Assembly: GCA_029559035.1 (NCBI GenBank)
Contig: JAKQCT010000090.1
Coordinates: 1-64,000 of the forward strand
From: Acidobacteriota bacterium
Lineage (GTDB): Bacteria; Acidobacteriota; UBA4820
Direction: 5' to 3'
Length of the DNA stretch: 64,000 nt
Numbering within the stretch: position 1 is the stretch's first letter; each line of letters begins with the position of its first letter. A program made the translations under genes and the position numbers. The notes below the pieces were generated by a model. That model searched no databases and was not told the origin of the DNA. It was given only the letters and a program-made list of their open reading frames with translations. Positions 1-64,000 of this stretch are shown piece by piece.

Positions 1-202
1 CGTTACTATGACAATGTGGTAATCGCATTTATATACACAATGGCTCAGCCGTACATATTCCATTCCTCGATTATACGAAGATATTGGAACTTTATCCATC
101 TCTCGAGCTTACGCTCGGAGAATTTTAGAGGAATGCTTAAACCGGACCAGCTAAAACCCTCCTGTAGAGCCGATCTATCATGTCCGGCTCGTTTCCGTGA
201 GT
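1..202. other. No gene recognised at the window edge
   Basis: I see no supportable gene in this stretch. The short open frame on the plus strand has no recognisable domain and opposes the direction of every other gene. It lies just beyond the hairpin cluster at 203-350, so it may belong to the same decayed mobile-element region. Confidence 0.4.
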
Positions 203-235
203 GAAGCCTCTCCCCAGCCTGAAAACCGGGGCTTC
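203..235 (-). repeat. Hairpin resembling an IS200/IS605 right end (copy B)
   Basis: Read on the minus strand this is GAAGCCCCGG, a short loop, then CTGGGGAGAGGCTTC, an imperfect hairpin. Structures of this form (a GAAGCCCC stem closing with GGGGAG and GGCTTCAC) are typical of the right ends and guide-RNA 3' ends of IS200/IS605 TnpB elements, from my knowledge of the family. No tnpA or tnpB gene is present beside it. It shares the core GAAAACCGGGG (plus strand) with the hairpin at 308-350, so the two look like diverged copies. Confidence 0.4.
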
Positions 236-243
236 AGCCTTTC

Positions 244-281
244 GGCTGATAGGCAAGATCGCAACTCTTGCCATATCAGCC
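244..281. repeat. Long near-perfect inverted repeat
   Basis: Positions 244-258 pair with 266-281 over 15 base pairs with one bulged A at 273 and a 7-base loop. It sits between the two IS200/IS605-like hairpins and is not followed by a T-run in either direction, so it is unlikely to be a simple terminator. It may be part of the same mobile-element end or a small structured RNA. Confidence 0.5.
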
Positions 282-507
282 AAATATTCCTCCGCTTCGC
301 ACCGGGCGGCCATTCCTCCCCGGGTTTGAAAACCGGGGGGATTCCTGGCCGATTTTGTTGAACCTAAACTCCATTTCTTTAAGAATGCCGGTTTTTCCCT
401 AAAGACTTCTTTTCACGGTGATTCTTGCAGTAGTTGCACACACCGACTTCATCGTAGCGGATCCCGGGATAAGTGTCGGACAGAACACACTTCGAGCATC
501 TCAACAT
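276..507 (-). pseudogene. Remnant of an N-acetyl sugar amidotransferase-type gene (zinc-ribbon start only)
   Basis: An ATG at 507 with AGGA about 8 bases upstream opens a 42-codon frame (379-507). Its product has the four-cysteine ribbon CSKC...PGIRYDEVGVCNYC, the N-terminal signature of WbpG/PseA-type PP-loop amidotransferases; the full-length gene at 13981 begins in the same way (ECVRCV...GVCSHC). The frame stops after LGKNRHS. Dropping one A from the A-run at 392-396 gives a continuation GILKEMEFRFNKIG, open to a stop at 276-278, but it runs into the hairpin at 308-350 and the ATPase domain is absent. I read it as a frameshifted, truncated gene. It could instead be a translated stand-alone zinc-ribbon micro-protein. 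Confidence 0.6.
308..350 (-). repeat. Hairpin resembling an IS200/IS605 right end (copy A)
   Basis: The minus strand reads GGAATCCCCCCGGTTTTC followed by AAACCCGGGGAGGAAT, bounded by GGCC on both sides. The shape matches IS200/IS605 TnpB right-end hairpins and repeats the GAAAACCGGGG core of the hairpin at 203-235. It lies directly after the point where homology to a sugar amidotransferase gene is lost, which suggests insertion or deletion at this site. Confidence 0.4.
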
Positions 508-558
508 TTTTTTCCTTTTGCGCAGAGATACTGACGATACGGGACTTTGTCATAATGT

Positions 559-2622
559 TCATTCGGCAGAGGCGGCTTTCTTCCTGGCGAACAAAAGAAG
601 GAAAAGGCACAGGGCCGTTATCCCCAGAAGAGCGAAAACCTCTCCCGCGTTCCCTTCCCAGAGCTTTTCAGGCAGAAGATGGAATGATTCCTTGATGGCG
701 AGGCTGCCGCTGGTCTTCATCAGGATCGCGTTCAGAACGGCGTCTATCACCCCCATTATGGCGCCGCCTGCCATGAGGCCCGAAGCGATAAGTATCCCGT
801 AATCGTTCCTCTTCGTCGCCATCTCCTCCGTGTCGTTCTTTCCCTTTCTCTGCGTGATGTAGCTCAGGATCCCGCCTAGCAGGACCGGCGTGTTCAGCTC
901 GATAGGCAGGTACATCCCGAGAGCGAAAGCGAGAGCGGGAACATTGACCATCCTCAGGATCAGTGAGAGGATCACCCCCAGCGCGAAAAAGAACCACCTG
1001 AGGGCTCCGCTCTGGACTCCGAATATCCCCACCAGGATCTCCTTCATGGCGGAAGCCTGAGGCGCAGGTATGGCGTTCGTCCCGAAACCCTGCGAAGGAT
1101 CGGTCTGCGACATCACCCACATGGCTATCCCGCAGAATGTTGCCGCAACCGCCGTTCCGAGGAACTTCAGGGCGAGCTGCCTCGCTGGCGTCGCGCCCAG
1201 CCAGTGGCCGATCTTGAGGTCGGTGGAGAGCGCCCCCGAAGCGGCCAGAGCCGTGCAGACGACTCCTCCCACCATCATCGTGACGAACATCCCCTGTCCG
1301 CCCGATAGACCCAGCTTCAACATCACGAAGCCCGTGATTATCAGCGTCAGCATCGTCATGCCGGAGACGGGATTGGTCCCGATTATGGCGATCGCCCTGG
1401 CGGCGACGGGCGCGAACAGGAAAGCTATGAAGGTGACGACTCCCACCCCCACGAAGGCGGGAAGGAACGGGCTGTCGATGCCGAGGCCGAAGGCGAAGAA
1501 CATGAAAGCCACTACGATGAAAGCCAGCGTCCCGCATACCACGGTCTTTCCGGTCAGGCTCCTCTCCACCCTCGGCAATTCCGAAGCGGGAGTTTTCTTC
1601 TCTCCGCTCTTCAGCCCCTTCATGTTCGCCGAGATCGACCTGAGCATGGACGGGAAGGATGTGACCACGCCCATGATGCCGGCCCCTGCTATCCCTCCGA
1701 CGCCTATGATCCTGACATAGTTCTTGAAGACCTGGTCGGGCGTCATCGCCGATATGAGGATGTCCCCCGGAGGAAGGACGGTCTGGAGGCTCGCTCCTAT
1801 CTTGAAGACCATCGGGACCAGGACGAAAAAGGAGAGGAACGAACCGGCCGCTATCACCATCGCGTACTTGAGCCCGATGATGTAGCCGATGCCGATTATC
1901 GCGGCGTTGTTGAGCATCCTGAAGGTCATGAAGTTGTTTTGCAGGAGCTTCCCGATCCCGACCGTCTTCAGGGTTATTGTCTCGGCCATCCCGTGAAATG
2001 TCGTGACGATCCCGTCATACAAGGCTCCCACGCCGGCGGAGAGAGCAAGGATACCGGCCTGTTTTCCCGCCTTCTGGCCCGAGAGAAGTATCTGCGTCGT
2101 CGCCGTCGCTTCGGGCCACGGGAACTGCCCGTGCATCTCGACTATCAGGTGGTGTCGGAGGGGTATCAGGAAGAGTATTCCCAAACATCCACCGAGAAAG
2201 GAGACCAGTATCACCTGCCACATCGTCGGTTGGCTGACCCCCGAACCCGGGACCGCGGCCAGCATGTAAAGCGCGGGTATAGTGAACACGGCCCCGGCCA
2301 CGACGTGCGAAGAGTTGGCACCGATCGACTGTATGATGACGTTCTCCAGAAGGGTGCTCTTCCTCGTGAAGAAAGCTCCAAGTCCGACAGCCAGTATCGA
2401 AATGGGGATAGCCGCCTCGATGCCCTGCCCGACCTTCAGCGCGAGATAAGCCGCCGCCATTGAGAAGATCGCGCAGAATATGAGGCCCATGGAAACGGAC
2501 CTTCCCGTCACTTCCGCGACGCCGGTCTCATCCTTTACGACCGGAACGAACTTCTCCCCTTCTCCGAGGGGTCTTCTCGCGTTCTCCGGCAATCCCTTGA
2601 TCTCGTCAGTGTCCTTATGCAT
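559..2622 (-). CDS. OPT family oligopeptide transporter
   Basis: 687 residues, almost wholly hydrophobic, with roughly 14-16 membrane spans. The stretch DLKIGHWLGATPARQ near residue 470 matches the bacterial OPT signature (DLK-G-LVGATPR). OPT proteins are secondary carriers for small peptides or metal-chelating ligands in the inner membrane; the substrate cannot be read from sequence. The ATG at 2622 has a strong AGGAGG site. The short hydrophilic N-terminus before the first span is normal. It lies at the downstream end of the glycan cluster and probably has nothing to do with it. Confidence 0.88.
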   Translation of the reverse strand: MHKDTDEIKGLPENARRPLGEGEKFVPVVKDETGVAEVTGRSVSMGLIFCAIFSMAAAYLALKVGQGIEAAIPISILAVGLGAFFTRKSTLLENVIIQSIGANSSHVVAGAVFTIPALYMLAAVPGSGVSQPTMWQVILVSFLGGCLGILFLIPLRHHLIVEMHGQFPWPEATATTQILLSGQKAGKQAGILALSAGVGALYDGIVTTFHGMAETITLKTVGIGKLLQNNFMTFRMLNNAAIIGIGYIIGLKYAMVIAAGSFLSFFVLVPMVFKIGASLQTVLPPGDILISAMTPDQVFKNYVRIIGVGGIAGAGIMGVVTSFPSMLRSISANMKGLKSGEKKTPASELPRVERSLTGKTVVCGTLAFIVVAFMFFAFGLGIDSPFLPAFVGVGVVTFIAFLFAPVAARAIAIIGTNPVSGMTMLTLIITGFVMLKLGLSGGQGMFVTMMVGGVVCTALAASGALSTDLKIGHWLGATPARQLALKFLGTAVAATFCGIAMWVMSQTDPSQGFGTNAIPAPQASAMKEILVGIFGVQSGALRWFFFALGVILSLILRMVNVPALAFALGMYLPIELNTPVLLGGILSYITQRKGKNDTEEMATKRNDYGILIASGLMAGGAIMGVIDAVLNAILMKTSGSLAIKESFHLLPEKLWEGNAGEVFALLGITALCLFLLLFARKKAASAE

Positions 2623-2647
2623 TATAATTCCCTCCTGTCATAATCAA

Positions 2648-3388
2648 TTAGCAGGTCTTGCCCGCCGTTTTTCTGAATATACCCACGAATCCCGCCGCGT
2701 CCGGATCGTCCGAATGCCAGGGCACCTTCTCCCCGTGAAGGTTCTCAAAACCACTGTTGACAAGCTCATTCAAGTCATTCAGCCCAAGGCTGTGCGGATG
2801 TGCGGAATTCCTCTTGATTTGGCCCGAGAAGATCTCCACTATCAATATAAAAAAACCGCCAGGCTTCAGAACCCTTCGGACCTCTTCCAGGGTGGCCGCG
2901 GGGTCGGTAACGTGGTCGAGGACGTTCGAACAGAAAACGAAATCGAAAAACCCGTCGTCAAAGGGAATATTCTCCCCCTCTCCCTTCATCACAGAAATCC
3001 CACAGGGATAGTTGTACATTTTGCGGTATTCCTCCGCTAGAGGGTCTATCCCGAACCGATTTCCCCTGAGAATGTGAAGCACCGTCGCTATCCCGCATCC
3101 TACATCAAGGACGGTCGATTCCTCACCGATCTCGCAAAGCTCTTTTATCTTGTCCAGGCAGCGGTACTTGCTCCAGAACTGCTCCAGGTCCCTCTCAAGC
3201 GCGGCGCTGTTGTCCTTGTAGGCTTTCGCCCACCTTGTCTGGAATGTCAGCTCGGCGGTGTGCTTGTCCAGCAGTGCCCCCCAAGCTTTGCTCAAGCCAA
3301 GACGCTTCGCGAGGGTTTTTACCGGGCCGGGAATGAAACGGGAAATCGCGGGAAGGATAGTTGCCGCGAGGTATCTCATATTCAGCAT
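2648..3388 (-). CDS. Class I SAM-dependent methyltransferase
   Basis: 246 residues, Methyltransf_11 type. The SAM-binding motif VLDVGCGIATVL lies near residue 95. It is followed by an acidic motif ENIPFDDGFFDFVF and the post-motif VLKPGGFFILIVE. The N-terminal 70 residues are basic and amphipathic. The substrate is unknown; its place at the end of a glycan cluster suggests methylation of a sugar or lipid-linked glycan. The start ATG at 3388 has AAGGG just upstream. Confidence 0.8.
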   Translation of the reverse strand: MLNMRYLAATILPAISRFIPGPVKTLAKRLGLSKAWGALLDKHTAELTFQTRWAKAYKDNSAALERDLEQFWSKYRCLDKIKELCEIGEESTVLDVGCGIATVLHILRGNRFGIDPLAEEYRKMYNYPCGISVMKGEGENIPFDDGFFDFVFCSNVLDHVTDPAATLEEVRRVLKPGGFFILIVEIFSGQIKRNSAHPHSLGLNDLNELVNSGFENLHGEKVPWHSDDPDAAGFVGIFRKTAGKTC

Positions 3389-3434
3389 CTAACCCTTGAT
3401 GCAAAAAAATCGTGAAGACTCAAACACACTGTCT

Positions 3435-4502
3435 TCAGCCCCTTTCGCGTCTTCGTATCTCACTAATAATTTTTTCTACCCTCAATGCTCTTTCCTTCAT
3501 CGTGTGTCTTTCCTTGACCTTGCAGTAACCGTTCCTGGTCAAATGGTTTCTGAGTTCATCGTTTTCAAGCAGATTGAAAACTTTTTCAAGAAGTTCATCT
3601 TTTCCGCAGAAATCTATAAAATCCTCCCCGGGGGAAAGAAAATTGCCGAAATGATCTCTCCTTTCCGCGAGTTGGCAGGAACCCGAACCCGGAATTGAAA
3701 AAAAGGAGGGATTTACCATCTTGTCGCAATCATCCCTGTGAACATTAACGCATATTTTTGCCCTGGACTGATACATTGCGAGTTCCTGCGGTTGGAGTCT
3801 CTTCGCCGCCCATGAAAATGCCCCTGTCCTCACCCTCATATCCCAGAATGAAGAACCGGTGGAACCGATGAAAACGCATTTCAATTTTTTCGCCTCAGGC
3901 GAAGAGCCTAATATTTCAAGAGCGGCCCGGCGCTTGCGGTAAAAATAACCTATCGATCCCGAAATGAGCAAGTCGATATCCTTTTCCACATCCTTAATCC
4001 CGTAAACATCGTCGTCGTAGCCCAGCGGACACCATGACGATTTTCCACGGTACAATGCAAGATCCTTTCCGTCGGCGCACAATACATGATCCGCGAGTGA
4101 AGCGACTTCCCTCTGCATCGGACAGGAATCCATCGGATCATAGAGCCACGAGATTAACGGAAGCTCCTTCCTGCTTTCCAACAAGGACCTGTTTCTGTCC
4201 GAGAGATAATTCCCGCGCATGATTATCAGCGCCCCGCACCCCTCTCCGGCTATCTTGCCCATGCCCTCTTCCAGGCTTCGGTTGAAGAGGGCCAGCAACG
4301 ATTTTTGGCGGCCCGGGTCTTTTATCCTGTTCCAGAATCTTATTGCCAGGGAACTCCGGTTCTTTATAAGCGGCGAGTTATAAATATCCATGTGCGCTTC
4401 ATAACCCAACCTTACAAAACCATTTCTCAGCCCCGTCGGGATGCCGCCAGCTTCCTGGGCTAAAATAAGAACTAATTTCCCGGCTTTATCGCTAACATTC
4501 AT
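3435..4502 (-). CDS. CgeB-like glycosyltransferase
   Basis: 355 residues. The overall pattern resembles the spore-maturation-protein CgeB / Glyco_trans_1_2 group of GT-B glycosyltransferases: a central segment PLISWLYDPMDS, then a C-terminal nucleotide-sugar half with NPSFFSIPGSGSCQLAE and a final EDFIDFCGKDELLEKV helix. Such enzymes transfer a sugar to a glycan or protein in the cytoplasm. The gene is followed by a methyltransferase, so the two may decorate the chain end. Donor and acceptor are unknown. Its base composition is more AT-rich than genes around 30 kb. Confidence 0.7.
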   Translation of the reverse strand: MNVSDKAGKLVLILAQEAGGIPTGLRNGFVRLGYEAHMDIYNSPLIKNRSSLAIRFWNRIKDPGRQKSLLALFNRSLEEGMGKIAGEGCGALIIMRGNYLSDRNRSLLESRKELPLISWLYDPMDSCPMQREVASLADHVLCADGKDLALYRGKSSWCPLGYDDDVYGIKDVEKDIDLLISGSIGYFYRKRRAALEILGSSPEAKKLKCVFIGSTGSSFWDMRVRTGAFSWAAKRLQPQELAMYQSRAKICVNVHRDDCDKMVNPSFFSIPGSGSCQLAERRDHFGNFLSPGEDFIDFCGKDELLEKVFNLLENDELRNHLTRNGYCKVKERHTMKERALRVEKIISEIRRRERG

Positions 4503-4558
4503 GAATCATCCCAACCACCTTTGATTTCGAATTTAACAAGAACGATTTTGCTAATTAC

Positions 4559-5299
4559 TTATGTTCTGAGATAACCAATCCCCGCCCAATTCTGAAGAGG
4601 ATCGCTGACGATCTCTTCTCCGCTGAACTGGAGATTTACTTCCTTCCAGAAACGGTTTACCTGGCATTGCGGCTCCTGAGGATGAGGGACTATGTCGTGA
4701 AACGCTATAAGACCACCTTTTCTGACCAGGGGGGAATACATCTCGAAATCCTTTTTGACTCCATCATAGCTGTGGTCTCCATCAATGAAAAGAAGATCCA
4801 ATTTCTCCCCCTTCAATATCTTTTTTATTTTTTCCAGAGTTGCCGGGTCGTGCGAATCCGCTCTCACAAGTTCGACCCTCTGTTTTCCCGTGGCGAAGGC
4901 TTTGTAGAGAGGTATGCTCCAGAAACTGTATCCGCACCCGAACCTTCCCCCGGGCATGTCCAAGCTTATTATCTTCGCATCGTCCGACGCCACCCGGGAA
5001 AGCATGTAAAGAGTCCCGCCTTTGGCCGTCCCGATCTCGAGCAGGCGACACGGAGGGTTTTTCCTGACCATGTTGAGGAAGCTGGTCAACTCGGCAGGAA
5101 CCTGGGCGGCTTCCACATACTTGAATTCTCCCGATAGCACTCGTGCAGTAAGCTCTTCGACTGTTTCCTTTTTGTGGATCCGAGTCTTGATAATGGATGA
5201 AGGAATATCGTAAATCCTCCACATATAACTCAGAGATCTCCTGATCAAGCCGAATAATCCCTCTTTTTTATAGTAGTGCTTGAGGCTGTCTATTATCAT
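4559..5299 (-). CDS. Methyltransf_24/CmcI-type class I methyltransferase
   Basis: 246 residues from the ATG at 5299, chosen because AGGAG lies 7 bases upstream; an earlier in-frame start at 5362 has no clear ribosome site. The motif LLEIGTAKGGTLYMLS binds SAM. LLFIDGDHSYDGVKKDFEMY and the following GGLIAFHDIV are the hallmark of the Methyltransf_24 group, which includes glycan O-methyltransferases and CmcI-like enzymes. Probably methylates a sugar hydroxyl at the end of the polymer; this role is inferred from context. Confidence 0.75.
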   Translation of the reverse strand: MIIDSLKHYYKKEGLFGLIRRSLSYMWRIYDIPSSIIKTRIHKKETVEELTARVLSGEFKYVEAAQVPAELTSFLNMVRKNPPCRLLEIGTAKGGTLYMLSRVASDDAKIISLDMPGGRFGCGYSFWSIPLYKAFATGKQRVELVRADSHDPATLEKIKKILKGEKLDLLFIDGDHSYDGVKKDFEMYSPLVRKGGLIAFHDIVPHPQEPQCQVNRFWKEVNLQFSGEEIVSDPLQNWAGIGYLRT

Positions 5300-5366
5300 C
5301 GATGCTCCTGTTATTACCTGAAAACGCCTTCCTTTTCCCTTTGCGCATGCCAAACCGCCCATCCCG

Positions 5367-7238
5367 TTAAAAGTTATATTTTGGCACGATCTTCGAAAGA
5401 TGTATCTTGATTTCCTCGCTGTTCATTTTTTCCAGTGACGATTCAAATGGAAGTAGCATTTCCCCGAGGTTCTCCGGCAACTGGCTCTCAACTATCATCA
5501 CCTTGTCCCTCACCTGCTGGCTCTTCTCCTCCTGTTCGGTCATGAGGTCTTCCCTGAGCTTTTCACCCGGCCTCAACCCCGTGAAGGCGATCTTGATATC
5601 CTGCTCAGGAATGAGTCCTGCCATCGATATCATGTGCCTCGCCAGATCGAGGATCTTGATCTGCTCGCCCATGTCAAGGATGCAAAGGTCCCCGTACTTT
5701 CCAAGTCCCGCGAGCAGGACCAGGCCGACCGCCTCCTCAATCGTCATGAAGTACCTTTTAATATCCGGGTGGGTGACGGTAACGGGTCCGCCTTTCGCGA
5801 TCTGTTTCTTGAAAAGCGGAACGACGGATCCGGCGCTTCCCAGGACGTTGCCGAACCTGACAGCCGAATAGAAAGTGCCCCGCTCCTGCCTCCCCTTCTC
5901 CCTGACTATCAGCTCGCCGACGCGCTTGCTAACCCCCATGACGCTCGTGGGATTGACGGCCTTATCGGTGGAGATGAGGACGAACTTCTCCGCGCCGCAT
6001 GCCGATGCCATATCCGCCGCGTTCTTCGTTCCGAATATGTTGTTCTTCACGGCTTCCTCGGGAGCCCACTCCATCAGCGGGACATGCTTGTGAGCGGCGG
6101 CGTGAAGCACGTCGTTGGGCTTGTACTTGCGTCCGAGGCGGATGATCTTCTCCCTGTCGCGCAAATCGGCCACTTCGGCTGCCACGCTGAGGTGGGGGTA
6201 CTGCTCCTTGATGTCCCTGAAGAGGAAATAGAGTTCGTTCTCGTTTATATCCACGAGCACAAGTTTCTGCGCCCCGTACTTGGCAAGCTGCCGCACGATC
6301 TCGCTTCCTATCGACCCTGCGGCCCCGGTGACCAGTGCGATCCTGTCCTTCACCAGAGATTCGATCTCCTTCTCCTCGAAAGGCACGCTGTCCCTCGGAA
6401 GAAGATCTTCGGGCTGAAGGTCCTTGAGCATAGACGAGCTTATGTTCTCCTGGAGGAAGGTAAAAGATACGGGAAGGACCTTGTACCTCAGCTTCAGGTC
6501 CTGACACATGTCCAGGATGGCTTTTACCTTCTTGGAATCCAGTTTCGGAATGGCTATCAGGACGTCGGATATCCTTTGCCTCTTCACTATACCCGCAAGG
6601 TCGTTCATCGTCCCCAGCACTCTTTGGCCACTCAGGATCTTCCCTACTTTGGAAACATTGTCGTCCACGAACCCGACCACTTTGTAACTGTGCTCCTGCG
6701 ATCTCCTGAGGTCCCGCAGGAGCAGTTCCCCTGCGTTTCCGGCCCCGACTATCACGGTTCTCTTGACAGACTTGCCCTTGGTCCTTTCCCTTTCCAGGTG
6801 AAGATAAAGGATCAGCCTTGGAGCGAACCTGTACCCGCCGAGCAGAACCGAGGATATGAAGAATTCAAGGGCGATGACGGATCTTGGAGGATACGGCAGC
6901 TGGATGACTATAACGGACGAAAGGAATAGGAGAGTACCGATGAGCATCGCGCCAATGAATCTTATGCCATCATGGAATCCCGCGTACCTGAAAGACCACC
7001 TGTGAGTCTGGGAGATCAAGGTCGATATCACCCGCGCGCTCAGGAGCCACGGCAGGAGACGCCATAAGATGACCTGATGCTCGACCGGTATCTTTCCTTC
7101 GAACCTCAGGTTATAAGCAGCGAAAAACCCGGTGAGGACGAGAACCGCGTCAATGAAAAATATCATTCCGTAACGAAAAACAGCCATTTCGAAAAGATCG
7201 TTCAGCCGGTTGCGTTCAGTCGTTTTCTCAATCTCCAT
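5367..7238 (-). CDS. Membrane-bound nucleotide-sugar 4,6-dehydratase (WbpM/PglF/CapD type)
   Basis: 623 residues. Four N-terminal membrane spans (about 20-125) are followed by a first nucleotide-binding fold (TVIVGAGNAGELLLRDL, about 155) and a catalytic short-chain dehydrogenase domain starting VTGAAGSIGSEIVRQL near 305. The active site ISTDKAVNPTSVMGVSKR has Met where classical enzymes have Tyr, as is usual in WbpM/FlaA1. It converts UDP-GlcNAc to a UDP-4-keto-6-deoxy sugar for bacillosamine- or QuiNAc-like residues. The adjacent sugar-phosphate transferase (7228) and aminotransferase (7877) fit a Pgl-like route. The start at 7238 overlaps the upstream gene by 11 bases. Confidence 0.92.
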   Translation of the reverse strand: MEIEKTTERNRLNDLFEMAVFRYGMIFFIDAVLVLTGFFAAYNLRFEGKIPVEHQVILWRLLPWLLSARVISTLISQTHRWSFRYAGFHDGIRFIGAMLIGTLLFLSSVIVIQLPYPPRSVIALEFFISSVLLGGYRFAPRLILYLHLERERTKGKSVKRTVIVGAGNAGELLLRDLRRSQEHSYKVVGFVDDNVSKVGKILSGQRVLGTMNDLAGIVKRQRISDVLIAIPKLDSKKVKAILDMCQDLKLRYKVLPVSFTFLQENISSSMLKDLQPEDLLPRDSVPFEEKEIESLVKDRIALVTGAAGSIGSEIVRQLAKYGAQKLVLVDINENELYFLFRDIKEQYPHLSVAAEVADLRDREKIIRLGRKYKPNDVLHAAAHKHVPLMEWAPEEAVKNNIFGTKNAADMASACGAEKFVLISTDKAVNPTSVMGVSKRVGELIVREKGRQERGTFYSAVRFGNVLGSAGSVVPLFKKQIAKGGPVTVTHPDIKRYFMTIEEAVGLVLLAGLGKYGDLCILDMGEQIKILDLARHMISMAGLIPEQDIKIAFTGLRPGEKLREDLMTEQEEKSQQVRDKVMIVESQLPENLGEMLLPFESSLEKMNSEEIKIHLSKIVPKYNF

Positions 7239-7887
7239 CTTTCCATCCTTTGTAAATATCCTCGATTCCCGGAGGGGGGGTTATCCGGGGAAAGAAAACC
7301 CCCAGGAGGGTTCTGAATATAATCTTCAGATCATCAAAAGCCCTTCTATTCCTGACATAATCAAGGTACCCGTTTGCCTTGTATAGGCTGAGACTCTTCG
7401 CGTAAAAAGCAGGGGGATCTTCCGCCAGGGAGAGAAGCTCTTCCTCGTTTCTCAGTTTAAGGGTAACTGGATCCGTTATGCCCGGCCTGACGGTGAGAAT
7501 TTCGGCCCATAGTTTCGGATGCAATTCGACATATTCCCTTACTTCCGGCCTCGGCCCGACAAGCGCCATATCCCCAATCAGGACGTTCCAAAGCTGTGGA
7601 AGTTCGTCTATCTTGGTTTTCCGCAGCATCCTTCCCAACCGCGTCACCCTCGGATCTCCTCCGGAGGTTATCTTCAGGCCCCTTTCCGACTCCTTCATCG
7701 TGCGGAATTTGAAAAGGACGAAATCCCTGCCTCCCATTCCGACCCTTTTCTGCCTGAAAAAAACGGGGCCCTTCGATGTCGCCTTGATCGTTATCCCGGT
7801 CAAGACAAAAAGAGGAGACATAAACAACAACCCAATAAAGGAGGCGATGACGTCAAAAGCCCGGGGCAGCCCTTTTTTACGCTTCAT
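7228..7887 (-). CDS. Initiating sugar-phosphate transferase (PglC/WbaP-like monotopic PGT)
   Basis: 219 residues, the minimal PglC-type size. One N-terminal re-entrant hydrophobic helix is followed by GPVFFRQKRVGMGGRDF, FKFRTM and the catalytic Asp-Glu pair in KTKIDELPQLWNVL, then ALVGPRPE. It moves a sugar phosphate from a UDP-sugar to undecaprenyl phosphate at the inner membrane, the first committed step of repeat-unit synthesis. It is the only recognisable initiating transferase in the window, although there are two flippases and two polymerases. The donor is probably the 6-deoxy amino sugar made by its neighbours. Confidence 0.92.
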   Translation of the reverse strand: MKRKKGLPRAFDVIASFIGLLFMSPLFVLTGITIKATSKGPVFFRQKRVGMGGRDFVLFKFRTMKESERGLKITSGGDPRVTRLGRMLRKTKIDELPQLWNVLIGDMALVGPRPEVREYVELHPKLWAEILTVRPGITDPVTLKLRNEEELLSLAEDPPAFYAKSLSLYKANGYLDYVRNRRAFDDLKIIFRTLLGVFFPRITPPPGIEDIYKGWKDGD

Positions 7888-9058
7888 TTTTCTCGCACAG
7901 GATCCTTATCGAATCGATCACGTAATCTACTTCCTCGTTTTTCATGCCCGGGAAGATCGGAAGGCTTATTAACCTTTTCCAGACGCGGGACGCCTCGGGG
8001 AAATCGCCTTCGCTGAAACCGTAAGTCTCTCTGTAATAAGGATGAAGGTGAAGGGGCATCCAATGAACAGAAGTGATGATGCCCATCTCTTTCAGCAGAT
8101 CGATGAAGCGGGCCCTGTCAATCTTCAGTTTGTCGAGCCTGAGGCGGATGTAAAAAAGGTGCCAGCTGTGGATCCTGTCCTCGGAAGATGGGGGCAATTC
8201 CAGGTAATCCAGGCCTTCAAACCCGCTTCGGTACCTCCTCGCGACATCCTCCCTCAGTTTCCTGAATTCCTCCGCCCTTTCAAGCTGATGCAGGCCTATG
8301 GAGGCGGCAACATCCGTGAGGTTGTACTTGAAGCCCGGGGCGACTATCTCGTAATACCAGCTTCCCGAGGCGGTGAACCTTTTCCACGCGTCCTTGGAGA
8401 TCCCGTGGAGGGACATTATCCTCATCCGCTCCGCCAATTCGGGGTCGTGGGTCGTCGCCATCCCTCCCTCTCCCGTGGTTATCGTCTTGTTGGCGTAAAA
8501 AGAGAAACAGGTCACCTTCGAATCGCCCCGTCCGCACCACCGCCAACTCTCCTCCTTGTCCTTCCTCCACGCGGATGGAAAACTGTGCGCGGCGTCCTCC
8601 ACTATCCAGAGGGAGTGCCGCTCCGCGAACTCCCTGATTCTGTCCATGTCTGCCATCATCCCGCCGATGTGGACGGGCATTATCCCGACAACTTTCCTTC
8701 GGCTCTCCTTCACCCTCCTCTCCGCGTCTTCCAGGTCTATCTGAAGCGTGTCGGGATGGACATCCGCAAGGAGAGGCTCCGCGTTCATGTACCTGACCAC
8801 CTCCGCGGTTGCGGCGAAGGTCATCGTCGGGACGACCACGGCCTGACCTTCGCGGAGTCCCAGAGCTTCGAGCGCCAGGTGAAGGGCGGCCGTGCAGGAA
8901 TTGAGCGCGAGGGCGTGCGGTGCCCCCACCGCGCGGGCGAATCTCTCTTCGAACTCCTTCGTCTTCGGCCCGGTCGTTAACCATCCTGAGCGTAAAGTAT
9001 CCACTACCTCGTTGATCTCGCCGTCCGAGATGTTCGGCCTGAAAAAAGGGACTTTCAT
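7877..9058 (-). CDS. DegT/DnrJ/EryC1/StrS sugar aminotransferase
   Basis: 393 residues. The PLP lysine lies in FSFYANKTITTGEGGM near residue 190; the aspartate motif IVEDAAHSFPS precedes it. The subgroup motif PVHIGGMMADMD resembles UDP-sugar 4-aminotransferases (PglE, ArnB), while neighbours at 9779 and 10427 would also fit a WbpE role at C3. I cannot choose between C3 and C4 from sequence alone. Cytosolic. Its 3' end overlaps the start of the sugar-phosphate transferase by 11 bases, so they are translationally coupled. Confidence 0.88.
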   Translation of the reverse strand: MKVPFFRPNISDGEINEVVDTLRSGWLTTGPKTKEFEERFARAVGAPHALALNSCTAALHLALEALGLREGQAVVVPTMTFAATAEVVRYMNAEPLLADVHPDTLQIDLEDAERRVKESRRKVVGIMPVHIGGMMADMDRIREFAERHSLWIVEDAAHSFPSAWRKDKEESWRWCGRGDSKVTCFSFYANKTITTGEGGMATTHDPELAERMRIMSLHGISKDAWKRFTASGSWYYEIVAPGFKYNLTDVAASIGLHQLERAEEFRKLREDVARRYRSGFEGLDYLELPPSSEDRIHSWHLFYIRLRLDKLKIDRARFIDLLKEMGIITSVHWMPLHLHPYYRETYGFSEGDFPEASRVWKRLISLPIFPGMKNEEVDYVIDSIRILCEKNEA

Positions 9059-9097
9059 TTTTTCATTCTCCCAGCTTGGGGCCGCGCGGCGGCCTTC

Positions 9098-9730
9098 TTA
9101 CAGATCCTTTTCCATAGACATGTATTCAGACTTTTCCGACGATCCGTCGTCGCGATAGGCACGTTTCTCGTAAAAACGGATAGCTCTCGCGTTGTTTCTT
9201 TTGACGGTCAATCCTATCCTGTCATATCCCATCTCCCTGGCGGCCTGCTCGCAATGCTCCATGAGTTCCCCGGCGACGCCGCTGCCCTGCGATTCCGGCA
9301 GGACGGCGATGGCAAGGATCCTGTAGTCGGGCGGTTCCTTTCCGGAAGGGATCTTCTTCTTGTTCAAGCCCAGAACAAGTAGAATTCCGGTCAGTGCTTT
9401 TTTGAAGAACATCCGGGTGATGAGGAGCCCAGGCCTGCGAAGAAGCTGAAGGCAGAGATAGAAAATGTTCTTTTTGAGGAACGATGTGGTAGCGCCCGAA
9501 AATATGCCGCTGAAGCAGTATCCTGTCACGGCATCATCGCGGACAGCCACTACGGAGCGCTGCATGTATGGCCCACCGAGCAGGCTCTCGTAGTATCTCA
9601 CTACCGCCTCCCGACCAAGCTTCGTCAGGAAGGTGTCGTGGAAAGCCATCGAGTGCGCCTGTGCCACCGGGCCGAGGTCCGCGGCGCTCAAGGGCCTGAT
9701 GACAGATCCCTGTTTTTCATTGTCCGCCAT
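9098..9730 (-). CDS. GNAT-family acetyltransferase
   Basis: 210 residues. The acetyl-CoA motif is PESQGSGVAGELMEHCEQAA, followed by LTVKRNNARAIRFYEKRAY, a standard GNAT C-terminal half. A hydrophobic stretch in the middle (FYLCLQLLRRPGLLI) may be an amphipathic membrane contact. Given the dehydratase and aminotransferase next door and no PglD beside them, this could acetylate the 4-amino sugar, but the family is too broad to be sure. Confidence 0.75.
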   Translation of the reverse strand: MADNEKQGSVIRPLSAADLGPVAQAHSMAFHDTFLTKLGREAVVRYYESLLGGPYMQRSVVAVRDDAVTGYCFSGIFSGATTSFLKKNIFYLCLQLLRRPGLLITRMFFKKALTGILLVLGLNKKKIPSGKEPPDYRILAIAVLPESQGSGVAGELMEHCEQAAREMGYDRIGLTVKRNNARAIRFYEKRAYRDDGSSEKSEYMSMEKDL

Positions 9731-9778
9731 CTGACGCCCCCCGGCTCTCCCAACAACACCGAACTTCCATTCCGGGTC

Positions 9779-10423
9779 TCATCGGACGTCCCTGTAACAG
9801 ACCTTCCCCGTCTTGTATTCAGGGTCCAGTTCGCCATCTTCCGCAGCGTCAAGACATCTGACTTCGCCGTTTTTCATATGATACTTGAGGCCGCTCTCGG
9901 GACAGGAGGCTGATCCGTTCGAATCGAACTTGAGTTTGTGTCCATGACGGCTCATGAAACCCGCCACCCTCCCGGGGACTCCGACTATAAGGGCGTAATC
10001 AGGGACATCTTTCGTGACGACACTGCCGGCTGCTATAAAGGCATATCTACCTATCGTCGTTCCGCAAACAACGGTGGCGTTGGCGCCGACGGACGCCCCC
10101 TTCCTGATCAGCGTTCTCTCGTAGAGGGAGTGCCTGTTGATCTCGCTCCTCGGGTTGGTGACGTTTGTCAGGACGCACGAAGGGCCCAGGAAAACATAGT
10201 CCTCTATCTCGGTTCCCGTGTAGATAGAAACATTGTTCTGGACCTTTACCGAATTGCCGATGACGACATTCTCGGCCACATGGCAGTTCTGGCCGAAAAT
10301 GCAGTTCTTTCCGATCTTCACGCCTTTCATGACATGGCTGAAATGCCAGATCTTCGTTCCCTCTCCTATCTCGCACGGCTGGTCCACGATCGCGCTCGGA
10401 TGAACATAATAACCCTCGCTCAT
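9779..10423 (-). CDS. UDP-3-amino sugar uronate N-acetyltransferase (WbpD/WlbB-like)
   Basis: 214 residues of left-handed beta-helix hexapeptide repeats (VHPSAIVDQPCEIGEG, GVKIGKNCIFGQNCHV, VVIGNSVKVQNNVSIY). The stretch FLGPSCVLTNVTNPRSE is characteristic of the WbpD/WlbB group, which acetylates the 3-amino group of UDP-GlcNAc3N uronic acid with acetyl-CoA. A C-terminal CPESGLKY...VRCL piece looks like a small metal-binding or zinc-ribbon-like tail. It sits 3 bases after the WbpI-like gene at 10427, supporting one pathway. Confidence 0.87.
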   Translation of the reverse strand: MSEGYYVHPSAIVDQPCEIGEGTKIWHFSHVMKGVKIGKNCIFGQNCHVAENVVIGNSVKVQNNVSIYTGTEIEDYVFLGPSCVLTNVTNPRSEINRHSLYERTLIRKGASVGANATVVCGTTIGRYAFIAAGSVVTKDVPDYALIVGVPGRVAGFMSRHGHKLKFDSNGSASCPESGLKYHMKNGEVRCLDAAEDGELDPEYKTGKVCYRDVR

Positions 10424-10426
10424 GAA

Positions 10427-11506
10427 TCACTCCTTATCCAGAAAATCCGCTATAGCCTTGGCTATCTTGCCGGAGGTGTCGCCTTTTCCGTAAATATTCT
10501 TCCTGAAGACAAGTTTCGAACCGGCTAACTCCCTAGCCAGTTCGACTATCTTCGAGGATTCCGCGCCCGCGATCATGTTGACGCCCGCGTCGACGAGCTC
10601 GGACCACTCCGTCTCATCCCTGAGAGTCACGCAGGGCACCTCGTGAAAATAAGCCTCCTTCTGCAATCCGCCGGAATCCGTCAGGACTATTCCCGCGTTG
10701 GACAGGAGGGCCTGCATGTCAAGGTATGACAGTGGGGGCGAAAGAACGATGTCGCGCCGTTTATTCCCTCTCAGCTTCTCCCTGACCCTCGGGTGGACAG
10801 GCCACACGAGCTTGAGACCCCCGTCGGCGATCTCTTTCAGCGCCTTGTTTATCCGGTCCCAGTTCCTCTTGTCGTCGGTGTTTTCCTGCCTGTGTATCGT
10901 CACGACCCCGTAGCCTCCCGATTCAAGCCCCAATTCCTTCATGAGAGGCTTTACCCTCTTGCGGAACTCTTTTCTGAAAAGGAGGCAGGTATCGAACATG
11001 ATGTCTCCGGTCCTTACTATCGTACCCCCGATCCCCTCCCTCTTCAGGTTCCTCACGGATTCGTCCGTGGGCGCGAAGAGGAGGGAGGAGAGATGGTCGG
11101 CAACAACCCTGTTTATCTCTTCAGGCATCTTCCTGTTGAAAGACCTCAGGCCCGCCTCGATGTGCATGACGGGAATGTTCATCTTGGAAGCCGCCAATGC
11201 TCCGGCCAGGGTCGAATTTGTGTCGCCGTAAACAATGACCGCGCGGGGCGATTCAGCGAAAAGGACTTTCTCGATAGCCTCCATCATCCTCCCCGTCTGA
11301 GCTCCGTGGGACATCGAGCCTATCCCGAGATCGTGGTCGGGACGCTTCAGGCCGAGTGTCTTGAAAAAGACCTCCGACATTTCGTAATCGTAATGCTGGC
11401 CGGTGTGAACAAGACATTCTTCGATCTTGGCCTTCTTCAGCGCCAGTGACACGGGAACAGCCTTTATGAACTGGGGCCTCGCCCCTACCACAGTAACGAC
11501 CATCAT
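10427..11506 (-). CDS. Non-hydrolysing UDP-N-acetyl amino sugar 2-epimerase (WbpI/WecB family)
   Basis: About 359 residues from ATG 11506; an alternative ATG at 11536 would overlap the upstream gene by 17 bases. The start VGARPQFIKAVPVS, HTGQHYDYEMSEVFF and LGIGSMSHGAQTGRMMEAIE match the WbpI/WecB epimerase family; HIEAGLRSFNRKMPEEINR and SDSGGLQKEA are the active-site segments. WbpI epimerises UDP-GlcNAc3NAc uronate to the manno form; WecB uses UDP-GlcNAc. The adjacent WbpD-like gene and the WbpA/WbpB-like genes at 35-37 kb favour the WbpI role. Confidence 0.86.
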   Translation of the reverse strand: MMVVTVVGARPQFIKAVPVSLALKKAKIEECLVHTGQHYDYEMSEVFFKTLGLKRPDHDLGIGSMSHGAQTGRMMEAIEKVLFAESPRAVIVYGDTNSTLAGALAASKMNIPVMHIEAGLRSFNRKMPEEINRVVADHLSSLLFAPTDESVRNLKREGIGGTIVRTGDIMFDTCLLFRKEFRKRVKPLMKELGLESGGYGVVTIHRQENTDDKRNWDRINKALKEIADGGLKLVWPVHPRVREKLRGNKRRDIVLSPPLSYLDMQALLSNAGIVLTDSGGLQKEAYFHEVPCVTLRDETEWSELVDAGVNMIAGAESSKIVELARELAGSKLVFRKNIYGKGDTSGKIAKAIADFLDKE

Positions 11507-11519
11507 CTCAGCGGTCCTC

Positions 11520-12758
11520 TCATTTTTTCTTTTCATTCACGCCATCCAGGAATTTTCCGGCAAGGTCGCCGAACATGTAGTTCTCCAGAACGTGCCTCCT
11601 GCCGCGGGACCCCATCTCATCCCTCTCATCAGGAGACATGCCTGCCATCCTGAGTATCGCATCTTTCATGCTTTCGGGGTTCTCGGGCCGGGCGCATATC
11701 CCGCAACCGGCCTCTTCTACCATGTTGTTCCCCGCTTCTATGGCGTAAAGCACGGGCTTGCCAGCGAACATGTACTCGATAAGCTTGTTGGGGCTTATTC
11801 CGAACCTGTAGATCCCCTTCTTTTTCCAGCCGATGTAAAGGGCGTCCATCTCCCTCATCATCGCCTGGGCTGAAGCTTTTGAAACGAAAGGCAGGATCGA
11901 TAGATTATCCAGCCGCAGTTTTTCTTTTAGCTCCATAAGGTTCTCTTTTTCAGGCCCCTCACCCACGAGCATGAATTGCACCGGATCATTCCTCAGCAGG
12001 TTTGCGGTCTTGAAAAGGGTCTCGAGATCGTTGGAAATGACGAAAGACCCGAAATACCCTATTTGTAACATTTTTCTTTTTTTGCCCGCTTCCATGATAA
12101 TTCTGTGAGTCCCGGGGATCGGAGGTATTTCTTTTGTGGGTTCGTCGATGAAGATGCCGTTGGGCACGTGGATGAACTTGCTTCCCTCCATTCCGTGGTC
12201 CACCATGTGTTTCTTTGCGAGCGGAAGCAGAGATACCACCTTGTCGGCCGACCTGTAGGCGTAATTCTCCACCCATTGCGTGACCACAATGAAGGGATGG
12301 CGGGTTGACATTCCTCCCAGTTCCACCGGAGATAGCGGCCAGAGGTCGTGCACCTCGAAAACCAGCCTTGCGCCCGCCTTCGCGGCGATGCGCTTTGCGG
12401 GGAAAATGTCGAACGGATATGTCGAGGAGGCTATGACGATGTCCGGCCTGATCTTCGAAGCTAACTTTCCGCTCTTCATTAACAGCTTCGCCACGAAAAC
12501 AAGGATGCTTATGATCCTCGATATTCCGCTTCCCTTGTACGAAGGAGTTTTTATCCAGAAATAATCGACCCCCTCGCTTTCTTCCAATTCCGAGAAGCTT
12601 CTTATCGAGGGTTGTCTACCTCGTATGTGGGAGAAAGACCCTGCAACGATGACCACCTTGTGCCCCATTTTTCCCCACTCCTTCGCGAGGTAGTAGGGGC
12701 GAAGCTCCATTCCCATGTTGGGCGAGCCTGCGTAATGGTCTATCAGCAGGATGTTCAT
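11520..12758 (-). CDS. GT4 glycosyltransferase (WbuB-like)
   Basis: 412 residues, GT-B fold. The N-terminus MNILLIDHYAGSPNMGMELR and the middle VFEVHDLWPLSPVELGGMS are typical of WbuB-like transferases. The C-terminal domain carries QIGYFGSF, then GISPNKLIEYMFAGKPVLYAIEAGNN with the EX7E-type acidic pair. It adds one sugar from a nucleotide donor to the lipid-linked repeat in the cytoplasm; WbuB enzymes often use FucNAc-type donors, which is only suggestive here. Confidence 0.87.
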   Translation of the reverse strand: MNILLIDHYAGSPNMGMELRPYYLAKEWGKMGHKVVIVAGSFSHIRGRQPSIRSFSELEESEGVDYFWIKTPSYKGSGISRIISILVFVAKLLMKSGKLASKIRPDIVIASSTYPFDIFPAKRIAAKAGARLVFEVHDLWPLSPVELGGMSTRHPFIVVTQWVENYAYRSADKVVSLLPLAKKHMVDHGMEGSKFIHVPNGIFIDEPTKEIPPIPGTHRIIMEAGKKRKMLQIGYFGSFVISNDLETLFKTANLLRNDPVQFMLVGEGPEKENLMELKEKLRLDNLSILPFVSKASAQAMMREMDALYIGWKKKGIYRFGISPNKLIEYMFAGKPVLYAIEAGNNMVEEAGCGICARPENPESMKDAILRMAGMSPDERDEMGSRGRRHVLENYMFGDLAGKFLDGVNEKKK

Positions 12759-12810
12759 CAGGAATCCGGACCCGCGTAAATAAATCTCGTCGCGGAAACG
12801 CCCCGTAGAT

Positions 12811-13968
12811 TCACACAGGACATCCCGTCACTCTCCTGTATATGTCGAGCAGATTGGGGAAATCCGTCTTCATGTTGTAATCAGAGATGCAGGCGCTCCT
12901 TCCCCTCGATCCCATCTCCCGCGACGATTCAGGATCCGACAGTATCCTGTCTATCGCTCCCGCGATCGATTCGGCATCCGTGGTGTCGCAGGTTACTCCG
13001 CACCGGTGTTTTTCAACTGTTTCCCTGTGGTTCGGGCAGTCGGGAACAATTACCGGCAGGCCCGCCGCCATGTATTCGAAAAGCTTGTTAGGCAGGCCTA
13101 CGCGGACATTCGTGGAGGGCCAGAACAGGACCAGCCCCGCCGAAAAGCCGCCGAGCCCCCTGATGAACTCGTTCCTCTCCTGCTTGGGATGCCAGGCGAG
13201 AAGATCGGAAGCCCCTCTTTTTTCCCAGTGACCCAAAAGGCTTTCCCTCTTTTCCGGGGTCCTGAAATCACCGAAGAAATGCACCTTTAGCCCCGCGTGC
13301 TTTTTCTTGAGGGCGAGGCAGGCATCTGCAAGCAGAAAAAGCGACTTCTGCTCCAGACTGCCCGAGTAAACCAGACTGTTCTTTTTTTCAACCCGTCCGA
13401 CTTCTGGAACCAGGTCCAGGATCCTCTCTATGTCAGGGAAATTCCTCAGAAGAACCACCGGCTTACCATACGGTTCATATTTCTCCGCGATCTGTCTCGT
13501 GACCGTGACGATTCCCGAAATCTTCCTCATCTTGATTCTTTCGTACAGGCAGTAAAGCTTCGAGGCTATCGCCCCCCTCAATCCCCCTGTATTTTCAGCA
13601 AGAGTGGACCTGTAGTTCTCGTGGACGTCGTAAATAGCGGGTATCCCTCTACGGCGTGCGTAATCGGGGACCGACATCAACAGTTCGGGATCGTGGAAGT
13701 GGACGATGTCGGGGTTCAGTTTTTCAAGCGCGGCCGTTGCATCTCTGGCCGTCCCTATCCTTTCCTTCCTGGTGCGTGGCAAGCCGTTTCCGTAACGGAC
13801 AAATCTTACCCCGTCCTTCGTAGAATCGGTCGCGTCGGGCGCCAGAAGGATGACCTCCCTGACGCTTCCCGCCGACAACAGCCTCGCTTCCCTGTGGAAT
13901 ATCCTGACGTCTTCGCAAGTGTGCGCGCTGGTTATGTGCGCGACAGTAATGTCCTTGAGCTTGTCCAT
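12811..13968 (-). CDS. GT4 glycosyltransferase
   Basis: About 385 residues from the ATG at 13968 (a GTG codon precedes it). The acceptor half has TVAHITSAHTCEDVRIFHRE and IVHFHDPELLM. The donor half has LVYSGSLEQKS, then LPNKLFEYMAAGLPVIVPDCPNHRE, the usual GT4 phosphate and ribose contacts. The tail CISDYNMKTDFPNLLDIYRRV is the standard closing helix. Cytosolic or peripheral. It lies directly between the amidotransferase and the WbuB-like gene, so it may transfer the acetamidino sugar. Confidence 0.86.
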   Translation of the reverse strand: MDKLKDITVAHITSAHTCEDVRIFHREARLLSAGSVREVILLAPDATDSTKDGVRFVRYGNGLPRTRKERIGTARDATAALEKLNPDIVHFHDPELLMSVPDYARRRGIPAIYDVHENYRSTLAENTGGLRGAIASKLYCLYERIKMRKISGIVTVTRQIAEKYEPYGKPVVLLRNFPDIERILDLVPEVGRVEKKNSLVYSGSLEQKSLFLLADACLALKKKHAGLKVHFFGDFRTPEKRESLLGHWEKRGASDLLAWHPKQERNEFIRGLGGFSAGLVLFWPSTNVRVGLPNKLFEYMAAGLPVIVPDCPNHRETVEKHRCGVTCDTTDAESIAGAIDRILSDPESSREMGSRGRSACISDYNMKTDFPNLLDIYRRVTGCPV

Positions 13969-13980
13969 CACTTTGCCATC

Positions 13981-15120
13981 TCAGGAATACCTTCGTATCC
14001 GCAATCCGAGTTTTTTCTCGACCCTTGCCTGCGTCGACTTCACGAACTTGTAGAACTTCTCGTCCGAAGGGTAATCCTCCGCCTTCCTTTTCGGCGCTTC
14101 CAGAAGCTTTTCGAATTCATCTTGGGAGAGCCCCAGTTTTTTCCTGAGGTAAAGCTTGTCGTTCTCCAGCTCCCTTTCAGAGTAGAGCGGCTCGGACAAC
14201 TCGACAAGAGCCTCCTCCCGGGTGATCTGCCCCGACAGGATCTGGCTGGAGAGGTGCGGCCTTCTCTTGTCGTAGCCGAACCTGTGGGGAAGGTAGTACC
14301 TCTGGAAGAACTTCGTGAATATCGATTCGCAGTGCTTGCTGCCGTACTCCTTGAAGCCGATCTTCTTCAACTCTTCTATTGCTTCGTCCCTGTTGTACGG
14401 AAGGAAATTGAGAGGCCTGAAAGTCTTCAACCCCTTCGCGAGGGGATAGTAGAAGTAATATTGCCAGAACGATATTATTGGCAGTTTTTTTATAGAGCCC
14501 GAGCCGTGCTTTCTGTTTATGGCCCTGATATTCTTCCCGTCCATCGCCGTGTAGTGCCAGGACCTGGGGAAGATCGCCTCCGTCGCGAGGTTGCCTCCGC
14601 TGAGAACGGTTTTTATCGAGTTCTTCACCGCGTACTTGTATAGGGAGGCGAAGAAAACATGGTCCTGGGGGACATCCTGGTTCGCGACCCCGCTTCTGAG
14701 ATAAGCCAGTTGAAGCTCCCTTATCTCGGGCCAGTCCATGACAACCGTATGTAGGTCCCATCCGCAATGATCAACGATATTTTTTATGTTGCTGACTGCC
14801 GATTCGCTGTTCCAGCCCGCGTCCACGTGTATGACAAGGGGCCTCAGCCCGAACTCCTTCACTTTCAAGGCCATGTAGCTGCTGTCCACTCCTCCGCTCA
14901 ATCCGAGGATGCAATCATATTCCCTTTTCCTGCCGTATTCCCTCATTACCGCTATCTGCCGGGAGAGGGCCTCCGCTCCCCTCTCGTCGGGTTTCCACCT
15001 CGGTTTGACTTCGTTGTCGAAGTAGTGGCAATGGCTGCACACGCCGTTATCGTCAAAAACGATCTCCGGGTCGGTGGTGTCCATTACGCACCTGACGCAT
15101 TCCCTGTGATCAACTGGCAT
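13981..15120 (-). CDS. wbpG: N-acetyl sugar amidotransferase (WbpG/PseA type)
   Basis: 379 residues. The N-terminal four-cysteine ribbon (CVRCV...GVCSHC) precedes the PP-loop ATP pyrophosphatase motif LGLSGGVDSSYMALKV near residue 90. The family converts an acetamido group of a UDP- or CMP-sugar to acetamidino with ammonia supplied by HisH/HisF partners. Those partners follow upstream at 15110 and 15892 with 11- and 1-base overlaps, the classical trio. The substrate is probably UDP-ManNAc3NAc uronic acid, although legionaminic acid is also possible. Confidence 0.9.
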   Translation of the reverse strand: MPVDHRECVRCVMDTTDPEIVFDDNGVCSHCHYFDNEVKPRWKPDERGAEALSRQIAVMREYGRKREYDCILGLSGGVDSSYMALKVKEFGLRPLVIHVDAGWNSESAVSNIKNIVDHCGWDLHTVVMDWPEIRELQLAYLRSGVANQDVPQDHVFFASLYKYAVKNSIKTVLSGGNLATEAIFPRSWHYTAMDGKNIRAINRKHGSGSIKKLPIISFWQYYFYYPLAKGLKTFRPLNFLPYNRDEAIEELKKIGFKEYGSKHCESIFTKFFQRYYLPHRFGYDKRRPHLSSQILSGQITREEALVELSEPLYSERELENDKLYLRKKLGLSQDEFEKLLEAPKRKAEDYPSDEKFYKFVKSTQARVEKKLGLRIRRYS

Positions 15121-15892
15121 GGTTTTCTCCAGATAAGATGGAATTCAGAGTCTCTCCATCGGGATAATTTATCAATACCGCTTTTCTCTTTCCGTAAAAT
15201 ACGAAGATGCTTCCGGCGGCGGCCGCGGAAGCTCCGCAGTCTTTTATCACGGTCCTCACATCCTCCATGCTGCCGGCTCCTCCGAGCGCCACTACCGGGA
15301 CATTTGCCAGGAGCGACGCTTCTTTCATGAAATCCAGATCGTATCCCTTCATGGTCCCGTCCCTGTCGATGCTGTTCAGTATTATCTCGCCGGCTCCCAG
15401 GTCCTCCACGATCTTCATGAGCTCCCTGACATCTATCCCGGCGTCTATCTTCCCGTTGCGGATATAAACATGACGGGCGCCGCCCAAAGCCTTTCTCCTG
15501 TAATCTATCGTCGCCACGACGGCCTGTGAGCCGAAGCTTCTCACGGCATCGGCGACAGGATTTTCACGCCCGACGAGAGACGCCGACAGGGAAACCTTTT
15601 CAACGCCGAGCTTGAAGAGCTTTTCGATCTGGTTGAGGCCTGTTATGCCTCCCCCGTAGCAGATGGGCATGAAAGCTTCGCTGACGATATCCGACAGTTT
15701 CCCGTAATCCGGCTCTCGGCCTTCGGCTGTGGCGTCGATGTCGTAAATGACTAATTCATCGACTTCCTTTTCGTTGAATATCCTGACCGTGTTGATGGGA
15801 TCCCCGACATAAACAGGAGATCTGAACTTCGTCGTCTTGACAAGGCCCCCGTCATGGAGCAGGAGCGAGGGTATAACTCTTGGCCTGAACAT
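15110..15892 (-). CDS. HisF-like synthase subunit for sugar amidination
   Basis: 260 residues, a TIM barrel. It begins RPRVIPSLLLHDGGLVKTTK, the form of glycan-cluster HisF paralogues rather than histidine-operon HisF (which normally begins AKRIIPCLD). PICYGGGITGLNQIEKLF, GEIILNSIDRDGTMKGYD and VPVVALGGAGSMED are the phosphate and active-site loops. With the HisH-like protein it channels ammonia to the WbpG-like amidotransferase. No other histidine genes are present, which supports the sugar role. Confidence 0.9.
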   Translation of the reverse strand: MFRPRVIPSLLLHDGGLVKTTKFRSPVYVGDPINTVRIFNEKEVDELVIYDIDATAEGREPDYGKLSDIVSEAFMPICYGGGITGLNQIEKLFKLGVEKVSLSASLVGRENPVADAVRSFGSQAVVATIDYRRKALGGARHVYIRNGKIDAGIDVRELMKIVEDLGAGEIILNSIDRDGTMKGYDLDFMKEASLLANVPVVALGGAGSMEDVRTVIKDCGASAAAAGSIFVFYGKRKAVLINYPDGETLNSILSGENHAS

Positions 15893-16518
15893 CAGGCAAG
15901 CTCGCAGTAGTTTTTGAGAAGCCTCATTCCGTAAACATGGCTCTTCTCGGGGTGGAACTGGACTCCGATGATGTTGTCTTTTGCTATCACCGAAGGAAAG
16001 TCGTACCCGTATCGCGTTGTTCCGATGCCAAGACCGTCATCGTCAAGTTTGAAATGGTAGGAGTGGACAAAATAAAAGCGCATCGGGTTCTTTATTCCCG
16101 AAAAGATCGGGTGGTCCTGTTGAGCCTCAACCGTGTTCCAGCCCATGTGCGGGATCTTCAGGCCTGATTCGTGTATCGAAGGATCGAACCTTGCGACATC
16201 ACCATCGATCCACGATAAGCCCCGGTATTGCCCTTCCTCGCTTCTGCGAGACATCAACTGCATGCCGAGGCAGATCCCCAGCAGCGGTTTTCCCTTCCTT
16301 GAGACCTCATCCTCAAGGACCTCCGAGATGCCTCTCGAAGCGATGTTTGCCACTCCCTTGTCAAAAGAACCGACTCCGGGTAGTATCAACTTGTCGGCCC
16401 GGACGATCTCCTCCGCCGTGGACACCACCGAAGCTTCGGCTCCCACCCTTTTCATCATGTTGATGACCGACATGATGTTGCCGAGGCCGTAATCTATGAC
16501 TCCTATCCTAAGTCCCAT
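15892..16518 (-). CDS. HisH-like glutamine amidotransferase for sugar amidination
   Basis: About 208 residues starting at MGLRIGVIDYGLGN (ATG 16518), the normal HisH N-terminus; a longer frame would overlap the upstream glycosyltransferase. The nucleophile cysteine is in LLGICLGMQLM and the His-Glu pair in IGVQFHPEKSH. LILPGVGSFDKG is the oxyanion-side motif. It hydrolyses glutamine to ammonia for the HisF-like partner, whose gene overlaps it by one base. Confidence 0.9.
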   Translation of the reverse strand: MGLRIGVIDYGLGNIMSVINMMKRVGAEASVVSTAEEIVRADKLILPGVGSFDKGVANIASRGISEVLEDEVSRKGKPLLGICLGMQLMSRRSEEGQYRGLSWIDGDVARFDPSIHESGLKIPHMGWNTVEAQQDHPIFSGIKNPMRFYFVHSYHFKLDDDGLGIGTTRYGYDFPSVIAKDNIIGVQFHPEKSHVYGMRLLKNYCELA

Positions 16519-16541
16519 TGCTGTCCATTTCCCTTTTATCC

Positions 16542-17798
16542 TCAGAGGCTTTCCAGGAAAGCCGAGAACCTGCCGAAATTCACTTCCGCGTCGGCACATT
16601 CCCTGAAGGCGGTCCTGCTTTCCTTTCTCATCCCGGCAAGCTTTTCGGGGGAATTCTTCAGGGCGGTTATCGCCCGCGCGGCCTCTTCCACTGAGAGGTC
16701 CGCGGGAAGCAGAACTCCGTTGACCCCGTCCCTGACCATTTCACCGACCCCGCCGACATCAGTCGCGACGACCGGAAGGCCGTGACCCAAAGCTTCCATC
16801 AGCGCGACCGGCCTTCCTTCGGATGAACTCAGGATTATATAAAGATCTATTTGCTCTTTTTTATAGAATTCAAGAACTTCGTCGTTGCTCATGTCACCCT
16901 TCAACGATATTCTTACCTTGCCCTCGCGATTTTCCCGGCATACTTGCTCGATCTTTTCCCTCTCGGGGCCGTCGCCTATGTGGGTCCACTCCCATTCACA
17001 ATTAGGATCCGCTTTCCCGAGCATCGCGACCGCTCGGGCTATCATGTCCACCCTTTTTACGGGGACCATCATCGAACATGAGACGATCCTGAATTTGGAA
17101 CCGGTCGAAGGTTTGGATAATTCGACCGTGTCCTTTATCCCCATCGGAAAGAAACAATATTTGCCGGTAAACTCCGGATATGTTTCTTTCATGTATTTCA
17201 ATCCGTTCCCGGATATAAAAACGACCTTGTCCAAGCCTTCGAGAGCCATCTTCCTGCAAGGAATGTAGTTTCGCGCATGCCTGAATTCGTAAAGGTCGAA
17301 GCCGTGAGCCCTCGTTATGACTTTTCCTTCAAAGCCGCTTTCCCTGAGAAGGCAAAGGGCTGTTACAGCGCTGTCGAACCAATAAGAATAATAAACCGCT
17401 TCTTCCTGACCGGCGCCGTTTTTAAATGCTCCGTTCTCCTGCTTTGAAAGCCAGCACTTCAGGTTCAGGCAATAGTAAAGGTGGATGAAGAGTTTTTTCA
17501 AACACGAACGGCTCCCGATAACGCGGGGATTCGCTGTCATTTCCTTCAAGAAGAGTCGCCAGAAAATCCGTTTCGTCATGATTCTAAGAACCGACTGGAA
17601 CTTGCGTGACGCCATTTCGCAGAAGCCGGTTTCAATTTTCAAGCCTTCCCGGGTCCGGCGTATCTCTCCACCCTTCCTGAGGGGGACGATAGTCACATCG
17701 TGGTTCTTCTCCAGTTCCTCAAGCTCGGGCTCGATAAAAGTCGCCTCCCTCGCCTTGTCGTAAGGGTAGGAGGCGGTGAAGATTACGATCCGTTTCAT
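16542..17798 (-). CDS. GT4 glycosyltransferase
   Basis: 418 residues, GT-B fold. RIVIFTASYPYDKAREATFIEPE begins the N-terminal domain. TRAHGFDLYEFR lies mid-protein. The donor domain has FRIVSCSMMVPVKRVDMIARA and YIILSSSEGRPVALMEALGH, then GLPVVATDVGGVGEMVRDGV, the canonical GT4 catalytic block. An inserted region (about 60-130) is basic and AT-rich. It lies 24 bases before the HisH-like gene. Linkage and donor are unknown. Confidence 0.88.
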   Translation of the reverse strand: MKRIVIFTASYPYDKAREATFIEPELEELEKNHDVTIVPLRKGGEIRRTREGLKIETGFCEMASRKFQSVLRIMTKRIFWRLFLKEMTANPRVIGSRSCLKKLFIHLYYCLNLKCWLSKQENGAFKNGAGQEEAVYYSYWFDSAVTALCLLRESGFEGKVITRAHGFDLYEFRHARNYIPCRKMALEGLDKVVFISGNGLKYMKETYPEFTGKYCFFPMGIKDTVELSKPSTGSKFRIVSCSMMVPVKRVDMIARAVAMLGKADPNCEWEWTHIGDGPEREKIEQVCRENREGKVRISLKGDMSNDEVLEFYKKEQIDLYIILSSSEGRPVALMEALGHGLPVVATDVGGVGEMVRDGVNGVLLPADLSVEEAARAITALKNSPEKLAGMRKESRTAFRECADAEVNFGRFSAFLESL

Positions 17799-17821
17799 TC
17801 TTCGCTCTTCTTCCCTCTTTT

Positions 17822-19039
17822 CTAATGATGTTTCTGATCTTCAGCGGCCGCGAGAGAAAGGACGAACCAGGTTACTTTAAAATACACCGCTGTCAAGCTG
17901 AGGCTTGCCGCCAGGATTATCACGAAGTAAACCAGAGGAATATTCCCGAGAGCCCCCTTCCTTTTTTTGTATGCCATGACCCCGCACATGATAAAGGCGA
18001 TGATATACCATGTCCCCCCGACGAAACCGAGCTCGTGAAGGACCCAGAAGAAAGAGTTGTGCGGATCCCTTTGATCCCTGGCTGTTGCAGCCCCCAATAT
18101 CCAGAGATGATCGCACAATCCATAGCCGAAAACAGGTTTTCTTTTTATCATGTTCACGGCTTCGGGGAAGATCCTCTCCCTCGCGCTGAGGTCCCCTTCT
18201 TCTATTGTCTGTTTCCACCTTCTCGCCATCTGAGGATCCTTATAAGCGTATATGGTGAAAGCTAAAACTACGAGAACCATTATCGTAAGCATTTTTCTTC
18301 TGTTGATAGTGAAACTGCGCGTGAAGACATAGACCACAAGCCCGATCAGGACGGCAAGCTGCCCGCCTCTCGACTGAGTCTCAATGATAACGAAGGACAA
18401 GTACCCCATTAACAAGAAGAAAAACCAGTTCCATTTGCTCTTCCGCTCATATTGATCAAGGAACTTGTCGAGAAAATATATGAGCGCGACCCCGGATTTT
18501 ACCGCGAACCCGTTCGGGTCGGCATCCCCGATCGTGGCGCGTTCATGGTAAACATCCAGCGCCTGCTCGGAAACGAATCCGGGAACATGGAGCTTGGCAA
18601 GAGTTATAACAGTTACCAGGGAATACGAATAAGCGGCGATCGCCCCTTTGGCAAGCTCTCTGTAGGAAACAAGGATAGTGCAGATCCAGAAAAAAAAGAG
18701 CAGTTGGCCGAATTGGCCCACCCTTTTCTGCCAGTAGGGGAAGTAACTGGGGTTGAGCCACTGGACGCTGAGAAGAACTATCGTGTAATAGATGGAAAAG
18801 AACCAGAATGGTTTCGACGGAGTCTTGAGTATCCATTTACCCCTTATGCCTATGATGAAAATAAAGACAACACCCAATATCTGAGAGATCGAGAAACTTT
18901 TTATGAAAGGATAGGTCTCTGCCGGAATAGTCGCCACGAAGAGGTAGAAACAGACCCTGAGGTCGAGCGACATCGGATGGACATTCTCAAGGTAAGAGGG
19001 GTTCCTCGACGGCTGGTTCGCTTTGAGCGCTTCTTCCAT
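17822..19039 (-). CDS. O-antigen polymerase/ligase family membrane protein
   Basis: About 405 residues with some 10-12 membrane spans, starting at the ATG at 19039, which overlaps the upstream stop in TGATG. The Wzy/WaaL signature segment is RERIFPEAVNMIKRKPVFGYG followed by DPHNSFFWVLHELGFVGGTW; RGGQLAVLIGLVVYVF precedes it. The protein probably polymerises or ligates the glycan on the periplasmic face. It is the first of two such genes; the other is at 40651. Confidence 0.8.
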   Translation of the reverse strand: MEEALKANQPSRNPSYLENVHPMSLDLRVCFYLFVATIPAETYPFIKSFSISQILGVVFIFIIGIRGKWILKTPSKPFWFFSIYYTIVLLSVQWLNPSYFPYWQKRVGQFGQLLFFFWICTILVSYRELAKGAIAAYSYSLVTVITLAKLHVPGFVSEQALDVYHERATIGDADPNGFAVKSGVALIYFLDKFLDQYERKSKWNWFFFLLMGYLSFVIIETQSRGGQLAVLIGLVVYVFTRSFTINRRKMLTIMVLVVLAFTIYAYKDPQMARRWKQTIEEGDLSARERIFPEAVNMIKRKPVFGYGLCDHLWILGAATARDQRDPHNSFFWVLHELGFVGGTWYIIAFIMCGVMAYKKRKGALGNIPLVYFVIILAASLSLTAVYFKVTWFVLSLAAAEDQKHH

Positions 19040-20421
19040 CAATATGTTCCTTTCTTACTGCTGACAATTCGATCGACTATCGAAGCAGCGGCCCTGCCCC
19101 TGTTGGAGATCGCGGAGCAGAGGAATTCCTCCTGCCTCGCCAGGAACTCTTTCCTCGCTTTTCCCTCCCGTCCGATCTCCTGGACGGTCCCTGCTATCTC
19201 CTTTTCATTGACATACATCCCTCCTCCCAGGAGAGGAATGTCGCTGAAAGGGTTGCCTTCTTTAACATCTTCCCAAAGGACGGGGACGCCAAGAAGCATG
19301 GCCTCCAAGGCGGCGGCGGAAATCGCAAGGTAAACAATGTCGCATATTTTCATAGCCGAATACAGATCTTCTGACGGGTCCATGAACACGCATTTTTCAA
19401 ATCTGTCCATGCCAAGTTTATCTCTGTAAATACCAGTTCCTTTTTCAACAGGATGTTGTCTTATCAGCACGCTTATTCCGTTGTCGATAAGAGCATTCAG
19501 GCTGTTAAAGAAGGCGTTTATGCTCGAAGGATAGAGGTGAACCGCGTGGACGCCGGAGACGGCAAGAACCAGAGGCTTTTTCAAACTACCGTATTTTTTT
19601 CCAAGATCATCATGGTCCCCGAATGTCCCATATTTCTCCAAGTCGTCGAACCTCGGGCAACCCGTTGAAACGCTTCTTTCCGCAGGATGGCCGCAGCTTC
19701 TCGCTTTCCTTGAAAAATAGGGCCCCCAATCGAAGTCGTATCTGGCATGGATGGGGAACTGCCTCATGTCAAAGAATCCGTGTTGAACAATGGCAGAAGG
19801 AATGCCGGCTCTTTCACATGAAAGAAAAAAACCCTTATCGAAAGCCGCAAGATCCGAATCCCCAAGAATAAAAGAGGCGTTGCGGAAAAGGTCCCCGCCG
19901 AACCTTGAAGAGGCAAGTCCCACAGATATCCAATCCTCCGCGTCTTCAAAGAGCTCGCTCCCTGCCATGTTTCTCATGCTTTCAGCGTACTCGATCGCCT
20001 GATCGTTGATCTCCTTCTTTTCCCGGGAACTTTCCGCGCATGAGAGGATGTCGTTCACGGAGCAATGACCCGAATGAAGGTCAAGATTTAAAAGACCTTC
20101 GGTATGCCTGTTGATTATCAGGAAGGGCGGTGTTCCCCTGCTGTTGAGTTCCTTCATGACGGGAATCAGGTTTCCCGAAGTGGAGGGCGATGTCCTTAAA
20201 AGCTGTATGACGACCTGTCCCTCCTTTGGCCGTTTTATTCCCCTCTTCCTGTCGATATATGTCCTCGCGATCCGCCTGTACCTGCTTGCGATTCTCGTCC
20301 GGAACGGCATTTTTTCCGAACTGCAGTGGTACCTCCACGCGCATAGAACCGGCTCCTGTTTCTCAAGCGGTTCAAGCAGAGGAGCGAGCCGTTCTATTTC
20401 CCTGATGCTTAAGAGCGCCAT
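19039..20421 (-). CDS. Putative GT-B glycosyltransferase or glycerophosphotransferase-like protein
   Basis: 460 residues, no family recognised with confidence. VVIQLLRTSPSTSGNLIPVMKEL near residue 70 and SAIVQHGFFDMRQ near 225 resemble GT-B enzymes of capsule synthesis that carry a Q-H-G motif. A later block (VLIRQHPVEKGTGIY, then SEDLYSAMKICDIVYLAISAAALEAMLLGVPVLW) resembles the donor-binding half of capsular transferases. No signal peptide or membrane span is obvious. It sits between an oxidoreductase and a polymerase and shares TAATG-type junctions with both, so it is part of the glycan operon. Confidence 0.55.
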   Translation of the reverse strand: MALLSIREIERLAPLLEPLEKQEPVLCAWRYHCSSEKMPFRTRIASRYRRIARTYIDRKRGIKRPKEGQVVIQLLRTSPSTSGNLIPVMKELNSRGTPPFLIINRHTEGLLNLDLHSGHCSVNDILSCAESSREKKEINDQAIEYAESMRNMAGSELFEDAEDWISVGLASSRFGGDLFRNASFILGDSDLAAFDKGFFLSCERAGIPSAIVQHGFFDMRQFPIHARYDFDWGPYFSRKARSCGHPAERSVSTGCPRFDDLEKYGTFGDHDDLGKKYGSLKKPLVLAVSGVHAVHLYPSSINAFFNSLNALIDNGISVLIRQHPVEKGTGIYRDKLGMDRFEKCVFMDPSEDLYSAMKICDIVYLAISAAALEAMLLGVPVLWEDVKEGNPFSDIPLLGGGMYVNEKEIAGTVQEIGREGKARKEFLARQEEFLCSAISNRGRAAASIVDRIVSSKKGTY

Positions 20422-21371
20422 TATTTACCGTAAATATCCCTGATAAGTTTCATGGTCTTAATGGCGTCGTCGATCACAGGAACATTTCCCTTTCCCTCTC
20501 TGACGACTTTCACCATCTCTTCAGCCTGCGCCCTGAATCCGGGCTTGAAATTCCTGTCCCAAAGATCCGCTTCCATCTGCTCCGGCTTCTTTCCGCGCTC
20601 CTGTCTTCTGCATTCCTCGAGAGGCCGCATTTCGAACCTGACATCGGGAACATGAACGGTCACCGACCAGGGACCCGGCTGGTTCCAGAATGCATTATAA
20701 ATTCCTAAATCCCCGGTATCATATTCGATCCGGGCATGAACCATTTCTGGCCTTGATCCGATGTTCTCTTGTTTTGCGTTGACATTCGCAACCACCCCGC
20801 GGGCAAATATCCTGAAATAATCCACAAGGTGGATCGAGTTGCCATACATCAATCTATCGGCTATTTCGGCAGGCCTCCCCAGCTTAACAAACATTTCCGG
20901 GTCCTGCTGGTCCTCAACCATGATTATCCTTCTTCCATCAACTCTTCCAATTTCCGACAACACCATCCTGGTAGTGGAATAGAAGGAGCGGTTCATGGCA
21001 ATCCTTATATCTTTTCCCTTCGCAATGGCCGCTTCTCGTATGACAGATGCTTCTTCAAGGTACAGTGAAGGAGGTTTTTCGACAAATAGCAGCCAGTCAT
21101 GATCAAGACACTCCATTATGACCTTCGGCATGCTTATCACATCGACGGCGGACACGACAATCTGAGCCTGGGAAACGGCCTTAAGCTCTTCAATGGATCC
21201 GCATACTTTTGCGATCCCCATTTCAGCGGCGAGGTTTTCCGCTTTCGACCTGGTCCTTGAAAATATCCCCGATACCGCAACACCTGATATATCCGAGAAT
21301 GCCCTGATATGCTCTCTGGCGATATTGCCTGCGCCGATCACGGCAACTTTCACGGGTTGAGAATCAACCAT
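20421..21371 (-). CDS. Gfo/Idh/MocA family sugar oxidoreductase
   Basis: About 316 residues from the ATG at 21371, which has AAAGGAG upstream. KVAVIGAGNIAREHIRAF is the NAD(P)-binding motif. LLFVEKPPSLYLEEA carries the conserved EKP. DRLMYGNSIHLVDYFRIF supplies the usual active-site His. Such enzymes oxidise or reduce nucleotide-linked sugars. Three other family members lie at 25751, 34443 and 35427, of which only the last has a clear pathway assignment. Confidence 0.83.
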   Translation of the reverse strand: MVDSQPVKVAVIGAGNIAREHIRAFSDISGVAVSGIFSRTRSKAENLAAEMGIAKVCGSIEELKAVSQAQIVVSAVDVISMPKVIMECLDHDWLLFVEKPPSLYLEEASVIREAAIAKGKDIRIAMNRSFYSTTRMVLSEIGRVDGRRIIMVEDQQDPEMFVKLGRPAEIADRLMYGNSIHLVDYFRIFARGVVANVNAKQENIGSRPEMVHARIEYDTGDLGIYNAFWNQPGPWSVTVHVPDVRFEMRPLEECRRQERGKKPEQMEADLWDRNFKPGFRAQAEEMVKVVREGKGNVPVIDDAIKTMKLIRDIYGK

Positions 21372-21417
21372 TTTTTCTCCTTTATTTTCCAATTACATAC
21401 TCTTCATTTTGCCGGCA

Positions 21418-22413
21418 TCACTGTTTTTGCAGGCTCTTCATGGCTTTGACAGTCCAGATTCCTGGTTCGGCGCCTCTGTCTTTCGGAAGATCGTTAGTAT
21501 CAAGTCTCGGGACAAGATATCTTGTTCCGGCATCCACCCCGGCGATGTCGCACTTGGATGTAAAAGCCATGCGGACCTTTTTTTCTCCCAACAGCTCCAA
21601 CAACGATTCATTGTAACCGCCATAAGGATATGAAAAAACGATCTCATCTGACCCGCATCCAATATCCGTCAACACTTTCAGGCCCTTCTCAAGTTCTTCG
21701 CGCTGGCGGATGGGATCCAGGCTATTCATCCAAACGTGGTCATAGGAATGACTTCCGATGAACATACCGCTGTCCTTCATGAATGCGATATCCTCCGCAT
21801 TCATGTAGAGACTCCCGGAAAACTCTTCTTCCTCCGTTGAAACGTATTTCCTGAACAGGCTGTCCACTATGGATTCCCGCAGTTCGCGCGGAAGGTCCCT
21901 CTGAAGAAGATCTTTTATCCTGCCAACAGGCCCGGCATCGTATCTTCTTGATGCGCTTTTATTATCACTGATGAGGCAAATGTTATGATCCACGTCGGCT
22001 GCCTGGCATCTTTCGTTGATTTCAATCTCGACGTCCCTGAGGAGGTTTTCCTTGTCCGAAGCGCAGGCAAGAATGAAGTGAATCTTGTTCACGTCAAGCA
22101 CTTTTTTTTCAGAAACTGCTCTTCCCGGGATGAAAAATGTCCCTTGAATTCCATATTTTCTCAGAATGGGAAGGACATTGGCGCTGTGATCCTTGTAGCC
22201 ATCGTCAAATGTCAGGAGAATTGGCATTTCAGGCAGGCCCGCGCCATCGGCAACAGCCGCAATGACCTCTTCCATCTTGACTGGGTTGTAGAATTTAAGG
22301 ATGTATTTTATCTGCTCTTCGAAAAGCCTTGTCTCCAAGCCTTTGATCTCAGGGTAATCAGACCCTGCCAGCTTCCTGACATAATGATACATCACAACCG
22401 TGAGGCTAACCAT
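21418..22413 (-). CDS. NodB-domain polysaccharide deacetylase
   Basis: 331 residues from the ATG at 22413, chosen for the AGGAGG just upstream; the frame overlaps the preceding GNAT gene by 8 bases. VVMYHYVR starts the domain. ILLTFDDGYKDH carries the catalytic Asp-Asp pair; FIGSHSYDHVWMNSL carries the metal His residues. No signal peptide is visible, so it may act in the cytoplasm on a lipid-linked glycan. It would remove an N- or O-acetyl group. Confidence 0.85.
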   Translation of the reverse strand: MVSLTVVMYHYVRKLAGSDYPEIKGLETRLFEEQIKYILKFYNPVKMEEVIAAVADGAGLPEMPILLTFDDGYKDHSANVLPILRKYGIQGTFFIPGRAVSEKKVLDVNKIHFILACASDKENLLRDVEIEINERCQAADVDHNICLISDNKSASRRYDAGPVGRIKDLLQRDLPRELRESIVDSLFRKYVSTEEEEFSGSLYMNAEDIAFMKDSGMFIGSHSYDHVWMNSLDPIRQREELEKGLKVLTDIGCGSDEIVFSYPYGGYNESLLELLGEKKVRMAFTSKCDIAGVDAGTRYLVPRLDTNDLPKDRGAEPGIWTVKAMKSLQKQ

Positions 22414-23542
22414 TAATCCTCCTGCGGGGCAAAGATCCGGGAACATTCCCCAGCCTGTCGCGGTCGGAATCAGCTCTCGTAAGATAAATATCTTCTTTTT
22501 TCAGCGCTCCTATTGCCGCTCGGTGCATGACGCTCTGAAGCCCATAATACTCATGGTTCGGCCTTGACGAGATAGGCGATGATACCTGCGGGAGCAGAAC
22601 ACATTCGTCATCATCCATGGCGGTAAATCCCCGAGATTCCGGAAGCCCGCTGTAAATTGCCCCCGCCATTGAAAAATCGACGTATATGCATCCAAGTTTT
22701 GCCGCGCGCGAAACGGCGTACCCAAGCAGATCCGCGGCGTGACTCGCCGACCCAAAAAGATCCACGATCCTGTATGCCTCATGCGGGAGAGGCTCCAACC
22801 GCTCCCTCCGGGAAGCCATGATGGCCATGACTTCACCGTCTTCTTCCCGCGCTAAAAGTTCATATTCGATGAACGGATTATCTATATACCTCCACTTAAG
22901 AAAAGCCTCATTTCTGAGCGTCGTGGCTTTTATGCCACAGCGTAAGGCCAGTTTTTTATCATCGAAGTTGTGTTCGGAAAGCCTGGATAACCCGGGTGAA
23001 AACACTGATGTGCCTGGAGTCTTTTTCCTAAACTTTTTCGCAAACTCAGAATCATCTTTGCCAATATACCTGACCACATCTCGTGCCGCCATCTCATCCA
23101 GGACAAAAACGAATCTTTTCATCCTTTCATATTCGAACATGTTGTAACCTATTTTTTCGTAAAACTCCGCCGTAGCTCTGGTGAATCCTATGACACCGTT
23201 CACATCGTTGGAGTTCATCAACTTTTCGACAATAGCGGAATTGATCCCCTTTCCCCTCCATTCGGGAAGAGTATATGCGTTAACTCCCCACTTGATAGGA
23301 ACTGTTCGGCCGTTCATGATGAGATCCCAGGCAAGGCAACCATAATGGGAAACCACGTTTCCAAGGGAATCGACTGCAACCCAACTGTCGTGGTCATTCC
23401 AGGTCGCGGTTTTCGGAAACTTGAAATACCATTTTAGGAACTGTTTGCTCCTGAAAGGCGTAGTCTTACCGTAAGCTTTTATAAAAAAAGCAGTTAACGG
23501 GCCGATATCTTCCGAATTCAACCTTCTAACGATATATTTCAT
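22406..23542 (-). CDS. GNAT-domain acyltransferase
   Basis: About 378 residues if translation begins at MKYIVRRLNSEDIG (ATG 23542, overlapping the upstream stop by 17 bases). A longer frame exists but would run far into the neighbour. The acyl-CoA motif is LPEWRGKGINSAIVEKLM, followed by GVIGFTRATAEFYEKIGY. The C-terminal half (from about 200) looks like a second, degenerate GNAT-like domain. Its neighbours are an SGNH hydrolase and a deacetylase, which suggests acyl decoration of the glycan. Confidence 0.7.
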   Translation of the reverse strand: MKYIVRRLNSEDIGPLTAFFIKAYGKTTPFRSKQFLKWYFKFPKTATWNDHDSWVAVDSLGNVVSHYGCLAWDLIMNGRTVPIKWGVNAYTLPEWRGKGINSAIVEKLMNSNDVNGVIGFTRATAEFYEKIGYNMFEYERMKRFVFVLDEMAARDVVRYIGKDDSEFAKKFRKKTPGTSVFSPGLSRLSEHNFDDKKLALRCGIKATTLRNEAFLKWRYIDNPFIEYELLAREEDGEVMAIMASRRERLEPLPHEAYRIVDLFGSASHAADLLGYAVSRAAKLGCIYVDFSMAGAIYSGLPESRGFTAMDDDECVLLPQVSSPISSRPNHEYYGLQSVMHRAAIGALKKEDIYLTRADSDRDRLGNVPGSLPRRRING

Positions 23543-24332
23543 TTCTTGTTTTATTCTCTTCTTCGTTCTGCCGTTCGCTGAGCAATTTTTGTGATATGTT
23601 ACCGACCTCCCTTGATAACGCTTTTCCATAAAGGATGTGTCCTTTTCGGGTAATATGGTGTCCATCGCCTGCATTGACGAAGGTGTCCAATCCATTTATT
23701 TCATCAGATATCGCCCTGTTCACATCAACCTGCACGACATTTGCCCGACCAACCGAAGACACGGCGGCCCTGATAATTTCATTGTATCTGTTTATTGACG
23801 CCGAAAACCCGGGCGAGTGGTCTTCGGTCTTTTGATTGGTGGGCGCGATGTTGATCACCAGGACCATGTCGTGAGACGCCGAAGCTTCTTCGATCCAGGC
23901 CCTCAGGCGTTTCCCGAACTTCGAGGGGGATGTCAGCCTCGTCCCGAGCCCCTTTTTTAAAATGAGCGCCCTGTTGTCATGCAGGAATTTCACGACCGGT
24001 TTTCTCACTATTCCCGGGAAGTATCCCAGGGCCCGCCTCATTAAAGAGGGAAGGGGCCTGGGGGCGCAGTCCACGACTCCGCACTGTATCACGACGATCC
24101 CTCCGTCTCCGAGGTAATTCCTGTCGTCCCGGAACTGTTTGCTCAGCCTTTCGACCGTCGCCCCTCCGAAAGACCTGTTATAAACCTTTATTTTCCTGCC
24201 GAGGATGGACTCGATCTCCGTTCCCGCCAGCAAGCAGTATTCTTCTCCGTACTCTATTCCTTCAAATGGCCTCGGAAGGCTGAGGGAGTCCCCGTATATT
24301 TTCAAGACGATCGGCTTTTCAGGATCTCTCAT
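23526..24332 (-). CDS. SGNH/GDSL-type hydrolase or O-acyltransferase
   Basis: 268 residues. The block-I motif is IYGDSLSLPRPF near residue 12 (GDS serine). Block III is VVIQCGVVDCAPR, with the usual Asn replaced by Val/Asp. The C-terminal block has GDGHHITRKGHILYG, the Asp/His position. No signal peptide. SGNH proteins in glycan clusters often add or remove O-acyl groups. The gene lies 13 bases inside the flippase 3' end. Confidence 0.72.
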   Translation of the reverse strand: MRDPEKPIVLKIYGDSLSLPRPFEGIEYGEEYCLLAGTEIESILGRKIKVYNRSFGGATVERLSKQFRDDRNYLGDGGIVVIQCGVVDCAPRPLPSLMRRALGYFPGIVRKPVVKFLHDNRALILKKGLGTRLTSPSKFGKRLRAWIEEASASHDMVLVINIAPTNQKTEDHSPGFSASINRYNEIIRAAVSSVGRANVVQVDVNRAISDEINGLDTFVNAGDGHHITRKGHILYGKALSREVGNISQKLLSERQNEEENKTRNEIYR

Positions 24333-25746
24333 CTTCTTTCATGTCCCTCGACCAAAGGAATCCTCCGACAGCCGCGCCCGCGACCAGCATGGAACTCTTC
24401 CACGCGAGACCCGCAGCGGAACATCCGACCAGGAAGAACGCCCCCGCCATCATCGCCGCAGAGAGGATCAAAGGAGCCGGCCTGTAACGGAGCGGAAAAC
24501 GAAAATGACCAAGAACGAACGACAGGGCGGCCATCACGAAGAAGCCGGCGGCGGTGGCCCAAGCCGCGGTCATGACCCCCCACCTCGGAATGCCATAAAA
24601 GTTGATGGCGATATTTGTGACAGCCGAAGCTCCGGTAATCACAGGGAAGAAATAGGTCTTCTTGAGGTGGAACAGAGCCATCCCCGGGAACATGTACAAT
24701 CCCTGGAAGAAGTACCCAAGGACCACCGGGGGGACATACGCGGCGCTTTCGTCATATCTGCCTGCCGAAAGAAGCGATATCACTTCCGGGGAAAAGAGGA
24801 TGATGGATGCTCCCGCCCCTGAAAGGAGAAGTATGGCGTAAGAGGCCGCTTTCCCAAGCACAACCCCGGCATTTTCATTTGTCCGGGCTTCCTTCATGAA
24901 GACTGAGCCCCAGATCCCGTTCATCGCGACCATAATGCCCTGCATTACCATGGCAACGGTGTACCCGAAAGAATAGAACCCCAGATCCTTTATGAACGAC
25001 TTCCCGTAATAGGAGATGATCATGCGGTCGCTGAGATTCAGGACCCACATCGACAGTGAATGGGGCAGGAGCGGCAGGGCGTACTTGCTGACGTCGCGGA
25101 ATATTGCCTTGTCGAGCCTGAAGGGGCTCTTTTTAAAGATGAACCACCCGTAAACGATTATCGAAACGATTCCCGACAGGAACATCGCAACTATCTGTCC
25201 CTTCGCCCCCGTTTTCAGCCACGCGACGAAATATATTATCAGGAGCGTCTGGACAAGCCCGAAGAGCGTGCAAACAAGGGCGTTCAGCCCAATTTTCTCT
25301 TCCGCTATGAACAGGCTCGTCGGAACGGTGGCGAAAGAGAGCAGGAAGGCGGATAATCCTATCAGAAGCCCGTAAGGTAAGAAAGGAAGCCCGATATCAC
25401 CGAACCCTTTTTCGATGAGCGGCTTTCCGAAAAACAGGAAAATCAGGAACCACGCCGCGGAGTAGATGCTTGAAAGCGCCGCGATGGCTCCGAGAGATCT
25501 TTCCCGCTTTTCCCTGTCGTTGAGGTGCAGGTTGAGCCAGAAGACCACGGCCCCTCCGACACCCATCGGCATGAGCATCATCAGGATGTTTCTCAGAGAG
25601 TTGGCGAAGCTGACGACGGCGAATTCTTCAGGCGCCATCGCCCTTGCGTAGACAGGGGCCAAAAAGAAAGCTATCGCGTAGGAAGCTCCGTGACCCGCCA
25701 GGGAATAGACGAATCCTCTGCCGAGCCTTTGCCAGATATTGTTCAT
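24319..25746 (-). CDS. Wzx-type polysaccharide flippase
   Basis: About 475 residues with 12-14 membrane spans, starting at MNNIWQRLGRGFVYSLAGHG (ATG 25746), chosen because an earlier start would overlap the preceding gene by over 80 bases; its ribosome site is weak. The order of spans and motifs such as FANSLRNILMMLMPMGVGGAV near residue 50 fit the MATE-like Wzx family (Polysacc_synt). It moves the undecaprenyl-linked repeat across the inner membrane. It is one of two flippases; the other is at 52267. Confidence 0.88.
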   Translation of the reverse strand: MNNIWQRLGRGFVYSLAGHGASYAIAFFLAPVYARAMAPEEFAVVSFANSLRNILMMLMPMGVGGAVVFWLNLHLNDREKRERSLGAIAALSSIYSAAWFLIFLFFGKPLIEKGFGDIGLPFLPYGLLIGLSAFLLSFATVPTSLFIAEEKIGLNALVCTLFGLVQTLLIIYFVAWLKTGAKGQIVAMFLSGIVSIIVYGWFIFKKSPFRLDKAIFRDVSKYALPLLPHSLSMWVLNLSDRMIISYYGKSFIKDLGFYSFGYTVAMVMQGIMVAMNGIWGSVFMKEARTNENAGVVLGKAASYAILLLSGAGASIILFSPEVISLLSAGRYDESAAYVPPVVLGYFFQGLYMFPGMALFHLKKTYFFPVITGASAVTNIAINFYGIPRWGVMTAAWATAAGFFVMAALSFVLGHFRFPLRYRPAPLILSAAMMAGAFFLVGCSAAGLAWKSSMLVAGAAVGGFLWSRDMKEDERS

Positions 25747-25750
25747 TGTT

Positions 25751-26773
25751 TCAAGGCCAGGGGAAGGTCCTCGGGGAGCGCTCTCCCGGATCGGAAACTT
25801 CCTTTCTCTTTCCGTTGTCTTCGGAAGAATCATAGGCGGCGGCCAGTGTCTTTATTATGGTCATCGCGTCACCGGCGGATCTTTCTATTTCTCTGTCGCC
25901 GCGCACAAGGCCCGAGATCATCGTTTTTGCCGACTCCACTACGCTTTCGCTCTCAAGAACCTCCGTCCTTGTATCAGAAGGACATCCGTACCTCGTCGGA
26001 GGTAGGTCTCTGCTTTCCGGTTTTCTGCTGTTGAAAGTGAACGAACCGCTTATCAGGTCGCCCTCTATCATTCCATGCCTGCAGGTTATGGCCATCCTGA
26101 TCCCCAGGCCGGACCGGTCGCCCAGCACTATCACGGTCCTCTTGCCCGAAGCGGTTTCAGCCACTACCGTTCCGCAAGGATCGTCGAATTTTTCGCCTCG
26201 CGGGTTCCTGCATGTGGAAGGCTTCAACAGTGCCGAAACGGACGACGCTGATTCTTTCAAGATGATCCTGGACATTTCCAGGAAGTGGCTTCCCATCATC
26301 GCAAGGCCCGCGTTGGCGGAAATGAACACGATGTTTTCCGCTCCGCCGAATTCCTCGCTCTCGACCGCTTGCGAAAGAAGCCTGAACCTCTTCATGTATC
26401 TCTGCGGATGGTTCACCGCCAGCCTTACCCCCTTCGAAGCGCATTCTTCCATCATCCTTTGACATGCGCCGACCGAACTGGCCATCGGCTTTTCGCAAAG
26501 AATGTACTTTACGCCTTTTCCCGCCGAAAGCAGCGTCAGGTGCTCGTGGGAATCGCTGTTAGTGGAAACAACGGCCAGGTCGGGCGTTGTCTTTTCCAGC
26601 ATTTCTCCAGCGTCCGTGAAAAAAAGCCCGGGGGCCAGTTTCAATTCTTCGCCGGCTTTATTTACGGCTTCCTCGCTCTTGTCGCACAACCCCGAGATCT
26701 CATAGCCAAGCTCTTTCAGGGCGGATATGTGCCTCATTCCCATCGGCCCAAGGCCGAATACAACCGCTTTCAT
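25751..26773 (-). CDS. Gfo/Idh/MocA family oxidoreductase beside the legionaminic block
   Basis: 340 residues from MKAVVFGLGPMGMRH (ATG 26773), overlapping the upstream aminotransferase stop as ATGA. YILCEKPMASSVGACQRM carries the EKP motif and VRLAVNHPQRYMKRFRLL the active-site region. It is the first gene after the legionaminic acid block and is translationally coupled to it, so it may reduce or oxidise a related nucleotide sugar. No specific reaction can be assigned. Confidence 0.82.
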   Translation of the reverse strand: MKAVVFGLGPMGMRHISALKELGYEISGLCDKSEEAVNKAGEELKLAPGLFFTDAGEMLEKTTPDLAVVSTNSDSHEHLTLLSAGKGVKYILCEKPMASSVGACQRMMEECASKGVRLAVNHPQRYMKRFRLLSQAVESEEFGGAENIVFISANAGLAMMGSHFLEMSRIILKESASSVSALLKPSTCRNPRGEKFDDPCGTVVAETASGKRTVIVLGDRSGLGIRMAITCRHGMIEGDLISGSFTFNSRKPESRDLPPTRYGCPSDTRTEVLESESVVESAKTMISGLVRGDREIERSAGDAMTIIKTLAAAYDSSEDNGKRKEVSDPGERSPRTFPWP

Positions 26774-27969
26774 CGTTTCTTCCCCGCATGGGCGCTTATC
26801 GCCCGGATTACCCTTGCCTGCTCGTCCCTCTTGAGTCCTGTCGAACATGGAAGAGAGATGCAGAGCTTCTTCAGCAATGTGCTGACCCCCTCGCCGACAT
26901 ATGGCGAAGACTCGAAAGCTTTCAAGAGATGCATCGGCTGCCACAGTGGCCTGCTGTCGATGCGCTCTCCGGCGAGCTTTTTCATCAATTCCTTTCTATC
27001 CATCCCGAATTTTTTCTTGTCGATCTTGACCGTGTAGAGCCAGAAAGTGCTCTCGTTCCCTTCCGGCTCGCTCATGGGAACGACGCCCTCGATGGTTCCG
27101 AGCCGCTTGTTGTATGTGGAGGCGATCTTCCTCTTTCTGACAATGTAGTCATCCAATTTTTCCATCTGCGCGCAGCCGATGGCGGAGAGGACGTTGGAGA
27201 GCCTGTAATTGTAACCGACCTCGTTGTGGATGAATTCAATTGAGTCGTCCTTTGCCTGGGTTGTCAGGTATTTCGCTTTTTCAGCAAGCTTCCTGTCGTC
27301 GGTGACGAGCATTCCGCCGCCTCCCGTCGTGATGATCTTGTTCCCGTTGAAACTGAATATCCCCATTTTCCCGAACGCTCCCGCGAGCTTTCCCGCATAC
27401 TTCGAACCGAAAGCCTCGGTGGCGTCCTCCACGACCGGCAGAGAGAATTTCTCAGCGATCGCGTTGATCGCCTCCATGTCACAGCAGTGGCCGAGGATGT
27501 GAACAGGCAGGATCGCCTTCACTATTCTTCCCGAATCCCTGTTGACAAGGCCAAGTTTGCCCTTCCTGCACTTTTTATCGAGAAAATCGTAGAGCCTGCC
27601 GGGGTTCATCTGGAAAGTGTCGTAGTCCGGGTCGATAAAGACAGGCTCGGCCCCCGTGTACTTGATGGCGTTCGCCGGAGCCACGAAGGTCATGTCCGAG
27701 GTGACCACCTCGTCGCCCGGGCCGACCCCAAGGAGCATGAGCGACAAATGTATGGCCGCGGTCCCGTTGACTGCGGCCACGGCGTATTTTGTCCCTACAT
27801 ACTCCGAAACCATCTTTTCGAACCTGTTCACGAAAGGCCCTGCCGACGACACCCAGTTGGTGTCGAGGCATACCTTCACGTATTTCCATTCGTTGCCCTC
27901 CACGCACGGAACGCAGAGAGGGATGAACCCTTCGCCCGGGGGCGTTCCCGGTTCCCTTGTCTTTTTCAT
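26770..27969 (-). CDS. legC: LegC-like nucleotide-sugar aminotransferase
   Basis: 399 residues. LDTNWVSSAGPFVNRFEKMV and YAVAAVNGTAAIHLSLMLLG match the LegC branch of DegT/DnrJ aminotransferases. The PLP lysine is in IFSFNGNKIITTGGGGML. It transfers the amino group of glutamate to C4 of the 4-keto-6-deoxy intermediate made by the LegB-like enzyme encoded just upstream. The legC-legB order and pathway match the Campylobacter and Legionella legionaminic acid routes. Confidence 0.9.
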   Translation of the reverse strand: MKKTREPGTPPGEGFIPLCVPCVEGNEWKYVKVCLDTNWVSSAGPFVNRFEKMVSEYVGTKYAVAAVNGTAAIHLSLMLLGVGPGDEVVTSDMTFVAPANAIKYTGAEPVFIDPDYDTFQMNPGRLYDFLDKKCRKGKLGLVNRDSGRIVKAILPVHILGHCCDMEAINAIAEKFSLPVVEDATEAFGSKYAGKLAGAFGKMGIFSFNGNKIITTGGGGMLVTDDRKLAEKAKYLTTQAKDDSIEFIHNEVGYNYRLSNVLSAIGCAQMEKLDDYIVRKRKIASTYNKRLGTIEGVVPMSEPEGNESTFWLYTVKIDKKKFGMDRKELMKKLAGERIDSRPLWQPMHLLKAFESSPYVGEGVSTLLKKLCISLPCSTGLKRDEQARVIRAISAHAGKKR

Positions 27970-27976
27970 CTTTTCC

Positions 27977-28984
27977 TCATACCTGGTAAATGCCGGTCTT
28001 GTAATGCTTCAGGTTTTCCCCGAGCCAGGACGCCGTGGCCCCGATGCCGTCCATAAGCTCTGTCCTGTGCTCCCATCGAAGCATCCTCTTCGCTTTCGAG
28101 GGATCTGAGAGAAGTATCATAACCTCGCTCGCGTCCGGCCTGAGTCTCTTTTTCTCCGTTCGTATAGCGGCTCTGACTCCCAGGCTCTTCATCGCCGTTT
28201 CCGCGATCTCGCCGACGGAATAGGTTCTTCCCGTCCCGAGCTGGATCACTTGCCCTTCGATCTTCCCTGCAAGGCCCGCCCTAAGGAATCCGTCGACCGT
28301 GTCGTCCACGAAAACCAGGTCCCTCCTGGGCTTCAAGTTCCCTAGATGAAGCTCCTTCCTGCCCGCCAGGAGCTGCGTGATTATCGTCGGGATGACCGCC
28401 CTTGCCGACTGCCTCGGACCGTACGTGTTGAATGGCCTGAGAGTGACAACGGGAAGGCCAAAAGAACAGTGGAACGCTTCGCACAGTTTGTCCGCGGCTA
28501 TCTTTGAAGCGCTGTAGGGCGACTGTCCCTTGAGCTTGTGTTCTTCGGTTATCGGAACGGCGTCGGGCGTCCCGTAAACCTCGCTTGTCGAAGTGTGGAC
28601 GATCCTTTTTACGCCGTTCTTGAGAGACGCCTCCAGTATGTTCAGCGTCCCCTTTACGTTCGTGTCCACGAAAGATTCCGGCGCGCTGTAGGAGTATGGT
28701 ATGGCTATGAGGGCGGCAAGGTGAAAAACGACGTCGACGCCTTTCAAAGCCTTCTCCGCGAAGCCCTTGTCCCTGATATCCCCGAGGATGAACTCCGTGT
28801 TCTTTAGGACCTCTTTCTTCGAATGATCCAGCCAGCCCCACGAACCCTGCGAATTGTAAAAGCAGAAGGCCTTTACATCAGCGCCTGCCGTCACAAGACC
28901 TTCCACGAGATGGCTTCCGATGAAACCGTCTGCTCCTGTAACGAGAACCTTTTTCCCGGAGTATCCGCTTATCGTCTTTTTCAT
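27977..28984 (-). CDS. legB: LegB-like nucleotide-sugar 4,6-dehydratase
   Basis: 335 residues from MKKTISGYSGKKVLVTGADG (ATG 28984); a longer frame is not used because the ATG overlaps the preceding stop as ATGA. VTGADGFIGSHLVEGL binds NAD. FYNSQGSWGWLDHSKK is the LegB hallmark. HTSTSEVYGTP and YSASKIAADKL carry the catalytic Ser/Thr, Tyr and Lys. It converts GDP- (or UDP-) GlcNAc to the 4-keto-6-deoxy form, the first committed step to legionaminic acid. Confidence 0.92.
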   Translation of the reverse strand: MKKTISGYSGKKVLVTGADGFIGSHLVEGLVTAGADVKAFCFYNSQGSWGWLDHSKKEVLKNTEFILGDIRDKGFAEKALKGVDVVFHLAALIAIPYSYSAPESFVDTNVKGTLNILEASLKNGVKRIVHTSTSEVYGTPDAVPITEEHKLKGQSPYSASKIAADKLCEAFHCSFGLPVVTLRPFNTYGPRQSARAVIPTIITQLLAGRKELHLGNLKPRRDLVFVDDTVDGFLRAGLAGKIEGQVIQLGTGRTYSVGEIAETAMKSLGVRAAIRTEKKRLRPDASEVMILLSDPSKAKRMLRWEHRTELMDGIGATASWLGENLKHYKTGIYQV

Positions 28985-30063
28985 CTCGCAGTCCCTCTTC
29001 TTGCCTTTTCGAGCTCGGTGAGTTTGCCTACATCCAGCCACTCCTCCTCTATCTCGAAGCCGCCCACTCTTTTCTTCCTTTGCAGGCAGTGTTCGATGAG
29101 CTGGGGCATTGTGAAATATGCTTCTTTCGGAACCCGGGATAGGAGGGAAGGCTCGACGACATAGATTCCGGAATTGACGAACCACCATTCAAGGGGCTTT
29201 TCCGCGACGGAGGTTATTTCGTCCTCTTCCATCTTGAGCACGCCGAAGGGTATCGTGTGGAGATACTTGTAGACCCCGACAGTGAGGCTGTTCCTGCTCA
29301 GGGAGTGCCTTTCAAGCATCTTTGTTATGTCGAATTGAGTGACGAGGTCGCCGTTCATGACTATCAGCGGTTCACGACCCCTGTTCTTGAAAAGGGAAAG
29401 GGCTCCCGCCGTCCCCATGGGGATCTTTTCCCTTATGTAGTTGATTTCGACTCCGAATTGTTTCCCGTCCCCGAAATACTCTTCTATGATCTCCCTCTTG
29501 TAATTGACGGCGAGAGTAATTTTCTTTATCCCGTGACTGAGCAGATGGAGGATCAGCCTTTCAAGAATGGGCTTCCCCGCTACCGTTACCATCGGCTTGG
29601 GTATGTGCTCGGTGATGGGCTTGAGCCTTTCGCCCTTGCCCCCCGCCATGATGACCGCCCTGTTGGGCTTGGTTTCGGAACCGAGTATGCCGTACAAGGT
29701 GTGTATCCCGATTATCGTCTTGCCCGGGCCAAGTATCGGTATAGCTGTCAGCTTCCTCGCTTTCATCAGGTCCATGACGTCTGAGCGCGAGTGTTTTTTT
29801 TCCACATAGGTGTATTCGCGGTTCATCACCTCGCATACGCTGGTCGCAAGAGTGGCCCCCTTCAAGAGAGCCTTCCTTATATCCCCGTCGGAGAGCGTGC
29901 CCAAGAGCATCTCCTTTTTGTCCGTGACAAGGCAGAGCTTCATTCCGGATTTTTCCAGTGAAATAAGGGCGTCCCTTATTGTTTCCGAACTGTCAATCGC
30001 TATTTTCCTCATTTTAATCTCGTCTTGTGTTCGATCAATCATGATGATCCGCCTTGTTTTCAT
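28981..30063 (-). CDS. ptmE: CBS-domain sugar-1-phosphate nucleotidyltransferase (PtmE-like)
   Basis: 360 residues. Two CBS motifs fill about residues 15-125 (TIRDALISLEKSGMKLCLVTD, SDVMDLMKARKLTAIPILG). The nucleotidyltransferase domain begins AVIMAGGKGERLKPITEHIP and has PLIVMNGDLVTQFD. In Campylobacter, PtmE makes GDP-GlcN from GlcN-1-P and GTP for the GDP route to legionaminic acid. The CBS pair may sense an adenine nucleotide. It is translationally coupled to legB and to the acetyltransferase at 30060. Confidence 0.9.
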   Translation of the reverse strand: MKTRRIIMIDRTQDEIKMRKIAIDSSETIRDALISLEKSGMKLCLVTDKKEMLLGTLSDGDIRKALLKGATLATSVCEVMNREYTYVEKKHSRSDVMDLMKARKLTAIPILGPGKTIIGIHTLYGILGSETKPNRAVIMAGGKGERLKPITEHIPKPMVTVAGKPILERLILHLLSHGIKKITLAVNYKREIIEEYFGDGKQFGVEINYIREKIPMGTAGALSLFKNRGREPLIVMNGDLVTQFDITKMLERHSLSRNSLTVGVYKYLHTIPFGVLKMEEDEITSVAEKPLEWWFVNSGIYVVEPSLLSRVPKEAYFTMPQLIEHCLQRKKRVGGFEIEEEWLDVGKLTELEKARRGTAR

Positions 30064-30710
30064 CCCTTTCTTCTCCCGACAGGTCTGGCGGGAACCCCCG
30101 CGACAACGCTTCCTGCCGCAACATCATTCACTACCGCGGCGCCAACGCCTACCACCGCACCGTTACCGATCGCAACGGCCTGCCTGACCGAAGCCCCGGT
30201 TCCGACATGGGCCATGTCCCCGACCGTCACCATCCCCGAAAGCACGGCTCCCGGGGCGATATGCACATGCCTTCCTATTTTGCAGTCATGCTCGATTATG
30301 GCGCCCGTATTGATGATCGAATTCTCCCCCACGACAACCCCGGGATTTACCACGGCTCTGGAAAGCACCTGGCATCCCCGTTCAAGGACCGCCATCCGCG
30401 AGACGTAAGCCGTGTGCGCAACAATAGTAACCGGGGTAAGCCCGTGTTCGAGTGCCGTGCGGAAAACGCGGGCCCTCGGCCCGTTATCTCCGATGGAGCC
30501 TACCGCGACGACGAATCCGGAAACCCCATCTGCCTTGAGCGAAAAGAGACGGTCATCGCCTCCCGCGATTGGGATCCCATATATTTCCTTCCCCCATAGC
30601 GACTCGTTCCGGTCAAGCACACAAGCGACCTCTATGTTTCCGGCAGTCTGAATGACGTCGATAAGCACGTGTGCGTGGCCTCCCGCCCCCAGAACAACAC
30701 ATCTGCTCAT
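30060..30710 (-). CDS. NeuD/PglD-family sugar O/N-acetyltransferase (LegH-like)
   Basis: About 216 residues from the ATG at 30710, with AGGAAG upstream; a GTG at 30716 is less well placed. CVVLGAGGHAHVLIDVIQT is the N-terminal nucleotide-sugar-binding part. From about 95 it is a left-handed beta helix (VVVGENSIINTGAIIEHDC, IGNGAVVGVGAAVVNDV). LegH acetylates the 4-amino group made by LegC. The gene lies inside the block between ptmE and the 2-epimerase. Confidence 0.87.
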   Translation of the reverse strand: MSRCVVLGAGGHAHVLIDVIQTAGNIEVACVLDRNESLWGKEIYGIPIAGGDDRLFSLKADGVSGFVVAVGSIGDNGPRARVFRTALEHGLTPVTIVAHTAYVSRMAVLERGCQVLSRAVVNPGVVVGENSIINTGAIIEHDCKIGRHVHIAPGAVLSGMVTVGDMAHVGTGASVRQAVAIGNGAVVGVGAAVVNDVAAGSVVAGVPARPVGRRKG

Positions 30711-30712
30711 TT

Positions 30713-31879
30713 TCACTTCCTTTCGGGCCCCAAGTCATGGAAACGCTTCCTGCACAGGGATCTGTCTATCCCGGGACGCGACAGCGCCGTCACTATGACG
30801 CGCGCAGATTCACCGTCGCCGTAAGGGTTCTTCATCCCGATCAGGCTCTTCCTGAAATCCTTATCCGCAACCTTTTTCAAAGCGACGGAAATTGCTATCT
30901 TATCCGGAGGCGTATCCAAAACGTTCCTTCCCCTGACCCGTCCCTTTTGCCTGTCCCCCACGTTTACGACCGGAAGTCCGAAAGAGGCCGCTTCGATGAT
31001 CCCGCTGGAGGAGTTCCCCGCCATCGCAGAAGCGTGTCTCATCATGCTGAAATAGAGGCGGGTTCCGAGGTTCTCGAATATGAAGAATCTCCTGTTGCCG
31101 GTTGATATCTTTTTTATTATTTCCCTTATCTCGTTGGCTCCGGGATCCGCGTTCGGCATCGTTACCAGAACCTTCTTCCCGGAATCCTCAAGCGCCGTGA
31201 AGAACGCGAGCGCCATTCCGCGGTTTGACACTCCGCCAACAGTCTCCGGATGAAGGGTGGCGAGGATAAAGGGCTCCGACGGATCGAAACCCGTCGCCTT
31301 TTTTATCTCGCTTGCCGTCAGAAGCTTTTCATTTTTCAGGTTGTCCAGCGAAGGGGCTCCCGAAGTTATCACCATTTCCGGGTCTTCTCCGAGCTGGATC
31401 ACTCTTCGCCTGTATTCCTCGGTCGCGGTGAAGTGTATATGGGAAAGCTTGGTCATGGCGTGCCTCAGGCTTTCGTCAATCGCCCCTTCCGTGACCTCTC
31501 CTCCGTGGATGTGCGCCACCGGAATGTTGAAAGGCAGGGCTGCCAACGATGCGCAGAACATTTCGAAACGGTCCCCCAACACCATCAGCAGGTCTGGTTT
31601 TTGTCTGACAAATGCCCCTGCGTAGAAACCGATGGATTTCGCCATGGACTTCGCAGTCGATTCCGCGGTGTCGGAGTAGGAAAATATCCTTCCCCTTTCC
31701 GCGATCCTGAACCCTTCATTTTCTATGTCGGTCAACGTGAAGCCGTATTTTTTCGACATGTGGCTTCCAGTCACTATAAGGAAGTAATCAAGGGATCTTT
31801 TCTTTTCGATCTCCCTTATGATCGGCCTGTAAAGCCCGAAATCGGCCCTCGACGTGGTTACGATCCCTATCTTCCTCAT
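30713..31879 (-). CDS. legG: Hydrolysing nucleotide-sugar 2-epimerase (LegG/NeuC)
   Basis: About 388 residues starting MRKIGIVTTSRADFG (ATG 31879, ATGA overlap with the upstream stop). GDRFEMFCASLAALPFN, HIHGGEVTEGAIDESLRHAM and NSSSGIIEAASFGLPVVNVG match the NeuC/LegG family. It epimerises C2 and releases the nucleotide, producing 2,4-diacetamido-2,4,6-trideoxymannose for the synthase encoded just upstream. Confidence 0.92.
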   Translation of the reverse strand: MRKIGIVTTSRADFGLYRPIIREIEKKRSLDYFLIVTGSHMSKKYGFTLTDIENEGFRIAERGRIFSYSDTAESTAKSMAKSIGFYAGAFVRQKPDLLMVLGDRFEMFCASLAALPFNIPVAHIHGGEVTEGAIDESLRHAMTKLSHIHFTATEEYRRRVIQLGEDPEMVITSGAPSLDNLKNEKLLTASEIKKATGFDPSEPFILATLHPETVGGVSNRGMALAFFTALEDSGKKVLVTMPNADPGANEIREIIKKISTGNRRFFIFENLGTRLYFSMMRHASAMAGNSSSGIIEAASFGLPVVNVGDRQKGRVRGRNVLDTPPDKIAISVALKKVADKDFRKSLIGMKNPYGDGESARVIVTALSRPGIDRSLCRKRFHDLGPERK

Positions 31880-32919
31880 TCGAACATTTCCCATTTCAGG
31901 AGAGTCCCGGCTTTTATTTCAGATCTTGCTCTCATTCCTATTAGCTTGGCCTCGTCCGCAGGTGCGATCCCCCCGGGAGGCCTTTTCGCGGTCAGCATCG
32001 AGCCGTGGACCCTCTCCCCTTTTCTTATCAGGCGACTGGAGACAATCGATTTCCTGGCGACCTCCCTGGTGTTGACCTCCGAGGGCATGATCCTCTTGAT
32101 CCCGTCCCCGAGAGCGCTCTCCACCTGCCTTATCTGCTTCACCATCCTCGCCAGCTCCGCGGGGGTCGAGGAAGCCCTGTGGTCAGGCCCCTCGAGCCTC
32201 CTGTCCAAGGTGAAGTGCTTTTCTATCACGGTCGCTCCCAAAACGACCGCGGCGATAGCCACCGAGTTGCCGACCGTATGGTCCGAATAACCCACGGGAT
32301 ACCTGTAATCCTTCATCATGCGGGACATCGCCCTCAGGTTTACTTCTTCGCAGGGGGCCGGATAAGCGCTCACGCAGTGCAGAAGAGCCAGTCCGTTCAC
32401 GCCCGCCTCTTCGAGGAAGGAGACGGTCCTTCTAATCTCTCTTTCCGCCGACATCCCTGTTGAAAGGATAAGCGGCTTTTTGAGCAGCGCGATCTTCCCG
32501 AGGAGCGGGAGGTTGTCGAGGTCACCCGACCCGACCTTGTAGGCTGGGATTCCCAACCTTTCGAGCAGATCGACGCTCTCCTCGTCGAAAGGCGTGGAGA
32601 GGAACACGATCCCCTTTTCCGAGCACCTCGAGCAGATCTTTGCGAACTGCTTTTCCGAGAGCTCGAGAGCTCTGAGCATGGCGTATTGGTCTTTCGAGAG
32701 TGCGTTCTTCTTCTGGTACTCGGCCTGAGGAGTTCCCTTCATTATTAGCTTATCCGCCTTGAAGGTCTGGAACTTCACTGCATCCGCGCCTGCTTTGGCC
32801 GCCGCATCGACGAGTTCGAGGGCCAGGTCAAGCCTGCCGTTGTGGTTGACACCCGCCTCGGCGATTATGAAGCAGGGGTTGCCACTTGCAATCTCTTTCG
32901 TCCCGATGCGAAATCTCAC
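31876..32919 (-). CDS. legI: N,N'-diacetyllegionaminate synthase (LegI/NeuB family)
   Basis: About 347 residues, start GTG at 32919 (a GTG at 32922 is equivalent). IIAEAGVNHNGRLDLALELV starts the TIM barrel; AVKFQTFKADKLIM and PVGYSDHTVGNSVAIAAVVL line the active site. The C-terminal 60 residues form the SAF antifreeze-like domain (VHGSMLTAKRPPGGIAP). It condenses the diacetamido-mannose with phosphoenolpyruvate to the nine-carbon sugar. Confidence 0.94.
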   Translation of the reverse strand: MRFRIGTKEIASGNPCFIIAEAGVNHNGRLDLALELVDAAAKAGADAVKFQTFKADKLIMKGTPQAEYQKKNALSKDQYAMLRALELSEKQFAKICSRCSEKGIVFLSTPFDEESVDLLERLGIPAYKVGSGDLDNLPLLGKIALLKKPLILSTGMSAEREIRRTVSFLEEAGVNGLALLHCVSAYPAPCEEVNLRAMSRMMKDYRYPVGYSDHTVGNSVAIAAVVLGATVIEKHFTLDRRLEGPDHRASSTPAELARMVKQIRQVESALGDGIKRIMPSEVNTREVARKSIVSSRLIRKGERVHGSMLTAKRPPGGIAPADEAKLIGMRARSEIKAGTLLKWEMFE

Positions 32920-33719
32920 CACGCCGTGAAACCCCCGTCAACAATCAGATTCTGACCGGTGACATAGGCCGAAAGATCTGAGGCGAGATAGGCCACGGCG
33001 CCCTTGAAATCCTCCTCCGCCGCCATCCTTCCCATCGGCGTTTTCTTCTCGTACCTTCCGACGAACACTTCCGGCTGGTTCCTGAACACTCCTCCGGGAG
33101 TTATGGCGTTGACCCTTACTCTGGGCGCAAGTAGAGTCGCGAGGTACCGGGTAAGCTGGAGTATTCCTCCCTTGCTCGCTCCGTAACCGGCGGGATTTGT
33201 CATGCTGGTCCCTTCGTAGATCGAAAAGTCGGGACCTACGAGGCCGTAAGTGGAGGAGACAAGAATTACCGAACCCTTTCCGTCCCTTGAAAGATGTTCT
33301 TTGGCCTCCTTCGCCAGAAGGAAGGCTGATGTGAGGTTAACCCTAAGCGCCGACTCGAACGCCGAATAGCTCTGCTCGCCGAACGGGACTGCCCAGCCCG
33401 GAAAATTGGTAGTTCCGACGAAAGCAGCCGCGTGCACAAGGATGTCCAGCCGTCCGAAGTTCTCGATGACAGAGGGAACGATCCGCATCGTATCATTCTC
33501 GTCGAGGAGGTTCCCTTCGACGGCCAGGCATCGCGTCCCAAAAACCGCTGATATCCTTTCGGCAGACTCTTTGGCCTTCCCGCCATCAATGTCGTGGACC
33601 ACCACTTCGGCTCCCTGCTCCGCCAACGCTTCGCAGAATGCCTGTCCGATGTGGCCCGCGCCGCCGACCACGAGCGCCGTTCTTCCTTTCAAGTTCGAAA
33701 GCTCCGACAATTTCCTCAT
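32916..33719 (-). CDS. Short-chain dehydrogenase (PtmA-like)
   Basis: 267 residues from MRKLSELSNLKGRTALVVGG (ATG 33719, ATGA overlap). ALVVGGAGHIGQAFCEAL is the NAD(P) motif. ILVSSTYGLVG and YGASKGGILQLTRY carry the catalytic Ser, Tyr and Lys. A PtmA short-chain dehydrogenase accompanies legionaminic genes in Campylobacter; its exact reaction is not settled. The position between legI and legF supports a role in the same pathway. Confidence 0.85.
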   Translation of the reverse strand: MRKLSELSNLKGRTALVVGGAGHIGQAFCEALAEQGAEVVVHDIDGGKAKESAERISAVFGTRCLAVEGNLLDENDTMRIVPSVIENFGRLDILVHAAAFVGTTNFPGWAVPFGEQSYSAFESALRVNLTSAFLLAKEAKEHLSRDGKGSVILVSSTYGLVGPDFSIYEGTSMTNPAGYGASKGGILQLTRYLATLLAPRVRVNAITPGGVFRNQPEVFVGRYEKKTPMGRMAAEEDFKGAVAYLASDLSAYVTGQNLIVDGGFTAW

Positions 33720-34453
33720 TTTTTTATCCATGGCAGCTCCACGAGCTTCTCCTTCAGAAAAAGTTTCGCTTTTTCGAAATCCTCCAGATGGTCAATGTGG
33801 ATCGCCCGCTGTTCGGGTATTTCAAGCATTAAGTGCTTTCCCTCTTCGATCCATTTTGCAGCCTTTTCCGACAAAATGAAATCTCTTTTCCACAAATACA
33901 GCGAAGCATTTATCCTGAACACCCTCGGGACATCCTGCCTGCGCGTGAACTTTGAAGCCCCCGGGATCAGCGGGCTCATGAGGCCGTCCTTTTCAACTAC
34001 ACAGTGCCACAATGGGTTGAATTCGGGTTCGGAAACACCTATTACGCCATCAGCGTCCGGGTCCGACTCCGCCATGCGGACAGCTTTTTCAATATCATCG
34101 GGATATCTGCCGGGACTTGTCGGATCAAGGAGAAGCAGGCTTTCGTATCTTATGTGGCCGATCTTCTCCATTTCGGTCAGCGCGTGCTGCAGGACCCTTA
34201 TCATCGCTGAGGTATCGGTCGCAAGTTCCGCGGGCCTCATGAAAGGGACATCGGCGCCGTATTTTCTCGCGATCGAGGCGATCTCCACATCGTCAGTCGA
34301 AACGATTATCCTTTCGAGGGAAGGAGCCATTTTCGCGCACATTATGGAATGGGCTATCAGAGGATGTCCCATCAGTTCCTTGATGTTCTTCCCCGGGAGG
34401 CCCTTCGATCCTCCTCTCGCTGGGATCACGCAAAGGACAGGCTTAACTGGCAT
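33716..34453 (-). CDS. legF: CMP-nonulosonic acid cytidylyltransferase (LegF/NeuA)
   Basis: 245 residues. CVIPARGGSKGLPGKNIKEL is the CTP-binding signature. LLLLDPTSPGRYPDDIEKAV carries the conserved Asp-containing loop, and EFNPLWHCVVEKDG the acceptor side. It activates the nonulosonic acid to its CMP form for glycosyltransfer. It opens the core block, and its 5' end overlaps the oxidoreductase at 34443 by 11 bases. Confidence 0.93.
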   Translation of the reverse strand: MPVKPVLCVIPARGGSKGLPGKNIKELMGHPLIAHSIMCAKMAPSLERIIVSTDDVEIASIARKYGADVPFMRPAELATDTSAMIRVLQHALTEMEKIGHIRYESLLLLDPTSPGRYPDDIEKAVRMAESDPDADGVIGVSEPEFNPLWHCVVEKDGLMSPLIPGASKFTRRQDVPRVFRINASLYLWKRDFILSEKAAKWIEEGKHLMLEIPEQRAIHIDHLEDFEKAKLFLKEKLVELPWIKK

Positions 34454-35414
34454 ATTTTATCTCCACTCTAGTTCCCGAATCGGAACTCTTTTTCCAGGCG
34501 TCGATCACCGTAAGGGCGTCGACGGCCTCCGCGGTCGAGGCAAGGAGCTTCCTCTCGCCGCCCTCGAGGATGTCGAGGAACTCACCGTCCTCCCTTTCGT
34601 AAATGGTGTCGGCGTCGCGCTCTACTGCTATCGTCCTGGTGTCGCCGCCAGAAAATACTTGTATCACTTTTCCGACGAAATCGTATCTCATTTCACCTTT
34701 CTCCGAAGCGACTGTCAGGGACCTCGAAGTTTGCCTTGAAAGGTAATCAACCGTCAGGACGCCAAAGCCCCTTTCTCCGTAATCCATTACCGCCGAAGCT
34801 ATCTCTTCTTCTGCTATTCCAAGCGATCCCAGGTTCCTGCTGAGCCCCGACACGTTTGTCGGTTTGCCGTAGAAGTGGTTCAGGTAGTCCACCTCGTGGC
34901 TGAGGTCAAGAAGGACTCCCCCCTCTCCCGGCTTTACGCAGTAATTGCCGCGATAGTCCCTTCCTTTCCTCCATGAAGGCAGGTAGGAGCGACATTCCGC
35001 GACGAGGAAGTGGGGGCGACCGAGCCCCGCAGCTTCATCGAAAGCGATCCTGAAACCATCGTCGAACCTCAGCGTGTAGCCGACCAGTATCCTTGACCTA
35101 TCGACCGCGGCCAGTTCCGAAGCCTGCGAGGCGCTCACAGCCAGAGGCTTCTCGCAAAGAACGGGCATGTCCAGCGCGCACGCTTCCAGGCAATCCTTCA
35201 CGTGCCTCGACGTGTCCGTGGCGACGACCACACCCAGCGCGCCCATCCTCTTTGCGTCTTCGAGGCTCCGCGCCGAGATCATGCCCTGTTCCGCCAGTTC
35301 GGCGGCCCGTTCAGGCCTCGCCGGAACAGCTATCACCTTTGCGCCGAGCAAGGACAGGACCTTGACGTGCCTCATCCCTATGGAACCGGTCCCGAGAACC
35401 GCTAGGATTATCAT
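34443..35414 (-). CDS. Gfo/Idh/MocA family oxidoreductase
   Basis: About 323 residues from ATG 35414, chosen because GGAAG lies 5 bases upstream. ILAVLGTGSIGMRHVKVLS binds the nucleotide. PVLCEKPLAVSASQASEL holds the EKP lysine and DLSHEVDYLNHFYG the active-site His. It resembles the family member at 25751 (both begin with a G-x-G-x-x-G-M-R-H segment), so the two Gfo/Idh enzymes flank the legionaminic acid genes. The reaction is unassigned. Confidence 0.82.
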   Translation of the reverse strand: MIILAVLGTGSIGMRHVKVLSLLGAKVIAVPARPERAAELAEQGMISARSLEDAKRMGALGVVVATDTSRHVKDCLEACALDMPVLCEKPLAVSASQASELAAVDRSRILVGYTLRFDDGFRIAFDEAAGLGRPHFLVAECRSYLPSWRKGRDYRGNYCVKPGEGGVLLDLSHEVDYLNHFYGKPTNVSGLSRNLGSLGIAEEEIASAVMDYGERGFGVLTVDYLSRQTSRSLTVASEKGEMRYDFVGKVIQVFSGGDTRTIAVERDADTIYEREDGEFLDILEGGERKLLASTAEAVDALTVIDAWKKSSDSGTRVEIKYAS

Positions 35415-35426
35415 TTTTCTTCCCAT

Positions 35427-36380
35427 TTAACTGATAAGTCCGGAAATATACGGATGACCAGTCTGCGAGGTTGGAGAGGCAATTTCAGCCATCTTGATTC
35501 CGTGAACGAGTCCTATCGATATCCTTGCGTCTTCTATGCCGAAACCCCTGCCCGAAAGAATTTCCTCGTAGACCTTCGTGTGCAGGTCGGTAAAGCCTTC
35601 CGAGAACTCAATCTCGTCCTCTCCCATCCTGATGGACCTGAATGTGTTCCTTCCGTCCTTCCTGAATTTTTCCGGGATGTTGTTCGGGTCCAGCGATAGG
35701 AACCACCTGACATCTGCCTTTTCGAGGGACATGAACCCTGCGACAGTATCTTCTTTCCTCAAATGAACCTGAAGATCTTTGACATCGCCGAATAGCCATG
35801 TCATCAGGTCGAAGAGGTGTATCCCGATGTTTGTCGCGACTCCTCCTGAGTGGGCTTCCGACCCTTTCCATGAAACTGCGTACCATTTTCCCCTTCCGGT
35901 TATGTACGTCAATTCGACATTTGTCCTTTCCTTCATGGAAGCGATCTTCTCCTTCAGGGCGACAAGCGACGGAAGAAGTCTGAGTTGAAGGACAGTGAAG
36001 ACCCTCCTCCCCGTTTCTTCCTCTAATTCCCTCAAGCCGTCCAGGTTCCAGGGGTTGATCACCAGGGGTTTCTCGCATATGGCGTCGGCTCCGTTCCTCA
36101 GGGCAAGCCTTATGTGCGAGTCGTGGAGGTAGTTCGGCGTGCATATCGAAACGTAATGAACCCGTTCGTCGTCCGGCCTCCTGTGAAGCTTGAAAAGGTG
36201 GCGGTCGAACCTCTCCGTCTCCTTGAAGAACTGGACGTCAAGTGAATAGCGGTCGAGTATTCCGACCGAATCGTTCGGATCCACTGCCGCGACCAGCCTG
36301 TTCCCCGTCTCCTGGATAGCCTTCAGGTGGCGGGGAGCGATGTAACCTCCGACTCCCATTACCGCGAAATTGTTTTTCAC
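35427..36380 (-). CDS. wbpB: UDP-N-acetylglucosaminuronate 3-dehydrogenase (WbpB/WlbA-like)
   Basis: 317 residues, start GTG 36380 with AGGGG upstream. AVMGVGGYIAPRHLKAIQET and the later ITGRGKWYAVSWKGSEAHSG, GVATNIGIHLFDLMTWLFG are the specific WbpB/WlbA signature within Gfo/Idh/MocA. The enzyme oxidises C3 of UDP-GlcNAc uronic acid before transamination. It lies directly after the WbpA-like dehydrogenase, the enzyme that makes its substrate. Confidence 0.9.
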   Translation of the reverse strand: MKNNFAVMGVGGYIAPRHLKAIQETGNRLVAAVDPNDSVGILDRYSLDVQFFKETERFDRHLFKLHRRPDDERVHYVSICTPNYLHDSHIRLALRNGADAICEKPLVINPWNLDGLRELEEETGRRVFTVLQLRLLPSLVALKEKIASMKERTNVELTYITGRGKWYAVSWKGSEAHSGGVATNIGIHLFDLMTWLFGDVKDLQVHLRKEDTVAGFMSLEKADVRWFLSLDPNNIPEKFRKDGRNTFRSIRMGEDEIEFSEGFTDLHTKVYEEILSGRGFGIEDARISIGLVHGIKMAEIASPTSQTGHPYISGLIS

Positions 36381-36395
36381 ATTCGACCCCTTGCC

Positions 36396-37724
36396 TCAGG
36401 CATTCACTACCGCGCCTTTAACTTTTAGCTTCCTGTAGGTCCCCCTTGTATCTATCACCAGCGGGACGTTGTCTCCGATCTTCTTGTAGTCGACGCCATC
36501 GTGATCCGTGACAACAATGGCGGCAGAATACTTCTTGAGGTTCTTCGGCGACAGGCTTACCGATCTCAGCCCCTTCAGTTCCTTGTGCTTCCTTGTCGAG
36601 GGGCATTCCGGAACGAACGGGTCGTGGTAATCCAGCTCGGCTCCGAGATCAAGAAGCTTCTCCATGATCTCGAACGCCGGCGTTTCCCTCGCGTCGTCTA
36701 TGTTCTTCTTGTACGCTATGCCGAGTATCAGGATTTTCGACCCCTTTATTGATTTCCTCTGCTCGTTAAGTCCTATGAGAAGTTTCTCGATCACGAACTC
36801 CGGCATTTTCCAGTTGATATCGCCCGCAAGCTCGATGAACTTGGTCGCAAAGCCGTATTCTCTGACCTTCCATGACAGGTAGAACGGGTCAAGCGGTATG
36901 CAGTGCCCGCCCCAGCCCGGACCGGGGTTGAACCTCATGAAGCCGAACGGCTTGGTACTCGCAGCATCCAGGACTTCCCAGACGTCTATCCCCATGCGGT
37001 CGTATGCGATCTTCAATTCGTTTACGAGCGCTATGTTGACGGCCCTGAATATGTTTTCGGTGAGCTTTGATGACTCGGCGGCCCTGGCTGTCGATACCAG
37101 TACCACCTTGCGAATGAACTTGGAATAAAACTTCTCCGCCAGGACACCGGATTCCCGGCTGACTCCTCCCACGACCTTCGGCGTCGTCGTGGTCGTGAAA
37201 TCCTTTCTTCCAGGGTCTTCCCTTTCTGGAGAGAACGCCAGAAAAAAATCCTTTCCTTCCTTCAAGCCTTTTCGTTCCAACATCCCTTTCAATAATTCAT
37301 CCGTCGTTCCGGGGTACGTCGTGGACTCGAGAATTATCAGCTGACCGGGCCTGAGCCTTTTCGCGATCGACTCGCCGGTAGCGACTATGTAGCTCATGTC
37401 GGGCTCCCTCTGCGAAGTGAGCGGGGTCGGGACACAGATCAATATGACGTCCGCTTCACCCAGCCTCGAAAAATCACTGGTCCCCATGAAGCGCCCCGAG
37501 GACAGCATCTTCACGTAACCGCGGCTGTCAAGGTGCTTGATGTACTGTTTTTTCCTTGAGAGCATCTTTATCTTGGACTCGTCGGTATCGAACCCGATTA
37601 TCCTGAAACCTTTTTCGGACGCAGCCATCGCCAGCGGCAGCCCGACGTAGCCGAGGCCTATGATGCCGACCATCGCGGTCTTCTTGTCTATACCGTTTTT
37701 GAGCGACTCGAACCTGTCTTTCAT
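36396..37724 (-). CDS. wbpA: UDP-N-acetylglucosamine 6-dehydrogenase (WbpA-like)
   Basis: 442 residues. VGIIGLGYVGLPLAMAA is the NAD motif. The catalytic cysteine, near residue 275, is in NPGPGWGGHCIPLDPFYLSW. The C-terminal domain starts KILILGIAYKKNIDDARETP. The enzyme oxidises C6 of UDP-GlcNAc to the uronic acid in two NAD steps. It feeds the WbpB-like enzyme and, with WbpE-, WbpD- and WbpI-like proteins at 7.9-11.5 kb, gives a di-N-acetyl mannuronic acid. Confidence 0.93.
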   Translation of the reverse strand: MKDRFESLKNGIDKKTAMVGIIGLGYVGLPLAMAASEKGFRIIGFDTDESKIKMLSRKKQYIKHLDSRGYVKMLSSGRFMGTSDFSRLGEADVILICVPTPLTSQREPDMSYIVATGESIAKRLRPGQLIILESTTYPGTTDELLKGMLERKGLKEGKDFFLAFSPEREDPGRKDFTTTTTPKVVGGVSRESGVLAEKFYSKFIRKVVLVSTARAAESSKLTENIFRAVNIALVNELKIAYDRMGIDVWEVLDAASTKPFGFMRFNPGPGWGGHCIPLDPFYLSWKVREYGFATKFIELAGDINWKMPEFVIEKLLIGLNEQRKSIKGSKILILGIAYKKNIDDARETPAFEIMEKLLDLGAELDYHDPFVPECPSTRKHKELKGLRSVSLSPKNLKKYSAAIVVTDHDGVDYKKIGDNVPLVIDTRGTYRKLKVKGAVVNA

Positions 37725-38668
37725 CTTAGCTTCCTTTCCAGATAGCTCTCAACTGTAATCTTTAAACCTTCAATGAGAGACGTTTTCGGCGAAAAACCGA
37801 GGAGATCCAGGGCCTTTTCGCCCGAGCCCCAGGAGCGCGCTATGTCGTTGGCTCTTGGAGGAGCTTGTTCTATAGAAACGTTGCCAATGAGCAAGGACAT
37901 GTTTTTCGCTAGGTCCATTACTGAGGCTTCCTTCCCGGAGCATACATTAATAGCGTGGAATCCCTTAAGTGAAGCTTGTGCTGCTCTCATGTTTGCCTCG
38001 GCGACATCTCCGACGAAAATAAAGTCTCTCGTCTGGGACCCGTCTCCTTCTACGGACAATTTCCTCTTCTTTCCGCCGTCCTGAATGAACTTCGACACAA
38101 CGGCCGCATATTTGCTTTCAGGGTTCTGCCTGGGGCCATAAACATTAAAATACCTGAGAGCAGTTATGCTGATCGGTCTCCGTACACAATACTCCTTCAT
38201 CAGCTGCTCCGCGACGGACTTGGAGACAGCGTAGGGCGAACCGGGAGAAACTCCGGCATTCTCCGTCAGCGGCAGATCCTCGTTATTGCCATAAACGGCG
38301 CACGATGATGCGAAAATTACCTTTTCTACGCCCGCCCGTTCGGCTTCTTCCAAGAGGCTGATAGTCCCTCCGAGATTTATGTCGAAGCATCTCGAAGGAT
38401 CTTTCTCTGATTCGGGAACCGAAACAAACGCGGCCTCGTGAAAAACGACTCCCGCTCCAGAAAGAGCTCCGCGGAGCTCTTTTTTATTCCTCACATCCCC
38501 CCTGAAGAATTTGACCCTTCCGGAGAGGTGGGTGATGTTCTCCATTGTTCCGGAAGAGAGATCGTCAAATATCACCACATCATAACCCGCGTCGGCCATT
38601 TTTTCCGCAATGTGGCTTCCGATAAAGCCGCACCCTCCCGTGACCAACACTCTGAATTTTTTATCCAT
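37721..38668 (-). CDS. NAD-dependent nucleotide-sugar epimerase (WbpP/GalE-like)
   Basis: 315 residues, extended short-chain dehydrogenase. VTGGCGFIGSHIAEKM binds NAD. FASSCAVYGNNEDLPL and YAVSKSVAEQLM supply the catalytic Ser, Tyr and Lys; RYFNVYGPRQNPESKYAAV is typical of UDP-GlcNAc and UDP-Glc 4-epimerases. It probably interconverts UDP-GlcNAc and UDP-GalNAc or their derivatives. The 5' end overlaps the nucleotidyltransferase-like gene by 8 bases, and its stop overlaps the WbpA-like start as ATGA. Confidence 0.87.
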   Translation of the reverse strand: MDKKFRVLVTGGCGFIGSHIAEKMADAGYDVVIFDDLSSGTMENITHLSGRVKFFRGDVRNKKELRGALSGAGVVFHEAAFVSVPESEKDPSRCFDINLGGTISLLEEAERAGVEKVIFASSCAVYGNNEDLPLTENAGVSPGSPYAVSKSVAEQLMKEYCVRRPISITALRYFNVYGPRQNPESKYAAVVSKFIQDGGKKRKLSVEGDGSQTRDFIFVGDVAEANMRAAQASLKGFHAINVCSGKEASVMDLAKNMSLLIGNVSIEQAPPRANDIARSWGSGEKALDLLGFSPKTSLIEGLKITVESYLERKLR

Positions 38669-39794
38669 TTAATTTTCCCGCTCTGAAAAAACCTCTGAAG
38701 ATCCCCGCTATGTGTTTCGAGTATATGAAAATCGGGTTCCTCTCCCTGCCGTATTTTTGCCTTAGATACTGATACTCCGGAAAGAGGAACCATATCAACC
38801 AGAGCATCTTCTTCGGAACACTCTCGACGTTGCGGAATTCAACGAAGAGTTTTTCGTCGGCAACTTGCCGTAAATCACAGGAATCTTCGACACACGAAGG
38901 AAGAGAGCCGCCCTCCTTTTCAAGCTCATCAAGCAGTTCAAGCCCGAAGCGGCAGTGCCTGTCGGTCCCGGTCTCTTCCGCCAGGGTCCAAATATTGCTG
39001 CGCTGGGATAAATCAACCGATTTCCTCAACAATCTAAGATCGTTGACCCAGAGAACGCTTTTTACATTGGTGTGGCTCTGGAAGGCATGATATGAAAGAT
39101 AAAGAAAGTTTGCTGGATCCGCCAGGCCGCAAAATCTGATTCCGCCCTCTTCCGAGGCGGTCATCGAGGACTCTCTCAAAAACGGCTCGTCAGTCCTTCT
39201 TCTCTTGTCCCACTGACCGAACCTTAAGCTGTGATGAAGCTCAACCTTTATCCTTCCACCCGGAGGGGGAACAAATACTATCTCTTTGAGGATGTTCCTT
39301 GCATAGCTCTCTCTTCTGTAGCTGATCCGGTTGTAACAGAGCGACTTCATTACATCAAGAGCCGCGCAATACTCTTCCTTGTCATTCACGACTATGTCAA
39401 GGTCGCTGGTCGGACGGAGCTCAGGTTTTGGGTAAACCATCCTCTGAAGTTGAACACCCTTTACCACTAATGGAATAATTCCCGCGCGGTTCATAGCGTG
39501 GAGAGTTTCGCGCGCGTGGCTCGTGTATATTTCGTTGGAGGCGAGGAACCTGATGTAATTTTCCTTGAGGCATTTTTTCAGGGCCCCGTCCGAACCAAGA
39601 TTACCGAGATCACTGCAAGCGCTGTAGTAGAATGGAAGAATCCTCTGCGCGATCAGGAAGTCGACCCACTCTTTTTCTTCCATTCCTTCCATGGGAGCGG
39701 CTACCCCCTTGCCGGCAATGTCGGAAAAGATCTTTTTCCAGCGGAGGAACGTCGCCTTGTCTATTTTCCAAGTGACAGGAGAGCAGTTATCCAT
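38661..39794 (-). CDS. Nucleotidyltransferase family protein (NTP_transf_5-like)
   Basis: 377 residues. The motif LRPTSDLDIVVNDKEEYCAA near residue 127 is the SDxDxx metal site of nucleotidyltransferase-fold proteins of the NTP_transf_5 group. HSLRFGQWDKRRRTDEPFL and FLYLSYHAFQSHTNVKSVLW follow. Family members are scattered through glycan and peptide-modification clusters and their substrates are unknown. The gene is AT-rich. The first residues MDNCSPVTWKIDKATFL are not a signal peptide. Confidence 0.72.
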   Translation of the reverse strand: MDNCSPVTWKIDKATFLRWKKIFSDIAGKGVAAPMEGMEEKEWVDFLIAQRILPFYYSACSDLGNLGSDGALKKCLKENYIRFLASNEIYTSHARETLHAMNRAGIIPLVVKGVQLQRMVYPKPELRPTSDLDIVVNDKEEYCAALDVMKSLCYNRISYRRESYARNILKEIVFVPPPGGRIKVELHHSLRFGQWDKRRRTDEPFLRESSMTASEEGGIRFCGLADPANFLYLSYHAFQSHTNVKSVLWVNDLRLLRKSVDLSQRSNIWTLAEETGTDRHCRFGLELLDELEKEGGSLPSCVEDSCDLRQVADEKLFVEFRNVESVPKKMLWLIWFLFPEYQYLRQKYGRERNPIFIYSKHIAGIFRGFFRAGKLNG

Positions 39795-40649
39795 TCACAT
39801 TAGCCTGTATGTCCTGACAAGGTCTATCTTGACATCCTTCCTGTCCATTTGATTGGAAAATAAGATGATCGAATTGAAGCAGAAATACCTGCTGCTGCCC
39901 TTCATTTCCCAAACAGATCTTCCCTTTTTCACGCTGAATATCGAATCAACCGAATAATAATACTTGGCGCTTCCGTTCGTTCCCAGGACCATGCCGAGGT
40001 TTTCCGTTTCATTGGACGATACTATAAGCTCCGACTCCCTGAATTTCTTCGGGCTCCCGAGGGGAAGTGAATAGCAATGACTGAACATATAGCCTGGTGG
40101 AAGCTCCCCTGCTTTCAGATAAGTCAGCCTTCCCGGAACCTTCCTGAGCTCGTAAGCATCGTCGAACCTCCTGTAAATAAAAACAGGCGCCGCGGTAGGA
40201 GGTTCCAGCCAGAAGGTTCTCCCGCCGCCCTCGAGTATCAACGGATATTCGAAGCTCGTTATTTTTCCCCGGCTCTTCAGCAGGACGAAGTTCTCGACAC
40301 TGTCGGCGGCCGCATCGAAATCCTGCGCAACAAGCGCGTAAGCTGACAATAGGCTGAAAGCCGAATCTAGGTCACTATCCGCGACCTCCACACCCGCTGT
40401 CGCGAGCCTGATCTTCACCCTTTCCGCCACGCCTCTCCTGCCGCACCTGTATGCTCTCATCAGGGCCGTCCTGAAATGACCTACGGCCTCCCCTGCGCGA
40501 CCTTCAGAAACCGCTTTTTCCGCGGCTAGAAGGCAGCGATAAGCTCCATTACTGAAATCAGCCTGCCGCTGTGAAGCCTTCATCCCCAGATTGGTAACGA
40601 GAGCGATGACAGCCATAACGATCGCGCCGATCAGGGGCCATATCCTCAA
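39795..40649 (-). CDS. Membrane-anchored protein of unknown function
   Basis: 284 residues, not recognised. A single N-terminal membrane helix (WPLIGAIVMAVIALVTNLGM) would place the rest in the periplasm. Residues about 38-100 are alanine-rich helical repeats that could be TPR-like. The C-terminal 150 residues are beta-rich with many aromatic residues, like a carbohydrate- or lipid-facing domain. The start is probably TTG 40649, 8 bases after GAGGAG. It immediately follows the O-antigen ligase at 40651, so it may be a partner of that membrane protein. Confidence 0.55.
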   Translation of the reverse strand: MRIWPLIGAIVMAVIALVTNLGMKASQRQADFSNGAYRCLLAAEKAVSEGRAGEAVGHFRTALMRAYRCGRRGVAERVKIRLATAGVEVADSDLDSAFSLLSAYALVAQDFDAAADSVENFVLLKSRGKITSFEYPLILEGGGRTFWLEPPTAAPVFIYRRFDDAYELRKVPGRLTYLKAGELPPGYMFSHCYSLPLGSPKKFRESELIVSSNETENLGMVLGTNGSAKYYYSVDSIFSVKKGRSVWEMKGSSRYFCFNSIILFSNQMDRKDVKIDLVRTYRLM

Positions 40650-40650
40650 T

Positions 40651-42009
40651 TCAATTTCTCCTCGATGCCATCAGGGCGTAAACCAGAATGTAGGCTGAGG
40701 CAATAGGGATCACGTGAAAGCTCATGTCCACCCATGCTCTCAAAGCCTCGGATACCAGAGGTACGACAAGCCAGAACGTGGACCCTTTTGCCTCGAGCGC
40801 ACCGTAACATACCATCACGATAGCGGCTAGAATCAAGAGCAGGATGAAGGGAGTCGCGGCTCCAGTTTCCAATAACAACTGAAGATACTCGTTCTCAAGG
40901 AATTCATTGTGCATCGATTTGTACAATGGCCAATCGGTAACGATCGATGGAAATACTTCTTCGAACGTTCCGAGCCCGGTTCCGCAAAAAGTCAGGTTCG
41001 GCAGGATGTTCCTGTTCATTCCTATCCTCACCTCGTTCACGAGGAGGCCGCTTTCCAACAGGAACGAAGACCCCGCTATAAGGATCAGGAAAAAGGCGGC
41101 AGCCGCGGCGAAAGCAATTTTGCTTTTCTTGCTTAATGCTAAATGCAGAACGTATATTAATGGAATCATCACGAGAGCGATGACGTTTCCTCTTGAAGAA
41201 CCGCTTATAACAAGGGAGCCCTGAAGAATCATCAGGCCGAACACGAGCGACCTCATTCCTATCCTGTCCGACATCTTCTGCGTGTTCTTTGATTTTCTCC
41301 ACAATAAGTAGTAAAGAAGCGGGAAAGTAATATTGATGAAAGCCTGCCCGTGGTTTCCGTTGACGAAGGGACCGAACGCCTCGGACGCCCTGTCGCTAAG
41401 CTTCATCCATAGGATGTGGGTCCTGTTCTCCATCCCCTTTTCAACGAGCGCGATAAGAGCTATCGCGAGGCCGCATATTCCGGCAACCGTTCCAAGCCTT
41501 CTGATGAGCTTTGTCCCTTCTTTCATGACATCCTCAAGCATGAGAATGAAACAGAAGAAAGCAAGCAACGCGACAAGAGCTTTCGCTGTTGGGAACGGTG
41601 CGCGGCTTATTGTCAGCCACCCGGGTGCCTTGGGAGTGTAACGCTCCGCTTCCGCCGGGATCACGGTCTTGCCGAACGGGTCTGTCCTGTATTTCTCGCT
41701 CTGGAGGAGTTCTTCGGATTGAAGGCCTTCTTCGTAGGCGACGATCCTGTCCTTGTCCGCGAAATTCCAAAAGGAAACGGGAAGAGGTATAAGTTGAACC
41801 ACCGCGACGACTATCAGGACGAGGACGAACAGAGCGAACGCTTTCAATCTCTTCGGGAAACTCCAGAAATCCCTGTTCAGGTAACCTGAAATCCCCGCGC
41901 CCAGGAAAAGGATCACTTCGGCCGTGGCTATGGACCAGTTCTCCATGCACCCGAAGGCGAAGGAAGTGAAAACGAAGAAAACGGCGAGGACGATGAAGGA
42001 GACGGGCAT
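40651..42009 (-). CDS. O-antigen ligase/polymerase family membrane protein (second copy)
   Basis: About 452 residues from ATG 42009 (MPVSFIVLAVFFVFTSFAFG); a much longer frame would run through the preceding glycosyltransferase. About 11 membrane spans. The Wzy_C-type segment is ILPNLTFCGTGLGTFEEVFP with SMHNEFLENEYLQLLLETG. A periplasmic loop lies at about 75-130 (PVSFWNFADKDRIVAYEEGL). It joins repeat units or transfers the polymer to lipid. The 17.8 kb gene is a distinct paralogue. Confidence 0.82.
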   Translation of the reverse strand: MPVSFIVLAVFFVFTSFAFGCMENWSIATAEVILFLGAGISGYLNRDFWSFPKRLKAFALFVLVLIVVAVVQLIPLPVSFWNFADKDRIVAYEEGLQSEELLQSEKYRTDPFGKTVIPAEAERYTPKAPGWLTISRAPFPTAKALVALLAFFCFILMLEDVMKEGTKLIRRLGTVAGICGLAIALIALVEKGMENRTHILWMKLSDRASEAFGPFVNGNHGQAFINITFPLLYYLLWRKSKNTQKMSDRIGMRSLVFGLMILQGSLVISGSSRGNVIALVMIPLIYVLHLALSKKSKIAFAAAAAFFLILIAGSSFLLESGLLVNEVRIGMNRNILPNLTFCGTGLGTFEEVFPSIVTDWPLYKSMHNEFLENEYLQLLLETGAATPFILLLILAAIVMVCYGALEAKGSTFWLVVPLVSEALRAWVDMSFHVIPIASAYILVYALMASRRN

Positions 42010-42011
42010 CC

Positions 42012-43079
42012 CTACTTGAGCCTTTTCCTGTAGTTCTGGTCCAGCTTGTGCTTGGTGATCAGGTAGGCGTCCTGCGCCTGTATCCATCTTGCGACGACTT
42101 CTCCTGAGTTGGAACCGGGCTCGTCCGGTCTGGCCTTTCGCGGCACGACGGGAAGCGCGAGATGAGAAACGCCGTGCAATCCCCTCCCGAAGAGCCCCGT
42201 CCAGCAGCCTTTTATCACCATGAAGGAAGCCTTGAAGTGAAAAGTGAAAAAGCACCTCGCGAACTTCCACGGCCAGCGGAGGGACAACGAAAACAGGATG
42301 AAGCACAGCAGCCTGATGGAATCGGCGTAGCTCCTTTCCACCCATACCTGGTTTCTGGTCGCTACAAGGTTGACCGTGGGATCGAAAAGCCTTTCGCCCG
42401 TCGTGTCATTGTGCCTGACCCTCGACTGGTACACGACCATCGTCTCCCAGTACTCCCTGCTTCCCCTCATGCCCAGTTCGACATCCTCGTAGTAGAGGAA
42501 GTACCCCTCGTGGAAGAGACCGACATCCTCGAAGAACTCCCTTTTGACGAGCATGCAGTGTCCGATGGCGAAAACCGCACGGTCGAAATCTCTTCTAAGC
42601 GTGGCAGGGTCTTTCCCGAAGAACCGCCGTCTTGCCGTCCCCGTCCACAGACTGAAATCACCTCCGACCGACTGTATCCGGGAACCGTCCTCCGAAAGCG
42701 TGACCGGAACCGCCGCTCCGCATCTCGGCCTTGCCTCGAGGGCTATGAGAAGAGGCGGCAGGAAGTCATTTTCCAGCTGTACGTCGGGGTTCAGGACCAG
42801 GAAATAGTCGGCGCCCCACTCCATGCCTTTCCTGATGCCGATGTTGTTGCAGGCTCCGTAGCCGAGGTTCTCTCCCGCCTCGATCAGGAATTCGTTTCCG
42901 AGCAGGCAGGACTTTATTACATCGCAAGACCCGTCTCCCGAACCTGAATCGACGACATAAATGTTCCTTTCTCCGCCTCCCCTGGCGTCTCTCAGGGACT
43001 TTAGGAGACCGGCCGTCTCATCCCCAGACCTGAAGTTGACGATCACCACCGCCAGCTTCGGCGGCTCTTTTCCGATCAT
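42012..43079 (-). CDS. GT2 glycosyltransferase (rhamnosyltransferase-like)
   Basis: 355 residues, GT-A fold. LAVVIVNFRSGDETAGLL, YVVDSGSGDGSCDVI and GYGACNNIGIRKGMEWG lead to the metal site at LVLNPDVQLENDF, the N-P-D form usual in WbbL/RfbF rhamnosyltransferases. A C-terminal stretch (LCFILFSLSLRWPWKFARC) is amphipathic. Cytosolic or peripheral; adds one sugar to the repeat. Confidence 0.87.
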   Translation of the reverse strand: MIGKEPPKLAVVIVNFRSGDETAGLLKSLRDARGGGERNIYVVDSGSGDGSCDVIKSCLLGNEFLIEAGENLGYGACNNIGIRKGMEWGADYFLVLNPDVQLENDFLPPLLIALEARPRCGAAVPVTLSEDGSRIQSVGGDFSLWTGTARRRFFGKDPATLRRDFDRAVFAIGHCMLVKREFFEDVGLFHEGYFLYYEDVELGMRGSREYWETMVVYQSRVRHNDTTGERLFDPTVNLVATRNQVWVERSYADSIRLLCFILFSLSLRWPWKFARCFFTFHFKASFMVIKGCWTGLFGRGLHGVSHLALPVVPRKARPDEPGSNSGEVVARWIQAQDAYLITKHKLDQNYRKRLK

Positions 43080-44254
43080 GCCGTTTCTCCCGCCTTTTCA
43101 AGCGCTTTCAGTATGATAGCCCTTCCGTGACGGAACGAATATTTTTCTTCGATCTTATTCCTGCCTTCGACGGAAAGTTTCTCCCGCAGCGCGCCTCCTG
43201 CGAGGATGCTCACAAGCCCGTCGGCGAACTCCCGCGCCCCTTCCCTTATCAGAAGGCCTTCGCCGTCTCTCAGGTCCAGCCCCTCCGCGCCCGCGGAAGT
43301 TGAAACAGCCGGAACTCCGCTGGCGAGGGCTTCGATGATCTTGTACCTGCTTCCCCCGCCCACGAAGATCGGGACCGCGGCGACGGATGCCTTCGAAAAA
43401 GCGTCTTCGGGTCTTTCGAACTGCCCCATCAGTTCGACGAACCCTTCGCGGAAAGGAAGCGATCCGCTGCCTTTCCCGGCGATCACAAGTTTCGCTTCGG
43501 GTATCTTTTCACGGACGAGGGGCATCACATCCTTTACTAAATACTTCGCCCCGGAGGCATTTGGTTCGTATCCGAAATCGCCGGTCATCAGGACGGCACC
43601 GCCGGTTTTTCCCGGTTCCGAGACAGGATACCGATCGAGATCGACAAGGTTGGGCAGGACTTCCACGTTTTCAAGGCCGAATATCCGTTCATGCAGAGTT
43701 TTCTCTTCTTCCGAAACGGCGAGGACCGCCGCCGCCTTTTTCAATTCCTTCTTTTCGAAAGCCCTCTGCTTGCGGAAATCGTGGCCGTAAAGTATCGACA
43801 GGGGAAAATAGGCGTTTTCCGCCCTTTTCCTGAGGACCTCGGAATCAAGGTTGTGCTGGTCCATGACGACAGCTTTTTTTCCTTCAGGGAGCGCGGGAAG
43901 CAGCCACGAAGCTTCCAGCCAATAAACCGCGTCCGGGTATTTTCGGCTGAGATCTTTCAGGACTTCCCTGAAGCCGCGGACATCGAGCCAGCTCCCGGCG
44001 GAGGGAAGAGCGGAGAAAGGTTCCCTTAGCCTCCTCAGGACGGACCGCATCTTTCCCCGTCCCATAGGGCTTACCGTAAAAATTTCCCGGGCGTATTTCC
44101 CCGCCTCGGCAGTATCTCCGTCTCCCGGCTGGTTCGCTACGAGAACAACCTCACCGAGTTCCGACAGTATCTTCAGGTTGAGAGCCGTCCTGATCTCGGC
44201 CCCCGCCCTTGTCGGGAACGGGAAGAAATGGGAGACCATCACTACGGGCCGCAT
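43076..44254 (-). CDS. GT4 glycosyltransferase
   Basis: About 392 residues from MRPVVMVSHFFPFPTRAGAE (ATG 44254); a longer frame would overlap the preceding gene. VLMTGDFGYEPNASGAKYLV, KLVIAGKGSG and PIFVGGGSRYKIIEALASGV are typical of GT4 donor domains, the last holding the catalytic acidic residue. The C-terminus ends in EEKYSFRHGRAIILKALEKA. Coupled to the GT2 gene by a 4-base ATGA overlap. Confidence 0.87.
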   Translation of the reverse strand: MRPVVMVSHFFPFPTRAGAEIRTALNLKILSELGEVVLVANQPGDGDTAEAGKYAREIFTVSPMGRGKMRSVLRRLREPFSALPSAGSWLDVRGFREVLKDLSRKYPDAVYWLEASWLLPALPEGKKAVVMDQHNLDSEVLRKRAENAYFPLSILYGHDFRKQRAFEKKELKKAAAVLAVSEEEKTLHERIFGLENVEVLPNLVDLDRYPVSEPGKTGGAVLMTGDFGYEPNASGAKYLVKDVMPLVREKIPEAKLVIAGKGSGSLPFREGFVELMGQFERPEDAFSKASVAAVPIFVGGGSRYKIIEALASGVPAVSTSAGAEGLDLRDGEGLLIREGAREFADGLVSILAGGALREKLSVEGRNKIEEKYSFRHGRAIILKALEKAGETA

Positions 44255-44258
44255 CGAC

Positions 44259-45173
44259 TTAGGAAGCTCCAGCGGGAAAGGGCATCCTGCCTCTGCGCCC
44301 CAGGAAGAAATCCGCAAATCCCCTGAGGCTCGCCTTCGCCTTCCTTCTGCCGTCAGCGCCGTGCCTGAGCAGCCACGCGGCGCAAACCCGGACCAGGTTC
44401 AGGCAAACTCCTCCGAACGCAAAGGGAAGAAGGATAAACGGGCAGTTGCGGGCGAGAAAAATCAACTGGTTCCTGTGATAATAGTAAAGATAACTGTCAG
44501 ACTCGAGGCCCGACGAGGCGGACCCGAGATGCCTGACACGAACGTCCGGAAAGACCATCAGCCTGAATCCCTTCCTCCTCAGCCTTGCCGACCAGTCTAT
44601 GTCTTCCCAGTAAAGGAAGTAGTCTTCTTTCATGAGGCCCGTCTTTTCCGCCGCCTCCCCGGGGAAGCAGAGGACGCATCCGGTCAGGAAGCCGCTTTCC
44701 GCCTCTTCCGCGGGCATCTGCCGGGACCCGAAGCCGAAATGCTTCGCCCTCGCTCCGATCCACGACATGCGGCCTCCCCCGAACCATACGCTATCTCCGG
44801 ACGCGTCGGTGATCAGCGGAGAAAAGCAGACCTTTCCGCCTTCGCGCCCGAGAAATTTTTCCATTATCTTTTCAGCGAAGCCGGGTTCCGCCTCCGTGTC
44901 GTTGTTCATTATCGCTATAAAACGGGATCCATCCGATAGCGCCTGGCGGATCCCTGCGTTCATTCCTCCCGCGAATCCCAGGTTGGCGCCGGTCCTTATT
45001 TTCCTGACGCCGGGGCCGAGATCCGGTTGTTCTCCGCCCGGCGAACCTTCCGGGCCGTTCTCGACTAGATAGATACTTGCGCCGCAGCCGTCCAGCGACC
45101 TCAGGCAGTTGACCGTGAGCGAAGGGTCGCCGTAGTGGAGGACGACTATGGCGAGGTCCGTTTTTCCCGCCAT
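44259..45173 (-). CDS. GT2 glycosyltransferase
   Basis: About 304 residues from MAGKTDLAIVVLHYGDPSLT (ATG 45173, just after the upstream stop at 45175). LRSLDGCGASIYLVENGPEG, NLGFAGGMNAGIRQALSDG and FIAIMNNDTEAEPGF give the GT-A nucleotide-sugar site, with N-D-T as the DXD equivalent. LYWEDIDWSARLRRKGFRLM is the conserved E-D acceptor-site motif. The C-terminal 60 residues include one hydrophobic segment that may sit at the membrane. Confidence 0.87.
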   Translation of the reverse strand: MAGKTDLAIVVLHYGDPSLTVNCLRSLDGCGASIYLVENGPEGSPGGEQPDLGPGVRKIRTGANLGFAGGMNAGIRQALSDGSRFIAIMNNDTEAEPGFAEKIMEKFLGREGGKVCFSPLITDASGDSVWFGGGRMSWIGARAKHFGFGSRQMPAEEAESGFLTGCVLCFPGEAAEKTGLMKEDYFLYWEDIDWSARLRRKGFRLMVFPDVRVRHLGSASSGLESDSYLYYYHRNQLIFLARNCPFILLPFAFGGVCLNLVRVCAAWLLRHGADGRRKAKASLRGFADFFLGRRGRMPFPAGAS

Positions 45174-45174
45174 G

Positions 45175-46749
45175 TCACATGTATCCCAGGCTTTTGAGCT
45201 TTTCCCTGACCTGGGCGTCGTCGCCGAGGGGCCCTTCTTCGACATCTATCCTGAGGCCCGAATACTCCCGGGCGCCGGTATCCCTGTATTCCTTGAAAGC
45301 CCAGGACAACGGCCTGCCGTCCATTTCCGCGCCCACTGGGAGCCCCATCATGGCGAGCAGAGTCGGAGCTATGTCGCACACTCCCGCGCTTTCCATCTTC
45401 CTGTTTTCCCGGAACGAGGGGCCGTTCAGCAAAAACATGCCTTCCGGCCTGTGCGAGCCGCTCTTGAGGCATCCGTGCTGGGTGGCTTCCGATGAGACCG
45501 ATCCCGACCATTCGACCTTGAAGGCGAACCTCCCGTCCTCCTGGATCACAAGGTCGGGGGCGTTCTCCAGGAAGGGCCCGGCGTATATCTCCTCTTTCCT
45601 GAAAACTTTCGCGAATGGATTGCGGCCCGATCTTCCATCGACGAAGCCCTCAAGCCTCGATACGAGCTCGGAAATCGTCCTCTCCCTGTCATCCTTGTCC
45701 GGGACGTATATCGACCTTCCGGAAACGCTCGCGTAAAACGCCCTGCTTTTTTCGAAGTCTATGTAGCCGAGCGGATCGGCGAGAGGCGAGGGCCTGACCT
45801 TCTCCCTGAAAACCTTCCTGGCGCCGGGCGGAACGATCCTTTTGAGAGCCCATTTCCAGAGCGGCTTTTTAATCATCTCTTCCGCGACCGGCTTCACGGC
45901 GAGGAATCCCCACTCGTAAAGAAGCCTGTTGACGTGGATGTCCGTCTCGAGAGGGCCGAACCCGTGGTCCGAGAAGACGACGAGATCGACATCGCCGCCC
46001 ATCGCCGAGATGAACCTTTCCACGCCCTCCTCGACCCTCCGGTAGTAATCCCTGACGGCGTTTCGGAACTCGCCGCCTTTCTCGTGCGCGGGATGGGAAG
46101 GATCGAAATCGTGCCAGAAGAAATGCATCACCCTGTCGGTCTCGTCGTAGACGAAAAGGAAGAGGTCCACATCGTTCCTCTTGAGCAGTTCGAGCGCGGC
46201 TTTTTCCTGCGTGTCCGTCACTCTGTAGATGTCCTTCAGGAAATCACTCTTCCTCCCCGATTCGAGAAGGGAAGCTCTCGCGCCGAACCTGTATCCGGGG
46301 AATTTTTCCTTTATCAGAAGGGCCGCTTCTCCGGGATACCCGAAATCGCGGGAACCCTCGGGAGTGGCCATCCCCGTCACCATGAAACCGTCGACCTTGT
46401 CGGCGGGGTAAGCGCAGGGAACGTTGAAGAGGCCGACCCTGGCTCCCTCACGGGAAGCGGCCTCCCAGAATGCAGGGTAACGCCTGTCGCGAGATGTCGC
46501 GAGCCTCTGCTTCATTGTCACCTTGTCCAGCGAGAAGAAATCGTAGACGTTGTGCTTCCCGGGATTTACGCCTGTGAAGGCGCTCGTCCAGCCGGGAGGC
46601 GTCAGAGCAGGGACCGTGCTTTTAAGGACCCCCGAACAGCCTCCGCACACCAATTTTGCGAATAGGGGGAGATCCCCGCTCTCCATCAGCGGATGGAGGA
46701 TGTCCCAGGTGGCGCCGTCGAGCCCTATGACAAGTATCTTCCTTTTCAT
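45175..46749 (-). CDS. Cytoplasmic alkaline-phosphatase-superfamily phosphodiesterase with LGY tail
   Basis: 524 residues. The metal Asp is D11 in ILVIGLDGATWD; the nucleophile is probably T50 in PALTPPGWTSAFTG. Further ligands are DETDRVMHFFW, VVFSDHGFG and the late H in a H-R-P-E-G-M-F segment, so the site looks intact. This is the type I phosphodiesterase/nucleotide pyrophosphatase group. No signal peptide precedes the first strand, so it should act in the cytoplasm. It ends in AQVREKLKSLGYM, a tail shared with four neighbours. The substrate is unknown; a phosphodiester or sulfate ester of a nucleotide- or lipid-linked sugar is inferred. Confidence 0.82.
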   Translation of the reverse strand: MKRKILVIGLDGATWDILHPLMESGDLPLFAKLVCGGCSGVLKSTVPALTPPGWTSAFTGVNPGKHNVYDFFSLDKVTMKQRLATSRDRRYPAFWEAASREGARVGLFNVPCAYPADKVDGFMVTGMATPEGSRDFGYPGEAALLIKEKFPGYRFGARASLLESGRKSDFLKDIYRVTDTQEKAALELLKRNDVDLFLFVYDETDRVMHFFWHDFDPSHPAHEKGGEFRNAVRDYYRRVEEGVERFISAMGGDVDLVVFSDHGFGPLETDIHVNRLLYEWGFLAVKPVAEEMIKKPLWKWALKRIVPPGARKVFREKVRPSPLADPLGYIDFEKSRAFYASVSGRSIYVPDKDDRERTISELVSRLEGFVDGRSGRNPFAKVFRKEEIYAGPFLENAPDLVIQEDGRFAFKVEWSGSVSSEATQHGCLKSGSHRPEGMFLLNGPSFRENRKMESAGVCDIAPTLLAMMGLPVGAEMDGRPLSWAFKEYRDTGAREYSGLRIDVEEGPLGDDAQVREKLKSLGYM

Positions 46750-46750
46750 G

Positions 46751-47524
46751 TCAGATCGGTTTCTCCCGCGGAACCGCCGCTGCGATAATGGAAGTGCCGA
46801 AAGGGATTCTTGTTCCCGCTTTCATCATCATCATTTCCATTCCCGAGGCAAGCGAAAGCATGAAGTTGAGGACCGCAGGGGGATGAAGCTGTCTCCTCGC
46901 GCGGGCCGCCGTCTCCTCCGCCCCGGACGCCTTCTTTCTTCTTGAAACTCTCATGAGCGGGACCAGGAAAGAGAAAAGATGGCTGGCGAAAACCTTCCTT
47001 AAACCCGCGAGCTCCAGCTTTTTCTCCAGTTCTTTCCCGGTATAACGGCGCTTATGGCCTGACGCGACATCGAAATCGGACCAGAGGGACGGCCCCGCGG
47101 GAACAGTCAACAACAAAGCCCCGTCCTCGGCGAGGCATTGACGCGCAGAGGAGAGCATCGCCATGTCATCCCCGATGTGCTCGAGGACGTCGAACATGCA
47201 TATCACGTCGAATTTGACTTTGAAAGGGTTCGATGCCAGGTCGGCGACTGCGGCCATTATGTTTCCGGCGCTCTTGCCGATCCTGAGCCCCTGCGCGTTG
47301 AGGTCGGTGCATACTATTTCGGCCCCGCGCGCGCTTTTGCCAATGTACCTTGCCATGTAACAAGTCCCTGCTCCCACCTCGAGCAGCCTTCGGCATTTTT
47401 TTCCCGCGATGTGCTTTTCAAAAACATGTCCCGCGGCGGCCGCCCGGTGTCTGAACCAGAAATGGCTGTTCTCGGCCTCGGCTATGTCAGCGTAAAAACC
47501 CGCATCGTAATTCGTTCCATCCAT
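46751..47524 (-). CDS. Class I SAM-dependent methyltransferase
   Basis: 257 residues. LLEVGAGTCYMARYIGKSA is motif I and CMFDVLEHIGDDMAMLSSAR the acidic and catalytic motif; GALLLTVPAGPSLWSDFDV follows. The pattern HKRRYTGKELEKKLELAGL is typical of Methyltransf_11/23 enzymes in glycan clusters. A C-terminal hydrophobic segment (VLNFMLSLASGMEMMMMK) is unusual and may bind membrane. It starts 4 bases after the aminotransferase stop. Confidence 0.78.
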   Translation of the reverse strand: MDGTNYDAGFYADIAEAENSHFWFRHRAAAAGHVFEKHIAGKKCRRLLEVGAGTCYMARYIGKSARGAEIVCTDLNAQGLRIGKSAGNIMAAVADLASNPFKVKFDVICMFDVLEHIGDDMAMLSSARQCLAEDGALLLTVPAGPSLWSDFDVASGHKRRYTGKELEKKLELAGLRKVFASHLFSFLVPLMRVSRRKKASGAEETAARARRQLHPPAVLNFMLSLASGMEMMMMKAGTRIPFGTSIIAAAVPREKPI

Positions 47525-47528
47525 GGGC

Positions 47529-48665
47529 TCAGAACCTGAAGGCCCTCACGGAATCGGAAACTTCCGTCATCTCCGCTTCTGTCATGGAATTGAAGAAAGG
47601 CAGCCTCAGAAGCCTGTCGCTGACATCCTCGGTCACGGGACAATCTCCCTGTTTTCCCCCGAACTTCGCCCCCATTTCGGAAAGGTGGAGGGGAAGATAG
47701 TGGAAGACCGCAAGTATCCCTTTCTCCTTGAGGCTCGAGATGAGAGCCTGCCGGGATGCCAGGTCGGGCATGACAAGATAGAACATGTGATAGCTCTGGT
47801 CGCAGTGCGCAGGAACAACGGGCAACCCGACGGAATGTTCCGCGGCCCAATCCCGAAGCGACGACATGTAGTATTCCCATATTTTTCGCCTTGACTCCTG
47901 GATCTTTTCCCTGTTCTCGAGCTGGAGGCATAGGTAAGCGGCCAAAAGGTCCGAAGGGCAGTAGCTCGAGCCGATGTCGACCCAGGTGTACCTGTCGACC
48001 TCTCCCCGGAAGAACCGGCTGCGGTTGGTCCCCTTTTCTCTTATGATCTCCGCCCTCTGCGCCAGGCTCTGATCGTTCAGGAGCAGGGCTCCGCCTTCCC
48101 CGCAGTTGAAGTTCTTGGTCTCGTGGAAGCTCTGTGTCGCCATCGATCCGAAGGTCCCGAGATATTTGCCGTTAAACTTTCCGAACAGGCCGTGGGCGTT
48201 GTCCTCGACGACCGCCACCCCGCGTCTTCCCGCTATCTCCATTATCCTGTCCATCTCGCAGCCTACGCCCGCGTAATGGACGACTGCCACCGCCTTAGTC
48301 CTTTCGGTAAGAAGGGGTTCCAGTCTTTCCTCGTCGATGTTGAGAGTGTCCCTGCGGATATCCGCGAAAACGGGCCTGGCTCCTCTAAGGACGAACGCGT
48401 TGACGGTCGAGACGAAGGTGAACGAAGGCAGGACCACTTCATCTCCGGGTTTCAGGTCGAGGAGCAGCGCCGACATTTCCAGCGCGTGGGTGCAGGATGT
48501 GGTGAGCAGGACCCTTCGGGAACCGACGGCTTCCCTTATCATCGCCTCGCATTTTTTCGAATAGTAGCCGTCCCCGGAGATGCATCCTCTCCTTATGGCA
48601 TCCTCGATGTAACCGGTCTCCGGCCCGAGGAACCCCGGCCTGTTGAACGGTATCCTGTAATTCAT
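47529..48665 (-). CDS. wecE: dTDP-4-amino-4,6-dideoxygalactose transaminase (WecE/RffA-like)
   Basis: 378 residues. NYRIPFNRPGFLGPETGYIE, GDGYYSKKCEAMI and the PLP motif QSFHETKNFNCGEGGALLL are the specific WecE/RffA signature. It aminates dTDP-4-keto-6-deoxy-glucose to dTDP-Fuc4N, using glutamate and PLP. The acetyltransferase directly upstream at 48667 is the expected next enzyme to Fuc4NAc. The dTDP-glucose synthesis genes (RmlA, RmlB) are not in the window. Confidence 0.92.
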   Translation of the reverse strand: MNYRIPFNRPGFLGPETGYIEDAIRRGCISGDGYYSKKCEAMIREAVGSRRVLLTTSCTHALEMSALLLDLKPGDEVVLPSFTFVSTVNAFVLRGARPVFADIRRDTLNIDEERLEPLLTERTKAVAVVHYAGVGCEMDRIMEIAGRRGVAVVEDNAHGLFGKFNGKYLGTFGSMATQSFHETKNFNCGEGGALLLNDQSLAQRAEIIREKGTNRSRFFRGEVDRYTWVDIGSSYCPSDLLAAYLCLQLENREKIQESRRKIWEYYMSSLRDWAAEHSVGLPVVPAHCDQSYHMFYLVMPDLASRQALISSLKEKGILAVFHYLPLHLSEMGAKFGGKQGDCPVTEDVSDRLLRLPFFNSMTEAEMTEVSDSVRAFRF

Positions 48666-48666
48666 T

Positions 48667-49653
48667 TCACTTTCCCAGCCATTTGTGGAACGAATGACGG
48701 GCGTCGGCGATCTTCCATCCCAGCTTCGCGTACCCTCTCTGCACCGGGTAGTTGTTTATGTGCGTCGGCCCCTCGACGAACCTGACCTCGTCCCGGAGGA
48801 GAGACATCCCCTTCATGGTCAGGACAGAGAACAACCCCCTGCCGCTGAACCCCGGATCGATCCCCGCGATGCTGTAATGGCCCAAGCTCAGGCCGTGCCT
48901 TTTCTCGAGGTTCGCCTGTTTTTTCCAGATCGAGTAGCCAGCTATCTCGCCTTTGATCCTCGCCACGACGAAATGATCGGCGTACCCCTTCAGAGAGGCG
49001 GAGACCCACTCCCGGTAAAAACCACACGCCAGGTCTCGCGGGATGCGGGGGTCGGAATGGTACCTTCCGAAATGATGCAGGAAGGCCTTTCCCGCGACCT
49101 GCCTCAGCTTCTCTTCGTCTCCGGGGCAGGCTTCACCCAGTTCCAGGCCGTCGATCTCCGCCGCTCCCGACAGGCCGGCAGCGGGTGATCCTTCCCTGTC
49201 CCAGACGTAGTCTAGGAGCGTGTCGACGAGCATGAACCCGCATCCCTCCAAAAGATGGACCGTTCTCACGTTGTCCGTGTGCGCCTTCGCGAGGAGGAAT
49301 TCATATCCGTCCTTCGCCGCGGTTTCGATGATGAACGACGAAAAGCCGCGGCCGTCGCCCGGGGAGACCTCGGGGTCAAGTTCAAGGCACCATATTGTCC
49401 CCATGTGCTTCCCGAAGACGGCCGAATCCCAGGGCAGGTCTTCCAGCACCGCGAACCCTTTTATGACGCCTCTTTCCTCGAGGATGATGGTCCTTGAACC
49501 TCCATCGAGCTTCGATCGGATCTGTTCCAGCCGGAGGTCCCCGGGATTTCCTCCGAAACCCTTCAGGTACCTGCAGGGGATGAACGCCGATCTTTCCGCC
49601 ATGCCGGCGATCCCCGTCATATCTCCGGCTCCTGCCAGCCGAAGATCAGCCAC
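48667..49653 (-). CDS. WecD-like dTDP-fucosamine acetyltransferase (double GNAT)
   Basis: About 328 residues. The start is uncertain: a GTG at 49653 (8-base overlap with the upstream stop) or at 49674. Two GNAT-like halves are visible: a first around DDLPWDSAVFGKHMGT-type sequence (residues ~75-150) and a second with GHYSIAGIDPGFSGRGLFSV and NNYPVQRGYAKLGWKI. The stretch FLHHFGRYHSDPRIPRD matches WecD-type enzymes that acetylate dTDP-Fuc4N. Adjacent to wecE, it completes the Fuc4NAc route. Confidence 0.78.
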   Translation of the reverse strand: MADLRLAGAGDMTGIAGMAERSAFIPCRYLKGFGGNPGDLRLEQIRSKLDGGSRTIILEERGVIKGFAVLEDLPWDSAVFGKHMGTIWCLELDPEVSPGDGRGFSSFIIETAAKDGYEFLLAKAHTDNVRTVHLLEGCGFMLVDTLLDYVWDREGSPAAGLSGAAEIDGLELGEACPGDEEKLRQVAGKAFLHHFGRYHSDPRIPRDLACGFYREWVSASLKGYADHFVVARIKGEIAGYSIWKKQANLEKRHGLSLGHYSIAGIDPGFSGRGLFSVLTMKGMSLLRDEVRFVEGPTHINNYPVQRGYAKLGWKIADARHSFHKWLGK

Positions 49654-50608
49654 GGCCTTCGCCCTTGTCCCCACGCGCCCCGCATTCCTCCTTGACGCTG
49701 TAGGCCGGATGGTTCATGGACCTGAAATGTATCCGCGCGATGTATTCGCCAATTATGCCGAGGGCGAAGAGCTGGACTCCGGCGAAAATGCTGATTATCG
49801 AAGCGAGGAAAGGGAAGCCCGGTATGCTTCCACCCGCTATGACGAACCTCGCCAGGACATAGATGAGGACGCCCGCGCCGAAGAGCATGCACGCAAAGCC
49901 GGTGAAGTTCGCGATCCTGAGGGGGATCGCGCTGAACCCGGTCAACATGTCGAACGCGTGCGAAACAAGCTTGGAGATGCTGTATGTGGAGCGGCCGACC
50001 TTCCGTTCCTGGTGAGGCGTTTCAACGAAGGATATCTTTTTTGTCCCCCACGAAAGAAGAACGTCGATCGAAACGTAATGCGAATTGTAATCCTCGAAGG
50101 ACCTTCTCAGTTCCGTCCTGAAAAGCCTGAAAGCGCTCACCTTCGAAGCCACCCTGTTGTTCATGATGAGGGCGAGGACTGCCTTGATGCAGAAAGAAGC
50201 GAAATTCCTGAAGAGGCCGTGCACCCTTTCAGACGCGGCCCCGTAAAGGAGGTCGGTCCCCTCGTCGAGGGAATCGAGAAGCAGGGGCAGGGCTTCGGGA
50301 GGATGCTGGAGGTCGTCGTCCATGGTCGCCACCAGCTCGAACCCCGCACGCCTGATGCCGCAGAGGAGCGCGTTGTGCTGGCCGTAGTTCCTCATCAGGT
50401 TGACAGCCCGAACACCTTCCTGCCCTTCAGCTATCTTCCTGATGACCGACCATGTTTCGTCGGCGCTTCCGTCGTTGACGAGTATTATTTCGTGGGCAGT
50501 TCCTTTCGCGTCGAGGACGCTTTTGATCCTTCGGGCAAGTTCCCCGATCGTGCCGGACGAATTGTGGCACGGAACGACAACGGATACGCCTTTCGTCAGT
50601 TCGGCCAT
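49646..50608 (-). CDS. DPM1/ArnC-type GT2 glycosyltransferase with membrane tail
   Basis: 320 residues. SVVVPCHNSSGTIGELARRI, IILVNDGSADETWSVIRK and VATMDDDLQHPPEALPLLL form the GT-A catalytic domain with an intact D-D-D metal site. HQERKVGRSTYSISKLVSHA is the ArnC/GtrB signature, followed by two membrane spans. These enzymes load undecaprenyl phosphate with a single sugar for later modification of the glycan on the periplasmic side. Start ATG 50608 has GGAGA upstream. Confidence 0.88.
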   Translation of the reverse strand: MAELTKGVSVVVPCHNSSGTIGELARRIKSVLDAKGTAHEIILVNDGSADETWSVIRKIAEGQEGVRAVNLMRNYGQHNALLCGIRRAGFELVATMDDDLQHPPEALPLLLDSLDEGTDLLYGAASERVHGLFRNFASFCIKAVLALIMNNRVASKVSAFRLFRTELRRSFEDYNSHYVSIDVLLSWGTKKISFVETPHQERKVGRSTYSISKLVSHAFDMLTGFSAIPLRIANFTGFACMLFGAGVLIYVLARFVIAGGSIPGFPFLASIISIFAGVQLFALGIIGEYIARIHFRSMNHPAYSVKEECGARGDKGEGRG

Positions 50609-50675
50609 TTTCTATCTCCTGAAACACGGGAATGAACGGAAATTCTGCCGGATATCTCAAAAATGCGGGGCATCA

Positions 50676-52274
50676 TCAGGACATGTACCCCAGGCCCTTA
50701 AGCCTTTTCTGGATCTCGTCCCCCTCCACTTCGCCCGGCTCCCTTCGGGGAGGCTCATACCTGCGGAACCGGACCGGATTCCTCTGAGCGAAATCGCTTT
50801 CGAACCACCTGGACGGAACCGAACCGTCGAGCCCTTCCGGAACCGGTTCTCCCAGAAGATGAAGGATCGCGGGAGTGATGTCCTCGACTTTCATGTCGTT
50901 CAGCGGAATGTCGGCTCTCCTGAAGGCGCGCCCGTAGCCGAGGAAGATGCCGTTCATGCTGTGGATCCCCCTGGGACAGGCTGCGAACGGGTCACTTTCG
51001 AGGGTCCTCACGGCGGAGGAAAGCGCCCAGTCCGTGTCGCCTATCAGTATGTGGGGGGCATCCGCGGCGTACTCGCCCGAATAAGCTTCTTCGCGAGACA
51101 GGATACGCCTGAAAACATGTTCCCCGTCGTGAATGAGGTTCTTCAGCTCTTCGATGACAGACGCCCTAAGCCCGGCCGCTTCTTCAGGCTCCACGGCGCC
51201 GTCGCTGAACATGCTTTTTTCGTGGATGGTTATTCCGTAAGACTCCGAGGTGAAAAGGGAAGCCCTGCTGTTCCGGTTGTCGGGGCGGAGGAACAGCGGA
51301 TACTTCCCTCCCGCCTTCCTGAACGCCTTGATGGCGTAACGGAACAGGCCGCTCTCCATGCCCCTTCTCAGGAGCCATTCGGGAGGCTTCCCGAAGTCGC
51401 CGTCAGCGAAAGAGCCTTCTTCCATCCTGTGGCTGGGAGGAGGCGAGGGCCGCGAAAAATCGGGGGAGAGCAGGCCCCTTTCCATGAGGACCTCGTTCAG
51501 GTGCACCACCCCCCGGGCCTTCTGGAAACCGTGATCGCTGACCATCAGGAGCGAATCGTCCGGTCTCATCCTCCTGAGGATGTGAGCCAGGGCCTCGTCC
51601 ATGAGCCTGAAAACGCCCTCCGCTTCCTTGGGGGCGGTCCCTTCGAGCAGTTCCCCGAAAAGTTCGTGGCTCACCCAGTCTCCTCCGGAGAACACGGTAA
51701 AGAAAACGTCCCAATCCCTTTCCCACAGCTCCTTGAGGGCTTCGAAACGCCTTATCTCGACATCCATGATGTCCAGAATGTACTCGGAGAGCCTTCCTTT
51801 CCTGAGCAGACCGGAGTCGGGGAATATGCGGTAATTCTTCAGCACATCGGACTTTTCTTTCAGTTCCTCGGGGAAAACCGCGTCCTCTCCCCTGGTAAGG
51901 AGGGAAGTGAGGGTGATCCCCCTGGTCAGCGGAGGATATGTTCCCGGCAGGTTTATCAGGACGAAAGGCCTTTTCCGCTCCTCGAGGACCTCGTAGAAGG
52001 TCTTCGCCTTGATGTCCCAGGACTGGAGCGGCCTTATCCTTGAAAGGGCGCCGTCCGCCTTGTTGAAATCGAAGCAGCCGTGCCTTCCCGGGTTCACCCC
52101 CGTCGCTATGGTGATCCAACTGGGAGCGGTGACGGGAGGGATCGTTGACCTGAGGGGGCCGTACGCAGACTCTCCGAGAAGCTGCCCCAGTACCGGACAA
52201 ACCCCTCTTTCGATGAGCGGCATGAGGAGGTCCCAGGTGGCCCCGTCCCATCCGATCACGATCACTCTACCCAT
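50676..52274 (-). CDS. Cytoplasmic alkaline-phosphatase-superfamily phosphodiesterase with LGY tail
   Basis: 532 residues. D10 in VIVIGWDGATWD, T49 in PPVTAPSWITIATG, the D and H of FSGGDWVSHELFG, SDHGF and a late H in CPRGIHSMNGIFLG complete a typical two-metal site. No signal peptide. The pattern matches the protein at 45175 but the two are well diverged. It ends in DEIQKRLKGLGYMS, the shared tail, after an acidic, proline-rich linker (PPRREPGEVEGD). Its start overlaps the flippase end by 8 bases. Substrate unknown; an activated or lipid-linked phosphosugar is possible. Confidence 0.82.
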   Translation of the reverse strand: MGRVIVIGWDGATWDLLMPLIERGVCPVLGQLLGESAYGPLRSTIPPVTAPSWITIATGVNPGRHGCFDFNKADGALSRIRPLQSWDIKAKTFYEVLEERKRPFVLINLPGTYPPLTRGITLTSLLTRGEDAVFPEELKEKSDVLKNYRIFPDSGLLRKGRLSEYILDIMDVEIRRFEALKELWERDWDVFFTVFSGGDWVSHELFGELLEGTAPKEAEGVFRLMDEALAHILRRMRPDDSLLMVSDHGFQKARGVVHLNEVLMERGLLSPDFSRPSPPPSHRMEEGSFADGDFGKPPEWLLRRGMESGLFRYAIKAFRKAGGKYPLFLRPDNRNSRASLFTSESYGITIHEKSMFSDGAVEPEEAAGLRASVIEELKNLIHDGEHVFRRILSREEAYSGEYAADAPHILIGDTDWALSSAVRTLESDPFAACPRGIHSMNGIFLGYGRAFRRADIPLNDMKVEDITPAILHLLGEPVPEGLDGSVPSRWFESDFAQRNPVRFRRYEPPRREPGEVEGDEIQKRLKGLGYMS

Positions 52275-53754
52275 TCCGGGCTCCCGATAATTTCGCCATG
52301 AGCCTCTTCCACATCTCGCTGTCTTCCTTTTCGAATCCCAGCGCCGCCAGCGCGAGGCCGAAAGATGCGGCGGAGCAGCACAACGCCGCCGCGTTCGAAT
52401 GTTTCAACGCCAGGTACCCTGCTCCGATGCCCGCGGACAGGGCGAAAAGCGGTTTCAGGATGGTCCTGTTCCAGGGGGATATCTTGAGGATCACTTCGAT
52501 CTCCACGGACCTCGCTATATTAAGGAGCATGAGGCTGATCGCCGACGCCGCCGCCGCGCCCGCCGCGCCGTACCTGGGCACCAGGAAAAGGAGGAGCAGG
52601 ATGTTGCCCGCGCCCATCAGTATCGCGTTGACGAGGTTGACCTTGGGGTGTCCCGTCTGCGTTATCAGGGTCCCGTTGGTGCCGAACGCGGCGCTGAAAA
52701 GCTGTCCCGCAGTAAGTATGCAAAGGACCACCACGCCGTTCCGGAAATCCTTTCCGAATATCGACAGGATGAGGTCGGAGCCGAACACCAAAAGGAGGGA
52801 CACGAAGGAGGCCGCCATGAAGATCCATCTGGTCGAGGTCTTGTACATGTTTGCGAGCCCGTCGTGGTCGTTCTTCCCGGTCATGGCGGAGAAGGAGGGC
52901 GCGAGCGACGCACCGAGGGAGTCCGCCGGCATCCCGACTCCCTGCGCGAGACGGCTGGCTATCGCGTAGATACCCACTTCCTTCGCGGTGGTGAAGAATC
53001 CCATGATCATTATGTCCGACTGCAGTATCAGGAAATTCAGGAAATTAAGGAACAGGATCGGCGTGGAGAAGGAGAAAAGTTCCTTCCAGCGCGGACCGGA
53101 AGAAGGCGCCTCGTCGGGAACTAACCTCAGTTCCCTGGCCGTCCAGAAATGCGAGAGCGCGAACACCGAGACCGCCGATACGAAGAAGCACGCGAGGACG
53201 AACTCCATTCTCCTGAAATGGTAGGCCCCCAGCAGCAACAGGACCGAGTACAGGAGAGGGTGGGCGATCCTCTCGATGAAGACCCTCTTCCTGATCCTCC
53301 TGAGACCCTGCAGGACACTGCTCTTCACGTTGTAAAGAGCCAGGAAAGGAATGCTGAGCGCCAGGCCGAAAAGCGGCAGGTTCAGTTCGCTTTTCTTGTA
53401 GACGGTGTCCGAAATGAATGGGACCAGCAGGAGAAGCGACATCAGGATGACCAGGCTCACGACCATCGTCACCCTCACTGCCGACCTTACGAACCATTTC
53501 AGGTCGCCGAACCGTTTCGTCTCGTTGTCCTTGGCCACGAAATGGACCAGCGAAGTCGGGAACCCGAACGATGTCGCGATGGCCGTTACTGTCACGATAG
53601 TGTTGGCGAGGGCGTAGAACCCGAAGTTCCTCGCCCCCAGCATCCTCGTGAGGATCACGCTGTTGCCGTACCTGACGAGCGCTCCTATCAGGCTGAAGAC
53701 CCAGGCGTACCCGCCTTCCTTGGCAACTCTCTTGTGCTCTTCGCGGATCGTCAC
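52267..53754 (-). CDS. Wzx-type polysaccharide flippase (second copy)
   Basis: 495 residues, 12-14 membrane spans. YAWVFSLIGALVRYGNSVIL, the first span, and ARNFGFYALANTIVTVTAIA match Polysacc_synt flippases. Start GTG 53754 overlaps the preceding stop as GTGA. It sits between two alkaline-phosphatase-superfamily genes, so that module has its own exporter, distinct from the flippase at 24319. Confidence 0.88.
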   Translation of the reverse strand: MTIREEHKRVAKEGGYAWVFSLIGALVRYGNSVILTRMLGARNFGFYALANTIVTVTAIATSFGFPTSLVHFVAKDNETKRFGDLKWFVRSAVRVTMVVSLVILMSLLLLVPFISDTVYKKSELNLPLFGLALSIPFLALYNVKSSVLQGLRRIRKRVFIERIAHPLLYSVLLLLGAYHFRRMEFVLACFFVSAVSVFALSHFWTARELRLVPDEAPSSGPRWKELFSFSTPILFLNFLNFLILQSDIMIMGFFTTAKEVGIYAIASRLAQGVGMPADSLGASLAPSFSAMTGKNDHDGLANMYKTSTRWIFMAASFVSLLLVFGSDLILSIFGKDFRNGVVVLCILTAGQLFSAAFGTNGTLITQTGHPKVNLVNAILMGAGNILLLLFLVPRYGAAGAAAASAISLMLLNIARSVEIEVILKISPWNRTILKPLFALSAGIGAGYLALKHSNAAALCCSAASFGLALAALGFEKEDSEMWKRLMAKLSGARNG

Positions 53755-55031
53755 AGGTAACCCAGCGATCGGAGCTGTTCTTCTATCTTATCGTCGCGCC
53801 CGAGGTCGTCTCCTTCCGAAGAAGAAGCGTTCTTACTCATGAACGACGACATCTCGGAAAGCATCGCGGATTCGAGTCCTGCGTCGGCGAGGGGATCTCC
53901 GTTCCTGCGGAAAAGCTTCTCCCGCTCCACTTTCATTCCCCACTTGTTCTCCATACCCTCGACGATCTCGACGAAAATGTTATCCCCGTCCCTTACGGAC
54001 CTCATGTAGTTGTCGACATGCTCCGAGAAAGCATACTTCCTGGGAGCAGCCCGGCCCGAGAGCAATTCTCTCAGGTCCGTTCCCATGTATTCGGGGGTCC
54101 TTCCGGTAACATATCCGACCGCCGTCGGCGCGATGTCTGTATGCTCGACGATCAGGTCGGAACTTCGCCCGCCGAACTCGGAACCCGGAAATTTCACGAA
54201 GAAGGGCACGTTGATCGTTTCGTCGAAGAGCTTCTTGTGCGCGCAGTAGATGTCGTGGTCTCCGTTCAGGCATTCACCGTGATCGGATGTCAGGAAGATC
54301 AGCGCGTCGTCGAAAAGGCCGAACTGTTTCAGCATCGAGAAGAATAACCCCAGGGTGTGGTCGATATAGCTGACAGCCGCCTTGTAGGATCTCGGGAAAT
54401 GATCCAGCGGAACCTTCTTTCCGTACTCCTTGAAATACGGCGAGAACCATCCCCTGTCGGTTAACTGCTCCCTGACGCTCTTGGACGATCTTTCCCGGGG
54501 GACGAACTTCTTCATGAAGCGGCGCGGGGCGGAATACGCCATGTGCGCGTCGAAGAAATGCATCCAGAGGAACTTGCCCTCTCCCGGCGGGGATTCAAGC
54601 AGCCACTTAAGCCCCGAGGCCACAACCTTTTCCGCGGGCCGTCTCTCGCCCCTGATCCTCCGTTTGAAGGCGTTCATGATCCTTCCCCCGGAGAAGTCGA
54701 AGTAATCGTCCTTCCCGCCGATCTGGTTCCCCAAAAGGTCCGAAAGGAAAGAGACTCCGCACACGGCCTTTGTCCCGAAACCCGCTTCCTTCAGGCGCTT
54801 GTCCATCGAGTGGGAAGGCAGTTTCTTCCCCCTGAAGTTCGAGTAGACGCCGTGCTGGAAGAGATAACTCGAGGTGAGCATAGTGAAGTGCGAAGAGAGC
54901 GTGTTCTGGCTCTGAGAAAAACCGTTGGTGAAGGAGGCCCAATCGGCGAGGCCCCGGTTGAAGACGGGCGTCAGCTCGTTCCCGAAGTGGTCCCTTCTCA
55001 GGCAGTCCAGGGTTATGAGTATGATTATCAT
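53751..55031 (-). CDS. Sulfatase-fold enzyme lacking the CxPxR site, with LGY tail
   Basis: 426 residues. The fold is that of sulfatases: LITLDCLRRDHFG (D9, D14), FLTSDHGECLNGDHD, and VDNYMRSVRDG near the end. Yet the residue that is normally a formylglycine Cys or Ser in C/SxPxR is T44 in SQNTLSSHFTMLTS. It is therefore predicted to be a Thr-nucleophile phosphoesterase or phosphotransferase rather than a sulfatase that needs maturation. No signal peptide precedes the first strand. It ends in DKIEEQLRSLGYL, the shared tail, after an Asp/Ser-rich linker. The ATG at 55031 lacks a good ribosome site. Confidence 0.82.
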   Translation of the reverse strand: MIIILITLDCLRRDHFGNELTPVFNRGLADWASFTNGFSQSQNTLSSHFTMLTSSYLFQHGVYSNFRGKKLPSHSMDKRLKEAGFGTKAVCGVSFLSDLLGNQIGGKDDYFDFSGGRIMNAFKRRIRGERRPAEKVVASGLKWLLESPPGEGKFLWMHFFDAHMAYSAPRRFMKKFVPRERSSKSVREQLTDRGWFSPYFKEYGKKVPLDHFPRSYKAAVSYIDHTLGLFFSMLKQFGLFDDALIFLTSDHGECLNGDHDIYCAHKKLFDETINVPFFVKFPGSEFGGRSSDLIVEHTDIAPTAVGYVTGRTPEYMGTDLRELLSGRAAPRKYAFSEHVDNYMRSVRDGDNIFVEIVEGMENKWGMKVEREKLFRRNGDPLADAGLESAMLSEMSSFMSKNASSSEGDDLGRDDKIEEQLRSLGYL

Positions 55032-55055
55032 ATTATTATTTCGAACGGAAGATCT

Positions 55056-56357
55056 TTACGCGCCTCTGACGGCCTCGAGGATCATCTCGCTCACGTCCTC
55101 GATGTGAGGCCTCTTCGAAAGCGCCCCTTTCCCCGAGATCAGGAACGCGTCGTCCCTCGTGTGCATGCCCGAGAAGTGGGTCTTCGCGTAAGCGACAGCG
55201 CTCCTGATATTGCCCTTGAGGTCGAAGCCGCGCTCCGAAAGAAGGACCATGTCGGGAGCTTTGCTAATATGGGGGCCGTCGTAGATCTCCTCCTTCAAGA
55301 AGATCTGCCTTATCACTTTTTTCCCGTTCCTTTCGAGGCCCGAGAAAAATTCTTTCAGTTCGTCTCGGACCTTATCCGATGCCGCTTCGTCGATCCTGCC
55401 TTTGGGATAGCGGCCCGCACTGTGGACATAGATCCTCGAAGGGTCAAGAGCGAAGGCCCTCGTCTCCCCGGCCAGCATACCGATTCCTTCCGGCGGATCC
55501 TTTTCCCATTCGAGGAAACCGTTATCTTTCAGTATCCTGTTGAGGTAGACCTCCTCCTCGATCGCGCAGAAACCGTGGTCGCTCATTATCAGGAATTCGT
55601 CGCTCCCGTGCATCTCCAGAAGCTTCCCGACAAGCGAGTCCACCTTCGAGTAGAACTCCATCGCCCTGCCGTGACGTGGGTGCACCTCATCCTCTATGGC
55701 GTCCCACTCGAAGTGTTGGAGCCTGTCCGTGTCTGTTATCACGGCGATGAAGAGGTCGCACTCCTCTTTCCAGAGCTCGGTGAACGCCTTCACCCTCGCC
55801 GCGAGAGTGTCGAAAAGGTCTTTGTAAAAATATTCCTTGTCGCCTGCTTTCTGGGTGTCGACATCTATCCGGTAGTCCATCGCATTGAGCCGTTCGTAAA
55901 GGGACGCCGGATGGACCGCCCTTTTCAAATCTATGGCGACGAAACCAGAAACCAGGATCCCGTTGTGTTCCCTCGCCGGATATGTTCCGGGAAGGTTCAG
56001 CACAGTTGTCCTTTTATTCTCTTTTCCGAGAGTGTCCCAGATGGTTTCCGCCTTCAGGTCCGGATAGCTCGGGAAATGGATGTTGTAGCTCTGCGGCTTC
56101 AGGTCCGTGAACCCGAAGATCCCGTGGCGCGCGGGGTTCGTTCCCGTCATGAAGGACGCCCATGATACCGAGGATATCTCGGGGATCGAAACGTCCATCT
56201 GCCTGAAATACTTTTCTCCGGACGCTGCGAGTTTAGCGATGTTGGGCATGACCCCATTTTCCGACAGTTTTTTGATAAGAGTGAAAGGGACGCCGTCGAG
56301 GCCTATCACCATCGTTCTGGGCGCCTTCTTTTTCATGAGGTTCTTGAAGAAGCTCAA
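55056..56357 (-). CDS. Cytoplasmic alkaline-phosphatase-superfamily phosphodiesterase (no LGY tail)
   Basis: 433 residues. Start is probably TTG 56357 with AAAGGCGG upstream and a TTGA overlap with the PHP gene. Metal Asp D21 is in TMVIGLDGVPFT; the nucleophile position is S62 in PEISSVSWASFMTG, a Ser where its paralogues have Thr. TDTDRLQHFEWD, LIMSDHGFC and SGMHTRDDAFLI give the remaining ligands. It ends in DVSEMILEAVRGA and lacks the shared tail. Likely a phosphodiesterase or phosphohydrolase on cytoplasmic glycan precursors. Confidence 0.8.
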   Translation of the reverse strand: MSFFKNLMKKKAPRTMVIGLDGVPFTLIKKLSENGVMPNIAKLAASGEKYFRQMDVSIPEISSVSWASFMTGTNPARHGIFGFTDLKPQSYNIHFPSYPDLKAETIWDTLGKENKRTTVLNLPGTYPAREHNGILVSGFVAIDLKRAVHPASLYERLNAMDYRIDVDTQKAGDKEYFYKDLFDTLAARVKAFTELWKEECDLFIAVITDTDRLQHFEWDAIEDEVHPRHGRAMEFYSKVDSLVGKLLEMHGSDEFLIMSDHGFCAIEEEVYLNRILKDNGFLEWEKDPPEGIGMLAGETRAFALDPSRIYVHSAGRYPKGRIDEAASDKVRDELKEFFSGLERNGKKVIRQIFLKEEIYDGPHISKAPDMVLLSERGFDLKGNIRSAVAYAKTHFSGMHTRDDAFLISGKGALSKRPHIEDVSEMILEAVRGA

Positions 56358-57211
56358 TTGACCGCCTTTCGTTTCTCTTCAAGCCTCTCAGAAAACTTAT
56401 CCCATACCCAGGAGGGGACATTCAGACGGCCTTCACCCGTTCCTATCTCGATGTTCGGCCGGTTAGCCCCGTGGAAGTCCGATCCGCCTGTCACTACGAG
56501 GCCGAGCTTGCCCGCTATCGCAAGGAGAGCCCTCTCGTCCTCCTCCGTGTGGTTCCTGTAGAAACACTCCATCCCTTCTAGGCCGTCGCCCCTGAGGTCC
56601 GCGACCACGCTTTCGAGCTCGTCGAAACCCATGCCGAGGGACAGCGGATGAGCCAGGACCGGCATTCCGCCGCTGCGGATTATTACCGAAACGGCTTCGG
56701 ACGGCTCGAACCTGAACTTGTCCACGTAGCAAGGTTTGCCTTTCGCCAGGTACAGGTCGAAAGCCTCCTGCACGGAGGAAACATACCCTTTTTCGAAAAG
56801 CACTCTCGCCATGTGAGGCCTGCCTATCACCTTGCCGCCGCTGACGGCCGAGACCTCTTCCATGGTCAAAGCGAACCCGTTTCCGTTGAGCCTCTCGATG
56901 ATCTTCGGGTTCCTGTCGCTCCTCGAAAGCCTAAGGATCTTCAGCTTTTCGTTCAGGAAACCGTTTCCGGGATCGATCCCGAAGCCCAGGATGTGCATCG
57001 TTTTTTCCCGGAACTCCGCGGAGATCTCGACGCCCGGGATGAAGCCAAGTTCCCTTTGGGCGGCGCGCCCCATCGCCTCCTCGAGACCGTCCATCGTGTC
57101 GTGGTCCGTGAGAGCGAGGCGTGTTATCCCCTTCGAAAGGGCGTGATCGACAAGTTCCGATGGAGAAAGGCTCCCGTCGGAAGCGGTCGAATGGGTGTGA
57201 AGGTCTATCAA
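56354..57211 (-). CDS. PHP-domain phosphoesterase (TrpH/RNase AM type)
   Basis: 285 residues. Start is TTG 57211, giving the canonical N-terminus [17 protein letters not shown]. Metal ligands are HTH at 5-7, [19 protein letters not shown], and [13 protein letters not shown] near the end. This group includes RNase AM and the 3',5'-nucleotide bisphosphatase that splits pAp to AMP. Its stop-start junction with the APS kinase is TTGA, so the two are coupled. pAp is the by-product of PAPS-dependent sulfotransfer, which makes a pAp role here likely but inferred. Confidence 0.86.
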
Positions 57212-57828
57212 CCCAGGTACCCCAGGTCTTTCAGCCTCTTTGCCACCTCGGCCTCTTCCTCGGCGCTGTATTCCGCGCTCGGGTCTTTTGGAATGAGGTC
57301 CATCATCTCGAGGGTTTTCAGGATCCTGCCCAGGCTCGCCTCCGAAGTTTCCTCTCCGGTGTGGCAGACGACCTCGGGATTGAGAGGCGGCTCGTAAGGG
57401 TCCGACACTCCCGTGAAATTAGCTATCTCGCCCGCCAGGGCTTTCTTGTAGAGCCCCTTGACGTCCCTTTCGACAAGCTTCTCGATCGAGCATTCGCAGT
57501 ACGCCTCGACGAACGCGGCCCTTTCCTGGACCGACTTCCTCACCTCGTCCCTGATCTCCCTGTATGGAGAGATGGCCGCGGTGATCGCGCACGCTCCGTT
57601 CCTGGAAAGCAGTTTCGCCACGTAGCCGATCCTTCTGATGTTTGTGTCACGGTCCTCTTTCGAAAAGCCGAGACCCTTCGAAAGGTTGAGCCTCACCTCG
57701 TCGCCGTCGAGGACCTCGACGGGGACGCCTCTCTCGAGAAGCCTCTCCTCGACCATTTTCGACAGCGTTGATTTCCCCGAACCCGACAGCCCCGTGAACC
57801 AAAGAACGAATCCTTTTCTCATTTTCAT
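57208..57828 (-). CDS. cysC: Adenylyl-sulfate kinase with LGY tail
   Basis: 206 residues. The Walker A loop is [19 protein letters not shown] (residues 10-28). [35 protein letters not shown] and [20 protein letters not shown] are the APS-kinase signature. It makes PAPS from APS and ATP in the cytoplasm. Neither the sulfate adenylyltransferase (CysD/CysN) nor a recognisable sulfotransferase is in the window. The final [14 protein letters not shown] follows an acidic linker (EYSAEEE) beyond the usual core and matches the tail on four neighbours. The ATG has AAAGGAGATC upstream. Confidence 0.92.
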
Positions 57829-57836
57829 GATCTCCT

Positions 57837-59222
57837 TTATTCTATCTTACTGCCGATCATTCCCTTTTCTTCCGGAATGCCGAAATGGTCCAGGATCGTC
57901 GGCGCTATGTCGTAGATCTTCACTCCGTCTCTTTTTCCCGGCTTGACCCCGCCGCCCTTCATCATGAAAAGCCCGAACCGGGCGTGGTTGGCGTCGTCGG
58001 GCCCGGTGTCGTTCTCGTGAGTGTGGATAGAGCCGCCGCCCACGCTGCCGGCGCTCCTCCACCCGAGGTTTCCGAAGTAAACGATGAGGTCGGGGGCGAT
58101 GTTCTTCACTTCCCTGTAAACCTCCTCCGGCTTGAAGACCTTCGTGCCGATGGGATTGCCGTTCTCGTCGCCGAGCTCCTCCAGTTTCTTCTTTATCTCG
58201 TCCCGCACCTTTTCGTAATCGGCCTTCGGTATGATCCCCTGAGGCTCGCGGCCTTCCACGTTCATGAATATCCTCGAGTAATATCCGCCCTCGCCCCAGC
58301 ATTTCGTCCCGCTCCAGTCGATGCCCGATGTCTTCAGCTTCTGCTGTTTCTTCGGTTCTTCCTTCAGCCTGAGATAGCCTTCCCGTCTGAAGAACTCGTT
58401 GACGCAGACCGCGCCGTCCATCGTCTGCGCGCCATGGTCCGAAACGACCAGGATAGTCGTTTCCGGCGGAAGGATCTCGAGCACTTTTCCGATCTCCCTG
58501 TCGAGGTAGATGTAATAATCCCTGATCGCGAACTCGAACTCGTGGCCCTTCTCGTAAAGCCTGTGGTTCACGTCGTGGTATCGCCAGAACCCGTGGTGGA
58601 TTCGGTCCACGCCCATCTCCACGAACATGAAGAAGTCCCAGTCCTTGGATTTCACCCAATTCCTGACGACCGCGAACCTTCGCCTGGTCATGACATAGAT
58701 CTGTTCGAGGAGTTTCGACTTGTCGTCGGTCCTGAAATCCTTAACGTCGATGATATAGTCGCCTTCAGCTATCGAGTCGATCTCTTTCGCGATCTCTTCG
58801 GGGTAGGTGTAGACGCTGTTCTTGTCGGGCGTCAGGAAGCAGCCCACGACTATGCCGTTAATCGGCTTGGGGGGGTAAGACTGCGGGACCCCCAGGACGA
58901 CGGACGACATCCTGTTCCTGGAAAGGATCTGCCAGACGGTCTTTTCCCTTACATAGGCGCCGTTGGCGAAGTAGAGCTCCTCGTAGTCGTAGGACTTCCG
59001 GTTGCGGAATCCGTAAAAACCAAGCTGGCCCGGATCCTTGCTTGTCATCATGGCCGTCCACGCGGGGACCGTTATCGGGGGGAGGGTCGATTCCATCCTG
59101 CCCCAGGCTCCCTCCTCCATGAGCTTCGACAGGTTGGGGAGATCCTTCTTCCACTGCTCGAAGACAAGGGACGGCTCGAAGCAGTCTATTCCGAACACGA
59201 AGACCTTCTTCCTGTTTTCCAT
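57837..59222 (-). CDS. Cytoplasmic alkaline-phosphatase-superfamily phosphodiesterase (no LGY tail)
   Basis: 461 residues. D13 in [15 protein letters not shown]51 in [15 protein letters not shown] in [15 protein letters not shown] and VVSDHGAQT, and a late H in [13 protein letters not shown] form the site. An insertion of about 50 residues after residue 280 ([17 protein letters not shown]) is unlike its paralogues. The C-terminus [14 protein letters not shown] is the normal superfamily end and no LGY tail follows. It starts with GGAG upstream. Substrate unknown. Confidence 0.8.
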
Positions 59223-59258
59223 TTTTTCTCCGGTTGTAAGGGCGGTTTTTATCAGCGC

Positions 59259-59471
59259 CTAAAAATAACCCATGCTTTTCAGGCGCTTGCGTATCGCGTC
59301 GATCTCTTTCGCGGAAAGGCTGGAGGACCCCGCCCCTTTCTGGTGCGAAACGAGGTCCCTCAGCACATATACGACGAACTCGGTAACCGAAGTGAAACCG
59401 CTCTCTTCTATGAGCACCTTCAGGTTGTCATAGAGCGGTTTCGGGATCTTGATGGTTACCTTGCTTTCCAA
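59259..59471 (-). CDS. Ribbon-helix-helix (CopG-like) small protein with LGY tail
   Basis: 70 residues, probable TTG start 59471 with AGGAAG 8 bases upstream. The N-terminal half (KVTIKIPKPLYDNLKVLI, then SGFTSVTEFVVYVLRDLV) is a beta strand followed by two helices, as in CopG/MetJ-type DNA-binding dimers. After a Gly/Ser linker the last 15 residues are SAKEIDAIRKRLKSMGYF, the same tail as the enzymes downstream. It may regulate the operon or act as an adaptor for tailed proteins. It lies 37 bases before the next gene. Confidence 0.75.
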   Translation of the reverse strand: MESKVTIKIPKPLYDNLKVLIEESGFTSVTEFVVYVLRDLVSHQKGAGSSSLSAKEIDAIRKRLKSMGYF

Positions 59472-59490
59472 AACTGTCTTCCTTTCAGCC

Positions 59491-59925
59491 TCAGGAGGGC
59501 TGGGTTTCTGCAGCGGGAGCCGCGGCGCTCGATTGCGTGGTCGCGCCCTTGTGTCCCTTCCATTCCATGCCGGCGATCTTGCCGGTCGAGGCTTCGACCG
59601 CCACGGTCACGTCGACCAGTCCTTTCTCGAACTTGCAGAGGGCCGTCACCACGTAGAGGTCGCCCTTCTGGACGGACGAGCTTTCCCTGAATTCCACGAA
59701 ATTGCCGCCCTTGGAGACCAACTGGGCCCACCAGGAACGGAGATTGTCGGCGGTGACCTTGAAACCGAGGTCCGAATTAAGGGAGAGGTACGCTTTCTGG
59801 AATTCGCCCTTGTTCATGGCGGAAATGAAATTCTGAGCTTTGTCTGCCATCGGAGCCTGCGCGAAGAGGTTCACCGCGCAAAAAAGAATTGCCACAACCA
59901 GGACAACTTTGAAACATGACTTCAT
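59491..59925 (-). CDS. Secreted DUF3887/DUF4019-like protein
   Basis: 144 residues. A signal peptide (MKSCFKVVLVVAILFCAVNLFA) ends near residue 23. The mature part has KAQNFISAMNKGEFQKAYLS and DLGFKVTADNLRSWWAQLVS, like small beta-alpha domains (DUF3887/DUF4019) that bind peptides or hydrophobic ligands. A low-complexity Ala/Ser/Thr tail ends it. The function is unknown. It is the first gene after the promoter at 59971-59999, with AAGGAG upstream of its ATG. Confidence 0.7.
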   Translation of the reverse strand: MKSCFKVVLVVAILFCAVNLFAQAPMADKAQNFISAMNKGEFQKAYLSLNSDLGFKVTADNLRSWWAQLVSKGGNFVEFRESSSVQKGDLYVVTALCKFEKGLVDVTVAVEASTGKIAGMEWKGHKGATTQSSAAAPAAETQPS

Positions 59926-59970
59926 CGTTCTGCTCCTTTTTGGGAAAAAGACCCTTTAAGGTCAACGGGA

Positions 59971-59999
59971 ATCTTACAAAAATATTCCCCGGTTGTCAA
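59971..59999 (-). promoter_or_regulatory. Sigma-70-type promoter
   Basis: On the minus strand TTGACA (59994-59999) is followed after 17 bases by TAAGAT (59971-59976), close to the consensus. The predicted start near 59963 leaves a short leader of about 38 bases before the ATG at 59925. A second TTGACA at 60015-60020 has no matching -10 box. No comparable promoter was seen in the small gaps below it, so it could drive a very long transcript through the glycan genes. Confidence 0.75.
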
Positions 60000-60069
60000 T
60001 AGAAAACCAAGCCCTGTCAAGGAATAAGCCGTGTCCGGGGAAACGCGCGGGATGTCCCCGATCCCGATT

Positions 60070-60900
60070 TCAGCCGCCATGCTTCTCCTTCTCCCGGAAC
60101 CTTTTCAGGCTTCCCTTTTTGAACTTCCATTCAGGGGTCTTGAGCTCGCCGTCCCCGACCCTGTACCAGGGAGAGATGCCCTCATCTCCTTTGAGGACAT
60201 GCATTTCCTGCGAAGGCATGAAGCTCTGCGCCAGGATCATCACCTTCTCTCCCTTCACGCTTTCCGCGAGGTCCATGACCACTACTGCGTGGCCCGGGGA
60301 ACCGCCTTCTATGAAGACGTCGCCGATCCTCATATCCCAGACCGGGACATCAACCATTTCCTTCGCGAGGGACTTTGTCCCGCAGTATGTGTAAATGAAC
60401 CTGAGGTAGTCGTCGAAAACATCCCTGCTCGTTCCCGCCTTGCCCCACCTCACCCACTCGGTCCTGTTCCCCTTGACCTTGACGTTCCAGCCCTCCGTGA
60501 ACCTGCTGAAGGGGACCTTCATCCCGTTGGTAAGGGTGAACTCTATCCTGTCGTACTCTCCGCGGGAGAAAAAGTACTCCGCCCTGAGCTTGATGACGGC
60601 GTCGGCGCACTGTATAAGGTCTCTCTGGAGGATCGGCATGTCCAGGACGGCTTCCCACACCATGTTTGCTTTTGTGGACCCGTCGAACAGCTTCACCTCT
60701 GAGCCGTGCGGCTTCAGCCTGTACCCGCGGAGATATTCGGCGAAGCCGCCTTTTTCGCAGGCGACCCTTCTATAGCCGCGAGGAGGAGCGAACCTTTCCT
60801 CGATGTTTTTTCCTTGCGGCTCGATCAGCCCGGCGGCGCATACCGCGATCGCAGCGAGAAAAGACGCTGAAAGGAGACATGCCCATGTTCTCATCTTCAT
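60070..60900 (-). CDS. Secreted DUF4846-domain protein
   Basis: 276 residues from the ATG at 60900, with GGAGG 7 bases upstream and an ATGA overlap with the GNAT stop. An N-terminal signal peptide (TWACLLSASFLAAIAVCAA) is followed by RFAPPRGYRRVACEKGGFAE, then MPILQRDLIQCADAVIKLRA and VPVWDMRIGDVFIEGGSPGH, the conserved DUF4846 segments. The family is of unknown activity. The HAVVVMDLA stretch resembles an NlpC/P60-like His region, which is only suggestive. Confidence 0.82.
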   Translation of the reverse strand: MKMRTWACLLSASFLAAIAVCAAGLIEPQGKNIEERFAPPRGYRRVACEKGGFAEYLRGYRLKPHGSEVKLFDGSTKANMVWEAVLDMPILQRDLIQCADAVIKLRAEYFFSRGEYDRIEFTLTNGMKVPFSRFTEGWNVKVKGNRTEWVRWGKAGTSRDVFDDYLRFIYTYCGTKSLAKEMVDVPVWDMRIGDVFIEGGSPGHAVVVMDLAESVKGEKVMILAQSFMPSQEMHVLKGDEGISPWYRVGDGELKTPEWKFKKGSLKRFREKEKHGG

Positions 60901-61349
60901 GTCCGTTCCTCCGGTCCGAGAAGATCCTTCGTGAACTTGTAGTGGGTCCTGGCGTAACCGCATTTGTCGTAGAACCTGTGCGCCGCTTCGCGCTTTATGT
61001 TGGTGGCGACCTCGATGAACCTGTCGCCGCCTTGCTTTACCAGTTCTTCCGCTCTCCTTAGGAGAAGCTCGCCGATCTTCCTGTTCCTGAGGGATTCCTT
61101 CACGACCAGTTCCTGGATCTCGAAAACCTTCCCCATGTGGTGGAGAAGCGCCTGGCCGTGACAGCTGAGGAACCCCGTCACCTCTCCCTCCTCCTCGGAG
61201 ACCAGGTAGATTATCCCTTCGTTGGACAGGTTCCCGAGGTAGAGTTTTTCGAAGCACGGATAATCGAAGCTGCTGCTCTCCAGGTCGCAGATGAGCTCGA
61301 AAACCGCCCTTGAATCCCCGGGTTCAGCGTGCCTTATCCGGAAGTTCAC
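60897..61349 (-). CDS. GNAT-family N-acetyltransferase
   Basis: 150 residues from GTG 61349, with GAGGAAAATAAGCCG upstream and a GTGA overlap with the next gene; a longer frame has no family-like sequence. FRIRHAEPGDSRAVFELICD starts the domain. QELVVKESLRNRKIGELLLR is the acetyl-CoA motif and IEVATNIKREAAHRFYDKCG the final helix. Substrate unknown. Neighbours suggest no clear pathway. Confidence 0.85.
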   Translation of the reverse strand: MNFRIRHAEPGDSRAVFELICDLESSSFDYPCFEKLYLGNLSNEGIIYLVSEEEGEVTGFLSCHGQALLHHMGKVFEIQELVVKESLRNRKIGELLLRRAEELVKQGGDRFIEVATNIKREAAHRFYDKCGYARTHYKFTKDLLGPEERT

Positions 61350-61687
61350 CGGCTTATTTTCCTCGTGAACTGAAGTAATTCGACAGGCATGTTGTTCTCT
61401 TCGGCGAAGGCCACGGTCACTCCATGGGACTGGCTGTCCGGCTCGATGATCCCTTCCCTGCACCTTATCTCCTCGTTGATGCCGTCCGCCTCGGACCCCA
61501 GGCATGGGACCTTTTTCAGAAGCTCCGGCACCCTACCATCATCCTCGTACCTCATCCATCCGATGCCGTACCGGTTGTTCCCGCAACCGCGGCGATAAGC
61601 CCCGTAACCGGAAAAAGAATGTCCACAGTCCACCCGCATGTCTGCGGGTATTCCGACATGGTGATACCTGAACGATCCGTCATTCAT
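61346..61687 (-). CDS. VOC (glyoxalase-like) family protein
   Basis: 113 residues. SFRYHHVGIPADMR is the typical first strand with metal His. YGIGWMRYEDDGRVPELLKK and AFAEENNMPVELLQF close the beta-alpha-beta fold with the Glu ligand. Single-domain VOC proteins bind a metal and a small metabolite. The gene overlaps the GGDEF gene by 8 bases and the GNAT gene by 4. Confidence 0.72.
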   Translation of the reverse strand: MNDGSFRYHHVGIPADMRVDCGHSFSGYGAYRRGCGNNRYGIGWMRYEDDGRVPELLKKVPCLGSEADGINEEIRCREGIIEPDSQSHGVTVAFAEENNMPVELLQFTRKISR

Positions 61688-62570
61688 CCGTTTTTCCAGT
61701 ATCGACGCTCATGAATTCCATCTTGTTCTTGCCGGCCCTTTTCGCCTTGTACATCAGTTCGTCCACCATCTTCACCATGAGATCCGTCTCCAGCGAAGGA
61801 TCCCCCACAGCGATGACACCGATGCTGAGGGTGACCTTCCACTTCCTCCTGTCCATCGCCTTGAGGAGTTCATCGTTGATCCGGCGCAAGACCTTTTTCG
61901 CCTCCCCGACATCGGTTTCCGGCAGCAGGATGATGAATTCGTCTCCGCCGAGCCTCGCCAGGAGGTCCCTGGATGAGATCACCCTCTTGATCTCCGACGT
62001 GATCGTCCTGAGGAGGTCGTCCCCCGCAGAATGCCCGTCAGAGTCGTTCAGCGATTTGAAATTGTCGAGGTCGAAATAGGCCAGCGTGAACGGTTTTCCG
62101 GTCCTCCGCGACCTCTCCTTTTCCCTCGTCATCACCTCTTCGAAAAAGCGCCAGTTGTAGGCCCCGGTGAGGGGATCCGTGATGGACAGGTTTCGGGTGA
62201 TGCCGTGAAGCTTGACGAACTTGGAGAGGAGCAGCGCGTGGAGGATGAAATACCCCAGCCTCATGATCATGTTCCACACCGGTATGGCGATGTGGGAATA
62301 TTCGTGGCCGTAAGAAAGATCCGCCGCGAGCCAGGTGACTGCCGAGACGGCGCTGATGAAGATCCCCGCGGGAGCGCCGGCGAAGAAGGCGGCGCAGGAG
62401 ATCGGCACGAGGTAGAAGATCGAGAACGACATCTCATACCCGGAAATGTAGTCCAGAACTCCCAAAACGGCTATCATGACAAGCGAGAGAAAGATGGTAA
62501 CCGCCTTCCCCGGCTTCCTGATGTTGAAGCTTATCCTGATCTTGTCGTTGGCTGCCGTGTCGGGTTTCAT
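61680..62570 (-). CDS. Membrane diguanylate cyclase (GGDEF)
   Basis: 296 residues. Four or five membrane spans fill residues about 18-115. The GGDEF domain starts LSITDPLTGAYNWRFFEEV near 132 and has the intact catalytic motif LLARLGGDEFIILLPETD; YFDLDNFKSLNDSDGHSAGD precedes it. No RxxD inhibitory site is visible before GGDEF (SSRD). It makes cyclic di-GMP from GTP at the inner membrane, a signal that often controls polysaccharide production, although no receiver domain is encoded here. Confidence 0.9.
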   Translation of the reverse strand: MKPDTAANDKIRISFNIRKPGKAVTIFLSLVMIAVLGVLDYISGYEMSFSIFYLVPISCAAFFAGAPAGIFISAVSAVTWLAADLSYGHEYSHIAIPVWNMIMRLGYFILHALLLSKFVKLHGITRNLSITDPLTGAYNWRFFEEVMTREKERSRRTGKPFTLAYFDLDNFKSLNDSDGHSAGDDLLRTITSEIKRVISSRDLLARLGGDEFIILLPETDVGEAKKVLRRINDELLKAMDRRKWKVTLSIGVIAVGDPSLETDLMVKMVDELMYKAKRAGKNKMEFMSVDTGKTDE

Positions 62571-62578
62571 CTGTCTGC

Positions 62579-63052
62579 TCAGGTAAGCTTATCCTTCGAG
62601 ACGCACGGTGTTCCTCTCTCAAGCATCTCTTCGAGTATTTCGGCGGCGTCGTAAACGAATTTCCTGCACTTCAGTTCGAAGACATTCTTTTCTTTTGCCT
62701 GGGCCTGCCCCTCGGAGGTGCTCAGGTCGCAGCCGATAAGTTCCCTGCAGGTTATGGAACCGTGCCGCGCGGCGAACTTCGACGCGAACTCCCTGACCAT
62801 CTCGTAGCCCTTGTCCCGCGTTGCGTTGTCGGAAGGATCGAGCTTGGCGTACCTGAGGCCGAGGGCCATGAAGGCTCCTGTCACCGCGCCGCATGTGCCG
62901 CCCATCCGCCCCATTCCGCCGCCGAAAGACCCGGCCACCTTCAGGGCGATGTCCCTTTCAAGACCCATCTCGGCGGCAAAAGCCGACAGGACGGACTGGG
63001 AACAGCTGAAGCCTTCCACGAAACACGCCAGCGCGGCCTCGCTCTTTTTCAT
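62579..63052 (-). CDS. C_GCAxxG_C_C family protein
   Basis: 157 residues. The signature appears as GFSCSQSVLSAFA, then GGMGRMGGTCGAVTGAFMAL, then cysteines at SITCRELIGCD and ELKCRKFVYD. The family is probably redox-active or binds a metal cluster through these cysteines, but its activity is unknown. ATG 63052 has AGGA upstream. It lies 8 bases before the GGDEF gene, so the two may be co-transcribed. Confidence 0.9.
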   Translation of the reverse strand: MKKSEAALACFVEGFSCSQSVLSAFAAEMGLERDIALKVAGSFGGGMGRMGGTCGAVTGAFMALGLRYAKLDPSDNATRDKGYEMVREFASKFAARHGSITCRELIGCDLSTSEGQAQAKEKNVFELKCRKFVYDAAEILEEMLERGTPCVSKDKLT

Positions 63053-63083
63053 GCAGATCCTTTTCTATCAAACATCTGCGCTT

Positions 63084-63974
63084 CTAATCAAAACTTACCA
63101 TTTCGATGAGGATTTTCCAGGTCCCGTCCGCCTGCTTCTTCCATATCCTGACATAGCTGCCCTCGGCGTATTTTTCCTCCGACTGCCGAGTGAAAAGTCC
63201 GTAGGTGAATCCCAGGTCTCCCGAGGGGGCAACCCCGCTCCCGGCACAGATCCAGGTCGCCAGCATGTCCTCCTCCGCGAGCATTTTATCCACAGATTCC
63301 ACCGTAGTGGCCGGCAAAGCTCCCGGACGCATGATTCGGCAGTCAGTCGCCAGGTAGGAAAGGTAAGTGTCCGGAACGGGTTCCTTTTTCCACGCTTCCA
63401 GGAATTGTAAATCGGTTTTCTTAAGCTCGGCAGACGCCGTCTGCGCGTCCGCGGCTTTAAAATCTTTCCTGGGTTTGTCTGCTCCCTCCGGAAACGATAC
63501 CTTGTGTTCGTTCTTTTCCGGCACGCTCATTATCGCCCCGTTGTCGAGGATGACTTTCCATGCCCCGTCGGCCTGCTTCTTCCAGACGGTGAGAAAATAG
63601 CCTTTCAGCAACGGCTGGGTCCCCGGGCGGTATTCCTGGATCTCCCACGGCCCGGTTGTCACCCCGAAGTCCCCGCCCGCGGAAATGTCCGCGAACTCCG
63701 GCTCCCATTTCAGGACTACCGGCGCGGGTTTCTGGTCCCTGAAGAACTGCCTTCCTTTCGTGAGCCAGGTTTTATTGTATACCAGGCAATCGTCCGCAAG
63801 GTTGTCAACGAAGGCGGCATTCCTTCCTTTTGTCACGGAAGCCTTCGCGAAATTTCTCTCCGCTTCGATCATCTGCGAAAGGGCCGATCCTTCCGCCGGT
63901 TCGCCTGCGACCGCGGCGACGGCCAGCAATATGGATATAACCGAGAAGAAAACCTGCGAGATCTTTCCCGTCAT
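63084..63974 (-). CDS. Secreted protein with two NTF2-like (DUF4440) domains
   Basis: 296 residues. A signal peptide (VFFSVISILLAVAAVAGEPA) ends near 27. Two similar domains follow: residues about 30-160, with YFLTVWKKQADGAWKVILD, and about 195-296, with SYVRIWKKQADGTWKILIE. The repeated WKKQADGxWKxI segment shows an internal duplication. The fold is a cone with a hydrophobic pocket, and the ligand is unknown. The start at 63974 has GGAGGA upstream. Confidence 0.82.
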   Translation of the reverse strand: MTGKISQVFFSVISILLAVAAVAGEPAEGSALSQMIEAERNFAKASVTKGRNAAFVDNLADDCLVYNKTWLTKGRQFFRDQKPAPVVLKWEPEFADISAGGDFGVTTGPWEIQEYRPGTQPLLKGYFLTVWKKQADGAWKVILDNGAIMSVPEKNEHKVSFPEGADKPRKDFKAADAQTASAELKKTDLQFLEAWKKEPVPDTYLSYLATDCRIMRPGALPATTVESVDKMLAEEDMLATWICAGSGVAPSGDLGFTYGLFTRQSEEKYAEGSYVRIWKKQADGTWKILIEMVSFD

Positions 63975-64000
63975 TTCTTGTCCTCCGCGATAAAATGTCC

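What the first reader, a model, noticed from the sequence alone, without database searches (positions are those of the whole stretch)
203..350. Two diverged IS200/IS605-type end hairpins and a 15-bp inverted repeat
The minus strand carries two hairpins with the GAAGCCCC/GGAATCCCC...GGGGAG form of TnpB-element right ends, sharing GAAAACCGGGG on the plus strand, with a long inverted repeat at 244-281 between them. No transposase or TnpB gene is present. They may be remnants that trimmed the amidotransferase gene, or guide-RNA-like relics left without an enzyme.
Basis: partly seen in the sequence, partly recalled or inferred. Interest (0 to 1): 0.5.

Follow-up and report, generated by a model that had tools for sequence, protein, structure and literature searches.

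The report
Small IS200/IS605-type element inside an IS1595 relic
A 157-base gene-less piece of DNA with the hairpin ends of an IS200/IS605 "jumping gene" has landed inside the broken remains of another jumping gene; it is a clear example of a known kind of mobile DNA, not a new guide-RNA system.

Summary
The hairpins and the inverted repeat are real. They are parts of one 157-bp insertion (window 201-357) with exact boundaries. An intact copy of the host sequence in the same genome (an IS1595-family transposase gene, C38/L002) shows the empty site: minus strand GGTTCAA|TCACGG against GGTTCAA|[157 bp ending GGCTTCAC]|TCACGG, with no target duplication. The two outer hairpins are the left end and the right end of an IS200/IS605-superfamily element read on the minus strand, not two right ends. 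They match unselected ends of IscB elements (plus strand) and TnpB elements (minus strand), strand-specifically, and do not match IscB coding sequence. A covariance model built only from other elements picks 307-362 as the best site in the 64-kb window (E 2e-5) and the only site at E<=1 in the genome. No TnpB match and no IscB match over the cut-off was found in the genome. Its three Y1-transposase genes lack similar ends nearby. The element fits the published sequence criteria of PATEs (palindrome-associated transposable elements). What directly abuts the truncated amidotransferase gene is the IS1595 relic. A guide-RNA function is not supported. The strong middle hairpin (244-281) is unexplained.

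The parts
201..357 (-). 157-bp non-autonomous IS200/IS605-type element (PATE/MITE); minus strand taken as the transposase top strand
   Evidence: Exact insertion against the intact IS1595 transposase copy in L002/L003, no target duplication
307..351 (-). Left-end hairpin of the element (outer stem CGGCCA/TGGCCG, internal loops TTCCTC and ATTCC on the plus strand, inner CCCC...GGGG stem)
   Evidence: R2 covariance model hit 307-362, 30.6 bits, E 2.1e-5 in 64 kb, only hit at E<=1 in own genome; 298-357 plus against 165 IscB 3' ends z 8.4
358..362 (-). TTCAA, target / left cleavage site kept in the left flank (host DNA)
   Evidence: Present in the empty site; by eye ATGA or GTGA (the reverse complement of TCAT or TCAC) follows the 3' hairpin in 8 of the 11 plasmid IscB loci printed, and TTCAT precedes the left end of TnpB locus L376
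203..235 (-). Right-end hairpin GAAGCC...GGCTTC
   Evidence: 201-246: minus against 83 TnpB 3' ends z 6.1, plus against 162 IscB 5' ends z 6.6, 0 of 200 shuffles each; not unusually stable by energy alone
201..205 (-). TTCAC, terminal bases of the element = right cleavage site
   Evidence: Last bases of the insert before the flank TCACGG; reading as cleavage site inferred from IS608 anatomy (PMC5934647, passages)
244..281 (.). Middle hairpin, 15-bp arms (244-258 / 266-281), 7-nt loop, one bulge; unexplained core of the element
   Evidence: z -7.2; no resemblance to IscB 5' regions, z 0.8 / 0.5; a 21-base stretch of it had no exact match in viral contigs
137..200 (-). 3' end of the IS1595-family transposase gene (right flank of the insert, to the stop codon)
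   Evidence: 62 of 64 bases identical to L002; the L002 gene is NF033547 IS1595 E 9e-43, PF12762 E 3e-29
358..380 (-). Continuation of the same transposase gene on the other side of the insert; similarity stops soon after
   Evidence: 22 of 23 bases identical to L002; ungapped identity then falls (26 of 40, 28 of 60)
400..513 (-). Truncated N-acetyl sugar amidotransferase gene (first 35 positions of the family), next to the IS1595 remnant
   Evidence: TIGR03573 model positions 1-35 of 344, E 4e-9; same-family gene over the cut-off at 14101-15102

Best explanation
Window 201-357 is a non-autonomous mobile element of the IS200/IS605 superfamily (the kind called PATE). It consists of a left-end hairpin, a short core with a strong hairpin, and a right-end hairpin, and carries no gene. 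Most likely it moved, as IS608 and ISDra2 do, as a single-stranded circle cut out and rejoined by a Y1 (HUH) transposase acting in trans, and inserted 3' of TTCAA in the transposase gene of an IS1595-family element, without duplicating the target. Shown: the insertion, its exact ends, the lack of a target duplication, the match of both ends to IS200/IS605-type ends. Searched and not found in the assembly: TnpB, an IscB over the family cut-off. Inferred: the single-strand mechanism, the trans-acting transposase, and that the element is now stranded because no cognate transposase was recognised in this genome.
For: Empty site in the same genome. Ends not selected for any motif, L077 left out, 200 shuffles: 298-357 plus vs 165 IscB 3' ends z 8.4 (0/200); 201-246 plus vs 162 IscB 5' ends z 6.6 (0/200); 246-201 minus vs 83 TnpB 3' ends z 6.1 (0/200); 357-298 minus vs 83 TnpB 5' ends z 2.9 (1/200); against IscB coding sequence z between -1.9 and 0.8. 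Model R2 (16 other elements, 13 pairs, 12 with changes on both sides) gives window 307-362 30.6 bits, next best 11.0; only hit at E<=1 in 2.86 Mb (E 9.7e-4). The same model finds IscB 3' ends not used in training (17 of 80 loci at E<0.001) and TnpB left ends on the opposite strand (16 of 80 loci). TnpB locus L376 reads TTCAT|CAGATATTCGGCGCGGAAACCCCGG against window TTCAA|CAAAATCGGCCAGGAATCCCCCCGG. The four sequence criteria of PATEs (PMC3119063, passages) are met.
Against: Single copy: no second copy found in the own genome, in 198 further genomes, or in phages and plasmids, so mobility rests on one event. No cognate IS200-type transposase was recognised: the regions of the three Y1 matches contain nothing like the element's ends. 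The element ends in TTCAC while the target is TTCAA; pairing of guide and cleavage sites was not tested. The rules that picked the R1 and R2 training rows were written after seeing the window, so their E-values are optimistic; one search used no such rule. Single pairwise scores are weak evidence: L376 scores 55, but L012 and L010, picked only for similarity to the insert, score 54 and 53 and do not look like such ends; 3-kb background stretches of the window reach 35. In one search at most 143 of 2434 first-look candidates of the own genome were scored.
Confidence: 0.9

Rival explanations
1. Guide-RNA relic: the segment is transcribed and once acted, or still acts, as a TnpB or IscB guide RNA without its enzyme.
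For: Its ends resemble those of TnpB and IscB elements, and guide RNAs of TnpB derive from the right end plus flank (PMC8612924, passages). Elements with IscB-type ends and, by eye, an omega-RNA-like 5' part but no gene occur in the same phylum (G059: L284, L286, L287, L290).
Against: Only about 45-60 bases of right end remain, and the middle shows no resemblance to IscB 5' regions (z 0.8 / 0.5). No Rfam family reaches its cut-off; but the same search also gave no match on the IscB locus L077, so this test is weak. No TnpB match and no IscB match over the cut-off in the genome; 0 of 12 other genomes of the order matched TnpB or the D. radiophilus IscB.
Confidence: 0.03
2. REP/BIME-like element mobilised by the resident RAYT-like Y1 transposases (C66, C78).
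For: Three Y1_Tnp matches in the genome, two of them in proteins of about 290 aa with weak helix-turn-helix matches below the cut-offs; hairpins are the usual substrates of such enzymes (PMC6006769, passages).
Against: The regions of the three matches hold nothing like the element's ends (scores 24-32 and 20-28, against window background up to 35 and 36). Two of them (C66, C15) carry GGGGTCAGG repeats not in the insert; C78 has none. The insert is single-copy, while REPs are dispersed in many copies (PMC6006769, passages). A GT[AG]G foot was looked for by eye only.
Confidence: 0.05
3. Ordinary transcription terminators or other conserved intergenic hairpins.
For: The middle hairpin is very stable. 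A consensus scan finds one terminator-like site in the insert, 333-348 plus with tail CCGATTTTGT (2 sites in 1-700, 0.8 expected in shuffles).
Against: The segment is a precise insertion in a transposase remnant; in 198 further genomes the best match to it is 28 bases (at most four candidates scored per genome); its ends match mobile-element ends. The terminator-like site uses half of the left-end hairpin and is near the chance level.
Confidence: 0.03

Closest known systems
PATEs (palindrome-associated transposable elements) of Haloquadratum walsbyi (PMC3119063, passages read)
   Same: Short, no transposase gene, no terminal inverted repeats, near-terminal palindromes like those of IS605-type transposons, no target duplication; mobile elements there often sit inside other mobile elements
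   Different: Here a single copy in a bacterial assembly of 99 contigs; no full-length parent found in the genome; a strong extra hairpin in the core
IscB (ISC) elements, e.g. Deinococcus radiophilus pRadio3 (L077)
   Same: 3' hairpin with TTCCTC and TCC around an inner CCCC...GGGG stem, followed by GTGA; 5' hairpin CCCC...; match on the plus strand
   Different: No iscB gene and no recognisable omega-RNA region in the insert
TnpB elements, e.g. IMGVR_UViG_3300045777_000092 (L376)
   Same: Left end of the same layout with a TTCAT flank and GGAA before the inner stem; right end GAATCCCC...GGGGAG
   Different: No tnpB gene or reRNA scaffold in the insert; right end of L376 less similar
IS608 / ISDra2 (PMC5934647, PMC8612924, passages read)
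   Same: Insertion 3' of a short target that is kept in the left flank, no duplication, subterminal hairpins
   Different: Target TTCAA instead of TTAC or TTGAT; no tnpA

Membership tests
PATE (non-autonomous IS200/IS605-type element) | Palindromes close to both termini, related to IS605-type ends | tested here: met
PATE (non-autonomous IS200/IS605-type element) | No terminal inverted repeats | tested here: met
   Minus-strand termini CAAAATCGG... and ...GGCTTCAC are not inverted repeats of each other (by eye)
PATE (non-autonomous IS200/IS605-type element) | No target duplication | tested here: met
   Filled and empty sites compared
PATE (non-autonomous IS200/IS605-type element) | Too short to encode a transposase | tested here: met
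   157 bp; no ORF of 50 aa or more lies wholly inside it, two (58 and 54 aa) run across its borders
PATE (non-autonomous IS200/IS605-type element) | Several copies or strain-specific insertions showing mobility | tested here: inconclusive
   One copy only, but one exact filled/empty site pair
IS200/IS605 element proper | Y1 tnpA and/or tnpB or iscB gene within the element | tested here: not met
   157 bp, no such gene; in the genome PF07282 0 matches, NF040563 four matches, none over the cut-off, in the 180-266 stretch of the model
IS200/IS605 ends | Guide sequences 5' of each hairpin pairing with the cleavage sites | not tested
   GGAA before the left inner stem and TGAA before the right stem could pair with TTCAA and TTCAC; seen by eye only
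TnpB/IscB guide RNA (omega-RNA, reRNA, HEARO) | Conserved RNA scaffold | tested here: inconclusive
   No Rfam match over a cut-off and no resemblance of the core to IscB 5' regions; but Rfam also missed the IscB locus L077
REP/BIME of TnpA-REP | Multi-copy palindromes with GT[AG]G foot beside the transposase gene | tested here: not met
   Single copy; no similar ends near the three Y1 matches; foot judged by eye only

The most novel reading that the evidence does not exclude
A minimal IS200/IS605-type element whose core is an independent palindrome and which is mobilised across families by resident RAYT-like Y1 transposases, in a genome where TnpB, IscB and a cognate TnpA were not found.
Probability: 0.05. 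Interest if true: 0.45.

Novelty: new member of a known kind. Interest (0 to 1): 0.2.

Why it matters
It gives an exact filled/empty site pair for a gene-less IS200/IS605-type element in a lineage where TnpB was not found (0 of 13 genomes of the order, own included). The comparison also shows, in the sets examined, that the left end of TnpB elements and the 3' end of IscB elements score with one structural model on opposite strands. This helps annotation but is not surprising.

Tried and rejected
Other copies of the insert: own genome; 199 genomes including the own one (at most four candidates per genome scored, the listed other matches are pieces of 16 to 54 query bases, best E 8e-4, taken as chance; the list was cut); phages and plasmids; an exact 21-base stretch of the middle hairpin and a degenerate left-end pattern in viral contigs (no match). 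Other GAAAACCGGGG sites in the genome (C19, C31, C73:64238) were read and by eye lie in protein-coding sequence; no annotation was checked. Rfam: no match at curated cut-offs; the permissive search of 100-450 gave three matches with E 2.2 to 7; the IscB locus L077 also gives none at the cut-off. Resident Y1 transposases as the source of the ends: no similar ends nearby. Folding the DNA behind TnpB genes of relatives was uninformative. One search stopped with an error after two comparisons and was rerun. Model R1 (24 IscB ends) was weak: E 0.018 in the window, 0.8 in the genome; R2, which adds the outer stem, replaced it. R2's rows were chosen by a rule written after seeing the window; of 37 rows found, 16 were used, the others dropped for longer loops or tails or shifted columns; 7 of the 16 come from one genome, G059. 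For the held-out test 80 of the 171 IscB loci held were given to the model. Some TnpB loci are near-duplicates (L361 and L365; L377 to L380), so 16 of 80 counts a few twice. Parent type (IscB or TnpB) could not be decided: both sets match.

Papers: searches; for PMC3119063, PMC4853749, PMC8612924, PMC5934647 and PMC6006769 only the passages shown were read. No claim is made that IscB-type or TnpB-type PATEs are unpublished. That IscB guides lie at the 5' side of the gene is recalled, not looked up.

Full report
What was seen. The first 400 bases of the window, which is also the start of contig C73 of a 2.86-Mb, 99-contig genome, carry three hairpins: 203-235, 244-281 and 307-351. The middle one is far more stable than shuffled DNA (z -7.2); the outer two are not (z -0.4 and -1.5), so energy alone would not have made them noteworthy. 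The whole insert folds better than all of 200 shuffles (z -3.8).

An insertion with an empty site. Searching the own genome with window 150-400 gave matches to contigs C38 and C3. C38 holds an open gene (C38:10206-11030) that is an IS1595-family transposase (NF033547 E 9e-43; PF12762 E 3e-29). The window holds the last 64 bases of this gene to its stop (137-200, 62 identical) and, beyond the hairpins, a further 23 bases of it (358-380, 22 identical), after which similarity stops. On the minus strand the intact gene reads GGTTCAATCACGG; the window reads GGTTCAA, then 157 bases ending GGCTTCAC, then TCACGG. So 201-357 is an insertion, with no target duplication. The transposase copy is itself a remnant: close to the end of the 23-base match begins a gene fragment with the first 35 positions of an N-acetyl sugar amidotransferase (TIGR03573, 35 of 344 positions), a family of which the same contig holds a member over the cut-off at 14101-15102.

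What the insertion is. A weak plasmid match (E 0.04) lay 22 bases behind an annotated iscB gene in Deinococcus radiophilus. I therefore gathered IscB loci (10 further plasmid loci; 80 genome loci; 80 viral-contig loci; 171 with L077) and TnpB loci (80 viral-contig loci, plus some). Without selecting for any end motif, and leaving out the locus that gave the lead, the two ends of the insert were compared with all ends that could be placed (165 IscB 3' ends, 162 IscB 5' regions, 83 TnpB 3' and 83 TnpB 5' regions; 200 dinucleotide shuffles). Segment 298-357 matches IscB 3' ends on the plus strand (z 8.4, 0 of 200), and TnpB 3' (z 4.3, 0 of 200) and TnpB 5' regions (z 2.9, 1 of 200) on the minus strand. 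Segment 201-246 matches IscB 5' (z 6.6, 0 of 200) and IscB 3' ends (z 5.0, 0 of 200) on the plus strand, and TnpB 3' (z 6.1, 0 of 200) and TnpB 5' regions (z 4.0, 0 of 200) on the minus strand. The opposite strands give z from -0.7 to 1.4, and a control of IscB coding segments gives z from -1.9 to 0.8. The remaining comparison, 298-357 plus against IscB 5' regions, gives z 1.8 (10 of 200).

A structural model. Sixteen other elements were aligned (7 of them from one genome, G059); 12 of 13 pairs of the two stems show changes on both sides, and none of 500 shuffles reaches the observed covariation. The model R2 made from them gives the window one strong match, 307-362 plus, 30.6 bits, E 2.1e-5, the next best 11.0 bits. 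In 40 genomes it is the only match in the own genome at E<=1 (E 9.7e-4), and the other 39 have nothing below E 0.1 (at most 143 first-look candidates scored per genome). In 80 of the 171 IscB loci, none of them used in training, 18 have a match at E<0.001, in 17 of them at the 3' side on the plus strand. In 80 TnpB loci it finds full-length matches at E<0.001 upstream of the gene in 16, all on the minus strand (a few loci are near-duplicates). The training rows were picked by a rule written after the window had been seen, so these E-values flatter the match; one search does not depend on that rule. An earlier model, R1, gave only E 0.018 in the window and 0.8 in the genome.

Reading. In these sets TnpB elements and IscB elements share their ends, on opposite strands. 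The insert therefore has a left end (357 towards 298, beside TTCAA) and a right end (246 to 201, ending TTCAC) of the IS200/IS605 superfamily, with the minus strand as the transposase's top strand. Among TnpB loci the best left end by pairwise score is L376 (55), but such single scores are weak: two loci picked only for similarity to the insert score 54 and 53 without looking like such ends. Whether the parent carried tnpB or iscB cannot be told. IS608 and ISDra2 insert 3' of a short target kept in the left flank, without duplication (PMC8612924, PMC5934647, passages), which is what the filled and empty sites show here. The guide-to-cleavage-site pairing (GGAA with TTCAA, TGAA with TTCAC) is my inference and untested.

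Enzymes. TnpB: 0 matches in the own genome and in the other 12 genomes of the order; 8 of 60 genomes searched have it. IscB: with the D. radiophilus protein, long matches only in G059 of 60 genomes; the own genome has one short hit (E 5e-5). With the family model NF040563 the own genome has four matches, none over the cut-off, the best (57 of 175 bits, E 1.6e-15) covering positions 180-266 of 314 only, a stretch also matched below the cut-off in 10 of 14 control genomes. Y1 transposases: three matches in the own genome, one of them (C15) covering positions 6-58 of 121 only; two are proteins of about 290 aa with weak C-terminal helix-turn-helix matches below the cut-offs. Nothing like the element's ends lies in the three regions fetched. 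The element thus looks stranded, though the assembly is 95% complete, so a missed transposase cannot be excluded.

Known kind. PATEs were defined in Haloquadratum as short elements without terminal inverted repeats, with near-terminal palindromes like those of IS605-type transposons, without target duplication and too short for a transposase; mobile elements there tend to hit other mobile elements (PMC3119063, passages). The insert meets the four sequence criteria; being single-copy, it cannot show repeated mobility. Novelty is low: a new member of a known kind. What stays open is the middle hairpin, which does not resemble the IscB 5' region, and the parent. A weak terminator-like site in the left-end hairpin (333-348 plus) is near chance level and does not change this.

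Noticed in passing
G059 (same phylum), loci L284, L286, L287, L290: Elements with IscB-type ends and, by eye, an omega-RNA-like 5' part but no iscB gene in the 420 bases shown upstream; 10 of the 15 full-length R1 matches in G059 are not beside the five long iscB matches.
   Followed up: partly
TnpB loci L301-L380 and 80 of the IscB loci L077-L231: One structural model of IscB 3' ends also recognises left ends of TnpB elements on the opposite strand (16 of 80 loci at E<0.001), as if the two element types carried their nuclease genes in opposite orientation between shared ends.
   Followed up: partly
G000:C66 (L073): A Y1 transposase gene with GGGGTCAGGTCTTTACTTTTAG before it and the same repeat in direct and inverted order behind it.
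   Followed up: partly
G000:C15 (L074:1437-2162): The start of a Y1 transposase reading frame that, after a stretch with a GGCCATGCATTATGCATTG repeat, continues in a frame without similarity to the transposase model.
   Followed up: no
L002:1441-1581 and L003:1-141: The last 141 bases of contig C38 are identical to the first 141 of C3, so the intact IS1595 element probably joins these two contigs.
   Followed up: no
window 14101-15102 and 400-513: A same-family N-acetyl sugar amidotransferase gene over the cut-off lies about 13.6 kb from the truncated one on the same contig.
   Followed up: no
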